DNA from: Golubevia sp. BC0850
Lineage: Eukaryota > Basidiomycota > Exobasidiomycetes > Golubeviales > Golubeviaceae
Assembly: GCA_012976225.1 (NCBI GenBank)
Contig: JAAVVG010000016.1
Location: 124,001 to 188,000, forward strand
Reading direction: 5' to 3'
DNA length: 64,000 nt
Numbering within the stretch: position 1 is the stretch's first letter; each line of letters begins with the position of its first letter. Shown one piece after another: positions 1-64,000 of the stretch. The notes beneath the pieces were generated by a model that saw nothing but the letters and a program-made list of their open reading frames with translations, ran no database searches and was not told where the DNA came from. Made by a program: the position numbers and the translations under genes.

Positions 1-114
1 AACGTCAAAGATTTAGCTCTCAGCTTTTACTTCCTTCATGATTAGTCAAAGAGAGCCACTTGGTGGGGATTAGGGTGGGAAAGTAAAAGGAGCTGGAAGA
101 CAGGAAGTCGAAAG

Positions 115-741
115 TTGGACGTCATTGCCAAAAAAATTTCGGTGACAAAGGAGCTCAATTCATTGGAGGTCAGAGTCAACGCAAACAGAAGAGAGGAAGA
201 CGAATCTGACGTGTTTTCTTGGTCGCTTACCTCACCGGAAAAGTCGAGGGACAGCTTGAAGCAGATGAGAGTTTCGGGATTATCTGATCCAGAGGTAGGC
301 ACGGTCCACTATCAACTCTTCAATTCACTCAAAATTCTTTGTCTGGATTTGAGATCTCTTATCAATCTTTCAGCCGAAACTGATCAGCATTTACCCTTAA
401 GTTCAAGGGTAGTCTACTTCCCTTGCTATAACGTAGATGACTCTCAACCTGTGTATTCCGACTTTGTAGAAGAAATTTTGCTCGTCAAGATTCTGCGTGC
501 AAGAGAGTTTCCGAATCTCAAGACAGTGGGAGTTCCTAGGGGTCGTTGGGACACAAAGTACACCGAAGTTGTTTCTTCAAGAAAGAAGAAGCTATGGGAG
601 GATAGAAGAGAAGAATTGCTAGAGCTAGAGTTGTTCACTAGTAGCAGGGTTCTGTTGCAGCTGTTGAAACCGAGAGAGATTGGTGAGTGGATCATCCGGT
701 TGGAATCTCGACCAACTCATCAGCAACTCCAGCCTTTCTAA
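115..741 (+). CDS. Hypothetical leucine-rich protein, possible 3' part of an F-box/LRR-type gene
   Basis: An open frame of about 200 codons ends in TAA at 739-741. The frame is also open upstream from about position 46, and no good ATG or splice acceptor is visible, so the 5' end is undefined and may lie in another exon or outside the window. The product has short hydrophobic leucine-rich blocks (LKILCLDLRSLINL, EELLELELF) separated by charged stretches, as in LRR tails of fungal F-box proteins, several of which occur in this window. No catalytic motif or signal peptide is seen. I do not recognise the family. It could be the remnant of a decayed F-box gene or a chance open frame. Confidence 0.3.
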   Translation: MDVIAKKISVTKELNSLEVRVNANRREEDESDVFSWSLTSPEKSRDSLKQMRVSGLSDPEVGTVHYQLFNSLKILCLDLRSLINLSAETDQHLPLSSRVVYFPCYNVDDSQPVYSDFVEEILLVKILRAREFPNLKTVGVPRGRWDTKYTEVVSSRKKKLWEDRREELLELELFTSSRVLLQLLKPREIGEWIIRLESRPTHQQLQPF

Positions 742-1702
742 TTCCTGATCTCTCCAATTCTCTTTTCCAACTCAGCTGGCGACAAATCCAAAGGAGAAAG
801 CTGTCTCTCTTCCTACGTCCTGTTCTCTCCTTTTGACTGCTGAGGAGGATGAAGGATCACTTGTGGAATTGGATCTGAACTGAACTGAATTGAAGGTCAG
901 TGGAACGAACAAGATTGAATCGTCAGAAAGAGAGACAAAAGGGATTGTGGTTTGAAATGTGCTGTATTTGTTCTGACAGAGGTACTCCTTTCCAAGAGTC
1001 TTAATATTTCAACTTGGGTTTGTTCTTTTCGAGATCTAGAAACCCAAAAAAAAGAAAACGAGGGAAAAACAGAAGTTGACGATGCGATTAACAAGAAGAA
1101 GAAAATGCGATTGGAGCTGCGGGATGAGAGCGAGAAACCACAGGCGAGAGAGAGCTTCGACCGCAATTTTGGTCTCATGAAGCTTAATTTGCCTCTTCAA
1201 GAGACTTCCAGTCTTTTGGATACGATTTTCAGAAGATTCGGATACCTTTGAAGAAGTTGAGACCCCTTGGAAAGGCAGGAAGGACATGTCGACTTGATTG
1301 TTGATCCGGAAAAAATCCTGATGAGGAGAACATGATGTGAATCGGAAGATCTTTATCCTTGAACAGCTTTCTAACTGTGTCGAAAATCCTCAAAAGGAGT
1401 AGGTGAGGCTGTTTGGAGGGGGGAAAGAGAGGCGCACCAGAGAGATCAGAAGATGAGGAGAGGTTCCAACGACTTCAGTTGTCTTGGAAACTCACAAGTT
1501 GATAGATCCATCTCAGATCTTGACTTCTCAATAGTACGGCTCTTCATCAAAGTCCACCACTTCGCCCGCCAATTCCCTGCACACATCTCAGTGCCAACGA
1601 TTCTGAATGGAATTAATTATCAACCTTCTCAAAGGCTCCATTGCCACTCCGTCAATCTCTAAGCCGTCTTCGACGATGTTTTTCCTCTCTGAAAACAAAA
1701 TC

Positions 1703-2946
1703 TCAATCATCTAGATCATCATCTTCGTTTACTTTCAACCTGAGTTTTTTTAAACCCGGACAGCTGGCAGATAAGAAGTCTTTAAACTCGAAAATCCATA
1801 GTTCGGAGATTGAAGGCATCTTGGAGTGAATTGTCTCTGTAAATAGTCGGTGAATTGGAGACAATTTCACCCAAGCTGGAAATTCTGATGATTCCTCAGA
1901 CAGATCCAGAACCTCCAACGAAGGAAAGTCGAGAGGAGGCACTACTTCTGAACGAATCAGAAGAATTGTCTGGGGTTGATTCGTGACTTTCCTACACAGA
2001 AATCGGACGTCCTTGTTTGCGACTGAAATCAGTCAAATCGTGAATATCCACCGTAGTAAGATTGAATTGTCTGAGATAGCAGCAGACAGAGTTGACGCAG
2101 ATAAAAGTAAAAGATAGATGAAGAACCAAGAAGTCTTCATCTTCTTTCCTTCCATTATCTAGTCTGCTGCCGATCTCGTGACTTCAGGCTCGCACGTCGA
2201 ATCCTCCTATCTCCGCCTCTTTCTTAAACCTTGGAAAACATAAGAACTTCTCATTGATTTGAGATTGGACTTCTAACAACTTCTCCAGACGCCGCCTCAA
2301 GACTGATGATACCCAGGTCTTTCAACGTACCAGAAGAAGCTTGAAGTAAGTTTCTACATTCTGTGTGACTGAGGAGCGTGTAACCTCGAAAGGACAGTAG
2401 AGATTGAAAGTGATTTTGATGATTGATGGAGACCGCAAGAGGGGTTGGCAACCAGAGCACTTGCATGGGCCCGGCAATGACAGGAGTCGCTCTTGAAAGA
2501 TGAGATTTTGAAAAGCAGCCACACTTTTCTAATCTGACGTCTGCCAGATTGGGAAGCCTTGATAGAAGTATCTCTGCAAAGGCACCTTCTTCTTTTGGGT
2601 CAACTTTTATGGTAGGGACTGAGAAATCCAAGACTAGAAGACTCTGACTTGACGTTTGAAGGAATTCGATAAGCTGAAGGAGGTCTGAATGCTCTGGTAT
2701 TCCCTCGATCTGCCTTAAAATCTCTCGAAGGGTAGAGCCACTTCTCTGTTTGAATTGCTCTAGAACCGAAAGACTGCTCTCAAAACTTGAGAGAGATAGG
2801 TTTAGAAATCTCCAAAATGATCTGGTCTCGTTAATCAGTTCTAATCATTGCTTGCAAACCCTTGTGACCTGGATCACCTCTCTTGTTTCCAGACGCTTGA
2901 GGCTGGGGAGAAGAGTCTCGGATGGTAGGACTTCGTTGATGTTCAT
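1703..2946 (-). pseudogene. F-box/LRR-like protein gene with an in-frame stop in the F-box
   Basis: From ATG at 2946 the minus strand encodes an F-box-like start (NEVLPSETLLPSLKRLETREVIQVTRVCKQ), then TGA at 2845-2847 exactly where F-box domains carry the conserved tryptophan after VCKQ. The same frame stays open for about 200 codons after it and reads as leucine-rich (LLVLDFSVPTIKV, LPNLADVRLEKCG). A second block at 2022-1703, after a plausible acceptor, continues in LRR style (FPSLEVLDLSEES, CPGLKKLRLKV). F-box proteins are SCF ubiquitin-ligase receptors. With the stop, only about 33 residues would be made. The TGG-to-TGA change suggests a pseudogene, though a sequencing error or polymorphism is possible. 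The intron between the two blocks is not firmly placed. Confidence 0.5.
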
Positions 2947-3373
2947 CTTGATTGCAAGGTGTTCGCTGATGGAGAGTTGAGTGTGAATTAATTAACCTAA
3001 ACCTAAAAGGAGATAGCAGCTGATGAGAGTGCGAGTAAGATCCATTTTCTTATTGGACGAAGAGGGAGAAGGAGAGAAGGTGGAGCGGAGAAGATCTACA
3101 GCCTGCCAGACCAACCTCTCCTCCCCCAGAGCATGTCTCGACTTCGAATGATATTAACGACACTCAAGTCATGACTCCCAGAACATGGGCCGGATCGACA
3201 GAAAGCATGGTAGAGGAGGTGTTACAAAGTGATTAATTCAAGTTTATAATTTTGGGAGAGCGACTAAGAACAAAGTTGATTTTGGGTTTGGGATGAAAGG
3301 TGATGACTTAAAGGTCAAAACGAAGTAGTGAGAAACTAGAGAATGAAAGGCGAAAGGCAAATGAGAGAATCAT
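2947..3373. other. Intergenic, no gene seen
   Basis: Spacer between the F-box remnant and the 3' end of CCT6. Only short chance frames are present and no repeat or structured element was recognised. Confidence 0.5.
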
Positions 3374-6193
3374 CTATGGTCCTGGACCAGCGTTTCCTTT
3401 GAGGGAAGACCTTCCGGCACGTAGAACCTCGTCTACTGAGAGCAGGTTGGTTGCGATGACGGAGCTAAGAAAGTAGGGAAAGGAAGGGCAGTAAAGCGAA
3501 AAAAGAAAAACCTCAAATCGATCAGTGATAACTTCGAGAGCGAACTTCAAGATCTTTCCACCACGTTCCAACTCGAACACTCACCAACTATGAATCATAT
3601 GCCTCTTGACTCTATAATTATCCCAAACACCTTCGCCAACTACATCCAAAGGTTCGCCAGTCTTCAAATCCAATCCGACGATGTTTCCATTAGCAGTTTC
3701 ATCTTGTAGACTGACGATGGAATCTTGAACATCGAATCCACCATTTGTAGCCAAAGTCTTTGGAATGACTAGAAGAGCATCTGAGAACGCTTGAACACCT
3801 AATTTAGCTCTACCCTTTGCTGCCTTCTTGGTTTCATCAAGTAGAAAAGCTGAGGCTCCAATTTCGAAAGCTCCTCCTCCTGGAATTAGAGAAGCATCCT
3901 CAATTGCATTCTTGACGGATCGTAGACCATCACGAACTGCATCTTGGATTTGAGAGATGGTGTGAGCGTTTGGTCCTGGAGAGAGGGAGAGGAAAAGCCA
4001 AGGCAGAAATTGAGAGTGAAAGGAAAACAAACGTCGGTCAGCAACTTCTCTCAAATCAAAGCGTGTACACAACCCGGAATACACAGAAACTGTATCTCTA
4101 GCTTCTTTCACGATGTCCTCCTTGCCCAACTCACCTTTAAGTAAAAGCGTAACACTCTTAGGCTCCTTACATTCCTCAACAAAAGTAAACTTTTCTTCTC
4201 CCAAAGTATGTTCATAAACCAATCCAGCATAACCAAGAATATCAGGAGTTAAATCATCAACTGAATTCTGAGCAATTCCACCACAACATAACTGTAATCT
4301 TTCCATGTTTCTTCTCTTAGCTCTTCTCAAAGCCAGAATTCCATTCTTAGCTAGAACATCCAAAGACATAGGATCAATTCCCTTCTGGTTGAAGATGACG
4401 AAATTCTTGCGCTTCTCTGAAGAGGATTCTACTGAAGAATCACAAACTGCGTTCTTGAGTTCTACGATTTTCTTTAATTTAGCATCGACGTGACGACGTT
4501 CTGATTCTACTAGCTTTTCACGTTGATCGGCTGATGAGTAGAAGAAAGAGGAGTTAACCTCACTGTTTTGAAGGGTGGGGTTGAATTGTGGGTTGAAGGG
4601 GGAAAGAAGGAGGGATTTGAGCGAAGTCAGTCAGTAAAACAATTCTACGAGAAGTCGAGCTCTCGTCTCGACCAATCTTCTCCTCCCAACCCAAAAGCAA
4701 CTCACGTCTTCTCATACTCCAAAGAAACATTTAGAGTCAACACAAAGCAATTCTCGACTCTCTTTGGCATATCAACATGTCTAGCTCCATGATCCAAAAC
4801 CAAACCTCTAATCAATTGAGTATCAGTTTCAGTTTTATGTTGCATCTTCATGATCTCAATCATGTGTAAATCGATTGGGTTCTTGATTTCCCATTCTTGA
4901 ACTCTTTCTGAAGATCCATCGGCGTTGAGTTCCGGAGGTGTGATGGTGGTTGATTCAGAATCAGAAGGACGAATTGCAAGAACTGCATCTACGATATCTG
5001 AAGAAAGTTGTTTGGCCATTGAAGCGTGAAGTTTGGTTGCTACTGAAGTATGGGCTACTCTGATCAAGGTTGCTCGATCCAGAGTGGGAGTCTGTTTGAA
5101 TGTTTCGAGGAACTGACAGAGGTAAGAAAAAGAGGGGAAGGAGATTGTCAGTAGGAAAGAAGAAGACACCTGACTGCACAAGTTGTAGCTTAAATTCCAA
5201 ACCTCGATTTGATTTCTGCTTCGCAAAGTAATAGAAGAGAAGACCAGACCTCTCATCTCCCCTCCTCTTCCCAAAAACCTCTCCACCTCCCACTCACTTG
5301 CAACACCGCTCCTACCCTCACCAAGTGCATCAAATCGCTCTTGATTACTCACCTTCAAAACTCCCTTCTTAGCCTCCTCAAACCCTTCTCCAATCACTCT
5401 AGGATGAACCCCCTCTCCAGTGTATCTTTCCGCTTGTTTCAATAATTCACCTACCAACAAGATTACAGAGGTGGTTCCATCTCCACATTGTTCGTCTTGA
5501 GCTACAGCAGTCCTTGCAATCATGGCAGCAGTCGGGTTTTGAATCTGCATTTCCGTTAGGAGAACTTTTCCATCTTTGGTCATTTTCAGGTTTCCAGATC
5601 CATCTACTAACATCTTGATGGTTCCTGGTGAGGATAGATGGACAGGAGGTCATGAAATTGTCAGATGGGAGTAGAAAGATGGCGAGGGAATGGGAAGAAG
5701 TAGAGATAGAGGCAAGGGAGGGGAGGAGGAAGAAAGCTGGCTATCTTAGGAGAGCTGCGAGCCGAGTCTCTCGAGAAAGATTAAAGAAGGAAGGTTCCAG
5801 ATCTATTTTGACTTCGGAAAGCGATTTCAGCTCCAAAGAATGAGAAAGAGAGATAGCTTTAGGCAATCTACTTGATAGCTTCCACGAGCTTCTTCCTGAT
5901 CTACTATCTCTGAATTCCTAGTTCTCTCCCACTCTATCCCCTTATCTAGCCTAGCCAATCGAGAAGGCATACTTTCAGATGTCTTTATCTAGTATGCAGT
6001 ATAGGATCTCAGGTTTGCGATGTTAAGTGACGAAGCTTCTTCTTGAACTTGACTTGTACTTGTACTCACCTCTTGGACCCAAATTAGATTTGACCACATT
6101 CGCCAATCCAATAGCGCCAGCTGTATTGACTTGTAAGGCTTGAGTTCTTCGAACTGATTCAGCTCGCGGGTTGATCAATTCAATCGCTGACAT
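3374..6193 (-). CDS. CCT6: T-complex protein 1 subunit zeta (CCT6)
   Basis: Encodes one of the eight subunits of the cytosolic TRiC/CCT chaperonin, which folds actin, tubulin and WD40 proteins with ATP. Six exons: 6193-6070, 5624-5353, 5112-4706, 4562-4135, 3975-3585 and 3464-3374, all with GT-AG introns (445, 240, 143, 159 and 120 bp), giving about 570 aa (human about 530). Visible signatures are the start [12 protein letters not shown], the ATP-site motif [39 protein letters not shown] and [16 protein letters not shown]. The ending [19 protein letters not shown] matches the family. An acidic insert of roughly 30 residues near RPSDSESTT precedes the conserved IDLHMIEIM block and explains the extra length. 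An inverted-repeat element begins 50 bp upstream of the start. Identification is secure. Confidence 0.95.
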
Positions 6194-6243
6194 CTTGTGA
6201 CGAGTTGGGAGTTGATAGTGGGAGGAGAGAACGTCCAGCTTCA

Positions 6244-7090
6244 ATAATTAGAGCTGCGTGCCGTCTGGCGTATGGTATATACGCTCCCACTCCAAGCTCA
6301 CACTGATCCGTACTGGTACGGATCGATTCTGAGAACCACGATACTGATCCACACTGGCTACTGTCAGTACGATACCGATACTGGCAGTATCACACGCCTC
6401 ATACGTGAGATTCGGATTGCGTGCACTGATTTGTGTCGAGGCTCTCGGTTCTCCCTCCAAAAGGGCTTCAGATTCTCAAAAACCTCCCCACTATATATCT
6501 GAGTAGATCGAAATCTTGTTCAAAGGAAATGTTGACCTCCGAAACAATGGAGAAAGCGACTGCAAGCCCACTCCGTCGCTGATACCATCTCCTTTCCTTC
6601 CCCGACACTTCCTTCCCCTCAAACCTGGTTTTTTCATTTCTTTCCTGGTACTTTCTCATCCAGTCAAAAGAGGTTCAAGCCCTTGAAGGGACCCTGACAA
6701 GCTCTGACCGAGTGAAGAGTCGTCCCTGGGAAAGCCTCGGTGGCAAGGTGAATTGAACAGCGCAGAGAAGAGAGGCTCTAGCCATCTTTGAAGATCCTGC
6801 CAGTCCTAAAGTCCTTCTACCAAACTTCCAGATGAAAATAGATCGGGTCTGGCTCTTCCAAGAATGAGCAGGAGAACGTCTTGCTCAGGTGAATCGTAAC
6901 CCCCCGTAGCGGCGTATCGAGACGTACCATACTCCAGTCCATACTCATATTGGGCCGATTTTCCAGGTCTCATACTGATCCATACTGAACTAAATTTTTT
7001 CCAAAAGTCAAATACCGATACGGAACCGTACTGGTACGCCCAGTATCATACGCCAAAAACAGCCATACGCCCATACGGCTCGCAGCTCTA
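6244..7090. mobile_element. Non-coding element with terminal inverted repeats (MITE-like)
   Basis: The ends are inverted copies: TAGAGCTGCGTGCCGT near 6249 on the plus strand, and TAGAGCTGCGAGCCGT read inward from 7090 on the minus strand. Both ends then carry CGTATGG-type subterminal words and several scrambled copies of GTACTGGTACGG and ATACTGATCCATACTG. The outer flanks share AGCTTCA at 6237-6243 and 7091-7097, a candidate 7-bp target-site duplication, although the left boundary carries about five unmatched bases. There is no transposase frame, so it looks like a non-autonomous DNA transposon. It lies between the CCT6 start and the DUF4246 remnant and may be part of the CCT6 promoter or leader. 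The superfamily cannot be assigned from one copy. Confidence 0.7.
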
Positions 7091-7375
7091 AGCTTCATCT
7101 CAACACAGCACTGGATCCTGACGCAGCCTGCTCTAACTCACACTCAATTCGTAAGTTAGGGAGTTATCCTTGGATGAAAAAGTCTTAAAAATACAAGCCA
7201 GCAGAAAGTACAAATCGAAAGGCCTAAGTGTGAGAGCGATCAAGAAAAGATAACGTCTCATCACCGAAGATTAAGAAGCAAGCTATAACAAGGAGGCGAG
7301 GATCTGGTCAGATTCACATCAAAGCTGTCGTCAATTTCATTCAAAGTAGAGATAGTAAATGTAACAACTTTGCAT

Positions 7376-9240
7376 TCAGTGCTCACATAAGCTCCAAGTG
7401 TCTTGGAATTTGTAGTCCACCCTCTTTTGATGGGCCGACCTCTCTTCCATCAACTCTAGACGAATCTCCAAAGTCTCCTCGTGACTGATGTAAGGTACTG
7501 AGATAGAGGCCTTGACTTCGGAGTTGGAAGCTTGATCATGAGTTTCGCTTTTGATTCTGCTGACCCTGTCCGTCCATTCGAAGATGTCCTCTCTTACTTC
7601 GGCAGGCAGCTTTGAGAGACGAGTCTCCTTTTCATCGCGTTGACTTCATTGAGAATCCAAGAACTTTGTTGAGGTGGAATCTCAGTGGTCGAGAGAACTC
7701 TGCTGGGTGGGTCAATCTAAGGAAGGCGGAAGGTCAGCTTTCTTGTTCGAACCTTGGAAGCTTGAGACTACGAATCGCCTCTGCTCTCAACTCACCAGAA
7801 AGAAGACGAAGAACCTTCGATGACCTTTCTTAGTTGGATCTACCAGCTTAGAAGGGGAGAGTTTGTGTTGTAGCCCGTTTGGACGGAAGAATAGCAGAAG
7901 AACAAATGTTTCAGCATCGAGTGACGCGAGCCAAGAGCTCTCGAGCTTTCCATCTGAGACTTGGACTCACAACGCGATACACACCTGCCGTCTTCGGTCT
8001 GGACAGAGTTCAAAAAATTGATTTTAGCTTCGTCGTTGACTGCTCCGTAAGAAAGTACTAAATTGCTGTGGCACAGATCTTCTCATTGGATGTACCTGGA
8101 TTGGAAGCATACAGGTCATTAGGATAGATACTAAGCTTAGAACCATTTGTCTGTCTGTCGTCGAACTCACCTTCTACATGCGAGACGCCGCCTTCGAACT
8201 CCGGCTTCTCAGGAGTCAACTCGACACTAGCAAGCTTGACAATAACTTGACAGGTCTTACCTCCCAGTTTTAAATTCGAGCTATTTGGAGGCTGGAAATC
8301 TCTAATCCGAGGATGGATAAAGGTGACTTCACTATTTTTCCGAGCATCAGTCTTCCAATTACCTTCATCGTCTTTTTCGTCCCAACCTGGCTTAGGAGTA
8401 TCGAAGCCATAGCTATAGGGCTCGTGATCTAGCATTGGATTTAATGGACTTCTGGATAGCACAGCTTCAAAGAGTGGCACGAATCTAGAGAGTAAACCTT
8501 CTAAGACTGGATAAAATTTGCCACTTGGAGAGTTTGGATCTGGATGAAGATTGTTGACGTAAGACAGGAACTTGACTTTGTTGGAAGAGTGGATCGAAAA
8601 GTCAGTGGATATCCATTGAAATTTGAACTTCTGTTGTCGATAGTACTGTCGCTTATCTGGAGTTTCGTCTTCGGGAATGTCGATCTCAGCGAGACGTCTC
8701 ATCTCAACTGTCTCCGAGAAGAAAGACGGATCGCTCAGGGATGGAAGAACTCTTGGAGTCTTCCCACTTTCATCCGAAAGAGTTAGAGTCGGAGTCCTAC
8801 CTTCGACGAAGGGGTAAAGAGAAGGATGAATGAGGTTCAAGACCCTTCCGTCGGTTCCTGGGTGATAGTCTCTATCTTTGGGATTGACGGAGTCCATTAG
8901 TGAATCGAAGGAATTGAGTAGCTCTGCATTGAGTTCTGGAGGACTCAGATTATTCGATTGAAAGACTCCAGGAGACGCGGTGGCTTCGATGCTGGAACCT
9001 TCAAAAGCTGGGACTTGATTCATTGCCTCCCAACGAAGCCAACGATATAATCCAATCTGCGAGCTCTGATCTGAATCCATGGATTTCGATTGCTTCTCAC
9101 TGGAGAAGGAAGAATGCAAGAAAGAAAAGGCGATGAGCTTGCGACGCTGATCTTAGATAGCCTGCTTTGGACTCACCTTCCATTTAGAAGCAATCTCTTC
9201 CGTCAGAACCTTTTCTCTCCAGTTGTCTTTGGACCTTAGA
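7376..9240 (-). pseudogene. DUF4246 family protein gene, broken
   Basis: Pieces of the fungal DUF4246 family (function unknown) appear in order on the minus strand: DNWREKVLTEEIASKWK near 9232-9176; then 9030-8170 with YHPGTDGRVLNLIHPSLYPFVEGRT, LPSLSDPSFFSE and CQVIVKLASVELTPEKPEFEGG; then ICATAI; KLVDPTKKGHRRFFVFFL near 7850; IPPQQSSWILNEVN; and LPAEVREDIFEWTDRV to the typical ending DTWSLCEH, with TGA at 7376-7378. The pieces do not share one frame. There is a stop after the first intron (TGAGAAGC), a frame change near 9030, TAG at 8058-8060 inside the conserved IYY motif, and frame changes near 8000-7900 and 7640. Introns with GTGAGT donors remain recognisable (for example after HVEG and after FFVFFL). 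Recent decay is the simplest reading. The exact 5' end is unknown. Confidence 0.7.
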
Positions 9241-9261
9241 GAAGCGGTCGCAGATCACACC

Positions 9262-9957
9262 TTTATTTAGAATGGGTCCCTCAACGTCTGGGCAAAAGAT
9301 GGTTCGAGTCAGAATCGTAAGTTGGCTGTTGGCTGCTTGAGATGTTGCGTTGCGGTAGAACTTACAAAGGTGTAGGTGGGTATTCCAACCTTGGATTCTT
9401 TTCGAGGTTCCATATCTGCTTGCTCTTAGAGGTTCAAGACTGGAAAAAGAAAGAACAGGGAAAGGTTGAAACGTTGAAGGTTGAAGACCTACTCAGACAC
9501 TCAGTACTCTGCAGCCATGAGGTCCGCAGAAAGCTCGCAGCTCAAAGCAACGTCCTTGGCAAGCAAGTGTGAAGCTGAGCGCAGAGCTTCAAAACAGAAT
9601 GCCAAAATAGGTGGTGAATCATGAATGTATGAATGTCCAGGGTGAAAACAAAAGATAGGATTCCTGAGAGAATACAAAGGTGGCAAAGTACAGAGAAGCA
9701 TCGGAAACAGGAAGAGAGACTGTTTCAAAAGAGGAGGCAGCTCGAAGAAGGTTTTTTGGAATAAGGAATCGGATTTCTTATCATCGAAGAAGAAAAACCC
9801 CAGGTGTGAGTGGCACATAAAGTCTGAGGTAGCTAGCGAGGGCGGTGAGAGAGATGGCTACAAAGTTCTTGCTTCATACTTGATGAAGCTGAAGATTGCA
9901 TTGGAAGACATGATAGCGAAATACACATTAACCGTACAGTTGAAGTCGAAAATATCC
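9262..9957. other. Intergenic, no gene seen
   Basis: Contains only short frames on both strands without recognisable motifs. It separates the DUF4246 remnant from the 3' end of the first seven-helix gene. Confidence 0.4.
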
Positions 9958-11566
9958 TCAGATGGCTGCCAGAGGGGACGAAAAGCGAAAAGTTTTAGAC
10001 TTCAAGATCTCTGATCGTCTGCTTTTCTCGAGTGAGAGGCCGACACTGTACCTCAAAAACTTACTTTGTACTCCATATTCACTCGACTGCAGCTTACTCT
10101 CCTCTCTCATCCCACCGGCTCGTCGTTGGTTTTTACGCTCTCTCAGATCAGATTGTGTCTCCCTCTCTTCCCCTAAGCCCCCCCTCTCTACTTCCGATAT
10201 CTTGAGATCGCTCAGTAGCAGTACGACTTCTAATCATGTTGATGGAGTTCTGGTCTTCGATGAGTCTAGGAAATTGTTCTGTGAAAGTGAATTGCGTCCG
10301 TCGAGTCAGATTAGATCCAGAGCTGAGAGCGTCTCCGTGCCAGTCGTCTCTGGCATTGAGGACAGAGAGCATTCCAAACGAGTAGAGGGGGGAGAGTATA
10401 GGACTGAAAGAAAAACTCAAGGACCTGTTTGAGATCAAACTAGTGGCGGTCTAGTGTTGTTAAAGCATTGATGGGAAGGAGAAGGTTTCAACACAAACAT
10501 CACTGGTAGCTTCTGTTGATCGGGATACTCACTCGAGGAAGCTCGACAACCAACTCTACTACCATAACTATAATAGATACAATTGTTACTCCACAAAGGA
10601 CGTAGCTCAGTCTAGAAAAGCCTTTCTTGACGTAGATCGATTCTTTTCTCATCCGTCTGAGCCAAAATAGAATGAAAGAAAGAAGAGCGAGGTCCATGGC
10701 CACATCGAGAGCGAACATGGTCTCAAAGTAGAAACCTACCCCAGAGAGAAACCAGGGAAGAGAGGAGGGGCGACATATTGAGACCGTGTGGGCCTAAGAG
10801 AGGGTTCACTCAAGAGGCCCAAAGGTATCAAGCTTCTCGCAAATCTCGCTCCGCAGATCTCGCTCACCGGTTTCAAGAGTAGGCCAGCTACCATTGACAT
10901 TGGGTCTAATCCTTGAAATGACGCCAACAGCAATGGCCACGCCGAATGAAGAGAGAATTCCGAACCCAATGGAGAGGGTGACCCAAAGGGAACCAGATTC
11001 CAGCATCGCATTCAGGCAGACTAGCCAAAAGAACTGGGTCAGCCTTAGAAAAGATGGAGAAAGAAGAGGATGTAAGGCAGGCTGTGCGTATAGTCTTAGA
11101 TGCGACTCTCTCGACTCACATGATGACTACTGAATACAAGATCACTTCATTCCCAAGCGCTGAGCCAGTTTTCGATGCAGGTAGTATGGTGAAATAATCA
11201 ACTCCGAAGAACCAATTGTAGTACACTTGATGGGACATCGAAGCTGCGTTGACGGCCATCACGACCAAAAGCCAAACTTTCGTCGGTAAAGGATCGTTTT
11301 TAGCTACAAACTTGAAGTAGTTACGCATCTGGTGAAGGTTATTCCAAAACATCATGAGTCCAAAACTTTCACGGAGAGAATAGAAGGGATGGGAACAGAG
11401 GGAATGGATTGTAAATGAAGCATGATTTGAATCTTGCATGGAAACCGAAAGAAACTTACATTGAAATGATCAAAGTAGCTGCATAGGCAAGGACCAAGAA
11501 TCGAGTTGCCTCTGTACCAGTGAAAACCGTCGCTTCGAAATCGAGGTCTTCGTTATTGTCACCCAC
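9958..11566 (-). pseudogene. Seven-helix membrane protein, DUF6534-like, copy A (damaged)
   Basis: First of five paralogues. Exons by comparison with the intact copies: 11566-11460, 11365-11120, 11043-10868, 10735-10533, 10450-10065 and 9965-9958. The last codes only two residues and stop (CC ATC TGA). Transmembrane blocks are intact (MMFWNNLHQMRNYFKFVAKNDP, FALDVAMDLALLSFILFWLRR, SPLYSFGMLSVLNARDDWHG). Two faults are visible. The expected ATG position reads GTG (GTGGGTGAC). A run of seven G in exon 5 (about 10177-10184 on the plus strand as C) is one base longer than in copy B, shifting the frame to TGA at 10148 and removing the charged tail. FGINCHQ of the other copies is FWNNLHQ here. It may still make a tail-less protein if an upstream start exists. 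Family assignment rests on the C-terminal helix pattern. Confidence 0.6.
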
Positions 11567-12375
11567 CCTAGGAGGTCGAGAGTTGCGAGAGAGATGGGAA
11601 AGGAAGTGTCACACCCAAGCCTCGACCTCCATCTTGGACCGAGTCTATACTAACCTAATCGTTGCCATTCAGATCATGTATGCTCCTTCGCTAGTTTTGC
11701 ACCTCACCTTCACTCTCACAGGTAACAACCTCACATCTCCTGTGTCTTTGTACTTCTTCCCCTTGTGAATCAAATTAGTTTCATTGCAAAAGCAGCTCGT
11801 CCATCTCCTTAACTCTCTCAATCCTCCTTTCAGTCCTCTATCGATCCTTAGTCGCTTCCTCGCAGTCCACCCCGGGAGCTGGTCGTGACAGGAAGAGAGA
11901 TCAAGGAATTCAGAATGCAATCAAGCCGAGCTCGCCGATACCGAGCTGTCAAGTTCTTCAACCGCCTCAACATACTCTATGTACAATGAACAAAATCACG
12001 ATGTCAGAGAGAAAGGCAAAGTTGAGACGTTGAGAGTGACAGAGAAGGCCATAACCTATAACAACCAACACTCTTTCGTCCTTCCCATAGCAGCTCTGCT
12101 GGCTTCATTGGAATCGTAATCATTCGATTTCATTTGATATGAGAATCAGTGAAAAAAATTAATGTAAGTTTTAGAAAAGTCAAGAAAGACATCGAATCAA
12201 AGAAAGGACACACTTTTTGTTTCTCATTCTCCTTCTCCCCATCTATTTCAAATCCCATTCGCTATCGTTATCATCTCTTCAGTCATTGAGTTTGATTGAT
12301 TTTCTTTTGGTTCTTTCAGGATCTGGTTCGATTCTTCCTCTATCCCAAGATCTTGATTGCAGATTTGTTCGTCCT
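11567..12375. other. Intergenic, no gene seen
   Basis: Spacer between the upstream side of copy A and the 3' end of the EB1 gene. Short frames only. A promoter for copy A would be expected here but no clear motif was found. Confidence 0.4.
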
Positions 12376-13992
12376 TTAGAAAGTTTCTTCTTCGTCTAGT
12401 AGAGGCTGTGAAGACGAAGAGTAAAGTCGCCGAGTCAAAGATGAAGCCGTCAGCAATCAGGCACTCAGCTTTTGAGCGAAAAGGGAAAGAGAGAAGAAAG
12501 AAGGAAGAAGAAGAACTCACCTCATTCCCCTCCGGAACTTCAAACCCATCTTCAGTACTATAGAGAATAGCTTGAATCTGTCTCAAAACTTCACCTTCAC
12601 CGCCACCATTGACAGTATCTTCATCAGCATCTTCAGGAGCTGAATCTGCTAGCAATTGAAGACGTTCTTGAGCGATCATTTCGATGTCGCGTAACTGAAG
12701 GAGGGTGAGATTTGAGTTCAAAAAAATTGAAGAGGGAGCGAGGGGTGTGGTTTGAAGGAGATTCAGAAATGTAAAATTGAGAGTTAAATTGAATGAATCA
12801 AAGATTTGCAGAGGATAGAAAGGGAATAAGAGGTGCCCTTCGAAGGATTCGAAGGACTCCTTTCAAAGTCGAAACCTCAACTCACCTTCGTGAAATAGAA
12901 GTCCCTCTCCTTCTCCAAGCTATCAACGCTAACTTTCATTTCATCCATTTGAGCTGTTAGGGCATGAATAGTTTCATTAGGAACTCCAGCAGCTCCTCCA
13001 TTCCTTACAACTCTCGCAGGTCCACCTACAACGGCACCTCCTCTCCTGACGGCACCAGTAGAACCAGTTACAGATGATCTAGCAGCAGCTGGAGCTCGTG
13101 CGGCTGTAGTTCTAGCAGCACCAACAGTAGTTGCACCATGTAGAGGAGGAGGGTTTGCAGCTGCTCCAGAACGTCTACCTTCTGCGTCGTACTCTGTTCC
13201 AGGGAAATTTGCATCCCAGAACTTTTTGATCCATTGTCCGAATTCTAGATTGTCTTGCATTTTGCATTTTATTAGACGTTCAACTGGGATTGGCTGAGGA
13301 GAAGGGAGGAAGGGGAGGGAGAGAAGATTAGGAGATGGTTCTGAGGAAGAAGAGTGCAAAGCATAGAGCATAGAGCAGAGCATCTAGATTATGTCATCTT
13401 TGTTCAAAGGTTCGAGAAGACTTGTTCGAAGGTGGAAGTCGAAGAGAAGGTCTTGACTTCTTCTCATCCCCTCATGGCTAGCTTCCTATCTCTCTCTCTC
13501 ACTACGAGCCTTCCTCATCTCTCTCGCGTTTTCTCATTCCAACACATATATCTACTACTTCCAATATCATCTGACTTCCACTCAGCTCGTCTCCTCTGCA
13601 CTGCATCCTCATTCCAACTCTAATCTCGTTCTCCCTGTACTACTGACCTTATCGATTCGATTCCTCTTAAAAGCTTCCTGTAAGACCTTGAAGTTTGAAA
13701 TGTATTCATAGTCATGCTTAGCTGTGAAATTAACCTTTCCAAGTGGTACATTACCTGTTTGGGGAGAATGAAAGGTTGGCATTTCTCTAACTCTTGATCC
13801 ATGACTCTCACTTCTCTCGCTCAAGTTCCACTGCTAGTGACAGACTATAAAGGTCAACTTACCATAGATTGAATCGATGATATGACAATAGACGGCGCCA
13901 CTTCCACATTGTTCAACTTTTGTGTAATTGAGGTTTAGAAGTTCATTAATCCAAGAGATTAACTCAGTTCGCGAAACGTTGGCGACCGACAT
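12376..13992 (-). CDS. BIM1: EB1/Mal3/Bim1-type microtubule plus-end binding protein
   Basis: Binds growing microtubule plus ends and recruits partners. Five exons, 13992-13863, 13754-13648, 13293-12886, 12694-12521 and 12405-12376, give 282 aa, normal for EB1. The N-terminal calponin-homology domain shows [46 protein letters not shown] and the conserved [21 protein letters not shown] low-complexity Ala/Arg/Gly linker follows, then the coiled coil and EB-homology region ([47 protein letters not shown]). The last 30-nt exon, 12405-12376, encodes PLLDEEETF, an acidic-aromatic tail like the EEY/F motif that CAP-Gly proteins bind. It is easily missed because another frame is also open there. It sits between seven-helix copies A and B, with no functional link evident. 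Confidence 0.93.
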
Positions 13993-14462
13993 CGAGGAGC
14001 GATTTTGATCGTTGATTTGAGGATAAGTAGATCTGAGATAGCCTAAGAAGTTGGAGGAGGAGAAGCGTTTAAGCCAGAAAAGATTGGTTGGAGTTGGGAG
14101 CAAGCTTCGGAGAACACAACACTCGCTAAAGGAACGACTATCTCCCCCTAAAACTCACTTTCATTTACTTCAATTCACCAATCAAGCCTTTATATTTTTT
14201 GATCTATATCTTCAAGGAGAAGGCTCTGAGCGTCGGTGAGAAGAGTCAAGCCGTCTCCTTCTCCATTGAATCCTCCTTAATTCTACTCTCAATCGGCTCT
14301 CCTTTCTACTTACTCTCCCAGATTACTTGTTCCATCTTTCATCAGATTTGCATCAACTTAAACCGCAGGCTGGAATACCCAAACGGAAGAGAATCGCTTC
14401 GTACAGTCGTTTAATTCCTGCCGAGCTGCCTACAGATCTACGTTCTCCTCTTTCTCTGAAGG

Positions 14463-16057
14463 ATGAGCGAGATCAACGGAACCTTCTATTACTCCAATGG
14501 AGAGGTGACGCACTATTTAACCATTTCCTTTGCAGGTGCGTTGATCGTTTCAACGTGAGTAGCTTCGTGGAATCCAGCTTGGAGTGTGGAATGTTTCCCA
14601 TCTCCATTGTCCTTTCTTCTCCTCTCCCACGACAGAGTCGGTCTTATGTTGTTTGGAATTAACTGTCATCAAACACGTAACTATTTCAAATTTGTAGCTA
14701 AGGAAGATCCCATTCCGACGAGGATTTGGATTTTGGTAGTGATGGCTATTAACGCAGCTGCCACCTTCTATCAAGTGTACTACAATTGGATCTGCACTAT
14801 AGAATGGTTCAATCCATTGGTACATCCTAGTCAATCGGCTGGAAATACGGTAGTCTTGTATTCTGTGGTGATCATGTGAGTTCAATCATCAGAAAGGCAG
14901 AAGGTAGAATTGAATCTGTTCTCTCCGAACACGGCAACGACTCATCTCTTCCCCAAAACATCTCCAGGCTGGTCCAATCGTTTTGGCTAGTCTGCTTAAA
15001 TGCGATGTCACCGTCTGGGTCTCGATCTTTTCTTTGGATCACGGGTCTCACTGGCTTTGGAATCATCTCTTCATTTGGCTTCGCCCTTGCGGTGGCAATC
15101 GTGACTAGAATAAGACCCAATCCCAATGGTAGCTGGCCTACTCCAGAAATCAGTCAGTGAACAGTTCGGTGCTGGTAGGTTTCTTGGGGGCGAAGTTTCT
15201 TTGGAACCAAAGTCTTACATAGTCTTCTCTGGTCCCTTCAATCTCTTCTCACTCCATCGTTGGAACAATTTCAGACATTTATTTAGAAACATCGTTCGCT
15301 CTTGATGTGGCTACGAATCTCGCTCTGTTATCAGCCATTCTATTTCAACTCAGACGGATGAGAAGAGAATCAGTCCACATCAAGAAGGGGTTTTCGAGAT
15401 TGAGCTACGTGCTCTGCGGAGTAACAACGATCTCGATCGTGATTATAGCTGTAGAGGTGGTCATTGAGCTTCCTCGAGTGAGTACAACAAGAAAAAGAAG
15501 CGAATAATACAGATGCCTGTGATTCTAAAAACTTCTCTTACCTCTGCTTTGACACCACCAGACCCACACTAGTCTGTTTCCAAGCAGGGTTTTCAATCTT
15601 TCCTTCGCCCCTATCATCTCTCCCCTCTACGCCTTTGGAATGCTCTCTATTCTGAACGCAAGAGACGACTGGCACGGAGACGTTCTCAATTCTGAATCTC
15701 GTCAGACGAGGCGGACACAATTCACTTTCACAGAACAGTTCCCTTCGCTAATCGAAGACCAGAACTCCATCAATGTCGCGAGAAGCCGTGTTACTACCGA
15801 ACAGACTCAAGATTTTGGAAGTCGAGAGGAGGGCTTAGGGGAAGAAAGGGAGACACAATCTGATCTGAGAGAGCGTAAAACCCAACGACGAGCCGGTGGG
15901 ACAGGAGATGAGAGTGAGATGCAGTCGAGTGAATATGGTATTCAGAGTGAGTTTCATCAGGGTAGATTTGAGTTTGGAGGGGGGAGGCAAGCGCGGGACT
16001 TACTTCAGTAATTCACAACGGCCTTGTTTATCTCTCCCTCTTCTCGCAGCCATCTGA
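14463..16057 (+). CDS. Seven-helix membrane protein, DUF6534-like, copy B
   Basis: Intact paralogue, 370 aa, six exons: 14463-14554, 14636-14875, 14968-15152, 15275-15477, 15562-15946 and 16050-16057. Seven hydrophobic segments can be drawn, starting with FAGALIVSTVGLMLFGINC and ending with FAPIISPLYAFGMLSILNARDD, followed by a charged tail of about 80 residues rich in Arg, Glu, Gln and Thr (RETQSDLRERKTQRR) that ends SSEYGIQTI. The final exon supplies only T(part)-I-stop. DUF6534-type proteins are membrane proteins of unknown role common in basidiomycetes, and the LYxFGMLxxLNAR motif fits their last helix. Exon 5 is close in DNA sequence to copy A on the other strand, indicating recent duplication. 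The ATG was chosen because exon 1 is 92 nt in both copies B and C. Confidence 0.75.
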
Positions 16058-16847
16058 ATGATCGCATCTTCATTCTCAATCTTGCTTGATCCATCCAGCT
16101 GCTCAAATGACGCATTCTGCTTAATCCAACTCTTCCATCTCGAAAGTAGAATGCGAAGTCTCGCCAGCTTCCTCGAGTGAAACTTGATCTCTGTGGTCTA
16201 TCCATCTAGGCTGAGCTTTACAATTTCCACCTCCGAGCCAATCATTTGGTAGATTATGACCTCATTTCTCCACCAGACTTCATTTCAAATCTAGATCTCT
16301 TGATCTAACTCTCTTTCAATTGCGAGGCCCAATCTCTCATCTCCTTCGAAGCTTGAATAGCTCTTCCTCTTTCTCGTTAGCTGCTTCAAAAATCTAGACC
16401 ATCAATCAATGATCTTCTGAGAAGCCACTCGAGGTTCTCGCTTTCACTGTAGGCCCTCTCGATCCGAGAGAGCGTCAGAGATTTAGAGAGCCTGTGGCGA
16501 TTCACGTTCCGGCTATTCGAACAAGAACTTTCAGAAGGAAGTTGAAAAGTTTAAAAAAAGAGAAGCAAAGGACAAAGCGCAGAGATGCCCAGAGAAGAAC
16601 AGGTTTCGATTCAAAGCTCCGGTTTTCGGCGTTGGCGAGAATATAGAGCACTTCCTTGATCGGAGGTTCTTTCTTCTCACACATCACCATCCCTCTCGAG
16701 TAATCAAGGAACCATCAGAATCGAGAGCATTGACTTGCAAGGGATCCTTTGGCCTCCTCAGCTGGCTTCCAATGTCGCTCTCCACTAGGTCTCGTCTTTC
16801 TTCCAACCGGTCTTAAAATCTCGAGTTTGATATCAGCGTCTTCGACG
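16058..16847. repeat. Spacer between copies B and C, partly duplicated with the C-D spacer
   Basis: No gene seen. Around 16600-16650 the words AAAGCTCCGGT and AGAGCA recur in the same order as near 18880-18915 upstream of copy D, and the 3' flank (GTCTCGCCAGC, GAAACTTG) resembles that after copy C. The tandem duplication unit therefore includes flanking DNA as well as coding exons. Confidence 0.5.
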
Positions 16848-18421
16848 ATGTCCGATTACGATCCTAACTATGTATATCGACCTCCAGACATTGACATGTT
16901 TTTGGCAAGCTCGTTTTCGGTGTATTTGATGACCTCGATGTGAGTCCTGCAATAGTAGGCACCATCGAATCGTTTCTGACGCTGCCTCTCTCTCCTCTTC
17001 GGTCCCACAGGGTTGGTTGCATGATCTTCGGAATCAATTGCCACCAGATCCGCAATTACTTCAAGTTCGCGGCTAAGCTAGATCCCATTCTTACGAGAGT
17101 CTGGATTTCTGCTGTGATGGCATTCAACGCAGCTTTCACCTTCCATCAAATGTATGTCAATTGGACGTTCAGCGTGGATACGTTTAACGGAGTACCAGGC
17201 TTTAGAACCGGCACCTCAAATGGGGATGCAGTCGTCATGTGTGCAGTAGTGATCATGTGAGTTGAGAGCAATGATGAAGAGGGTCAGAAAGTGAGGGCCA
17301 CTAGCCACATCTTAACGAACCCTCCAATCTCCTCTCATTTACAAGGCTGGTACAGCTTTTCTGGTTAGTCTGCTTAAATGCAATGTCACAGTCTCGGTCT
17401 CCATCCTTCTTTTGGGTCACACGCCTTGTTGGCTTTGGAATCATCATCTCCTTCGGTTTAACCATTCCAGTCGGCGTCGTTTCTAGGATTAGACCTGACT
17501 TTGCTGGCGGCTGGCCTAATCTTGAAATCGGTGAGCAAGCTGCTTGACCCTTGGTGTTGTCGGGCTTCCTCGAGAGAGTACCCCTTTGACCTCACATAAT
17601 GTCTCTTTTCATCCTTATCCTCTGCGTCTTTCTGCGTTCTCGCTTCAATTCTTATAAGCCATCTACCTTCTGACAGCTCTATCACTTGATGTGATATTAA
17701 ATTCCATCCTTCTGTTGGGTATCCTGATTCGACTCAGGCAGATGAGAAGATTATCAATTCACGTCAAGAAATCTTTTTCCAGACTAAGTCATGTTCTTTA
17801 TGGGGTGGCTGCGATTTCAGCCTTAGCTCTCATAGTTGAGCTAACCTTTTCTGCACCTCGAGTGAGTCATGCAAAGTCTGAACCTGCCGTTGTCTACCTT
17901 CCTGACCGAAACGATTCTTCAATTGCCACCTCTTGTTTGACCGCAGAGCCATGGCGACTTGGTTTCGAGACTCAATCTGTCCTTTACACTCAGTCCTATC
18001 TTCTCTCTCATCTACTCTTTCGGTATGCTCTCCATTCTAAATGCCAGAGACGATTGGCATGGGGACGCTCTTACTTCTCAACAGACTCGACGGACGCAAG
18101 TCAAGTTCACAGAGCAATTCCCTTCTTTGATTGAAGGACCAAATTCTAGAGCTATTATTTCCAGGAGCCGGACAGATACTGAGCAGACTGGAGACTTTGG
18201 AAGTCGAGACCAGGAGTCAAGGGAGGATGGAGACGCGAGGGAAGTGAGAGAGACGCAGTCTGGGCTGAAAGAGCGTAAGAACCAAAGACGGTCGGAAGAG
18301 GGAAGTGAGGTCCAGACCAGCGAATATGGAATTCAGAGTGAGTACAGCAACACAGACCGGACTTCTGAAGGCAGACTGCGAGACTGAACTCACGCCCTTA
18401 CCTCTTCTCGCAGCCATCTAA
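16848..18421 (+). CDS. Seven-helix membrane protein, DUF6534-like, copy C
   Basis: Intact paralogue, 368 aa, with the same six-exon plan: 16848-16939, 17011-17256, 17346-17530, 17677-17861, 17947-18337 and 18414-18421. It begins MSDYDPNYVYRPPDIDMFL. Helices include MIFGINCHQIRNYFKFAAKLDP, VVMCAVVIMLVQLFWLVCLNAM and SPIFSLIYSFGMLSILNARDDW. The cytoplasmic-type tail (RETQSGLKERKNQRR, SEYGIQTI) is conserved. An in-frame ATG at 16749 would add 33 residues, but the copies support the start at 16848. The donor after exon 3 is GTGAGC. The two-residue last exon ends in TAA. No defect is visible. Function is unknown; the family label is by resemblance to DUF6534. Confidence 0.75.
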
Positions 18422-19124
18422 GTTATCGCACCTTCAACTCTCAACATCTCATTGTTGTTTATAGCCGAAAGCCTTCTTAAATATTTCAATTCGATCAGTA
18501 TTCCAAGTCCAATCTTCCAACTGGAGCGCTCAGGTCTCGCTGCCCCCCCCCCCTTTTTTCGAGAGAAACTTGTCTCTCTCGTTTCAGGTTTCTACCTCTG
18601 AATCTATCAATTGGTAGAATCTTGAGGGGTCCTTCTCCTCAGAATCCAGGACTGCCCTGGGAATTGACCGGCCTTTCTCTCTCTTGATTTTGAATGAGAA
18701 ATTGAAGACTAGCTCAAATTTTGTCCTCCTGCTCGAAGCCAAAAAGACGACCCTGCCCTCCCGGCCAGCCCTGTAACATGTTAGAACATTCGGCTCCTCT
18801 CAGAAGCTCCCTGAGGTTCTCTCTTTGGCAGTTGTGGTTTGCAGTGCAGCCTTCGGCATCCAACCTATACATTGTTTGATTGAAAGCTCCGGTGTCCTCG
18901 GGGAAGATGTAGAGCAAAGACTTTTGGATGGAAGCCCTTCTCGCCTTCTCCTTCTCTCACATCCTGCCATAGTCTACTACTCAGTCATTTGGTCTAGTTT
19001 CCAATAGAGATCGCTCTCACACCAATCACGAGTTGGAAGACCAGCACGGAAGAGTCAAGCAATCTATCTCTTATTCCTGCAATCTGCGGTCTACCATCAG
19101 TCTTTCTCTCGAGGATTCTCGAGC
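18422..19124. repeat. Spacer between copies C and D, partly duplicated
   Basis: No gene seen. It contains a long C run followed by T near 18541-18560 and segments matching the B-C spacer. The upstream part of copy D (AAAGCTCCGG near 18890) mirrors that of copy C. Confidence 0.5.
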
Positions 19125-20729
19125 ATGAGCGGGAGCAATGAAACCTCAGACTCTCTCGAGGTCAAACTGTACTCTGTTCAGGAGATAACTCGGATCATGC
19201 ATCGTGGGTTTGCGTTCTGCCTGCTCGTCTCAACGTGAGTATTTTGGCGAAGGGTATGTGAAAGATTGAACAATGAAACATTTCGTCTTGAGCCTTGCTT
19301 ACTTTTTCCTTTTCAGTGTTTCAGGATCAGCTTCATGATGTTGGGGATCAACTGCCACCAAACACCCAACTACCTAAAGTTCGTAGCTAAGGCGGATCCC
19401 ATTCCGACAAGGATTTGGCTTTCGGTCGTGATGGTTGCGAACGCAGCTTCCGTCTTTCATCAAGTCTACATCAATCGGGTCTACAGCCTGGGCTACTTTG
19501 ATATTGGATTCTCGATACTTGGTTCATCAATTGGGGATGGGGTAATCTTGTATTCGGTGGTCACAATGTGAGTTCTATGCAGTGGAAGAGCAGAAAAACC
19601 CCACAAATTCCAACATATTGCCTTATTTCATATCATTTCCCCTCTCACTTTCCATTGGAAGGTTGGTGCAGCTCTTCTGGCTAGGCTGTCTAAATGCCAT
19701 GAGGCCATCCCAGTCTCAGTTCTCCCTTTGGATCGTGCTCCCCATTGGCTTTGGAGTCGTCTGTTTACTCGGCTTAGCGATTGCGGTTGGGATCATTTCT
19801 GAAACAAGGTACAGCCCTTATGGCTCGTGGCTTACTCCCGAGATTGATAAGTGGGCAGATGCTGTTAAGTCTTTTTGACAAAGCCTTCATCACCTGATCT
19901 TATAAACTTTCCTCTTCTCTGTGCGTCTCGTCTTCTGATCGCTTCGGTCTCTTTCTCAGCTATCTATTTGGAGAGTATGTCGGCTCTGGACGTAACGATG
20001 AACCTCGCTCTCCTATCAGCCATTCTAATCCGACTTAGGCAGATGAGAAGAGAGTCAGTCCACATCAAGAAGAGCTTTTCGAGATTGAGCTACGTCCTTT
20101 GTGGAGCTACAGCAATCTCAATTCCCATCATGGTGTTGGAGGTGGCTTTCGAAATTCCCACAGCGAGTCATTGGAAAGGCTTCGAGGCTTACCCCCTGTC
20201 TCTCACCTCAGCTTTCTCCACCCAGGCCAGTTTAAACTCACCTTTAGGCGGCTCGTGGAGTGTCACGTTCAGTCCCATAGTTTCTCCTCTCTACGCTTTT
20301 GGGATGCTCCCCGTTCTGAACGCGAGAGACGACTGGCATAGAGTCAATCTCACCTCTGGCTCTCATCAGACCCGAAGGACGCAATTTACGTTCACAGATC
20401 AATTTCCTTCTTTGATCGAAGAGCGTAACTCAAGGTCAACTGTAGCCAGAAGTCGAACTGCTACTGAACAGACCACAGAAGATCGAGAAAGAGGGTTGGA
20501 TGAAAGGGAGACTCAGTCCGACTTGAGGGAGCGTCAGAACCAAAGGCGAACGAGTGAAGGAGGAGAGAATAGTGAGGTTCAATCGAGCGAATATGGTATT
20601 CAGGGTGAGTAAAGCAGCCTCTGCCACATTGCCATCCAAACTCGACAACCGAAACAGTCGGATTCAGACTCAACAGCTGAACTTACTATATTCACTTTGC
20701 CTTCCCCATCTCTTCTCGCAGCGGTGTGA
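19125..20729 (+). CDS. Seven-helix membrane protein, DUF6534-like, copy D (two altered splice donors)
   Basis: Fourth copy. Exons by alignment: 19125-19234, 19325-19567, 19662-19846, 19960-20162, 20226-20604 and 20722-20729, about 375 aa. Helix blocks are kept (FMMLGINCHQTPNYLKFVAKADP, LFWLGCLNAM, SPIVSPLYAFGMLPVLNARDDW) and the tail ends SSEYGIQ then A-V-stop. Two donors differ from the other copies. After exon 3 the intron starts ATAAGT instead of GTNAGT. After exon 4 it starts GCGAGT. The 63-nt exon 4-5 intron is stop-free and in frame, so retention would add 21 residues. The AT donor has no in-phase GT replacement nearby, and unspliced reading stops at 19876. The gene may be failing, or may use rare AT-AG and GC-AG splicing. 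Confidence 0.6.
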
Positions 20730-20845
20730 ATAATGTGAGTGAACTTGATAACTTTGTACTTTTGCTATCGGGAATTTGGCTCAATCTTCTCCGGAATTGC
20801 AATGGTCGGCGTGACAAGTCCACAACAGTAGATTCCTCGACTGAT

Positions 20846-21667
20846 TCAATCTATTTCATAGTCACTCGTAACCGATTCTAGATTGGGACAGTGAGGATTG
20901 GTGGCGTACATAGAGGCAGTCAAATGAGAGTAAACTAAAGAGGAGAAGCAGATCACCAATGGACGAAAGCAGTTGAAGAGCCTACTCAAACTTGCGAACA
21001 GTCTCGAAAGCATCATCAATCCAATGTAAAAGAAAGAAAGATACTCTCCCTTGCTTTCTGTTTCTTGCCACTTGTAAGGTCGAGGTGTAAGGCAAAGCAA
21101 TCCACCCACGATGAAAGAGAGTGCGCCGAAGAAGACAGCTGGTTCCAGAATCTTTCTTATAGGCGACCCAACCCTTGTAAGACAAAGAGCTGAAGAACCT
21201 TCGGAAAACAAGGGTAACCCGGTAGCGAAGAAAAAGGCCGCGAGATCTGAAGCTTTCGTCAAGGGAAGTGAAGAAGCGTAAAGAATAGCTACTGAATGGA
21301 TTAAACCGTAAGAACTTGCCGTCGACCAGGAGTTGAGCTCTGAATACAAATCTGAGAAGAAGGGGAAAAGGGAATCAGTGTACATACGGAGGATTGAAAA
21401 GGCTGATGAGACGGTGAAGCTCACGATGAGGGTTCAACTGAAGAACGTGAGCACCGAAAGCCCTACAGAAGTGAGGGTCGAGATCGAGGGCAACCGAGTG
21501 CGCTTTGGTCAGAATGAAAGACAATTAAAAGAAAAAAGAAGCTGTTACTTCTCTTGCCTCAGTACTCACCCAAGTCCCACTGACAGAGTACCGGCACCGC
21601 AAGCAAAGTTGCGAACAAAGTCTCTTGGAGATGCTCGGTTGGAGGGAGTGGGCGCCGCTGATGCCAT
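20846..21667 (-). CDS. DUF423/TMEM256-like small membrane protein, copy 1
   Basis: Three exons, 21667-21570, 21462-21425 and 21339-20846, give 209 aa. The DUF423 signature is clear: GAFGAH in the short second exon, then LNSWSTASSYGLIHSVAILYASSL, a third helix FFFATGLPLFSEGSSALCL and FGALSFIVGGLL. Members are four-helix membrane proteins of unknown role, usually 110-145 aa. This copy has about 80 extra C-terminal residues with another hydrophobic stretch (SRLFASLSRLFNCFRPLVICF), either a true extension or read-through after loss of the original stop. It faces seven-helix copy D tail to tail, and the same convergent pairing recurs at 33.7-36.6 kb. Confidence 0.85.
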
Positions 21668-21944
21668 GTTTGAGAGATTCGGAAGAGCTTCTAAGAATGT
21701 AAAGTGTAATAGAAAGAGGAAAAGGGGATCTTGCTTTGCCCCTAGGAAGGGTGGCCTGTGCGAGGCTTGGACCTCGTGGCGACATCTCGACTCATCCTCT
21801 GGTCCATCCTTTCTATGTATTGTACCTTCTTCTCATCGGGCTTCGACGAACTAGGATCGGCTTTGAAGCAAGTAAGAAGTACCACGACCTCAAGCATAGC
21901 CTAGACCTTCCCTCAAGTTAGCTAGCTAAATCCTACTTCCAGCG

Positions 21945-22455
21945 ATGCGTCTTGCCAACCTGAGTCTTCTCGTGGCTCTGTGCCTCTTCCAAGCACTCCA
22001 TTCGACAGCAAAACCTACTCCTAGTGATTTCAACAAGATCCAAGACACCTTCGAAAGAATGCGCGCATGGGAAATGCTGACCGCCTCGCAAGACGAAGAC
22101 AAGAAGTGCGGTGAACTAGAAGCAGATGTCAAACTTATGATTTGTGGCCCTCGTCCTCAAGACGAATGGGAAGTCGCAGCCATACTAGGAAATCACAGAA
22201 GAGAGCACAAAGCGTATTTCGATAGCAACGGTCAGACTGGGTCGAAGATTCCGGAGAAGAGAGTTGAGCAAGGTGAGTTTCTGCGCCTTGATACTGGTAG
22301 GCCTTCCTGTTCCAACTTGTAGAGATGTATCAGCTCATCGGTTCACACAATTTGATATTGATAGGTAGTTCTCATCCTTTGTCCTCTCCCCAGCCACAAG
22401 CTCCACCCTTGTCGAGGCTCTCCGCAGATTGCCTTTCTTCCACTTCTTCCTATAA
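21945..22455 (+). CDS. Small secreted protein of unknown function
   Basis: Two exons, 21945-22272 and 22394-22455, give 129 aa. The start MRLANLSLLVALCLFQALHS is a typical signal peptide (basic, hydrophobic core, small residues before AKPTP). The mature part is hydrophilic and charged (FNKIQDTFERMRAWEMLTASQDEDKKC, LMICGPRPQDEWEVAAILG) with two cysteines that could form one bond, and ends ALRRLPFFHFFL. The GTGAGT donor at 22273 and CAG acceptor at 22391-22393 join in frame. Without splicing the frame runs only a little further to a stop near 22322. I do not recognise the family. It resembles the short secreted proteins common in plant- or fungus-associated fungi, without evidence of a role. 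Confidence 0.6.
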
Positions 22456-22976
22456 GTTGCCTTATTCAGGAATCTGTCCAATTGTTTATTGTATCCTTTT
22501 TGTTCAGTTCTTATTGTTGTTCTCGACATTCGATCTACGCCGTTGTGCTCACCTCTGTATGCAACCAACCTCTTGGAGGACTCTCCCGTCTACTTCTTCC
22601 CGTCTCCGTCTCCCTCTCTCACTGAGCTGAGTTGGCATTTTCCAAATTTTCAAGAGTCCTCGTGATACGAATCAGATGATCAGATCTGGTCATGGGTCGA
22701 CTCGAAATTTAGATATTCAGAGCCAAATCCAAACGGCGAAGGAGCGATGGAGCTCCTTCCTTCCTCTTTCCAACACCTATAATCCTTCTTCCCTTTTCCC
22801 TTCCTCTTTTCTTCATCCTTACCATACTCACATTCAAGAAGGAAACTCCAGGTTAAGAAAGCGTCTCTCCTTTACTCAGGAATCCAGCTTTGCAACCGAG
22901 TCTTCCAATTCAAGAAAGTTTCTTCTCTCCTTCTTTTGAACCCTTCAAAACATTTTACCTCTCTTGATCCTGCATC

Positions 22977-25921
22977 ATGAACTCTTCTGCCATTCGTCGT
23001 GCCTCTAACTGGACTTTGGCCAATGGTTCTTCCATTCCAAAGCTTGGTCTTGGGTGAGTTATAAGCTCAAAGGGTGCTGCTCCATCTCTGCTGTCTTCAG
23101 CTCTCTGTCCTTGGTGCTTCTTTCAACCCCTTCTTCATCTTTGAAAAGCTTTTTCGAGACTTGACTAACACAACTACATTCTCTTGCTCACGCAGGACTT
23201 GGAAAGCTCCCAAAGGAGAAGTTGGACCAGCTGTTTCTCACGCTTTGAAAACTGGGTTCAGGCATATCGATTGTGCTTGGGCTTATCGCAGTAAGTTGCA
23301 ATGAGAGACTATGGAGTCGTATGATCTTTGGACTTCGTGTGAACTAAAGAGGGAATAGTAGGCTGATTCTCAATCGTGCTCTCCATCTCATTCTTCTTTC
23401 TCTCAGATGAGGATGAAGTTGGAGCCGCCATCTCCAAATCGGGAGTTGCTAGGAAAGATCTTTGGCTGACCAGTAAATTGTGGAATTCTTTCCATCATCC
23501 TGATCATGTTGAGAAGGTGAGTGAGGTCAGAAGATTGCGAGGGTCGAGGAATCAAAAGAGTTTTGGATAGAAAGAAAAGTCGGAGGGCGGACTCTACCAA
23601 GCTTTATGAAGCTCTGACTACCCAGCGGGGTCTCCAAAAGATCCATCAGATAAGACAACCGAGACATGGAGGAAGAAGGCAGAGGTTCTGACTGATTGAG
23701 GTGGCATAAATTCGATCTTTCCCCAGTCCAACTGACCTAATCCCCTTATCTCTCCTCTTCCTGTCCCTATTCGCTTCTCTAGGGTCTTGATGCTACTCTC
23801 AAAGATCTAGGAACCGATCATCTAGATCTCTTCCTCATGCATTGGCCCGTCGCTTTCTTGAATTCTAAGGGTTCCCAGATCGCATCGGTCAAAGGTCAAG
23901 ATGGGAAGCCAATCGAAGACGTTGCCATGTCAAACAATCTCTCAGCAACCTGGTCCAAGATGGAGGAAATGGTCCAGAAAGGAAAGATTCGTAACCTCGG
24001 AGTCTCGAACTTCAACATTCGTCGTACAGATGAGCTCTTGAAGGACGTCAAGATCAAGCCAGTTGTCAACCAAGTCGAAGTCAATTGGGGAGTTCCAAAC
24101 GAAGAACTCTTGAACTGGTCAGAGGCTCACGGAATCAAGTTGGAAGGGTACAGTCCTCTAGGAAGTAGTAACAATGTTGGAAGATATCTAAAGGAGGAAG
24201 TCATCAAAGACGTAGCTGAGAGAAACAACTTAACTCCAGCTCAGGTTTATGTTGCTTGGAACTTAGGAAGAGGTATCATCAGTCTTCCAAAAAGTGTCAA
24301 TCCAGCTAGGTTAGAGGAGAACTTCAAGGTTATAGACGTTGAACTATCAAAGGAGGATATCGATCATATCACTAGAGAAGCTCAGAACAAAGGAATCGAA
24401 AGAACTGTAGATCCAACTGAGGCTTGGGGAGTTCAACAAGATATCTTCGAAGATGGTGAAGATCAGAGGAAAGCCGGTGAACTAAAGACTGAAAGCTTCG
24501 AAGCTCCTCTACCTCACGAGAACGCAAGCAGAGAACATTACCTCGACCCAAACCACTCCAACACTCCTTCTGGATCAAGATCTATGCACACTCAAGCTGG
24601 ATCCTCTTCAATTAGATCTTCAAATCGTTTGACTCCAGTTCAACAACTTCTTCGTAACGCCTCTCTATCTTCGTCACGCAACTTCTCAACTTCCACAAAA
24701 GCTTCAGCCACAACGGCCGAAGCTCAACCTCCAACCGCAAGTCAAGCACCTGGAATTTCAAACTCTTCTCTTCTACTTCGCACAATTGACAAAGATGCCA
24801 AATCGACTCCAGGACTCAAATGGACCAAAGAAGATGACAGATCTGGTGAAAGTAGGAAGATGAACATGTACACGGTGCGTAGCTCTTCGGTAGTTTCTGA
24901 ATCAGCATCAGCATCGGTAGGTCTATCAGCATCAGCATCAGCAGGTAGAATGGCTTCATACGCCTCCTTCTCTCAGCAGCAGCAGCAGCCTTCCTTTGCT
25001 TCCTCTCGCTCCTTCTCCACTAGCTCGAAGTCAGCTTCGTCTGCATCAGCTGCTTCAGTCTCTTCGATCGATAAGATTCCGTCTTCAAATCTACCTCCAA
25101 CTTTGACTTCTCTTGAAAGAAGTTCAACATCAGCCAAGACTTTACAGAAGAGAGTTTACCCTGAGAGGAAGAGGTTCTTGGTCGAACAGTATTCAAGACT
25201 TCTAGATGAAAGTAGCGTCGTTCTAGTCCTACAACATGGAAATCTAAGTGTGGGAGAGTTGAGTAAAATGAGAAGTGAAATCAAGTCAGTCGAAATTCCA
25301 GGAGCTAGTGCTGCTGAGGGAACCGAAGGAGCTACCGAGATCAGAAGAAAAGCAAAGTTTACTATGGTTAGATCAGGTTTGATGTCACCAATTCTCAAAT
25401 CTCATCCAAACAAGAATGTCAAATCTTTAAAGCCAATCTTTACTGGTCCAATCGCTTTAATCACGATCCCATCCCCGTCAAACTCTTCTGATGGATTTTC
25501 TCCCAAGTACATTTCATCTTTAATCTCGATTCTAGACAAAGCTCTAGGTCTCAGAAAGGGAATGAGCGGAAAATACGATCTTAAAGACGGTTCCGTCACT
25601 TCAAATCCAAGATTGGTACTATTAGCTGCTATGGTCTTAAACGGAAACGTTAGAGATTTAACCAAAGCTGAGAAGAGAGTGACGAATAGCAAGCTTGGAA
25701 CTTCTAGTTGGACAGAGAGAAATGCTAGGGTTCTAAATGTTAACGCTTTGAGAGATGCAAGTAAATTACCGGAGTTGGAAACTCTCCGAGCTCAAATCAT
25801 TGGACTTTTATCTAGTCCTGCAAGTCAATTAATGGGAGTACTAAGCCAAGCAAGTGGAATGAACTTGGCTATGACTCTAGAAGCTAGGAAGAGAGACTTG
25901 GAGGAGAAGAAGAAGGAATAA
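22977..25921 (+). CDS. Aldo-keto reductase whose frame continues without a stop into BCKDHB exon 1 and mL10
   Basis: NADPH-dependent aldo-keto reductase. Exons 22977-23053, 23196-23290, 23407-23516, then 23783 onward. The catalytic tetrad is visible as Asp51 and Tyr56 (HIDCAWAYR), Lys81 (LTSKLWN) and His114 (LMHWPVA). Other barrel motifs are LGVSNFN, VVNQVEVNW, YSPLGSSN and ISLPKSVNPARLEENF. The domain ends near AWGVQQDIFEDGEDQ (about 24475), where relatives stop. Here no stop follows. After about 36 linker residues the frame enters the presequence exon of BCKDHB (ATG 24584) and then mL10, ending at 25921 (806 codons). The real reductase end is therefore uncertain: a fusion protein, splicing into BCKDHB exon 2 at 24875, or premature polyadenylation are all possible. 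Confidence 0.8.
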
Positions 25922-28078
25922 GTAGGATCTACCATTAGGAGAGGGAAGGTGGATTTAGACCGAGGTTAAGACAATTTGCCTACAAGTGAGATGAGATTCA
26001 AGTCTTCCAGAACTTTTGTCATGACGAGGTTCTTCGCAGCCTGCATCAAGATCTCAAGTCTGTCATTCAATTTCTCCTACTTCAGAACTCTTCGCAAGAT
26101 CTTTCTTCGTCTCATTCTCTTCTCTACTCCAATGTTCACCAGATCACCACATCCCTCCACCGCATTCTCCCTCTTCAAGTCACTCCTTCTCAAGTTTCTG
26201 TTCTCTCCCCAGTCACTCTCAGTTCCAGTTTCTCGTTCACGTATTTTAATCTCTTGTTTCCATCGCACTTTCGATTTCCCTTCTTTCGCTTCCCACTAAC
26301 CCCGCCGCTGCTGTCTGTCTGCGTGTTGCTGCTGATGCTGATGCTGATGCTGCTCCTTGATGCTCTTGCTGATTCTACTGACCTACTGACCCTTTTCATC
26401 TTAACTAACATCTTCCCTGCTTCTCCTTTTCCCTTCCTTCCTCTAACCTTCACCGCTGCTTATCTTTTGGATCTACGAACTCTTCTTGGACGGCTTTGAA
26501 CTCGAAGGCTATCAGAGACGCTCAATCTTTAGCTCTCGGATCTGACGACACCGCCTGTGTCTTTGGGGAAGATGTTGCCTTTGGTGGAGTTTTCAGATCT
26601 ACTATGGGATTGGCTGAAGAGTATGGAAAGGAAAGAGTCTTCAATGTGAGTGCTCGATCCGACGCGTTCGAAGACTGATGCGAGCTGGGACTTTCTGACT
26701 CTTCCGTGAACCTCTTTTCTGGCCAACAGACTCCTCTTTCGGAACAGGTGAGTCCCAGAGTCGATGGAGTCCAAGCCTTGCGGCCGTCCTAGATCGCGAC
26801 TCTGATTTCGCGCCCTCTTCTTCTTGCTCTCTCCTTCTTCCTATCAGGGAATTATTGGATTCGGGATTGGTATGGCCGCCATGGGTCATACAGCCATTGC
26901 TGAAATTCAATTTGCAGATTAGTGAGTAGCAGGATCCTTTCGGAGTCACTCTCGAAACGACGCTGATCGACTTCTTGCACCCCTATTCTTCCCTTTCCTC
27001 TCTCGCAGTATCTTTCCAGCTTTCGATCAGCTCGTCAATGAAGCCGCCAAGTACAATTATCGTTCAGGAGGTCAACACAAAGCCGGAAAGCTGACTGTTC
27101 GTTCTCCTTGTCAAGGAGTTGGTCACGGAGCCCTGTATCACTCTCAAAGTGTTGAGCAATTCTTCATGCCAGTTCCAGGTCTCAAGGTGAGTGTTTGTCC
27201 AGCGCTTTCAAGCCTTTTCGTCGTGCAAGCTAAGCTTTCCGTCTTCTATTCTCCTTCAGGTCGTCATCCCTCGTTCGCCGATTCAAGCCAAAGGGCTTCT
27301 CCTAGCCTCAATTCGTGATCCAAATCCAACGATCTTCTTAGAACCAAAGGTTCTCTATAGATCCTCCGTCGAACAAGTTCCTTTAGATGACTTCACTCTG
27401 CCTCTTAGCTCTGCTGAAGTCTTACAATCCGGAAATGACATCACTCTCTTGAGTTGGGGTGCTCCTCTCTATTCCTGTGAATTAGCTATCAACATGCTGA
27501 GGAATCCACCAAAGTCTATCGAAGAACACGTTCCAAAGGAGGTCAGAAATGCCAACGTTGAACTAATCGATCTAAGAACTATCCTACCTTGGGACAGAGA
27601 AAGTGAGTAGAGATTGAGGGTTCAGCTAACCCTGATTCCGATTCCTGACCACTTACCCCTCACTCTCCTTTTCTACAGCCGTCGTAAAGAGCGTCATGAA
27701 GACTGGTCGCTGTGTCGTCGTCCATGAAGCTCCAGTGACTGCCGGAGTCGGAGCTGAGATCGGATCTCATCTTCAAGAGAACTGTTTCCTACGTCTTGAG
27801 GTGAGTGCTGCTGTTTGAATCATCGAGACCGATATCAAATCCTCGCTGAACTTCTTCTGTCCTTCTCCATTGCTCTTCCAGGCTCCTGTCTGCCGTGTTG
27901 GTGGCTGGGATTCACCTTTCCCTCACGTCCACGAGACGTTCTACAAGCCAGAACAGATTAGAATCGTCGATGCTGTGAGTTCTGCCGGGTCTCATCTCTC
28001 CGATCTTGTTCAATCTAGCTGACTTCGATCTTCTTTTTGTCAATATCTTTCCAGCTCGTAAGAACCCTCTCTTACTGA
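24584..28078 (+). CDS. BCKDHB: 2-oxoisovalerate dehydrogenase E1 beta subunit, mitochondrial (BCKDHB)
   Basis: E1-beta of the branched-chain ketoacid dehydrogenase complex, which degrades leucine, isoleucine and valine in mitochondria. Nine exons: 24584-24874, 26508-26645, 26730-26747, 26848-26921, 27009-27186, 27260-27602, 27679-27800, 27882-27974 and 28055-28078, 426 aa. Exon 1 holds an Arg/Ser-rich presequence ([17 protein letters not shown]), [11 protein letters not shown] and RKMNMYT, and joins exon 2 [10 protein letters not shown] to restore the family motif KMNxYxAIRDA. Later motifs are [23 protein letters not shown] in an 18-nt micro-exon, [26 protein letters not shown] and [16 protein letters not shown]. 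Intron 1 is 1,633 bp with donor GTGCGT and contains mL10. Its acceptor, at 26507, lacks a strong pyrimidine tract. Confidence 0.9.
24950..25921 (+). CDS. MRPL10: Mitochondrial ribosomal protein L10 (uL10m), nested in BCKDHB intron 1
   Basis: Single exon, 323 aa from ATG 24950. The first 60 residues look like a presequence ([19 protein letters not shown]). The L10 domain begins at [19 protein letters not shown] and includes [42 protein letters not shown] and the C-terminal [22 protein letters not shown] with [15 protein letters not shown], which match bacterial and mitochondrial L10 (ribosomal stalk base). It lies wholly inside the first intron of BCKDHB on the same strand and is in frame with BCKDHB exon 1 and the upstream reductase. 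No promoter is obvious. Expression could be by internal initiation, by retention of intron 1, or as part of a longer protein. Lack of introns, unlike its neighbours, would fit a retroposed copy. Confidence 0.85.
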   Translation: MASYASFSQQQQQPSFASSRSFSTSSKSASSASAASVSSIDKIPSSNLPPTLTSLERSSTSAKTLQKRVYPERKRFLVEQYSRLLDESSVVLVLQHGNLSVGELSKMRSEIKSVEIPGASAAEGTEGATEIRRKAKFTMVRSGLMSPILKSHPNKNVKSLKPIFTGPIALITIPSPSNSSDGFSPKYISSLISILDKALGLRKGMSGKYDLKDGSVTSNPRLVLLAAMVLNGNVRDLTKAEKRVTNSKLGTSSWTERNARVLNVNALRDASKLPELETLRAQIIGLLSSPASQLMGVLSQASGMNLAMTLEARKRDLEEKKKE

Positions 28079-28667
28079 TCAGCAATCACGATCTCAATTC
28101 ACCGGCCTCGCTCTCAGCTCCCTTTCACCATATTCTGAGGCTCCTCTTGTAATCATTTATCTTATCCCACCTTTTGAATTTAGATTCTTCTCTTCTCCGA
28201 CTCGCAAGAGGTCGAACAAAGGGAGTCGCTTTGATTGGCAGCGGCCGCCCTTCGTGCTCTCCTGAGTTCAACATAAATGTTGGTGCCTGGTCTTTTGCGG
28301 CCCATTGAAGATAATGAGTGAGTGGAGAGAGGAAGAGGAAGAATGGAGAATTGAAAATCCAGAGCGGTTGTTGCGTTCAGTTGAAAGTGTTCGTTCGCGA
28401 GACAAAATGGGAGAATTGAATTGAATTAAACAGGTTTTTTGGAGGGGGAAAGAAGAGGTGTCAGAAGATTAGGAGAGGTTCCATATGAGTGATTTATAAA
28501 AGATAAAGAACGAGGCAGAGGACCTAAGAGAACAAGGAGAAGCGGGGTTTTTGGGATGGTTAAGAATGATGTGCTTAACAGATGAGAGGCAAGGGTGATC
28601 AAGGAAGATTTGAGCGAAATAAAACCTTGAGGCGACAAAGCAGAAAGTTCTTGAAGACGCTTCGTTC
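28079..28667. other. Convergent intergenic region
   Basis: 3' flanks of BCKDHB (+) and the nucleoporin gene (-). No gene, repeat or clear terminator motif was recognised. Confidence 0.5.
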
Positions 28668-31600
28668 TCACCCCCTTCGAGGCAACCTTTTCAGATTTCT
28701 TCCTCCTAAAGGGTTACTAGATGGAGTACTAGTTCCCATATTGAACATGATAGGAGCAGCAGGAGGGGTTGCTGGTTGCTGCTGTTGAGGTTGTTGACCA
28801 AAAGGCGACGAGGCTTGTTGAGGTTGAGCAGCACTGAAGGCGAAGGTAGTTGGACTTGAACCGGTAGTCGGACTCGTCACGCTTCCACCACCGAATCCAG
28901 GACTTGGCGCATTGAAGGTGAAAGGTACATTTCGTTGTTGAGGCTGAGAAGTCGGAGCAGGAGCTCCACCAAAGACGAAGGGCTGAGATCCAGCAGCACC
29001 AGTTCCAGTTCCATTCGATCCGCCCGCTCCGAACGCAAATACACCCTGCTGAGGTTGTTGCTGTTGATGTTGCTGTTGCTGTTGACCACCAAAAGCGAAC
29101 CCGAATCCGTTCACAGGCGGTTGGCCTGTTGGAGTAGAAGTTCCAGAGGGGCCTCCTCCGAATGGACCAGTTCCACTAGCAGGAGCCTGGAAAGTGAAGG
29201 TGCCTGCAGAGCTGGTTGGAGCAGGAGCTAGGGATTGATTGCTGCTTGCTCCGAACCCTCCAAAGACTGGAGCCGGAGAGGAGGTCGCTGGCTTCGAGTC
29301 GTTTGAACCGACCCCAGAGCTGAAAGGAGTATTCGGCTTGGGAGCAGCTGCAGCTGGAGCACCGAAGTTGAAGACTGGAGCAGGAGGAGGAGCAGGAGGA
29401 GGAGCTGAAGAGTTGGAGCTAGAGGCCTGATTGGAATTGAACAGAGCTTGAGGTGACACGTCCATGGCGCTTCCGTCTCCACCTCCCGAGTCACCGGCCG
29501 CAGCTGGAGCCGAAGTCGAGGGAGTTGAGAAAGCAAAGGGAGTAGACGCCTTCTCTGCAGGCTGTGGAGTTCCGAACGTGGGCGTGGTCTCCTTCTTCTC
29601 TTGTGAAGCTCCTTCTGTCGATGATGGCTGACCAAAAGCGAACGCTGGAGGTTTGCTAGCGGGTGCTACAGCAGGAGAGAAAGTGTTGCCAAAGAAGTGA
29701 GGGACCGAGCTCTGAGTAGTTGGCGAGGAAGTGGCAGGCTGAGCACCGAAAGAGAAGGCTTCAGATCCGGCAGAGCGCTTCTTGGAACTTCTCTCGCCAA
29801 CCGCATCTCCAGAGTCCTTGCTGTCGTCTTCGTTTGCTCTCTTTCCGAATCCAGCGAACGGCGTACTTGATCCGTTGGTATTGCTTGGTAGCCCAGCGAA
29901 AGAAACCGCAGAGCTCGGAGCAATCTCAGCGCTGGGACTTGGTTTGGCGAAGATGTTGGAATTTGATGGAGGGGCACAGCCTGTCGATGCTGGAGGGCCG
30001 AAACTGAAAGATGGAGCGGGAGAAGCCGCCGTGTCCTCTGTCTTGGCTGGAGGCTGCCCAAAAGAGAAAGCTGGAGCTGGAGCTGGCGAAGGAGAGGCAG
30101 ACTTGGCTGTCGCGGCACCAAAGAAGATAGGCACTGGACCAGATTTCCTTTGATTGTCGATCTCTGCGCTGGGCTGAGTGGTACCCGAGGTAGGAGCTTT
30201 GAAGAAATCCGAGGCTCCGGCAGCAGAAGCAGGAGCTGGGCTCGGAGAAGTCGAAGATGAAGATCCAGCGACATTGATAGGAGTGAAGGAAAAGGCGACC
30301 TTTGGCCTTGGCTGCTCGATGGGAGCTGTCTTGAAGGAGAAACTTCCCTTTGAAGCTTCTGGAGCTGGAGTAGAAGACTCTTTCGGAGCTGCATCAGCGC
30401 GAGGTTCCATTCGCGAGAGCAGTGAACTTGAAGATGTTTCTGCAGTTGTTGAGGTAGCAGCTGTGGCAGAAACGGGCGTAGAAGTAGAAGCAGGAGGTTG
30501 AGCTTGGTTGGTACTCGTACTCGAGCTTCCGAAAGTGAAACCTTGAGGGAAGGAGGTAGGTGGAAGTTTGATAGCCTTGAGAGCTTCCGTGCCTGGCAGA
30601 TCCTCTTCCTCATCTCCTTCATCGTCCAAGCCGAATCGACCCGCCTTGCCACCTTGTTGACCATCGGACCGTGCTCCTCCAGATTTCTCGTGAGTTCTGA
30701 ACTTCTTCTCCGCTCCTTGTCTCAAAGAGCTGCTTGTGCGTTGGGGGGTCGAATCGTCCCTGATAGAGAATTTACTTGATGAGACCGAAGGATTGAGAGG
30801 GCTAGGAGCGAAGGTAGTTAAAGTGAGGTTCTTCTTGGGAGAAGATTCTGGAAGAGGAGGAGCTTCATCTTCTTTCTCGGCCTCCATCTCTTCATCTTCG
30901 ACCTGAGCTTTGGCTTTGCCCTTGCCTTTTGATGGACTTTTGCGTGTCGAAGGTATCTCTGCTTGCTTCTGCTTTCCTTTGTCTTTCGAAGCAGGAGTTC
31001 CGTTAGTCGAGGTGGTCTGACGAGTAGATCTGGTAGATCGAGCTGGGGCGTTGACTTTGGAGGATTCTTGATTCTTGACTTGAGATCTGGTTTGACGTTT
31101 GACTGGTTGCTCCACAACTTCTTCTGCCTCCTTTTCTTCGTCGTCTTCTTCTTCTTCCGGCTCATCGTCGACCTCCATTCGATTCTTTCTGGATCTTGAA
31201 GGAGTACCTCTGTTGCTACCTGGTCCAAGACTTCTGTCTCTTGAAGTGTCCACCTCATCTGCACCTCTACGGGTTCTCGACCTCATGCTACTGCTCTCCT
31301 TCAAGGCAGATTTTCTAGAAGCGTTCAAACCTCTCTCTCTGGCCCTGGTAGCTGGAGCCACGCTGGCTGATCGAGATCTGTCTCTTCTGAAGGAATCAGT
31401 CAGGAATGAGTCCGAGTGAGTAGTACGGTCAGGTGCTGGAGATGGCACTGGGATGATTCGAGCGGCAGCATTTGCCTGGAGAGAAAGTAGAGAAAGTAGA
31501 GGAGGGAGAGGAGGGGAAGATCAGACCCTTGAACGAGCATGAGTAGGAACGCAGAGTTCGAAGCATACTCACCAGGTGGGAACGAGTACTTCCTTCTCTT

Positions 31601-33397
31601 CTTGCTTCTCCCAGTGGAGTCCTCATCGATGGCATGCTTTCGAAAGCGTTCAGCTCTCGTTCAGTTTCGTTGGCCACTGAAGCAGATTTTGTGAGATTGA
31701 AAGGAGAAGCCGTGAAAGGTTAGCATACATCTCCTAACGAAGACAGACCACAACGCCTGGGAACTGACCTTCTGGAGCTTTCAGAGCCCCGTAGCTGATG
31801 AAACCTTTGGCTGGATCATAGATCATTCGACGCTTGCTAGCACTTCCGGTCTGAAATTCAAAAAAGAGGACGCGAAGACTTGTCAGAACCTCGCCTGTTG
31901 AAGTTAGCAAAATCAGAGTCGATATCGAAGACTCACCACATCTTCATCCTCTTGATCCATCAGACTAGTTCCTCTCTTGCCTAAACTGCTCGGGGTTCCA
32001 GTCCTTTCCCTCTCATCCCTACTCTGAAGAAGTCGAGCAACTCCAGCTCCATTGTTCATTGAGTTGTATTCCTTTATGAGTCTCTCTCCCTCTGTTCTAG
32101 GAGTCGTTGTTGAAGGCTGTAGTCCAAGACTTGACCACTCTCTCTTCTTTGGGGTTCTTCCGACTGCAGCAGAACCTCCGAAGACAGATCCACTCCTTCC
32201 AGGTGTGCCGACTCTGAGACTACCTCCTCCGTAGACAACACTTCCAGCTCTCGATCGTGAGCTATTGGACCCAGCGGCTGAAGAAGCTGCATAGGTGTAG
32301 TTTCCGGGAGGTCGAGAACCTGATCTGAAGCCAGCCTCCGAGGCAGCGTAAGTTCCTAGAGAGCTTCTTCCGACTGGTCTTGATAGAGGTGACTTGGAAG
32401 GTAGAGTGTAGGTTTGCTGAGTTCTGCTGAGTGGAGATCCGCTAGAGGAAGCAGCTTTCGAAGGTGTTAAGAATCTCCTTTCCGAACCGAAGTTGAGCGA
32501 AGTTGGTGGATTCCTTTGAGGTGGTATCTCTCCTCCGTACTCGCTGAGAGAGTCTCCTGGTCTGAGAGAGCTGCTCCTTCGGGTTTTAGAATTCCTAGAG
32601 AGCCTCAGTCGAGCAGCTGCTTCGACGGCAGCACTTGCGGAGGACATGGCTGGAGAGGGAGACCTTCCCGTCCTGACTTCATCCTCCTCTTGATGCTGTA
32701 GATTAGACCTATATCTATTCGGAGTACCAGAAGATTGCATTCCAGAGAAGCCAGCAGGAGTTGAAGCAGAAGCTGGAAGAACGCTTGGTCTCTGAGGAGG
32801 AGGAGCTAATCCTCTTCTCTGATAGTCCCTCCTTTCTCCAGTTGCAAACCCAGTGAGTCTACCACTCTCTGGATCGGCAGAGCTCTCTAAGTCGCCCAAG
32901 TCCACTTGCCCTCCTCCAGTTCCCAGCTTGGCACCTACGTTTCTGATTTGAATTGAGCTCATCTTTCCCGAATCGAAAGGATTTCCGTCTTGGGCTGCTC
33001 TCGATTGAGCTACCTTCCTAGCTCGCGATACGATTGTATCAGTTGAAGAAGAAGATGGAAGACTTGCTGAAAGTTCTTGATCCAGAGCAGAGGAAGTAGA
33101 GTTGCTCAACCACGAGAGGGGATTGGTGATTGTCTTCCTCAAGCTGCTGAAGAACCCAGATGGATTGGACCTTGCTGCTGGAGCGCTGCTGTAGTTGCTG
33201 TTGTTGGAATGTAGCTGGTTACTTCGACTAGTTGGATTGGCCGAAGAGGTAGTAGAAGGATTGGGAAGATTGGGATTGGTTGGCCGTTGATAAGGTGTCA
33301 TGTTGGAGAGTCGGTTCTGCCTTGAAGGCAATCGATTCCTTGAAGGACCATGCTGAGAAGGAAGAGGCGAATCTGGATATTGTGAAGGAAATTCCAT
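28668..33397 (-). CDS. FG-repeat nucleoporin, Nup1/Nup153-like
   Basis: A component of the nuclear pore permeability barrier, probably on the nuclear basket side. Four exons, 33397-31937, 31850-31769, 31676-31573 and 31475-28668, about 1,484 aa. The N-terminal part is Ser/Pro-rich and contains a possible amphipathic membrane helix (FFSSLRKTITNPLSWLS). The middle has RRMIYDPAKGFISYGALKAPE and a basic Arg/Lys/Ser zone with several nuclear-localisation-like clusters. The last 600 residues are a typical FG domain: many FSFG, FAFG, FGGFG and FNFG units in Ser/Thr/Ala/Pro/Gln spacers with polyglutamine, ending in a basic tail (GRNLKRLPRRG). Long open frames on the opposite strand here are compositional shadows. 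Which Nup it is cannot be settled without alignment. Confidence 0.85.
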
Positions 33398-33718
33398 CAA
33401 AGAAGACTAGAGTTGAGGAGGTTGAAGGAGGGGAAGGAATGGATTAGGAAGGAAGAGAAGAGAAGAGGGAGGAGAGAAGAGTTGCTTGACGTCTTCCTTC
33501 CAGTTACTGCTACGATAAATATGACTTGATGATGATATTGATGATGTTGATGATGTTTTCTAATTCTCTGCTTGAAACTATTTCCTTAGATCTTGAGGTG
33601 ATGGCTGCTTGAGAGGGGTGACAGAAAAGAAAGATTTCAAGCCAGAAGAAATTCCAACTCGATCTTGCAGCATAGCCAGCAACGTCATCTTCCCTCCGAA
33701 CACTCACCACTTTGGCAA

Positions 33719-34356
33719 ATGTGTTCTATTAGTTCAACTGCATCTGCCTCTAGAACCTCCCTTCACACTTTCGCTTGTGTAGCTGGAGCTGCCGCTGTTG
33801 GCCTCGGGTGAGTTTGGTGGGGCAGCTCTTCCTCTCCACCTTACCTCTACTGCTCTTGCTGACTTTGCTTCCCCCTTCTCCTCTATTTGGATCCCTTCCA
33901 TATCTTCTTTACTTCTATTTCTCTGGTCTTGAAGAGCCTTCGGTGCTCACGGTCTCAAAGGAAAGCTGACTCCTCATCGTAAGCAATTCGTTCAGACTGA
34001 TTCCCCTCTGAGACTCTCCGTTACTCAACTTTGCCTCTTTCTTAACCTTGATCTTTATTCAAGAGCTTAACTCCTGGTCGACAGCCACCACTTACGGTTT
34101 AATTCATTCCGTAGCTCTTCTCTACGCAAGTTCTCTTCCAGTAACTAGAGCCTCAAGCATTGCCTCTTACTCTTTCGCAGCTGGAATCACTCTCTTTTCT
34201 GGAAGTATCTACGGACTATGCCTCACTCGAGAGGGCGCATCTATCAGAAAGGTTCTGGGACCTGCTACTCCATTCGGAGGATTGGCTTTCATCGTAGGCT
34301 GGGGTATGCTTGCCTTTGCTAAGAGAGGAGTTACTTTCAGTCCTCCTAGAATCTGA
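33719..34356 (+). CDS. DUF423/TMEM256-like small membrane protein, copy 2
   Basis: Three exons, 33719-33807, 33935-33978 and 34064-34356, 141 aa, the usual family size. Sequence order is a hydrophobic first helix (HTFACVAGAAAVGLG), GAFGAHGLKGKLTPH in the 44-nt second exon, then LNSWSTATTYGLIHSVALLYASSLPV, AAGITLFSGSIYGLCL and PFGGLAFIVGWGMLAFA. Intron positions are the same as in copy 1 at 20.8-21.7 kb, so the two are recent paralogues. This copy has the normal short tail (KRGVTFSPPRI) that copy 1 lacks. Gene function is unknown. Convergent with seven-helix copy E. Confidence 0.9.
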
Positions 34357-34944
34357 GGTCGAACTGTAGATGATACTGATTAAGGCCGAAATGAAATCAC
34401 TGCTCAACTTCGTGTGGTTCTCGCTATACCAAGAGGCCACTTTGAGGCTAAAAAATTAATTCAATTCAATTCAATTCGTGTGCAATTCGTGTGGTTCTCT
34501 GTTGAAGTGCAGGTGAAAGGAGAGGGTCGCACGGCGCCTTTCGATTCCACCTCTTCTTACCTTCTTTTGAGACCCATTTGCTTTCTTCCCACTCAAGTGT
34601 TTCAACTTTCAGCTTTCTCATCATCGCTCTTTATCTTTCTGGAACAACTCTAGCGGCGTCTCTCGAGCAAGACGAGTCCGACGAAAGAGGACTCTGACCA
34701 ATCGAGAGCTCTGCTCTGCAGCTAGGAGGCGACCGAACATGCTCCCGGAGACGTAGTGGAGTAGCAGAGGTTGAGGAACAAATGATCGATCAAAGCGCGA
34801 TCTGAGCCTTCGAACTTTCACTCAACTTGAATGGGGGTCATTAAGAGTCGACTGGAATTGAGTTGGGAAAATGAAGTAAAGTACATTGCAAGAGAAATTG
34901 ATTGGGTATGGTTGATGCTTGAATTTGAAATGTCCACGCCTTTG
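34357..34944. other. Convergent intergenic region
   Basis: Between DUF423 copy 2 and seven-helix copy E. Contains a short AATTCAATTCAATTC repeat at about 34457-34480. No gene seen. Confidence 0.4.
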
Positions 34945-36580
34945 TTAGATGGCTGAGACATGGGAGAGAATTCGATTGAGCGTCAGTTGCAACTCTTGCT
35001 CCATGTTCGGTCGTATTTGGGCTCTTGCGCGCTACTCACTTTGAATACCCAATTCACAAGACTGAGTTTCGCTTCCCGTCTCTACGCTTATCCGCCTCTG
35101 GATCCTGAGCTCATCCCAATGGGACTGCGTCTCCCGTCGCTCCCTCATCTGTATCTCCTTTTCCTGCTCTTCTTCTCCAACGACGCCTGTTGGTTCACTA
35201 GCAGCACGACTTCGGAGAGAGGCTGTTCTAGCATTTCTTTCGGCTATGAGAGAGTAAAGTTGATTTGTGAAGGTGAGTTGAGGGCTCCGACGCTGACCTT
35301 CGTCATCTTCTTGAGAGAGATCGAACTTGTCTGTTATTTCATCGTCCCTTGCGTTTAAGACAGAAAGCATCCCGAAGGTGTAGAGTGGCGAGATCACAGG
35401 GGCAAACGTAATGGTGAAAGGAATCCATGACGGCCCGCCCTGTGATTTGAAGAAGATGCAAGGATCAGTCTGTCATCGCAGCGGTGAAGCTGGAAAGTAG
35501 CTTGGCTTCGAGTGACTCACCTGCTTTCTCGGAAGATTGATTATAAGCTCTGCAATCATGATCAAGTTAGAGAAGACAGCTACTCCGCACAGAGTGTAGC
35601 TCAATCTAGAGAACGTTTTCCTATGACTAGCAAAATCTCTTCTCATCCGTCTGAATTGTGTGAGCATGGCTGCGAGAATAAGGAGGTCTACCCCCAAATC
35701 AAGAGCGATTACGGATTGCAGAAACTTGGCTGCGAGATGGAAACAGAAGAGAATCCAAAAGAAGAGAAGACAGAAAGAGATCGGAGGGGGAAAATGTCGG
35801 AAGAGGAAGGAGGAAGAGGTCAGAAGATGGGTCAAAGTAACCTCGATGATTCCCAAGAAACGTAGCTCTTACAAATTTTGCGAGATGGCCAACTTCCATC
35901 TGGCTTGACAATGTTATTAGAAAGGACTGCCACAACGATTGCTAAGCAGAATGAAGTCGTGGTCCCGAATCCGATGACCAATCCAACAAAGATTGATCGT
36001 CGAGATCGAGGTTCCGCCATGGCATCTAAGCAGACAAGCCAGAAGAGCTGTACGGACCTTTGAGCGGAAGAAAGGGAAGAGAACCAGTGAGCTCCCAATG
36101 ACCTCTCGTAACCTCGGTTAGACTCGACCCCCATGCTCTGTGACCTACATGACAACGACAGAATACAAGATCACCACATTCCCATTTATGGGTCCAGTCT
36201 TCTCTGTTACTTCTCTTGTGAACCACTCTATGCTGAACCACCAGTTGTAGTAGATTGTATAGACGGCAGCCGCAGTGTTCATACTCATTACGATCGAAAC
36301 CCAAATCCTGGTCAAAAGCGGATCCTCCTTGGCGGAGAGATGAAGGTAACTTCGTATCTGGCTGCAATTGATCCCATACATCATCAAACCTATTCTGTGA
36401 GATAGGGAGGGAGGAAGGACGAAGACTCAGGATGAGGACTCGAGAGCCTTCGAAGACGGGCGACTGTGTGTGCTCAGAGTCCTGCTGTACTCACGTCGAG
36501 ATAATCAAAGGGGCTGCGAAAGACTGTGCCAAGATGACACTTATTGTCGGACGGTCGAAACTGGGACCTTCTTCATTCAT
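34945..36580 (-). CDS. Seven-helix membrane protein, DUF6534-like, copy E
   Basis: Fifth copy, about 14 kb away from the others and on the minus strand. Exons 36580-36495, 36394-36149, 36057-35873, 35729-35521, 35439-35040 and 34952-34945 give 377 aa. It keeps GLMMYGINCSQIRSYLHLSAKEDP, SVQLFWLVCLDAM, FSRLSYTLCGVAVFSNLIMIAELII and SPLYTFGMLSVLNARDD. The tail has diverged but still ends LGIQ plus the two-residue last exon (T-I-TAA). Exon 4 is six nucleotides longer than in copies A, B and D. All donors are GT (GTAGGT after exon 2, GTAAGA after exon 3). It looks intact and is the most diverged member. Convergent with DUF423 copy 2. Confidence 0.75.
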
Positions 36581-37463
36581 TTTCTGTAGGTGATGTTTTG
36601 GAAGAAAATGGGGGAGAGAAGGAGAAAGTTGAAGAGATCTGGATTGGTCGGTTTGGAACTGTTCTTGTACGGATGGTCTGATGCGACGTTTTTTTGATTA
36701 AAGGATTGGCGAGGGAAGGAGAGAAAATTAGCGCGAAAGAAACTGACTAAGCATGACCGCCAGGTCTTTCAACAAAACTCGTCTGCCTTATTACATAAAT
36801 CAACCTCAACATTACTCCTTCGTCCACTATCGATCTATCATCGAATTATCTCAAATCTCAAACCTAGGAGACTATATATAAAGGAAGACTTCTTGGTTAC
36901 ACGTAAAGTTACTTCCACTCCGCCTTCAGCACTTGATCTCCTCACTCTTACTTCGGGCTCATTGATCGGCAGCAGATCAGCAGATCAGCACATCAGTACA
37001 GCAGCCTTCAAAACACCAGAAGCCACAAGACCTCAAACCCTCGTTGTTCTCAGGCCGCCAGCCACATACCTAAGGTTCAAGACGGCTCCCTTTGAAGTTT
37101 TCAATCTCGAATCTCAGCAGGTTGTACCCAAACGACCCAACCCCAAGCCTTTTTTCCTCTTCTCATCTTCAATCGCGTCAGCACTTTTGCAGTACATCTA
37201 TGAACGAATAAGCTTTAGATTTCAAGTCCATCCTCCCAATTTTCAGCATTAACCTCGGCGCCTGTATCCATCAACCGAGAATCCTCCAGACCGAAGTGGT
37301 CCCTTACTTTACCGAGGCGTACCTGAATTCCTCAAGTCCTCAAACCCATTTTTCAAGATCGTCAGGGCAAAAAAAGAGGGAAAGAGAGCGCCGAAATCCT
37401 TCAAAAGGAGGTCAAAAAGTCTTTTCTCTTCATCCTCTTTTCCCTCCCAACCCAACCTCCAAC
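36581..37463. promoter_or_regulatory. Divergent upstream region with TATA box
   Basis: Lies between the starts of copy E (-) and the secreted peptide gene (+). A strong TATA-like block TATATATAAAG is at 36873-36883. The following 580 bp, including CAGATCAGCAGATCAGCACATCAG-type short repeats near 36968-36990, probably form a long leader of the peptide gene. A 119-codon frame at 36893-37252 starts without ATG and shows no motif. Confidence 0.4.
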
Positions 37464-37756
37464 ATGAGATTTGTCCTCCTCGTTTCAGCTTTCTTCGCTC
37501 TAATAACCCTTACAACAGCTCTGCCTACCCCAATGGTGAGTTCATCTGCCTTGGATTTCCGCCGCTGCCATTTTGATTTTCCCCAATGCGTCGTCTTCTG
37601 ACCCTTTCTTTTCGGTTTTCCCAACGTGATACGTGTTCTTTCTTCCTTCCTTCGCCTTGTTGGGTCGGGTAGAGCAGCGCGGAGGTTCTTGAGCGCGGGA
37701 CTCTTTCTACCAACAGCAATGAATGTACCCCGTGGGGATGCCGCAAAAAGGCCTGA
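37464..37756 (+). CDS. Very small secreted peptide
   Basis: Two exons, 37464-37535 and 37673-37756, give a 51-residue precursor. Exon 1 encodes a clean signal peptide, MRFVLLVSAFFALITLTTAL, followed by PTPM at the splice junction (ATG then GTGAGT). Exon 2 encodes SSAEVLERGTLSTNSNECTP, then WGCRKKA and stop: two cysteines around TPWG and a basic end. The acceptor is GGGTAG. The strong TATA at 36873 and long leader suggest a highly regulated or abundant transcript. I know no family for it. It could be a peptide hormone or effector-like molecule, or a chance frame. The signal peptide and in-frame splice support it being real. Confidence 0.5.
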
Positions 37757-37976
37757 TAGGATCTCGACATCCTGCATAAATAATGTGAGTTTGGCTGGCA
37801 TTCAGTGAGAGCTAGGCAGGCGTGGTCTGATTGTTCGTTCATTTCAACCTGATCTTCTCTCTGATTTGCTGCGCTCTTTGGAATTTTTTATCCTCTCACA
37901 CTAGGCCACATCCATTCAAAGGGTTTGAAAGCTGCGTCTCCATTCTCAGGTCAACACTGTTCAACTGCTTCTCGCC

Positions 37977-40134
37977 TCAACCTTCTCTTTCTTTGCCTTC
38001 CAAGCCACGTTCCCATTCAACCTGTCTTTCTCCAACTTCTTTCTCGTCTAATTCTGAGTCACCACTGTTACCAAACCAAATGTAGATCAACCAACTGAAA
38101 TGAGCTATCAAAAGTAGAGTCGAAGAGGCGTCTGTGGAGGGATAAGTGTTCCAACTCGTTTCGAGGCAGAAAAAGGAGAAAACTCTATCGGAAATTGAAG
38201 GGAAAGATTCGAAGATCAGTTCCTGAAAAAGAGCTAATCCGAAAGATAAGGAGCGATCCTTGGCCGGAGGAAGAAGATCTTGGAGATCTGATCGCGGCAT
38301 GAGAAAATCAACCAACTCACACATCCCAAAACGAGAAAATGCTATCTTCTCTACTTCTTTTCCTAGAAGACCAAACCAACAGAGGTATCTGTTGACTATA
38401 CCAAGAAAAGAATTGATAGTGAAGAGATCTTGAAAAAGCCATTCCAATAAGGTTTGAAGTGAATAAAGTTACGGAGATATCTTCAATGAAAAAGAGGGTG
38501 AAGCCCCGAAAGTCAATTTCTCACAACCCCTTGTTTGTTCACCAAATCGAAAGAGAGAGAACGACTTACATTTGCCACTAGGTTCTCTGACAGTAATTGG
38601 AGCATCTCCAACCTTTGCCTTGTGATGTTGAGGATCAGCCCATCTTTCTCTTAACCAATTACAACCTCTTTTACTCAGACCTGTCCATCTTGTTAACCCG
38701 AAAAGTAGTAGAACACTCAGATGACCGACTAGAAGTGTGGTAGAGAAGCTCTTCGAGAGAAAAGTTTCTTCTGAAATCATTCTCCAATTGACACTCCATT
38801 TGTAAAGGAAAATCCTTGAAAGATCGAAAGCTCCTGAAAGGTAGGAAGTGAAATTTGAGGAGGTTGAACTGAATGGTAGGGCGAGAAGAAGCTGCGAGAA
38901 GAAAAGAGGCGAAGAAGATTAGATAGAATAGAGCATAACGAGGGCAAAGGGGAAAGCTTACTTGGACAGATAGGATTTGGAAACCTCCAACTATAAGTCT
39001 TGAGATTCCACCTGCTCTGAAGAGAATCACAGCTAGAGCTGGAGCGAAGAGTAAGATGTTCATCTTGACTCCTAGTGCTAAACTGAAGAAGGGAAAGAGA
39101 AAAGATTTATGTCAGGAGAAGAGAGAGAAATCGAAGAAGCTGTTAGAGCTCGAATGCTGACCTGTAGAAAACACAACCCACTCTCCAATTCTTCTTGCAT
39201 AACATCCAAACTCCGAAGTAGAAAAGGCACATTGCTAGAGGATCGTTAAAGAGTCTTAGAACGTAGAGTGAATGAAGTCTTTTCGATAGAAGGATGAAGG
39301 GGAAAAGTCCAGAGGGAGCCTGAGAGAATTGGAGAGAGGAGGTTTGGGTCAGATCGACTTCCTTAAGAACGAACATTGGATCTCATTTCTTCGAATGAGA
39401 GCTTGTATCTTGAAATACTTACGCCAGCAGACTTATAGATCTTCATGACGAAGAACTGAGTAGCCAAGTAGATTAGAGCGAAGAAAGCTTGAGCATTCTT
39501 GAGGATCTTACCTCCTTCTGTTAGCCAGTGTAGGAATGAGTATAGATAGAGATGTAGAGCTGGATAGCTGAGAATAAGAAAAGGAAAGAAGTAAAAGTAG
39601 AATAAGGAGCCATCGCAGAGGACAGAAAGTCGAGGTAGCACCCCTCTACACTTACACACAACGTCCGGTACTCCCAGTAATCTTAGAGTAATCTCTTTCA
39701 CCTTCCATAAAGATAGCAGCCTGCTGCATATAAGTAGAGTAATCGATTTCCGTATCTGAAAAGTTAAAGAAGATGCATGCGTCAGTCTACCTTTCTCCAC
39801 CCTACTCCCCTCTCCTCTGACACTCACATTTTACAGATAGAATGATAACAGTAGTAATAGCAGCATCAAAGATTAAAGAAGAGATTCCCCAAAACCAAAA
39901 CAAACGTTGAGTGAAAATAGAATCGCGAATGAATCTTTTAAGCATTGGAATTGGAGAATCTTGTTCCAATTGAGCTCTGGCTTTCAGATAAGCGGGAGTG
40001 TGTTGTCTTCCATCACTTTGAAGTTCTGCCTGATATCCAGGCCTCATTTCTAGGAAGTGAAATTGAAGAGGTGAGGAGTAAGAAGGCAAGAGAGAGTGGC
40101 TCCATCTTCTCTCTGCCACTAGTAGCTCCTCCAC
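37977..40134 (-). CDS. ALG3: Dolichyl-P-Man:Man5GlcNAc2-PP-dolichol alpha-1,3-mannosyltransferase (ALG3)
   Basis: Adds the first lumenal mannose in N-glycan precursor assembly in the ER (GT58 family). Exons: 40134-39828, 39755-39656, 39567-39423, 39319-39162, 39082-38962, 38891-38570, 38480 to about 38323, and about 38213-37977. The last junction is least certain. Motifs in order are [116 protein letters not shown] and [14 protein letters not shown]. It is a multi-pass membrane protein. The first ATG (40134) lies only 49 bp from the divergent LST8 start. A second in-frame ATG at 40050 (MRPGYQAEL) may be the real start. Confidence 0.9.
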
Positions 40135-40183
40135 TCAAGTCCTCTTCCTCTTCTACCACTTCCACTTTGATTCCAACTTTTCT

Positions 40184-42042
40184 ATGGCTGGAAGACCTGC
40201 TCACGCCACGCGAGCGCCATCTCAAGTTCCATTAGCAGCAGCGCAAGCAGCCAACAACTCGAATAATCTCCAAGCTCCATCAAATCCATCTTCCACTTCT
40301 TCCGCCTCTCCCTCACCTTCTTCAACCGGTCAAGATGCATTATCAGTGATATTAGTAACAGCAGGATATGATCATACAATTCGTTTCTGGGAAGCTTGGT
40401 CTGGTATCTGTTCAAGAACTATTCAACATCCAGATTCTCAAGTCAATAAATTATCAATCTCTCCAGATAAGAGGTTCTTAGCTGCAGCTGCTAATGGTCA
40501 TGTTAGACTTTATGACTGTACTGCTCCTTCTAACAATCCTCCTCCTGGAACGGCTCCTGGAACTACTAATCCTAATGCTCATCAAGGTGGAAATCCGATT
40601 ACGACTTTTGAAGGTCATAATGGGAATGTTACTAGTGTGGCTTGGCATTGTGAGGGGAAATGGTTGGTTACTGGAAGTGAGGATGGGACTTTGAAGATTT
40701 GGGATACTAGGTGAGTGAGAGATGAGGAGAGATTGAGGGTGGAAGCTGCGAGCTTGAGGATAGGAAGGTTGGGCTAGGTATGGGTTGTAGCTCTACTCCT
40801 CTAAAAAAACTACTTCTGAACTTCATCTGAACGTTTTCTTCCAACAATGATCTGATTGGCTAGGACATCGCGGCCTCAGCGGATCTACGATCATAGAGCT
40901 CCAGTCAATGATGTGGTGGTTCATCCGAATCAAGGAGAGCTAGTCAGTTGTGATCAAGCTGGAAGTGTGAAGGTTTGGGATTTGGGAGAGAATGGTTGTA
41001 GTCATGAGTTAGTGAGTCTTTAATTTCAAGATTCAAAAGAGAGGTGGAGATGAAAATCAGAGGGCTTTCGAAGGACAGAATTAATCATCTCCCACCTCCC
41101 TCTCTCTCACTCTCTCTAGGTTCCAGAAGAAGAAGTTCCAATCCGATCAGTCACTGTAGCTTCTGATGGTTCTTGTTTAGTAGCGGGAAACAATAACGTA
41201 GGTTTCTCGTCCCTCGTCTCTCCCCACCCTCTTCCTCTCTTATCGTCACTGACCCTTTCCCCTGCTTCTCTCCTTCGTCTTCTTTTCCCCTTTTTTCGTT
41301 TTCCTGTCTCTCCTCTTCATCTCACTGTCTCTCTGCGTCGTATCGGTGTCTCTTTCCTTCGTCTTCCTTTTCCTTCATCTCTTCAGGGAAATGTCTACGT
41401 CTGGAGAATCCAATCAGGTCTCTACGGAGCAGATGGAAACGGAGTCCCAACTTCTCCAGGAGGTGCTCAACAAGATCCATCTCAAGGTGGTGATTTCACA
41501 GACCTCCAACCTGTCACGAAATTCAGAGCTCATGAGAAATACTTAACTAGGTGTTTGTTGAGTCCGGATGTTAAGTGAGTACCTATTTTATCATCGTTCT
41601 TGTATTTTTCTTTCAAAAAGGGAGAAATTTTCAGGAGAAGAAGGGACGAAGAGTGTTAATACTTTCTCGTTTCTATCTCCAAAACAGACATCTGGCAACC
41701 TGTTCAGCGGATACGACAGTCAAAATCTGGTCTACTTCTAGATATGAATTTGCACTTGAGAAGACTTTAGTGGGACATCAAAGATGGGTTTGGGATGCTG
41801 CTTTCAGTGCTGATAGCGCTTATCTCGTGACGGGTGAGCATCGAAGGTCTGCTCCAAACTCCCTCTTTCTCGGTCAAGCTGAAACTTCTCCCAACTCTTT
41901 AATTCTTTGATCTTTCTCAGCTTCTTCGGATCACGTAGCTCGTCTATGGGAACTCTCATCAGGAGAAACTGTAAGACAGTATAATGGTCATAACAAAGCT
42001 GTAGTGACGGCTGCTTTGAATGACAGTCATCTTGATGGTTGA
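40184..42042 (+). CDS. LST8: WD40 repeat protein LST8 (TOR complex subunit)
   Basis: Shared subunit of TORC1 and TORC2 that stabilises the TOR kinase domain. Six exons, 40184-40710, 40864-41011, 41120-41197, 41387-41574, 41688-41833 and 41921-42042, 402 aa. Seven WD repeats can be followed: [106 protein letters not shown] and [19 protein letters not shown]. An N-terminal Ser/Ala/Pro-rich extension of about 50 residues and an insert near [12 protein letters not shown] make it longer than the usual 303-330 aa. It starts 49 bp from the ALG3 ATG on the other strand. Confidence 0.95.
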
Positions 42043-47192
<5,150 letters not shown>

Positions 47193-47854
47193 ATCGAGAG
47201 GTGTTGTAGACTTGGTGGGATTAGGAGGGAAACATTTCTTTGATAGATGGGGTTGAAATTCGAGCAAGAATAGATCAAAATGGTTTAGAGTGAAAAGAAA
47301 ATAGAGGACTCAATTCTCACAGCTTCACTATCGCCCCTCCATTTATGTTTATCCCCTTTTCTCATGTCACGAAAAAGAATGAATTGCAAATCGAAACAGG
47401 AGATGAAGTGAGTGCTTGATAGTCAGTACTTTACGTGTCAACTGAAGAGCTTCGCGTATATTTTCTGCGCAGCCGTCTCTTGGGACATCTCTTTTATGGA
47501 GCCTCACCTTTTCTCTCGTCCGAAGTTTCGATGAGCTGCTCTGCCTTCCCGTGGGAAAGCACATCTCGTAGAGTGCAAAACGACGAACTCGACCAAGGAC
47601 GCGATGACTGAGACTTTTTCATTCTTTCCATTCTCTTCTTGGGATGATCTCGTAAGCAGAAGAATTATTCTATGCCCAATCATGTAGTAAGCAAAAGCAA
47701 ACTCTTGTGTCTTTGTGTAGCTAAGCACCGACTTTATGTTTGCCTCACTCAAAAACAAGTGGGCCGCAACAGTCGCCGACAAAAGAGCTTTGTTTCTATC
47801 TCATATGCCGAAAGGGCAAGATGCTGAAGACTGTAAGTACGACAGACTTTCTAC
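47193..47854. other. Convergent intergenic region
   Basis: Between PFK (+) and the small F-box gene (-). A plus-strand frame at 47736-48002 overlaps the F-box exon and is treated as its shadow. Nothing else was recognised. Confidence 0.4.
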
Positions 47855-48386
47855 TTATATCACATGGCCAGAAGTGAGCGCTATGACAGGATCACATCTC
47901 CAAATCTCTGGTTCAATCCACACAACCTCAGATCTTCTTCCCACTCCCACTAAAAAGAGGGAAATTCGTCTTCTAGCTTCCGGCTCTCTTTCTAGAAGTT
48001 GAGAGAAGGAAGCCAGTGGGGATAGAGAGACAGTGACGTTCCTGATGAGAGAAGGGTAGAAGCTCCAATATCCAAACCTAGAAGTCGAAGATAAAGCTAA
48101 GAGAGTCGAATCTCTTGAACTATAAAGACGTCTAACAGAAAGCTGTGAGTAGCTGAGAGAAGAGATTTGATTCACGAGAGGAACTCATTACTCACCTTCT
48201 CCTTTCATCTCTTTCGTCTTCAGTCTTAGCCAAAGTAGTCCATCTTCTGACTTCCTCTACCACCTTTTCTGCCAACTCTTCTGGTAGAGTATCGAGACGA
48301 GCCGGTGAACGAACCTTGCCAGCTTCTGCATCGACGTGTACTTGATCCGAGGGAAGAAAGGAAGCACTCATTGTTGGACCTGACAT
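47855..48386 (-). CDS. Short F-box-like protein
   Basis: Two exons, 48386-48196 and 48152-47855, give 162 aa. The segment LDTLPEELAEKVVEEVRRWTTL, followed after splicing by SQLSVRRLYSSRDSTLLALSSTSRFGYWSFYPSLIRNVTV, reads as an F-box-type domain (LPxEL, then ALSxTSRxxYW). A short stretch with REPEARRRISLFLVGVGRRSEV follows before TAA. F-box proteins in this size range normally continue with repeats, so this may be a truncated family member or a small stand-alone one. The GTGAGT donor and the CTCTCAG acceptor restore frame. It is divergent from the larger F-box gene, with the starts 250 bp apart. Confidence 0.45.
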
Positions 48387-48635
48387 TCTCGCTTGTTCGA
48401 AGGATTTTGAGTGATAGAGAAACTTTTCTGGAGGGTTTCTGGACTTCAGAGAGATGGTTTGGAAGGGAAGAAGTGTTTGAATTCATTCGCTCTCTTTTTG
48501 GTGCGTCTTCGGTCTCTTTGGTGAAGATTTTGAAAGATCGTTCCCTTCTTCACTACCATCTACCACAATCAAGAGCTACTTGATTGCCATTATCCTGATA
48601 TTTGAGCATCTCAAAGTTCAAGATTCGTCGATCTC

Positions 48636-50726
48636 ATGCTGAATGCATCAAGCGCTGTGTCAGAATCTCGTTTGAATGAAGCAAACGCCTCCGAGATGCA
48701 CAGCTGTGACAGCTCTCAACCAGCCACAATCGCAAGAGCCCAAGCGGCATTTGATAGAATGGATTACAAGACATCAGGAGAGATCTGTAAAGAGGTGAAT
48801 CAGACTGAGGACAAAGAGAGAGGAACGTTGTCAGCATTTCGCTCCCTCCTCACTCACTCCGTAACTTGCTTTCTCTCCTCCAGATCATCGATTCCAACTC
48901 ATCAGAATCTACTCAAGCTCTCATCATTAGAAGTGCTAGCATGGGAAAGAGAAGTCGTCTTGCAGAGTCATTGGATAAGTGGAGAGGGCTTGGAACAGGA
49001 CGACAATCTGGAGGTGAGTTGGATAGTCTGGCCCTCTCCCGGTTTGCAACCCAAACTATGAGTTGGAAGCATCAGGCCAGATGTCAGACGATTTGGTTCT
49101 ATCATGCACTCGTCTCCTTTCTTCCAAGGTCATATGAGAGCCACTTTCGCGCATTTAGCTTTGGCTTATCATCATCTGGAGATCGCCAACGAAAGGAGAA
49201 TGAGGAACGAGAAGGCAAAGGACACTCCACGACTTCAGGACACCCAGAAGGGGCTCAATCAAACCTTCAAACGCCGTCAAGCTGAAGAACTCAAAAGCCC
49301 CTTCGAGAGAGGCTCTCCAGACCTTTTCAATAGGATTGCTTCCCTCTTCGACGCCCCTTCCTTAGCCAGAGCCACTGCTGTCTCGAGAATCTGGGGGAAA
49401 TCTATTCTGGAAAGCGAGGAAACCTTCCACAACTTTGAGATGGAAAGAAAGGAAGCCCAGCTCTCCAGAGGTCTGGCAATCCATGGTGGATGATGATGTC
49501 GCAGCACGATGAGAACGATCAAAATCAACGTCCGCGCCGCTTTCGGTGGCTTCGATCAAAAAGAGCACATCAGAAGCACTCTCCTTGCTTCATCCATCAC
49601 TCTCAAGTCACTCGAAGTAAGCTACGACAGAGGCTTGCATCGGATGGTCCTCTCTTTCATAGGGGAATGCCACTCTCTTCTACGCCTGATCGTCTCGAAC
49701 AGAAACAGAGTCTCCAATCTTCCAGAAGCAGAACTGAACTTCGCACCTACATGGAAGGCCAACCTTCAGACCTTCACCTGGGATTCCAAGCTCGCCATCT
49801 TCAATCCAAACGAATCTCAAGTGTACCGTCTTCGTGAAGCGAAGGAAGTAGCAATTTGGAGCAGCGGAATCAAGATTGGTTGCGCAATCAAGCTCATGTC
49901 ATCATCTCCCAACCTGATTACTCTAGAGTTGTCATCAATTCAATTCGAAGCTTCAACATCTATACCTCCCCTGGTACTCCTGGAACTGAGGAATCTCACT
50001 CTACGTCTGAGCCCCAATTCGAAAGACTCTCTCACCCCAAAAGCTCTCTTCAAATCGCTCAAGCTTCCAACACCACCGCTCCATCGGTTATGCCACCCAA
50101 AGTCTTTCCTTTCTAGATCCTCGATACAGTCCAATGAAGCTCACATTGGATTCGACTTTTCCTCAGGGTAATTGTCATGGCATTAGTGGTGCGCTCTTTG
50201 GGTTTGAAGATTGGGACAACGTAACGGAGTTGGTACTATCTGGTCGTGGATCCCTCAGCTTCTCCGAGTTCTTGGCTGAGCTTCTCCGATACCTCACCCC
50301 GGTGGTTCTGGCCGACAGACCAGTCCATCGAGATCTCATGAAATGGAATCCCAAGCGTTCAATCCTTCAAGGTCTCCACGTCCTTCGCAACGTGAGCTCA
50401 ATTGTCATCGGCGAGGAGAAAACAAGTCGACTATCTACAGTTCGGGGAGACACTCTTGCCTCTCTCATTGCCGTCAGGAAGGGATCAATACGGGTCTATC
50501 GGATTCTGCGCTCTTCGATTTACCCAAAAGAAAGTCTTCGTCCTCTAACGGAAAGCTGGCAAAACCTGGGGAGCTTGCCTTCGAGCCATCCAAAAGGTGC
50601 AGTGTAATTCATGCTCTAATTGTTCATGTGGACTTGGAGCCTAGGGATCTGTCTGGGGATCTACCAATGCTGAAAGCAAATGTCCCAGAGTTTCATTTCA
50701 GAGAAGCCCCTCCTCGCAAACTGTGA
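48636..50726 (+). pseudogene. TPR/F-box/LRR protein, Pof3/Dia2-like, broken
   Basis: Exons 48636-48794, 48884-49013 and 49129 onward. The N-terminal part resembles TPR helices (IARAQAAFDRMDYKTSGEICKE, HMRATFAHLALAYHHLEIANERR). An F-box follows (SPDLFNRIASLFDAPSLARATAVSRIWGKSI). Two consecutive stops, TGATGA at 49491-49496, interrupt the frame, yet the same frame continues with an LRR region (MRTIKINVRAAFGGFDQKEHIRSTLLASSITLKSLEV, SPNLITLELSSIQFEAS). The frame then changes near 50080, where YSPMKLTLDSTFPQGNCHG resumes in another frame, and again near 50570. Pof3/Dia2 proteins are SCF receptors with this domain order. A truncated 217-aa TPR/F-box protein is still encodable. Multiple lesions favour a pseudogene. 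Confidence 0.6.
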
Positions 50727-51198
50727 GTCCAATCGTTCGGAGAAGTGTGACCTGGTTCTTTTGATTTCTGTTCTGTTCTATTCTCGCTTCTGTTCTCTGT
50801 TCTCTGATCTCTAGTCTTTTGCTTCTCTCACTTCCTTTCTCTTTCTCCCTAACTGGGTCTCTCTTTACAGAAAGTTTCTTCCTCGTGAAAGCAACTTCGT
50901 TTTCTCTTCGACTCCTAAAAATCCAAAAACCTAATTACATACTCTCAGAAATTCAATTTCCAAGTTGTGGGCAATATAGATTTCTTCTCTACTCATCGTA
51001 CTCATCGTTCAAGTTGAAAGGGAATCTCGGATTGACTCTCTGGTCTCATAGGGGCGATCTTGCCAAGGTCGTCGAGTTCAAATTCTGCTCCTTCCCTTCC
51101 CCATTAGCGCCATCGTTTGACTTGTAAAAATCTATGAAAGATAACAGAGCTGCTTCCAGTATCTACATTATACATGAGGACAAGGTGGTCCGATGTCG
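50727..51198. other. Intergenic region, no gene seen
   Basis: Pyrimidine-rich stretch with TTCTGTTCT-type repeats near 50765-50815, between the F-box remnant and the 3' end of MCD4. No gene recognised. Confidence 0.4.
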
Positions 51199-54100
51199 TC
51201 AACTTCCCCCGCTTCCTTGTCCCATCACGACTTCGCTCAACGCAGCTAGCGCCAACATGAAGATCTGCAATAGATTAGCCATAGCGAAGTGTGTGATAGT
51301 CCTTCCGATCTCCAACCAGCTCCCATCTACTCTGACCGCGAAGAGAAAGTTGAGAGCCAAAATGTCGGTAGCGATGCAAGCGAGCAACGTTGGAGAGAAG
51401 GAATCTCTCAGACCCAAACCACCTGAAGAAGAGGGCCCTAGAAGTGGAGGACCTTCCATCAGCGAAGCTTTCAGCTCTCTATTGGACTGAGTGTCTTTGA
51501 GAGTCGCGGTAGACGTTGAAGGTGGAGTTCTTGTCGGCGAGAGACAGAGAACTTGGAAGACCGAAGAGAGAATTACGAAGGGCACCAAGATCTTGAGTAG
51601 CAACAGAGTTGCCATGAGGAAGGGATTGAAGATTGGGACCAATCGATATACTGGAGAGAGGTAAAATGAGGAGATCGAAGCGACATTACCTGAAAAAAGA
51701 AAAAGTAGGGGAGTCTCAGTTCATCCGTTCATCGTCAAGATTCCGAACCCGGGAGCTGACTACTCACCAGTTCCAAAGAACCCGACATGGAGCAAGAACA
51801 AAAAGATCAAAGCCGTTCTAATTTCACTGGATCTGAGCGTCCTGTTCTTCGACGACATCGGCGCCTTTCGTTCCTCCTTCGTAGGTCCATTTGAAACCCC
51901 ATCGACTTTCTCGATTTCTCGAGAGCGTTCCATGATGATCCGTTCTCTTTCGCTTTCCTCAAAAAGAGTCCCCTCTACTTTCGACCACGTCAAGAGATTC
52001 CCGGTGTAACTGAAGAAGAAAAGAGTCTCATCTCGAAGAGAGAGCAAGACGAAGACAGGAGCGAAAGCGAAGATGAAGATCGCCAGGCGTTGAGAGATTG
52101 GCTGAGCGAATTGGATCTTCGACTTTGAAGAGACAGACATCGGAGATCGAAATCCTGTGAAGAATGGGACAGTGAGACAGAAGGCTGTGGAAAAGAGATG
52201 TGGTGACAATTGGTCAGCAGAAGTACCCTTTCTGGAAAGCGTAGAAACGACAGCGGTCATCGGGGTGGATAAGACTCACTAAGGACTCCCCAGCCTATGA
52301 TCTGATTGGGCAGCGGAAGACCTCGCTTTAGCTGGAGGCTTCGCGAAGAGCTTAACGTGACGAGAGTGGAGATGACAAGAACGACGAGCTCCGCTCCTAT
52401 GACCCTGACCGTCGTTTGAAGATGTGGATCTGCGTTCGATTCTAAATCCTGGCCTGGCTTCTGGTTGAGAGGAGAAAGTCTCCAGAAAGCGAGGCGGGAA
52501 GCAGAGTTCTGCTCGGAAGTGCTGAGGAAGAGAGATGGATAATGGAGTACCACAATTCCAGCGAGTAAGAAGACTAGACCAGAAACCGCTCTGAATGGAG
52601 AAAAGCAAATAAAGAAGAGAAGGTCAGAAACAAGCTCGCCAGCTCACATAAGATACGAGAGCGGTACTCACAACATCAACCGACTTTCTTCCTTCTCGGT
52701 TCCAGCCAAGGTGAACATTGCAGTGACAGTGCAAATTCCACCCCAAGCTAGTGCAAGACCTTCATTCCTACTTCTAGTCTCGGCACTCCAGCCCCAGAAA
52801 GGCCACATGAATCCAAGGAGAAAGAAACCTATGCTCCAAGCGACTCTATGAAGATAACCGATTACTATGAGCTCTAGAGCGAAGAGAGTTAAGAATGAAG
52901 GAACGATGAGTCTTGAAAAGGCTTGCTGTGTCGACTTGAAAGTGAGAGAAGGGAGAACTGGAGTTGAGGAAGGAGGAACCATTCTTCGCAGAAGCGAAAG
53001 GAAAATACCTCTTTGATCGATAGCTCTACCCCAAAAGAAAGCTGGAAAGATTGCATAGAGATAGTAGGTGATAGGAGCTTGTTCCAAGAAGAACTTCATG
53101 ATGATGACACTCAACCCAAGGACTGAAATGGCGGAACCTAAACCTAAAGATTCGGAGCACCGTTTCAGCTCTTGAGGCAAAAGCACGTACTTTCTGGAGA
53201 TGAAGATGATTCCGTAGAGTACCGATCCCAAGTAGCCCAGGGTAACGATGCTAACGAGTAGAAGCCAGTCGTAGGTCTGAAGGTATTGAGCTCCTTCTAG
53301 AGAAGCAGTGATGAGTTCGTCACTTAGTTTGATAGCTTGAGTATACTGAGCTCTTGCGATGAGAGCCTTAATCTCGGCAACGTTTAGAGATCCTGGAACT
53401 CTGAAAGGCGGCTGGTTTGGAGACAGAGCTGGGAAGGGCTGATAGGAGAGAGATCTGGAGGCACGTTGATCTATGAAGCGAAGAGTGAGAAGAGAAATCT
53501 GGTAAGCCTCTCATCTGCTTGCGCAGAGAGCAAAACTCATTCCTAGGTCACTCACTATCTTTGACACGGTAAGATTCCAATACCTGAAGAGCGTTCGTCA
53601 AGCTTGCTCTTGCTTTGTGTTCCTCCCCTAGAGAAGGATCGAAGTAATCAAGTGGAAGGCGACCTTCAGAATTGGCAGGTTGCGGCAAGGACAAAAGAGA
53701 AGCCTAGAGATTGGAAAATAGAAGGAGAAACAATCGCCGGTAAGCAAGCTTTGTTTCCTTTTGAGCCCTGCGAGGAACAACTCACCATCAAAGGTGTAAT
53801 ATCACCTTGCTCTACATCTTCTCTCCAAACCTCATCTAATTCACCCCATCCTCTGAAGTATTGGTCCTTAGCTCTTTCTTCCAGTCTCCACTCTTGATCT
53901 TGATCTCCCTTCTCCTGAGAGACGCTTCTCCCTCGACTGTCTCCAACCGCCCTTGGACTTCTGACTCCACTGCCCCAAACGACCAAAGGCGTTCTAGTAT
54001 TGTCGGGCTCTCCATCTCCATGATTCCCTAACTTGGACATTCCATGATCTGAAGTGAAGACAAATGCGGTCTTGTCATCTTTAAAGTGTTCTTTCATCAA

Positions 54101-55584
54101 TCGCTCGACTTCTTGAACTATCGAATCGACGACTAGAGAGTTTCCTAGATATTCTGGAGAGAACGGTCTGTAAGTGTGGCCAGTAGTGTCTGGACCTAAA
54201 AGATGAAGGAAAAAGATGTTTCCTCTTTCTTTGAGAGAGGCAGCTAGAGGAGGAGTTGACCTTGAAGATGTCAAAAGATTTCGAAACTCGTTCAGAACCC
54301 ATAAATCCAGATGCGTTGCGTCTATCGAAGGTCGGGAGGAGAAGGGAGAGAAGATTTAATGACAAAGGTGTTCAAAGTCAGTTCCGCTGGGGAGAGAAGA
54401 GAGCGACATGTAGAGATAGAGCCTCTCCAGTTTCAATTCGGAGAAGATTCGTCTCTCAAGGCTGAACTTACCTCTAGTGAAATCTTCGTCCTCTTCTCTA
54501 TAACACCATTGTCTGACCTTTCCTTCAGTAGCTCCTCTTGTGAACATTGGAACGATATCTGGAGAGCCAAAGGCGAAGGCGTTTGAAGACTGATTCAGGA
54601 CTGAATCGAAAGGCAGCGGATTCTGTTTCCAACCTGGTCGAGCAAGGTGAGAAGATGGACCAAATGGTGTGAGTGTCTTAGCCAGCAGGAAAAGAAGAGG
54701 CAGCTAGGGCGCAGGAGAAGAAGAAGAAAAAGCTCGAGCGATGAAGATGTGCTTGAATGGCTGGGTTGCAGCACTCTGCAAACGAAGACAAGTCCCTCTA
54801 GAAGACCCTATATTAGCCGATTCCACGCTTATGGTGGCATCGATGGTATCTGATAGGGCGCCAATGACATCAGGAGAGTCTACAAGTCTCTAAAGACAGA
54901 CCAACACTTCCACCTTCACTTGCTCGCCTACGCAACTTCCCTCCACCGAGCTCCTCCGATCTTTGGCTCACCTTTAGTAACAGCACTGACATCTTCGTAC
55001 ATTCCAGCTATCATAGCCACATGACCAGGTCTACTCTCAGTAGGGACTCTCGTATGACTGATCCCCCAAGCACCTCTCTCCAAACCCATCTTCCTAATGT
55101 AAGGTGCCATAGAATATGTCTCCGTTCCAACTCCACTGCTCTCATAGTCCCTTAATTCTTGCTCTTGAATTGGAGTCAAAGATCGATCATAGTCCAAAGC
55201 TTTAGAGAAAGAGAGCTGTTCTTGGTTCTGATCGTTCTTGCTGGCATTGATGAGCTGGTACTTAGCCCAATCAGGTAAAGAAGAGAAAGAATGTTTACCA
55301 AGAACAGTGTCAGCTCTGAGACCATCTCCGACTATGAGGACCAATCTTTCAGCCGGAGGATTAGCATCTTTGATGGATTGTTCTAAGGTAGTTTGAGGCG
55401 GATTTGTTCTAAAAGAAGATTGATCTAGTGTTACTGAAGGATAAGTGTCAATTAAGGAATATCGATTTGAAGGATGAACTACCGGAGAAGTGAAATAAAT
55501 TTGGAAGAGTGAAGAAAGGTAAAGGAGGTGGAAGAGAAATGATAGAAGCAGATAGGGTAGAGATGAGGATGAACTCGATGCCAT
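51199..55584 (-). CDS. MCD4: GPI ethanolamine phosphate transferase 1 (MCD4/PIG-N)
   Basis: Transfers ethanolamine phosphate to the first mannose of the GPI anchor in the ER. Eight exons, 55584-54972, 54633-54472, 54321-53786, 53703-53556, 53470-52672, 52590-52280, 52184-51768 and 51689-51199, about 1,158 aa. An N-terminal signal-anchor is followed by the lumenal alkaline-phosphatase-like domain: VGDGLRAD, SHTRVPTESRPGHVAMIAGMYEDVSAVTKG, GSPDIVPMF, FFLHLLGPDTTGHTYRPFSPEY and FTSDHGMSKLGNHGDGEPDNTRTP (metal-binding Asp/His). The C-terminal half is multi-pass, with PLPNQIIGWGVL, LAIFIFAFAPVFVLLSL and the ending GSWLEIGRTITHFAMANLLQ. Longer than yeast Mcd4 owing to hydrophilic inserts. Confidence 0.93.
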
Positions 55585-56072
55585 CTCCAGCCTATCCTAT
55601 TCTATCCTTCGCTGGTGCTCCTACAGTTGGATTTACTCTGATTTAGAGCTTCCACTTTGAATTGGAGGAGAGCGTCAGAGTTTGACCTTGAGGGTGTTGC
55701 GGAGGAGCAAAGAACGTTGGGTGGAGAGAGAACAACAGTTTCATTCTTCACCTTTTCCCCCCTCAAACCTGACTCGCTGGTCCTTCCTTACTCTGACAAG
55801 CCCTTTGGAAACAGTTCAGCTAAGATCACAGACAGATTCTCGACTGCACACATGGCTCTGCCTTTATGAATGTCCCTTCAAAAGGTTGCTCCAGTCAGGC
55901 AAGAGACCATAGCATAGGAGCGGCACACACACAAAGGAGCGATGATGTGATTAACAGCTAGCAAGTAAAGATTTGAGGAGAGACTTAAGAGGGGATTATA
56001 GGGAGGGAAAGAAAACTTTAACCAATTGTGATCCTACAATTCTTTTTATTTGAGGTTACGAGACTCGGATGC
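55585..56072. other. Intergenic region, no gene seen
   Basis: Upstream of MCD4 and downstream of the first paraoxonase-like gene. Short frames only. Confidence 0.4.
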
Positions 56073-57910
56073 TCAAATCTGACACTCAGTCAATTGAGGA
56101 GACATAACACCTGTAACAGAAGATAGAGAATAAGGTTAGCTAGGGAGATCGACCTTCGGAGGTTCAGAACAAAGAACAACTGTTCGTCTTCATGAGTTCA
56201 TCTCTAGAACCATGGCCCAGACTCACCACTCAAGAACAGCTTCTTCTTCTCAACATCATAGTTGGCCACAGTGATTCCACTAGCGACACTTCCATCATCT
56301 TCGAACAACTTTTCGACATTGTACTTCTTTCCAAAGAAAGCATCTTTGTCAGTGTTGAGAGTGATTCGTAGAGAAACAGTTGCAGCTGGTTTGTTAAGTG
56401 GATCCGAGAAATGCTCGAGGGTTTGAAGAATCTTTGGGAATCCAGCAACTAAGACTGATCCATCAGCGGCTAGATTTAGGTTATCGGCTGGGTCTACAAG
56501 AAGGAGGGAGAAGGCAAGAAATGTTAGTGAACGAGAGAGAAGGCAGCGTCGCAGGGAAGAGGTTGAAGATGCTTACATCCGGTGTGAATCTCGTCGAGCT
56601 AGAGGTAAAAGAGTTGAGAAGAAGGGAAGTGAAAACAAGAAAGAGGTTAGTGAAGAGGTCTCGAACTTCCCAATCTCCAAATCTTCAGATCAGGAACTCA
56701 CGAGAACCAAACTCTTATCAGCTTGTAATTCAAATGATCTAACAACTCCCTGGGCACTAGAAGCCGCGAAATAAACATTTTTCTGTTGTCCTTTGATCAA
56801 ACCATTTGGGAAGGCGAGCTTATTTTTGGTAGCATTCTTGCAACCCTTAGGATCACAATAAACAATATGAGACTTAGGCATAATTAAGTCCAATCCTCTA
56901 AGAGCACCTAGCTTCTCTCCATGATCATTAGTAACCAAGAATGAATCGGCATCTACAGGAGCGACCATATTTGGGGTAACCACGAGGGGACTCGAATAAG
57001 TTCTAATGTGATTCATAGAATCAGATCCTAGAGTAGTCTCGAAAAGTTCAACAGTAGAATTAGCTCCATAAGTTTTACCATCTAACTCATTTCCAGCTGG
57101 ATCTAAATGAGGACGATGATTGTTCAAGAAGATTCTTAGAGTTGGTTTTTCTGAGGAGAAATCTACGACTTCCACTCCGATAGAGTGAAGGTGATATTGT
57201 CCTTCTCCTTTGGTTCCAGAGAAATCCTTTGGTTGAACTTTCGTGATCCTGGAAGATGGAGAACCTGAACCTCTGGTATCATAAATTGCGACGTAGTCGC
57301 CTGCCAGAGGTTTAGTGAGATGATCGATAGCTGGTAACCAACTTTTACGACCTTCTAGAGTCGAACAGGCTAAGTAGAGGAGACCTGAATCCTGGTGAAG
57401 CCAAGAATCTGAGGAGGTGGTGAGGCAGTGAGAGAAGGTGAGCTCGATGGAATGCGGGGTGGAGGGTAATGAGACTTCCAAGCTTCCTGCTCCTTCTGAA
57501 CTCACCTTCGCAATTAGCGAGCTCTGTGAGAGAGTGATTGAATAGGTAAGATGATTAGTATGAGGTGTATTTAACCAATGGGATGAGTAATTCTGAAGAG
57601 AGCTCTACTTCTTCTGGATGCCTGCCTGCTCCATTCTCTATCGCAGCTCTCCTGCTCCGTTCATCCAACCCTCTTCCACGCTTGCCGGTCATGAGACTCC
57701 ATTACTGCTCCCACTCCCACGCACTCCCCGATCTACCTTGACTTGCGAAGCTGCCAACTCGGACTCACCTGGGATCTTGAGGCAGTTTCCATTATTGATC
57801 AGTTCGAGCTTCCTGCCAATTCCCAGGGTGTCGATCCAAACATCCTTCAATACTGCAGCACCGATAGCTAGAAGGAGAATTGGAACTGCTAGAAACGCTG
57901 CTAACATCAT
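56073..57910 (-). CDS. Paraoxonase/arylesterase-like protein, copy 1
   Basis: Six-bladed beta-propeller esterase family (serum paraoxonase/arylesterase type). Exons 57910-57769, 57523-57506 (an 18-nt micro-exon, ELANCE), 57408-56702, 56598-56577 (22 nt), 56493-56227 and 56110-56073 give 397 aa. Motifs: an N-terminal membrane anchor (FLAVPILLLAIGAAVL), CEDSWLHQDSGLLYLACS, GDYVAIYDTRGSG, FLNNHRP (PON-type FxxNxHRP), NSTVELFE, FLVTNDH, FAASSAQGVVRSFE, PADNLNLAADGSVLVAGFPK and EDDGSVASGITVANYD, ending GVMSPQLTECQI. The DNL and TNDH asparagine/aspartate positions fit calcium ligands. Fungal substrates are unknown. Same length and exon plan as copy 2. Confidence 0.85.
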
Positions 57911-58216
57911 GATTGTTGAGTGTTGTTTGTGAAGGCAAGACCTTCTTTCGCTCTTTGACTACTAGTTTGACTTCCTATCGCGTTGCCGGCTATTCCAGTT
58001 CCGTTCGACTGGAGCATGTTCACCTCCTCTATAGGAATTTCTTTGCTCATGAAGATCCCAGAGATTTTCAAAAGAATTAATTTCCTAGCTTCAGGAATGC
58101 AAAAAATCAGACGGAAGCAGGGCTTTTGCAGGAGCAGGAGACCGAGCTTCTTTTGGAGCGACTGGAATTGAATTTGATGCCTGCTGTACAGGCGTATTTA
58201 CACAGAAAGATCATTT

Positions 58217-58907
58217 TTAGAGCTCAAAATCGTAAGTCAAGAAATCGTCGACGTTTGGGAAAAGGGATCTGTGAATGTATCTTCGGGGAAAGAATAAAGG
58301 GACGGGAGGGCTAGACGGTTAGTAAAGACGGTGACCATTTGACCAGCAACGAGAGAAAAGACAGAGGCAAAATTGAGGGAACGAAAAATTCGGGTCGAAA
58401 TCAAAGAAAGTTGAACGGAAACGAGGGGTCAAGTGGTCGAGTGAGACGAGTGAAAAGCCAACGCAACTCACTCAATATGTTCTTTATCCGCTTGATATTC
58501 ATCGTAATCCTTCTTGTTAGCAAATTTCACATACAATCCAAAATTGAAGCCTTTGGCAGTTTGCTCTTCGATTGGTTTCCCAGCGGTGGTTTCGATCACA
58601 AGTCTCTTGACTACGTCTAAATCATTCACGGCTGCAGCTTGAGAGAGGAAGTCTTGATAGCTATTGGCCAAGATTGAATCTTTGACCTGGGTATCAAAGA
58701 GAAAATGATAACAGAAGATTCAAGGGAAACGGAATAGAGGGATGCAGAAGAAGAGGGAAGAAGTGAGAAGAGGGGGTCGAGAGTCGACAGCTCGTTGTTG
58801 CTGCATGCTTTAGAGAACGAGACTGAAACTCGGCACAGTAAAGTCAGTTGGCGGGGGTGGATCAAAATGAAACTCACCTTCATCAATACGATATGAACGA
58901 AAACCAT
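58217..58907 (-). CDS. Stress-responsive A/B barrel (Dabb) domain protein
   Basis: Three exons, 58907-58878, 58686-58472 and 58280-58217, give 102 aa, the normal size of a single Dabb ferredoxin-like domain. It starts MVFVHIVLMKVKDSI, and the core GFNFGLYVKFANKKDYDEYQADKEHIE joins after splicing to YIHRSLFPNVDDFLTYDFEL, which is the typical ending. Unspliced reading stops just after HIE, so the last exon is easy to miss. Dabb proteins form dimers, and some act in polyketide or stress pathways; a specific role is not evident. The same frame stays open upstream to ATG 59177, so an N-terminal extension of 90 residues cannot be excluded. It sits between the two paraoxonase-like genes. Confidence 0.85.
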
Positions 58908-59177
58908 GATGGGTTGAGGATTGGAGATGGAAGGGGTGAGTTTGAGAAGGGTCGCAGGGGAAGATAAAATCCGTCTACTACTTATACCTGTTTCGGCGAT
59001 AGCATTCAATTCATTCTCTAGGTCTTCTCTAGTTCCGAATGCGTTTTCAGTTTCCTCTTTCGGTAGACTGATGGATTGTACTGCGGGACGGAGTTTATTA
59101 AGCTCGTCGCTGGCTCGCTGCGTCCTCCCCCGAAGTCGATCAACTGGGAGGAATTCTTCCCAAGTGCCACCAGGCAT
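58908..59177 (-). other. Open frame upstream of and in frame with the Dabb gene
   Basis: From ATG 59177 the minus strand reads MPGGTWEEFLPVDRLRGRTQ, then a charged helical stretch (EETENAFGTREDLENELNAIAE), and runs without a stop into the Dabb start at 58907. The first 65 residues look protein-like in composition. The remainder (LLKLTPSISNPQP) looks more like leader. A possible donor GTATAAGT follows AETG. It may be an N-terminal extension, a separate small gene, or a remnant. I recognise no domain. Confidence 0.3.
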
Positions 59178-59273
59178 CACAAAATTGACCGAACTGAAAC
59201 ATTTGGGAGAGAAGAGTTGGATATGACAGGCACAGAGAAGAAAGGTAGATGCTTATTATTCGGATTTGATGCT

Positions 59274-61016
59274 TCAAGGCATTTGACAGACGGTGAGAGC
59301 TGGGCTCATCAGGCCTGGAAGAAGACGAAAGGCGACGAGGTGAGTCGAAAAAGACCTATGAAGCTTTTTAATTCGGTTTAACTCAACAACATAGCGATTT
59401 AAAGAATCAATAGAAAGGAAACTCACCAGATAAATACAACTTACGAGTCCTAACGTCATAAGCAGCGATAGTCGTTCCACTAGCAACATTTCCATCATCT
59501 TCAAACATCTTCTCGACAACTATTGAGCGAAATATGTGAAGAAAAAAGAATTTGTCAGCTGGCCAAAGCAAATCACAAGCAAAAGATTGCGAACTCACTC
59601 CACTGTCTTCCTGCAACTTTATTCCTTCTAATCCTCAAGATTGTAGTTGGAGAGACCACGTTCTTTGGATCCTTGAAATGAGACAACGTCTGAAGGGCTT
59701 TCGGAAAAGCAGCGATCCAGATATCACCTGCTTCGTCGACGTTGAGATTATCCGCTGGGTCTGTTCCGAAGGGTAGGGACGGCGGGGGAGGAGAAGAGGA
59801 AGTCAAATGCCCGTTCACATGTGAAGTATTAAAATGTTGAGTTCGAATACTGACATCCTGTATAGAGTTTCTCAAGCTGATGGTAAGAAAGTAAAGGGCG
59901 TAGAACAGAGAAGCTGTCAGACTCTTCTCGAAGAAACCTCTTTCAAGCTCCTCACTCACCAAGGTTAGAGAGTTGTCTTCTTCCAGCTTCAAAGTTCTGA
60001 CATAACCTTGAGAAGAACTAGCTAAGAAGAAGACTCTCTTATCATGATTAGATCTAACCAATCCGTTTGGAGCAGGAGCTTTCAAAAAGGAAGGGTAACA
60101 TCGCTCTTTGTTGCAGAACGTAATGTCTCCTCTTGGAAGTAACGATTCAAAGTTTCGCATGAAACCTGTCTTGTCTTTATGATCATTAGTAAAGAAGAAT
60201 GAATCATCGCCAACTGGTTCAATGAAGTTTGGAGTTCTAATTCTTCTGTCGTTCGAATAAGTGTACAGATGCTTCATAGAATCTGACCCCAAGACCGTTT
60301 CGAACAGCTCGACAGTCGAGTTAGCTCCATGCTTGTTACCATCTTGATAGTTACCGTGAGAATCCATTGACGGTCTATGATTGTTCAGAAAGATCTTGAG
60401 CGTTGGCTTGGAAGATGAAGAGGTAACTTCAACACCTATCCCATGGAGATTCAACTGACCTTCACCTCTATTTCCATGAAAGCCTTCAACTTTAATTCTG
60501 GTGATTCGACTAAAGATTGGACCTGTAGATCGAGTGTCAAAGATCGCGACGTAATCTCCTGAAGGTGGTTCTTTTGTTGAAGAGAAGATTGACAAGGCTG
60601 GAACGTATTTGGACCTTGAAATAACCGATTCTGAACAGGCTAGATAGAGAAGTCCAGAATCATGATGGAGCCATGAGTCTGAGAAGAAGAAAGAGTTGAT
60701 TGAGCAGAGGGAACGAAGTGAAGAGAAGAGACTAGAGAGTGAAGACCCAATGACATACCCTCGCATGCCTGCAACTCTGTGTATCCAGGAAATAAAGAAC
60801 GCCAGAAGAGATATCAGATCAAGCCAAAGGAAGAGGAGAAGAAGAGCTATAGCCTATAAGGCGTCTGAGGAACTCACCGGGAACTTGAACACAATCTCCG
60901 TTGTTGAGAGGAAAAACCTCTCTCATGACTCCCAGAGTGTCGACTATAAAGTCTTTCTTCAATCCAATAGCTCCTGCAAGGAGAACTGCCAGTAGCGTTA
61001 CGAATTGACTCCACAT
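59274..61016 (-). CDS. Paraoxonase/arylesterase-like protein, copy 2
   Basis: Exons 61016-60878, 60777-60760 (18 nt, ELQACE), 60678-59960, 59876-59855 (22 nt), 59760-59599, 59519-59427 and 59314-59274 give 397 aa, the same as copy 1 but with one additional intron where copy 1 has a single 267-nt exon. Motifs: an N-terminal hydrophobic segment (FVTLLAVLLAGAIGL), CEDSWLHHDSGLLYLACS, GDYVAIFDTRSTG, FLNNHRP, NSTVELFE, FFFTNDH, FFLASSSQGYVRTL, PADNLNVDEAGDIWIAAFPK and EDDGNVASGTTIAAYD, ending GLMSPALTVCQMP. The two copies are clearly diverged, so the duplication is old. Biochemical substrate is unknown. Confidence 0.85.
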
Positions 61017-61797
61017 GACGAGCGAGCGGAGGGTAGTGTGGATTGTGGAAGAAGGAATACTTCTTCTTTCGCTCTTCTCTTTCTTCCCGCGGGCGTGTTT
61101 CAGAAGGTGAATTTCATTCAACTTATTGTTCTAACAAAGGTAAAGTTCCTGGATCTTTTCCTTCCTGCATCTCACCGGGACCCGGGTCGTTTTGTGCATT
61201 CATCCTCTTCCCACCTTTTCCTTTCCCCCTCTCCTGACTCCCCTCCTCTAGTGAGGCCCCGTTTTTCTCTGTTGAGAATCCCTGCAGCAGCGTAGGCAGA
61301 TTAGATTTTTCGCGTCTCTACTGTCTCCGTTCGAGACTTTTGAACCAACTTCTCGCAAGTCGCAACGCCAGTACCCCTCCTTGCAAAGTCGCAATGAACT
61401 TATTTTAGTCCTTTGATTCTGCTCGTGGATATTTAGCTCTGGGGAGTTAAGGGCCCTCCCCAATGTACAAAGTCAAAGAAGACCTCATGTGCGCATTTTC
61501 ACTGATGCATCACTCCTTGAACTCTCTCCATTGACTATTGACTCACGCTTTTCTCGGATAAAAAAGAAAAAAAAATCGACAGGCGTCAGTGCGTCAGATC
61601 GCTCTCAAGCTATTAGGATTTACTCGTACATATAAAGAGTTCAATTGACAGAAGTGAGAAGTTCCTTTCTCTCTTCATCTTCTTCTCTCTTTCTTCTTCC
61701 TCTTCTTCTTTTTCTTCTTCATTTTCAGTGGCTGGCCCAACTCATTTTTTTTCAACTTCAGATCTTTCGGTATATCTAATCTCTCTCTACAGCAAAC
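61017..61797. promoter_or_regulatory. Upstream region of secreted precursor 1 with TATA block
   Basis: No gene. TATAAAGAGTTCAATTGACA starts at 61631, about 167 bp before the start codon, and is followed by a long CT-rich leader (TTCTTCTTCC repeats 61680-61720). The same block, as TTTAAAGAGTTCAACTGACA, recurs at about 63255 before the second copy, supporting a shared core promoter. Confidence 0.5.
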
Positions 61798-62323
61798 ATG
61801 CAATTAGTCAAATTCACTTTGCCATTAGCCATCTTGGCCGTTTTGGTTTCTTCAGCTCCAGTCCCATCTTCGAACGTGAGTACAATCATCTCTGACGACC
61901 TATCACCGTGTTTTCGGAGTCTCTGATCCTGGCTTTCTTCTTTGTCTTCTTCAGGAGCAAGACGTGCAATCCAATGTCCATATGGAAGCTCGTGGGATCA
62001 TAGAAGTCGATTACGACTTTCCAGTAAGTTTCCATTCTCCCTATGGTCTGTTCTCAACCTTTAAGAGTTTTTTGGGGGGCCTCTGTTTGATCTAGAATCC
62101 TTTCTGACTGTAAACCTGAAACCTCCTCTGGCTCTCTAAACGCTTACAGTCGAAACAAGCGGACAAAAGGGGCAAAGGGCAGGTCCACCCTTCTGTCATT
62201 CCCAATTGGATTCTCCAAGAGTTTCCCACAGACCAACCGGGCTCCTCCAGACCCGTAAAAAACTTTTTTGTCAATGGTTTAAAGGCCATTGGCCAAGGGA
62301 TCAAAAAGATTGTCACTGGTTGA
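61798..62323 (+). CDS. Secreted precursor with Kex2-type site and cationic amphipathic C-terminus, copy 1
   Basis: Three exons, 61798-61875, 61955-62023 and 62149/62150-62323, 106 aa. Signal peptide MQLVKFTLPLAILAVLVSSA, then a short acidic propiece (NVHMEARGIIEVDYDFP). The third exon begins SKQADKR, a dibasic Kex2-like site, followed by GKGQVHPSVIPNW, a middle section and the basic amphipathic end VKNFFVNGLKAIGQGIKKIV-TG. This layout, prepro then a basic peptide released after KR, is that of a processed secreted peptide. No known family is recognised. Paralogue 1.6 kb downstream. The role (signalling peptide, effector or membrane-active peptide) is open. Confidence 0.65.
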
Positions 62324-63433
62324 GAAATGTTGGAGCACAAGAGTTCATAGTAGGAAGAAGAGCTTTTGTAAACCTTTAATGCATGCAGCTTCAGAATCAA
62401 AGTGTTTCTATAAGGCTCAACTTTCGAGAGGGTAAGAGGTTCGGAGTGAAGAAACATTTCGCGTTGGACGATGTTAAGATGCTACTCCTTCGCTTCACGC
62501 TTCTTCTGTCTTTTCTTTTCGTTCGCTTCTTTCTCCCCACTAATGCAATTTTTTAAAAGTTAGGATCGCATGTCAATCATACGTACTGCTTCTACTTCAT
62601 CGCTAGTCGATGACATCTTCCGGAAAAATAGTCAACGCCGGATTAAGCTTCTTCAGAATTTTTGATCTCCAAAAATTGGTTCGCCATACCATCCACACTG
62701 TGTGTTGAAAGATCACTGGATTCAAAAGGGAAAGAGACTGAAATATCTTACATAGTCAAATCTTGGACAAAGCAAACCCCATCCATCTCAATCGGTTTTT
62801 TTGCTTCCCAATCATCGATGTCAACTCTACATCTGTGAATTGCTCTAGGGTAGAACATAATCTCATACTTTAAGTTCGTTCTCTGACAGCTTGTAGAGCG
62901 AATCTTACAATCCTTTTTGCTGCTGTTTGGAACGGAGTTCACTTACAGTCTCATTGTGAGGTTGGGGTGAGTGCGAAACTAATATACTGGAGAACTGGAC
63001 GTCTGAACATACAGGGAATTGGCATATATTAGACTGTATAGACTATAGAGTGCTCCTCACCGGCCTCCCCGAGTCCCTCCGGTGAAGCAAGGGTCCGGCG
63101 ACAGCCGCGACAGACTGCTACCCCTTAAATCCTTAGTTCGCAGCCTCCGCATTTCCACTCATCCATCCCGATTCACCCTTGGACTGTCTGTGATCACTCC
63201 TGCTTAGCCAAGGAAAGAGATTTGGGTTCTCTCCCTCAAAGCTTCTAGGATGTTTTTAAAGAGTTCAACTGACAGGACTCTTTCCATTTCTCTCCTCACT
63301 CATCGTCATCGTCTTCTTTCCTTTCACTTTTTTTTCTTCTACTTCTTCTTTCTTTTCACTGGCTGGTCCAACTCAAATTTCTTTTCGACTTCCAATCTTT
63401 TCAGCTTCTATCTAAACTTTCTTTACCGCAAAC
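62324..63433. repeat. Spacer with flanks duplicated along with the secreted precursor genes
   Basis: The 3' flank near 62365-62390 (CTTTAATGCATGCA) matches that after copy 2 near 63975-63990 (TTTTAATGCATGCA), and the promoter block at about 63252-63275 matches 61629-61651, defining a tandem repeat unit of about 1.6 kb. In between, a minus-strand frame at 62748-62942 has no ATG or known motif, and 63050-63130 is a locally GC-rich patch of unknown meaning. Confidence 0.5.
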
Positions 63434-63925
63434 ATGCAACTCATCAAGTTCACTTTGCCTTTACTTTTGGCGGTTCTGGTTTCTTCAGCTCCAGTCCCAT
63501 CTTCAACCGTGAGTAATCATGAATCTGTTTGGCGCGTCTTTCAATATCTCTAATCTTCCCTTTAATTCAGGATCAAGGTTTGCAACCCAATGTCCATATG
63601 GAAGCTCGTGAGATCCTTGCAGTCGATTATGACTTTTCAGTAAGTTTGATTCCGTTCTAGTCTTTTCAACTTTTGATACCTTTGTTAGAGCCTCTCTTCT
63701 GTCCTTGAATCCTTTCTGACTGTAAAGCTCCTCTGGTTCTTTAAACGATTACAGTCAGAACAAGCGGACAAAAGAGGCAAGGGGCAAGTTCACCCTTTGG
63801 CCCCTCTTCAAGTTATCACTCAAACCCAGCAAACCCGACCAGGCAGCTCCAGTCCCATAAAGAATCTTTTTGTAAACGGTGCAAAGGCCGTTGGTCAAGG
63901 GATCAAAAAGCTCATCTTTGGGTGA
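63434..63925 (+). CDS. Secreted precursor with Kex2-type site and cationic amphipathic C-terminus, copy 2
   Basis: Three exons, 63434-63508, 63571-63639 and 63755-63925, 104 aa. Signal peptide MQLIKFTLPLLLAVLVSSA, propiece NVHMEAREILAVDYDFS, then SEQADKRGKGQVHP and the basic end IKNLFVNGAKAVGQGIKKLI-FG. Intron positions are identical to copy 1. The signal peptide, the HMEAR block, the ADKRGKGQVHP processing block and the last 22 residues are conserved, while the middle of exon 3 (APLQVITQTQQTRPGSSS) differs. This pattern suggests selection on the processing site and the amphipathic tail. Function is unknown. Confidence 0.65.
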
Positions 63926-64000
63926 TCTGTATGACCACGAGATGTGATAGTGGGAGAAAGAGGTTTTGTGAACTTTTAATGCATGCATCTTTACAACTAA

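Follow-up and report, generated by a model that had tools for sequence, protein, structure and literature searches.

In grasses, the rps14 gene, which is of mitochondrial origin, lies within an intron of sdh2 and uses the sdh2 targeting peptide, with alternative splicing giving rise to two mRNAs (PMC1543663). In yeast, the introns of RPS17B and RPL7B contain zipper stems, which join a donor-proximal region to a region before the branch point and shorten the effective intron; the stem of RPL7B is needed because its branch point is non-consensus (PMC12350175, PMC12311795). The rule given for yeast zipper stems sets a limit on spacing and allows at most 5 bulged nucleotides (PMC12350175). In fungi, the proteins SKI7 and HBS1 are both made from one gene by alternative splicing, and go back to one ancestral gene (PMC3597508). 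The Cryptococcus genome paper, in its accessible parts, mentions intron retention and does not mention nested genes (PMC3990503). Our statements on these systems, here and below, apply to the accessible parts of the papers cited.

We describe here a locus of the basidiomycete Golubevia sp. BC0850 which, by analogy, has its nearest precedent in layout in sdh2-rps14 and its nearest precedent in mechanism in the yeast zipper stems. The window, that is, the whole stretch of DNA that we analysed, is 64,000 nucleotides (64 kb) long, and all features of the locus are on its + strand. The core coding region of an aldo-keto reductase (AKR; 22977-24466, with exons at 22977-23053, 23196-23290 and 23407-23516 and from 23783 on) is followed by an in-frame linker (24467-24583) and by exon 1 of BCKDHB, the gene for branched-chain E1 beta (24584-24874). 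This exon encodes a presequence and N-terminal E1 beta residues, with RKMNMYT at its end. Intron 1 of BCKDHB (24875-26507; 1,633 nt) then contains the coding sequence of mitochondrial L10 (uL10m; 24950-25921). The coordinates and the nested, same-strand, in-frame architecture are confirmed. The short introns and the gene content of the window are in keeping with a fungus, probably a basidiomycete. An earlier note on this DNA had described the nesting, the strand, the frame and the exon pairing correctly; it had missed the in-frame AKR without a stop codon and the complementarity of the intron ends.

As in sdh2-rps14, a nuclear gene for a mitochondrial enzyme carries, in an intron 3′ of its presequence exon, a gene for a mitochondrial ribosomal protein, and a splicing choice would separate the two products. 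The plant precedent had been named in the earlier note, and its layout, its shared strand and its open frame from the presequence exon are indeed matched here (PMC1543663). Unlike in sdh2-rps14, we see no evident splice into uL10m, which has a presequence-like start of its own; in addition, the frame extends through the upstream AKR, and the intron ends can pair. Like the yeast zipper stems, the predicted helix in intron 1 links a region after the donor with a region before the branch point, and its spacing agrees with the yeast rule for some branch sites. However, the longer yeast zipper introns are mostly 400-500 nt, with no protein-coding gene mentioned in the loop in the accessible parts of the papers, whereas here a loop of about 1.38 kb holds uL10m. 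The arrangement also resembles the polycistronic transcripts of mushroom-forming fungi in that adjacent same-strand genes would share one transcript, as we propose here, but the polycistronic ORFs have stops in all frames between them (PMC4503453), while here there is no frame-0 stop from the AKR to 25921. SKI7/HBS1 is alike in that one fungal locus gives two proteins, and differs in that BCKDHB and uL10m are unrelated and uL10m is nested in an intron. The earlier note knew of no fungal case of this nested pairing; likewise, among the literature matches listed, whose coverage mostly lies outside subscription journals, we found no fungal mitochondrial ribosomal protein gene in a host intron.

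Nine joined exons from 24584 to 28078 yield a complete BCKDHB of 426 aa. Exons 2-9 (26508-26645, 26730-26747, 26848-26921, 27009-27186, 27260-27602, 27679-27800, 27882-27974 and 28055-28078) are supported by the similarity to PF02779/PF02780 and to human E1 beta. In Pfam, the product has both transketolase domains, PF02779 and PF02780, and the E1 beta domains are complete. Its alignment to human E1 beta (1dtw_B; E=8e-129) is ungapped at the junction of 24874 with 26508, and the ungapped match also requires exon 3, which is an 18-nt microexon encoding TPLSEQ. The ungapped alignment, together with the GT/AG ends of the intron, bears out the previously proposed joining of exon 1 (donor at 24875) to exon 2 at 26508. 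Since the frame of exon 2 has no ATG between the nearest upstream in-frame stop and the exon, exon 2 needs an upstream exon. We looked for a different first exon closer to exon 2 and rejected it, as there is no in-frame ATG there and positions 24860-24874 already align without a gap; by eye, the three translated frames contain no KMN-type motif nearer to exon 2. A search of genome contigs with exon 6 returned four loci, all bacterial, which we left aside, and no BCKDHB relatives were found in viral contigs. Downstream of BCKDHB, and convergent with it, is a long minus-strand ORF (28668-31448) rich in FG-type repeats, presumably nucleoporin-like.

Intron 1 is unusual among the introns of the locus. 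It is roughly six times as long as the longest of the ten other introns modelled there, and its splice score is 0.8, compared with 5.7-8.1 for those ten, on a simple scale that was set by hand after inspecting those introns. None of 69 introns predicted in the window has the donor GTGCGT found here, and 5 of the 69 have the acceptor AAG, though these frequencies are rough because the intron predictor penalises both departures. The donor is not extreme, as 10 of the 69 predicted introns score no better at this site. It also scores highest among the 22 GTs between 24300 and 24960, a level that about 4% of the 3,138 GTs on the + strand reach. Strong support for the acceptor at 26506-26507 comes from an AG-free run of 277 nt (26229-26505) that directly precedes it, and that exceeds every other AG-to-AG interval in the window (10,668 on the two strands together). 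This run contains branch-like CTAAC motifs at 26405 and 26443, and the acceptor AG is the first AG 3′ of the four branch-like sites examined. A scan with Rfam for a structured RNA gave no match at the gathering score anywhere in the window, intron 1 included. When folded alone, the 5′ end of the intron is no more stable than its shuffles (z=-0.59), and only its pairing with the far end stands out.

The nested gene is intact and intronless, with its own ATG and stop codon, and encodes 323 aa. Its similarity to known families is modest: it scores 33.3 bits against Pfam PF00466, for which the cut-off is 22.8, and matches Neurospora uL10m (6ywe_f) with E=7.4e-8. A complete, intronless mitochondrial L10 on the same strand, as the earlier note had reported within the 1,633-nt intron, is thus present. 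Searches of genome contigs and viral contigs confirmed no uL10m relatives. Of ten polyadenylation-like motifs tried 3′ of uL10m, only one occurs, TTTTAAT at 26244, which is a point against the reading favoured below.

The AKR, BCKDHB exon 1 and uL10m form a single frame of 806 codons that ends in a stop at 25921, according to the ORF list and the spliced model. In frame 0 from the AKR, a linker of 39 codons, BCKDHB exon 1, a second linker of 25 codons and uL10m follow each other with no stop. Upstream of the BCKDHB ATG, the open frame reaches back to 23837 in one listed ORF and to 22977 via splicing. It had been claimed that the frame from 24584 enters uL10m without a stop, and translation confirms this. 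Each in-frame linker run alone is, however, weak evidence. The chance of a linker being both open and in frame is about 8.5% for the first and 10.3% for the second. The 75-nt second linker is stop-free in 31% of dinucleotide shuffles and 41% of 75-nt stretches of predicted introns, which, with one third for the frame, corresponds to a chance of roughly 10-14%. A codon model trained on the AKR to 24466, BCKDHB exons 2-9 and part of one further ORF gave the second linker a score of -0.08 in frame 0 versus -0.88 and -1.34 in the other frames, but this linker is a Ser-Ala repeat, for which the score is little informative. Under the same model, the three frames 3′ of uL10m scored -0.71, -0.52 and -0.44. 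Our own gene finder merges 22977-25921 into one gene of 806 codons plus a stop; it is not independent evidence, since its four rounds of training started from these gene models and introns longer than 450 nt are impossible in it.

The two ends of intron 1 are complementary to each other. Positions 24899-24944, an (ATCAGC)n-type repeat, are predicted to pair with 26329-26375 over about 45 nt, with about 40 bp, and the 20-bp core of this helix (24925-24944 with 26329-26348) is perfect. Such a helix would loop out the whole uL10m gene in a loop of about 1.38 kb. The core is the longest perfect inverted repeat in the window with arms within 3 kb of each other. Near-matches to ATCAGCATCAGCATC occur eight times in the 64 kb, and seven of the eight are at the two arms (three on the + strand and four on the - strand), where shuffling leads one to expect 0.2. 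When the intron is folded as a whole in silico, the predicted ensemble contains about 40 pairs between the arms, with a duplex energy of -69.5 kcal/mol. Forbidding the arm-arm helix costs 32.6 kcal/mol, and the pair probabilities are 0.74-1.0 in the two stretches read out. None of 2,080 sampled spans of 1,633 nt reached intron 1 in end-to-end duplex energy (-80.6 kcal/mol). Of 8,000 random draws of segment pairs, 1 had a better energy than that observed, by way of an unrelated inverted repeat with arms at 10.1 and 15.9 kb. Local alignment of the intron ends scored 58 versus 46 for the best score elsewhere in the window (6,238 windows); two of the 6,238 windows reached at least the observed score, and all six windows that scored at least 53 overlap this locus.

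The window holds other repeats as well. A perfect 34-nt inverted repeat (10131-10164 and 15847-15880, 5.7 kb apart) possibly represents the terminal repeats of a mobile element, and two direct repeats have copies about 1.6 kb apart (28 nt at 61844-61871 and 63477-63504; 24 nt at 61971-61994 and 63587-63610). Two similar minus-strand ORFs, 56690-57505 and 59573-60766, both contain SDSWLH-DSGLLYLACS and look like tandem paralogues; we presume that they are perhaps paraoxonase/lactonase-like.

How well the predicted helix agrees with the yeast zipper-stem rule (PMC12350175) depends on where its boundary and the branch site are placed. With the helix bounded by 24899 and 26375 and the branch A at 26408, the spacing is 24+32=56 nt, which passes. 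Of the 16 combinations of four helix boundaries with four branch sites, 5 pass and 11 fail, the failures including the minimum-free-energy helix with the branch A at 26446 (94 nt) and two CTGAC sites (29 and 37 nt). The full helix exceeds the limit of 5 unpaired bases, and only its outer part (15 bp, 9+6 around a 2x2 loop) fits. The donor-to-branch distance as shortened by the helix is ordinary in comparison with the other introns of the locus, where it is 33 to 224 nt in the eight of the ten that have a CTRAY site. Against splicing aided by the helix, the donor and acceptor are themselves partly paired in the predicted ensemble, with mean unpaired probabilities of 0.41 and 0.42. Furthermore, both arms are simple repeats (Ser-Ala coding in the 5′ arm, an array of branch-like CTGAT motifs in the 3′ arm), so that the helix could be a by-product of low complexity. 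The complementarity of the intron ends would provide the nested arrangement with a plausible splicing mechanism.

The reading that we favour, with confidence only modestly on its side, is that uL10m sits in frame inside the first intron of BCKDHB, that the two genes belong at least in part to a single transcription unit, and that zipper-assisted splicing yields BCKDHB while the lack of splicing yields uL10m; the usage of the two forms is what we infer. Once the polymerase has passed 26375, the helix would form and bring the donor near the branch region, so that intron 1 would be spliced out along with uL10m and E1 beta would be made. If splicing fails, or if a 3′ end forms downstream of 25921 but short of 26329, so that the 3′ arm is not yet made, the resulting mRNA would encode uL10m. 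A transcript that begins a short way upstream of 24584 and stays unspliced would place the BCKDHB presequence on uL10m, with a second cleavage-like motif available for trimming the product, and in a transcript starting after about 24870 uL10m would be read from its own ATG at 24950. Either uL10m product would carry a plausible import signal. We advance more tentatively, and regard as rather doubtful when taken as a whole, the proposal that this is a three-protein, one-frame locus in which an RNA helix around the nested gene acts as a splice switch between BCKDHB and uL10m, with a plausible import signal whether translation starts from 24584 or from 24950.

The earlier note had suggested that intron retention gives L10 a presequence derived from BCKDHB, and the evidence on this point is divided. 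The BCKDHB N-terminus has a net charge of +3, a largest helical moment of 0.53 and an SRNF-STST motif, and its first 30 residues are free of acidic ones. In favour of sharing, the start of uL10m itself is a weaker targeting signal in comparison (net charge +2; largest moment 0.44, at residues 19-32, away from the extreme N-terminus), and three out-of-frame ATGs (24795, 24820 and 24834) lie between the two start codons, so a ribosome scanning from 5′ of 24584 would hardly reach 24950. On the other hand, uL10m begins with an ATG of its own, and its N-terminus resembles a presequence in lacking acidic residues up to position 30 and in containing an SRSF-STSS motif similar to that of BCKDHB. The SR-F-STS motifs of both N-termini are putative processing sites. 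By eye, the common motif looks convergent, and on this basis we rejected a duplication of the presequence between BCKDHB and uL10m. Since uL10m has its own presequence-like start, a shared presequence is not required; it is possible, and compatible with the frame. These same features of the uL10m start are what one would expect if uL10m were a nested gene independent of BCKDHB, with a promoter of its own and its start at 24950, in which case the frame would be coincidental and BCKDHB would simply have a long first intron, whose removal the helix may aid. The start-codon context at -3 and +4 matters for initiation, and the uL10m ATG has A at -3 and G at +4 (the BCKDHB ATG has T at -3); an open linker, moreover, arises by chance in about 10% of cases. 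However, the frame is open over the 1.17 kb that precede 24950 (from 23783), and apart from the 75-nt linker this stretch reads as coding in the same frame, so a uL10m promoter would fall within coding sequence. In addition, a CT-rich leader precedes the AKR, and by eye there is none like it upstream of 24950 or 24584. Weighing these points, we consider a fully independent uL10m gene unlikely, though a serious competitor to a shared transcription unit.

The upstream AKR raises two further alternatives. Its model translates cleanly and is well supported as a member of its family (Pfam PF00248, E=2.5e-51; aldose/aldehyde reductase relatives in the PDB, with E down to 2.6e-67), but its terminal exon has no stop codon. 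The best donor in the AKR tail scores -0.2 versus 2.88 for the donor at 24875, and because the AKR end has neither a stop nor a good donor, its open run is forced. There are 113 joins that would terminate the AKR by splicing; among the 12 listed, the best score is 1.2, from donors without G at +5, which is comparable to intron 1 (0.8) and weaker than the ten other introns (5.7-8.1). The AKR may end in a fusion, a weak unseen splice or a sequence error. If the 806-codon frame is real, a fusion transcript from the AKR promoter would give AKR-BCKDHB when spliced, or AKR-presequence-uL10m when the intron is retained, and the products would later be cut at the internal presequence motifs. Besides the missing stop and donor, this idea is favoured by the first linker, which is coding-like only in frame 0 (codon score 0.05, versus -0.37 and -0.96 in the other + strand frames), and by the AKR N-terminus, whose net charge is +4 and whose first 30 residues are all non-acidic. 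The gene finder also joins 22977-25921, subject to its training on the same models and its 450-nt limit on introns. But the AKR N-terminus, with a largest moment of 0.37 versus 0.53 for BCKDHB, has no clear targeting helix, so E1 beta would hardly reach the mitochondria as part of a fusion. Fused mitochondrial precursors do occur in fission yeast. Among the literature matches listed, titles and abstract openings contained no such case, and we know of no AKR-E1 beta fusion. We hold the fusion to be quite improbable. The analysis is based on a single sequence, in which one wrong base could have removed an AKR stop, and the other two frames of the first linker hold 1 and 2 stops, while frame 0 holds none. 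The three-gene frame would then be partly an artefact, with BCKDHB and uL10m unaffected. Against this, the AKR, BCKDHB and uL10m are in all other respects undamaged, with no frameshift in about 3.2 kb of coding sequence, and we judge an assembly or base error very improbable.

The nested, helix-flanked arrangement that we favour also carries a warning for annotation, as a gene finder that limits intron length, such as ours (450 nt), joins uL10m to the AKR and the BCKDHB presequence as a single gene and leaves BCKDHB truncated. The choice between retaining and splicing the intron is open to test by compensatory changes in the two short arms. If transcripts agree with the proposed mechanism, the locus would be a fungal counterpart of plant sdh2-rps14 with a concrete RNA mechanism, in which a zipper stem loops out a protein-coding gene. 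It would illustrate how a nested gene can be accommodated in an intron where the genome is compact and its introns are short, and a subunit of the mitochondrial ribosome would be tied to the catabolism of branched-chain amino acids via a single RNA decision.
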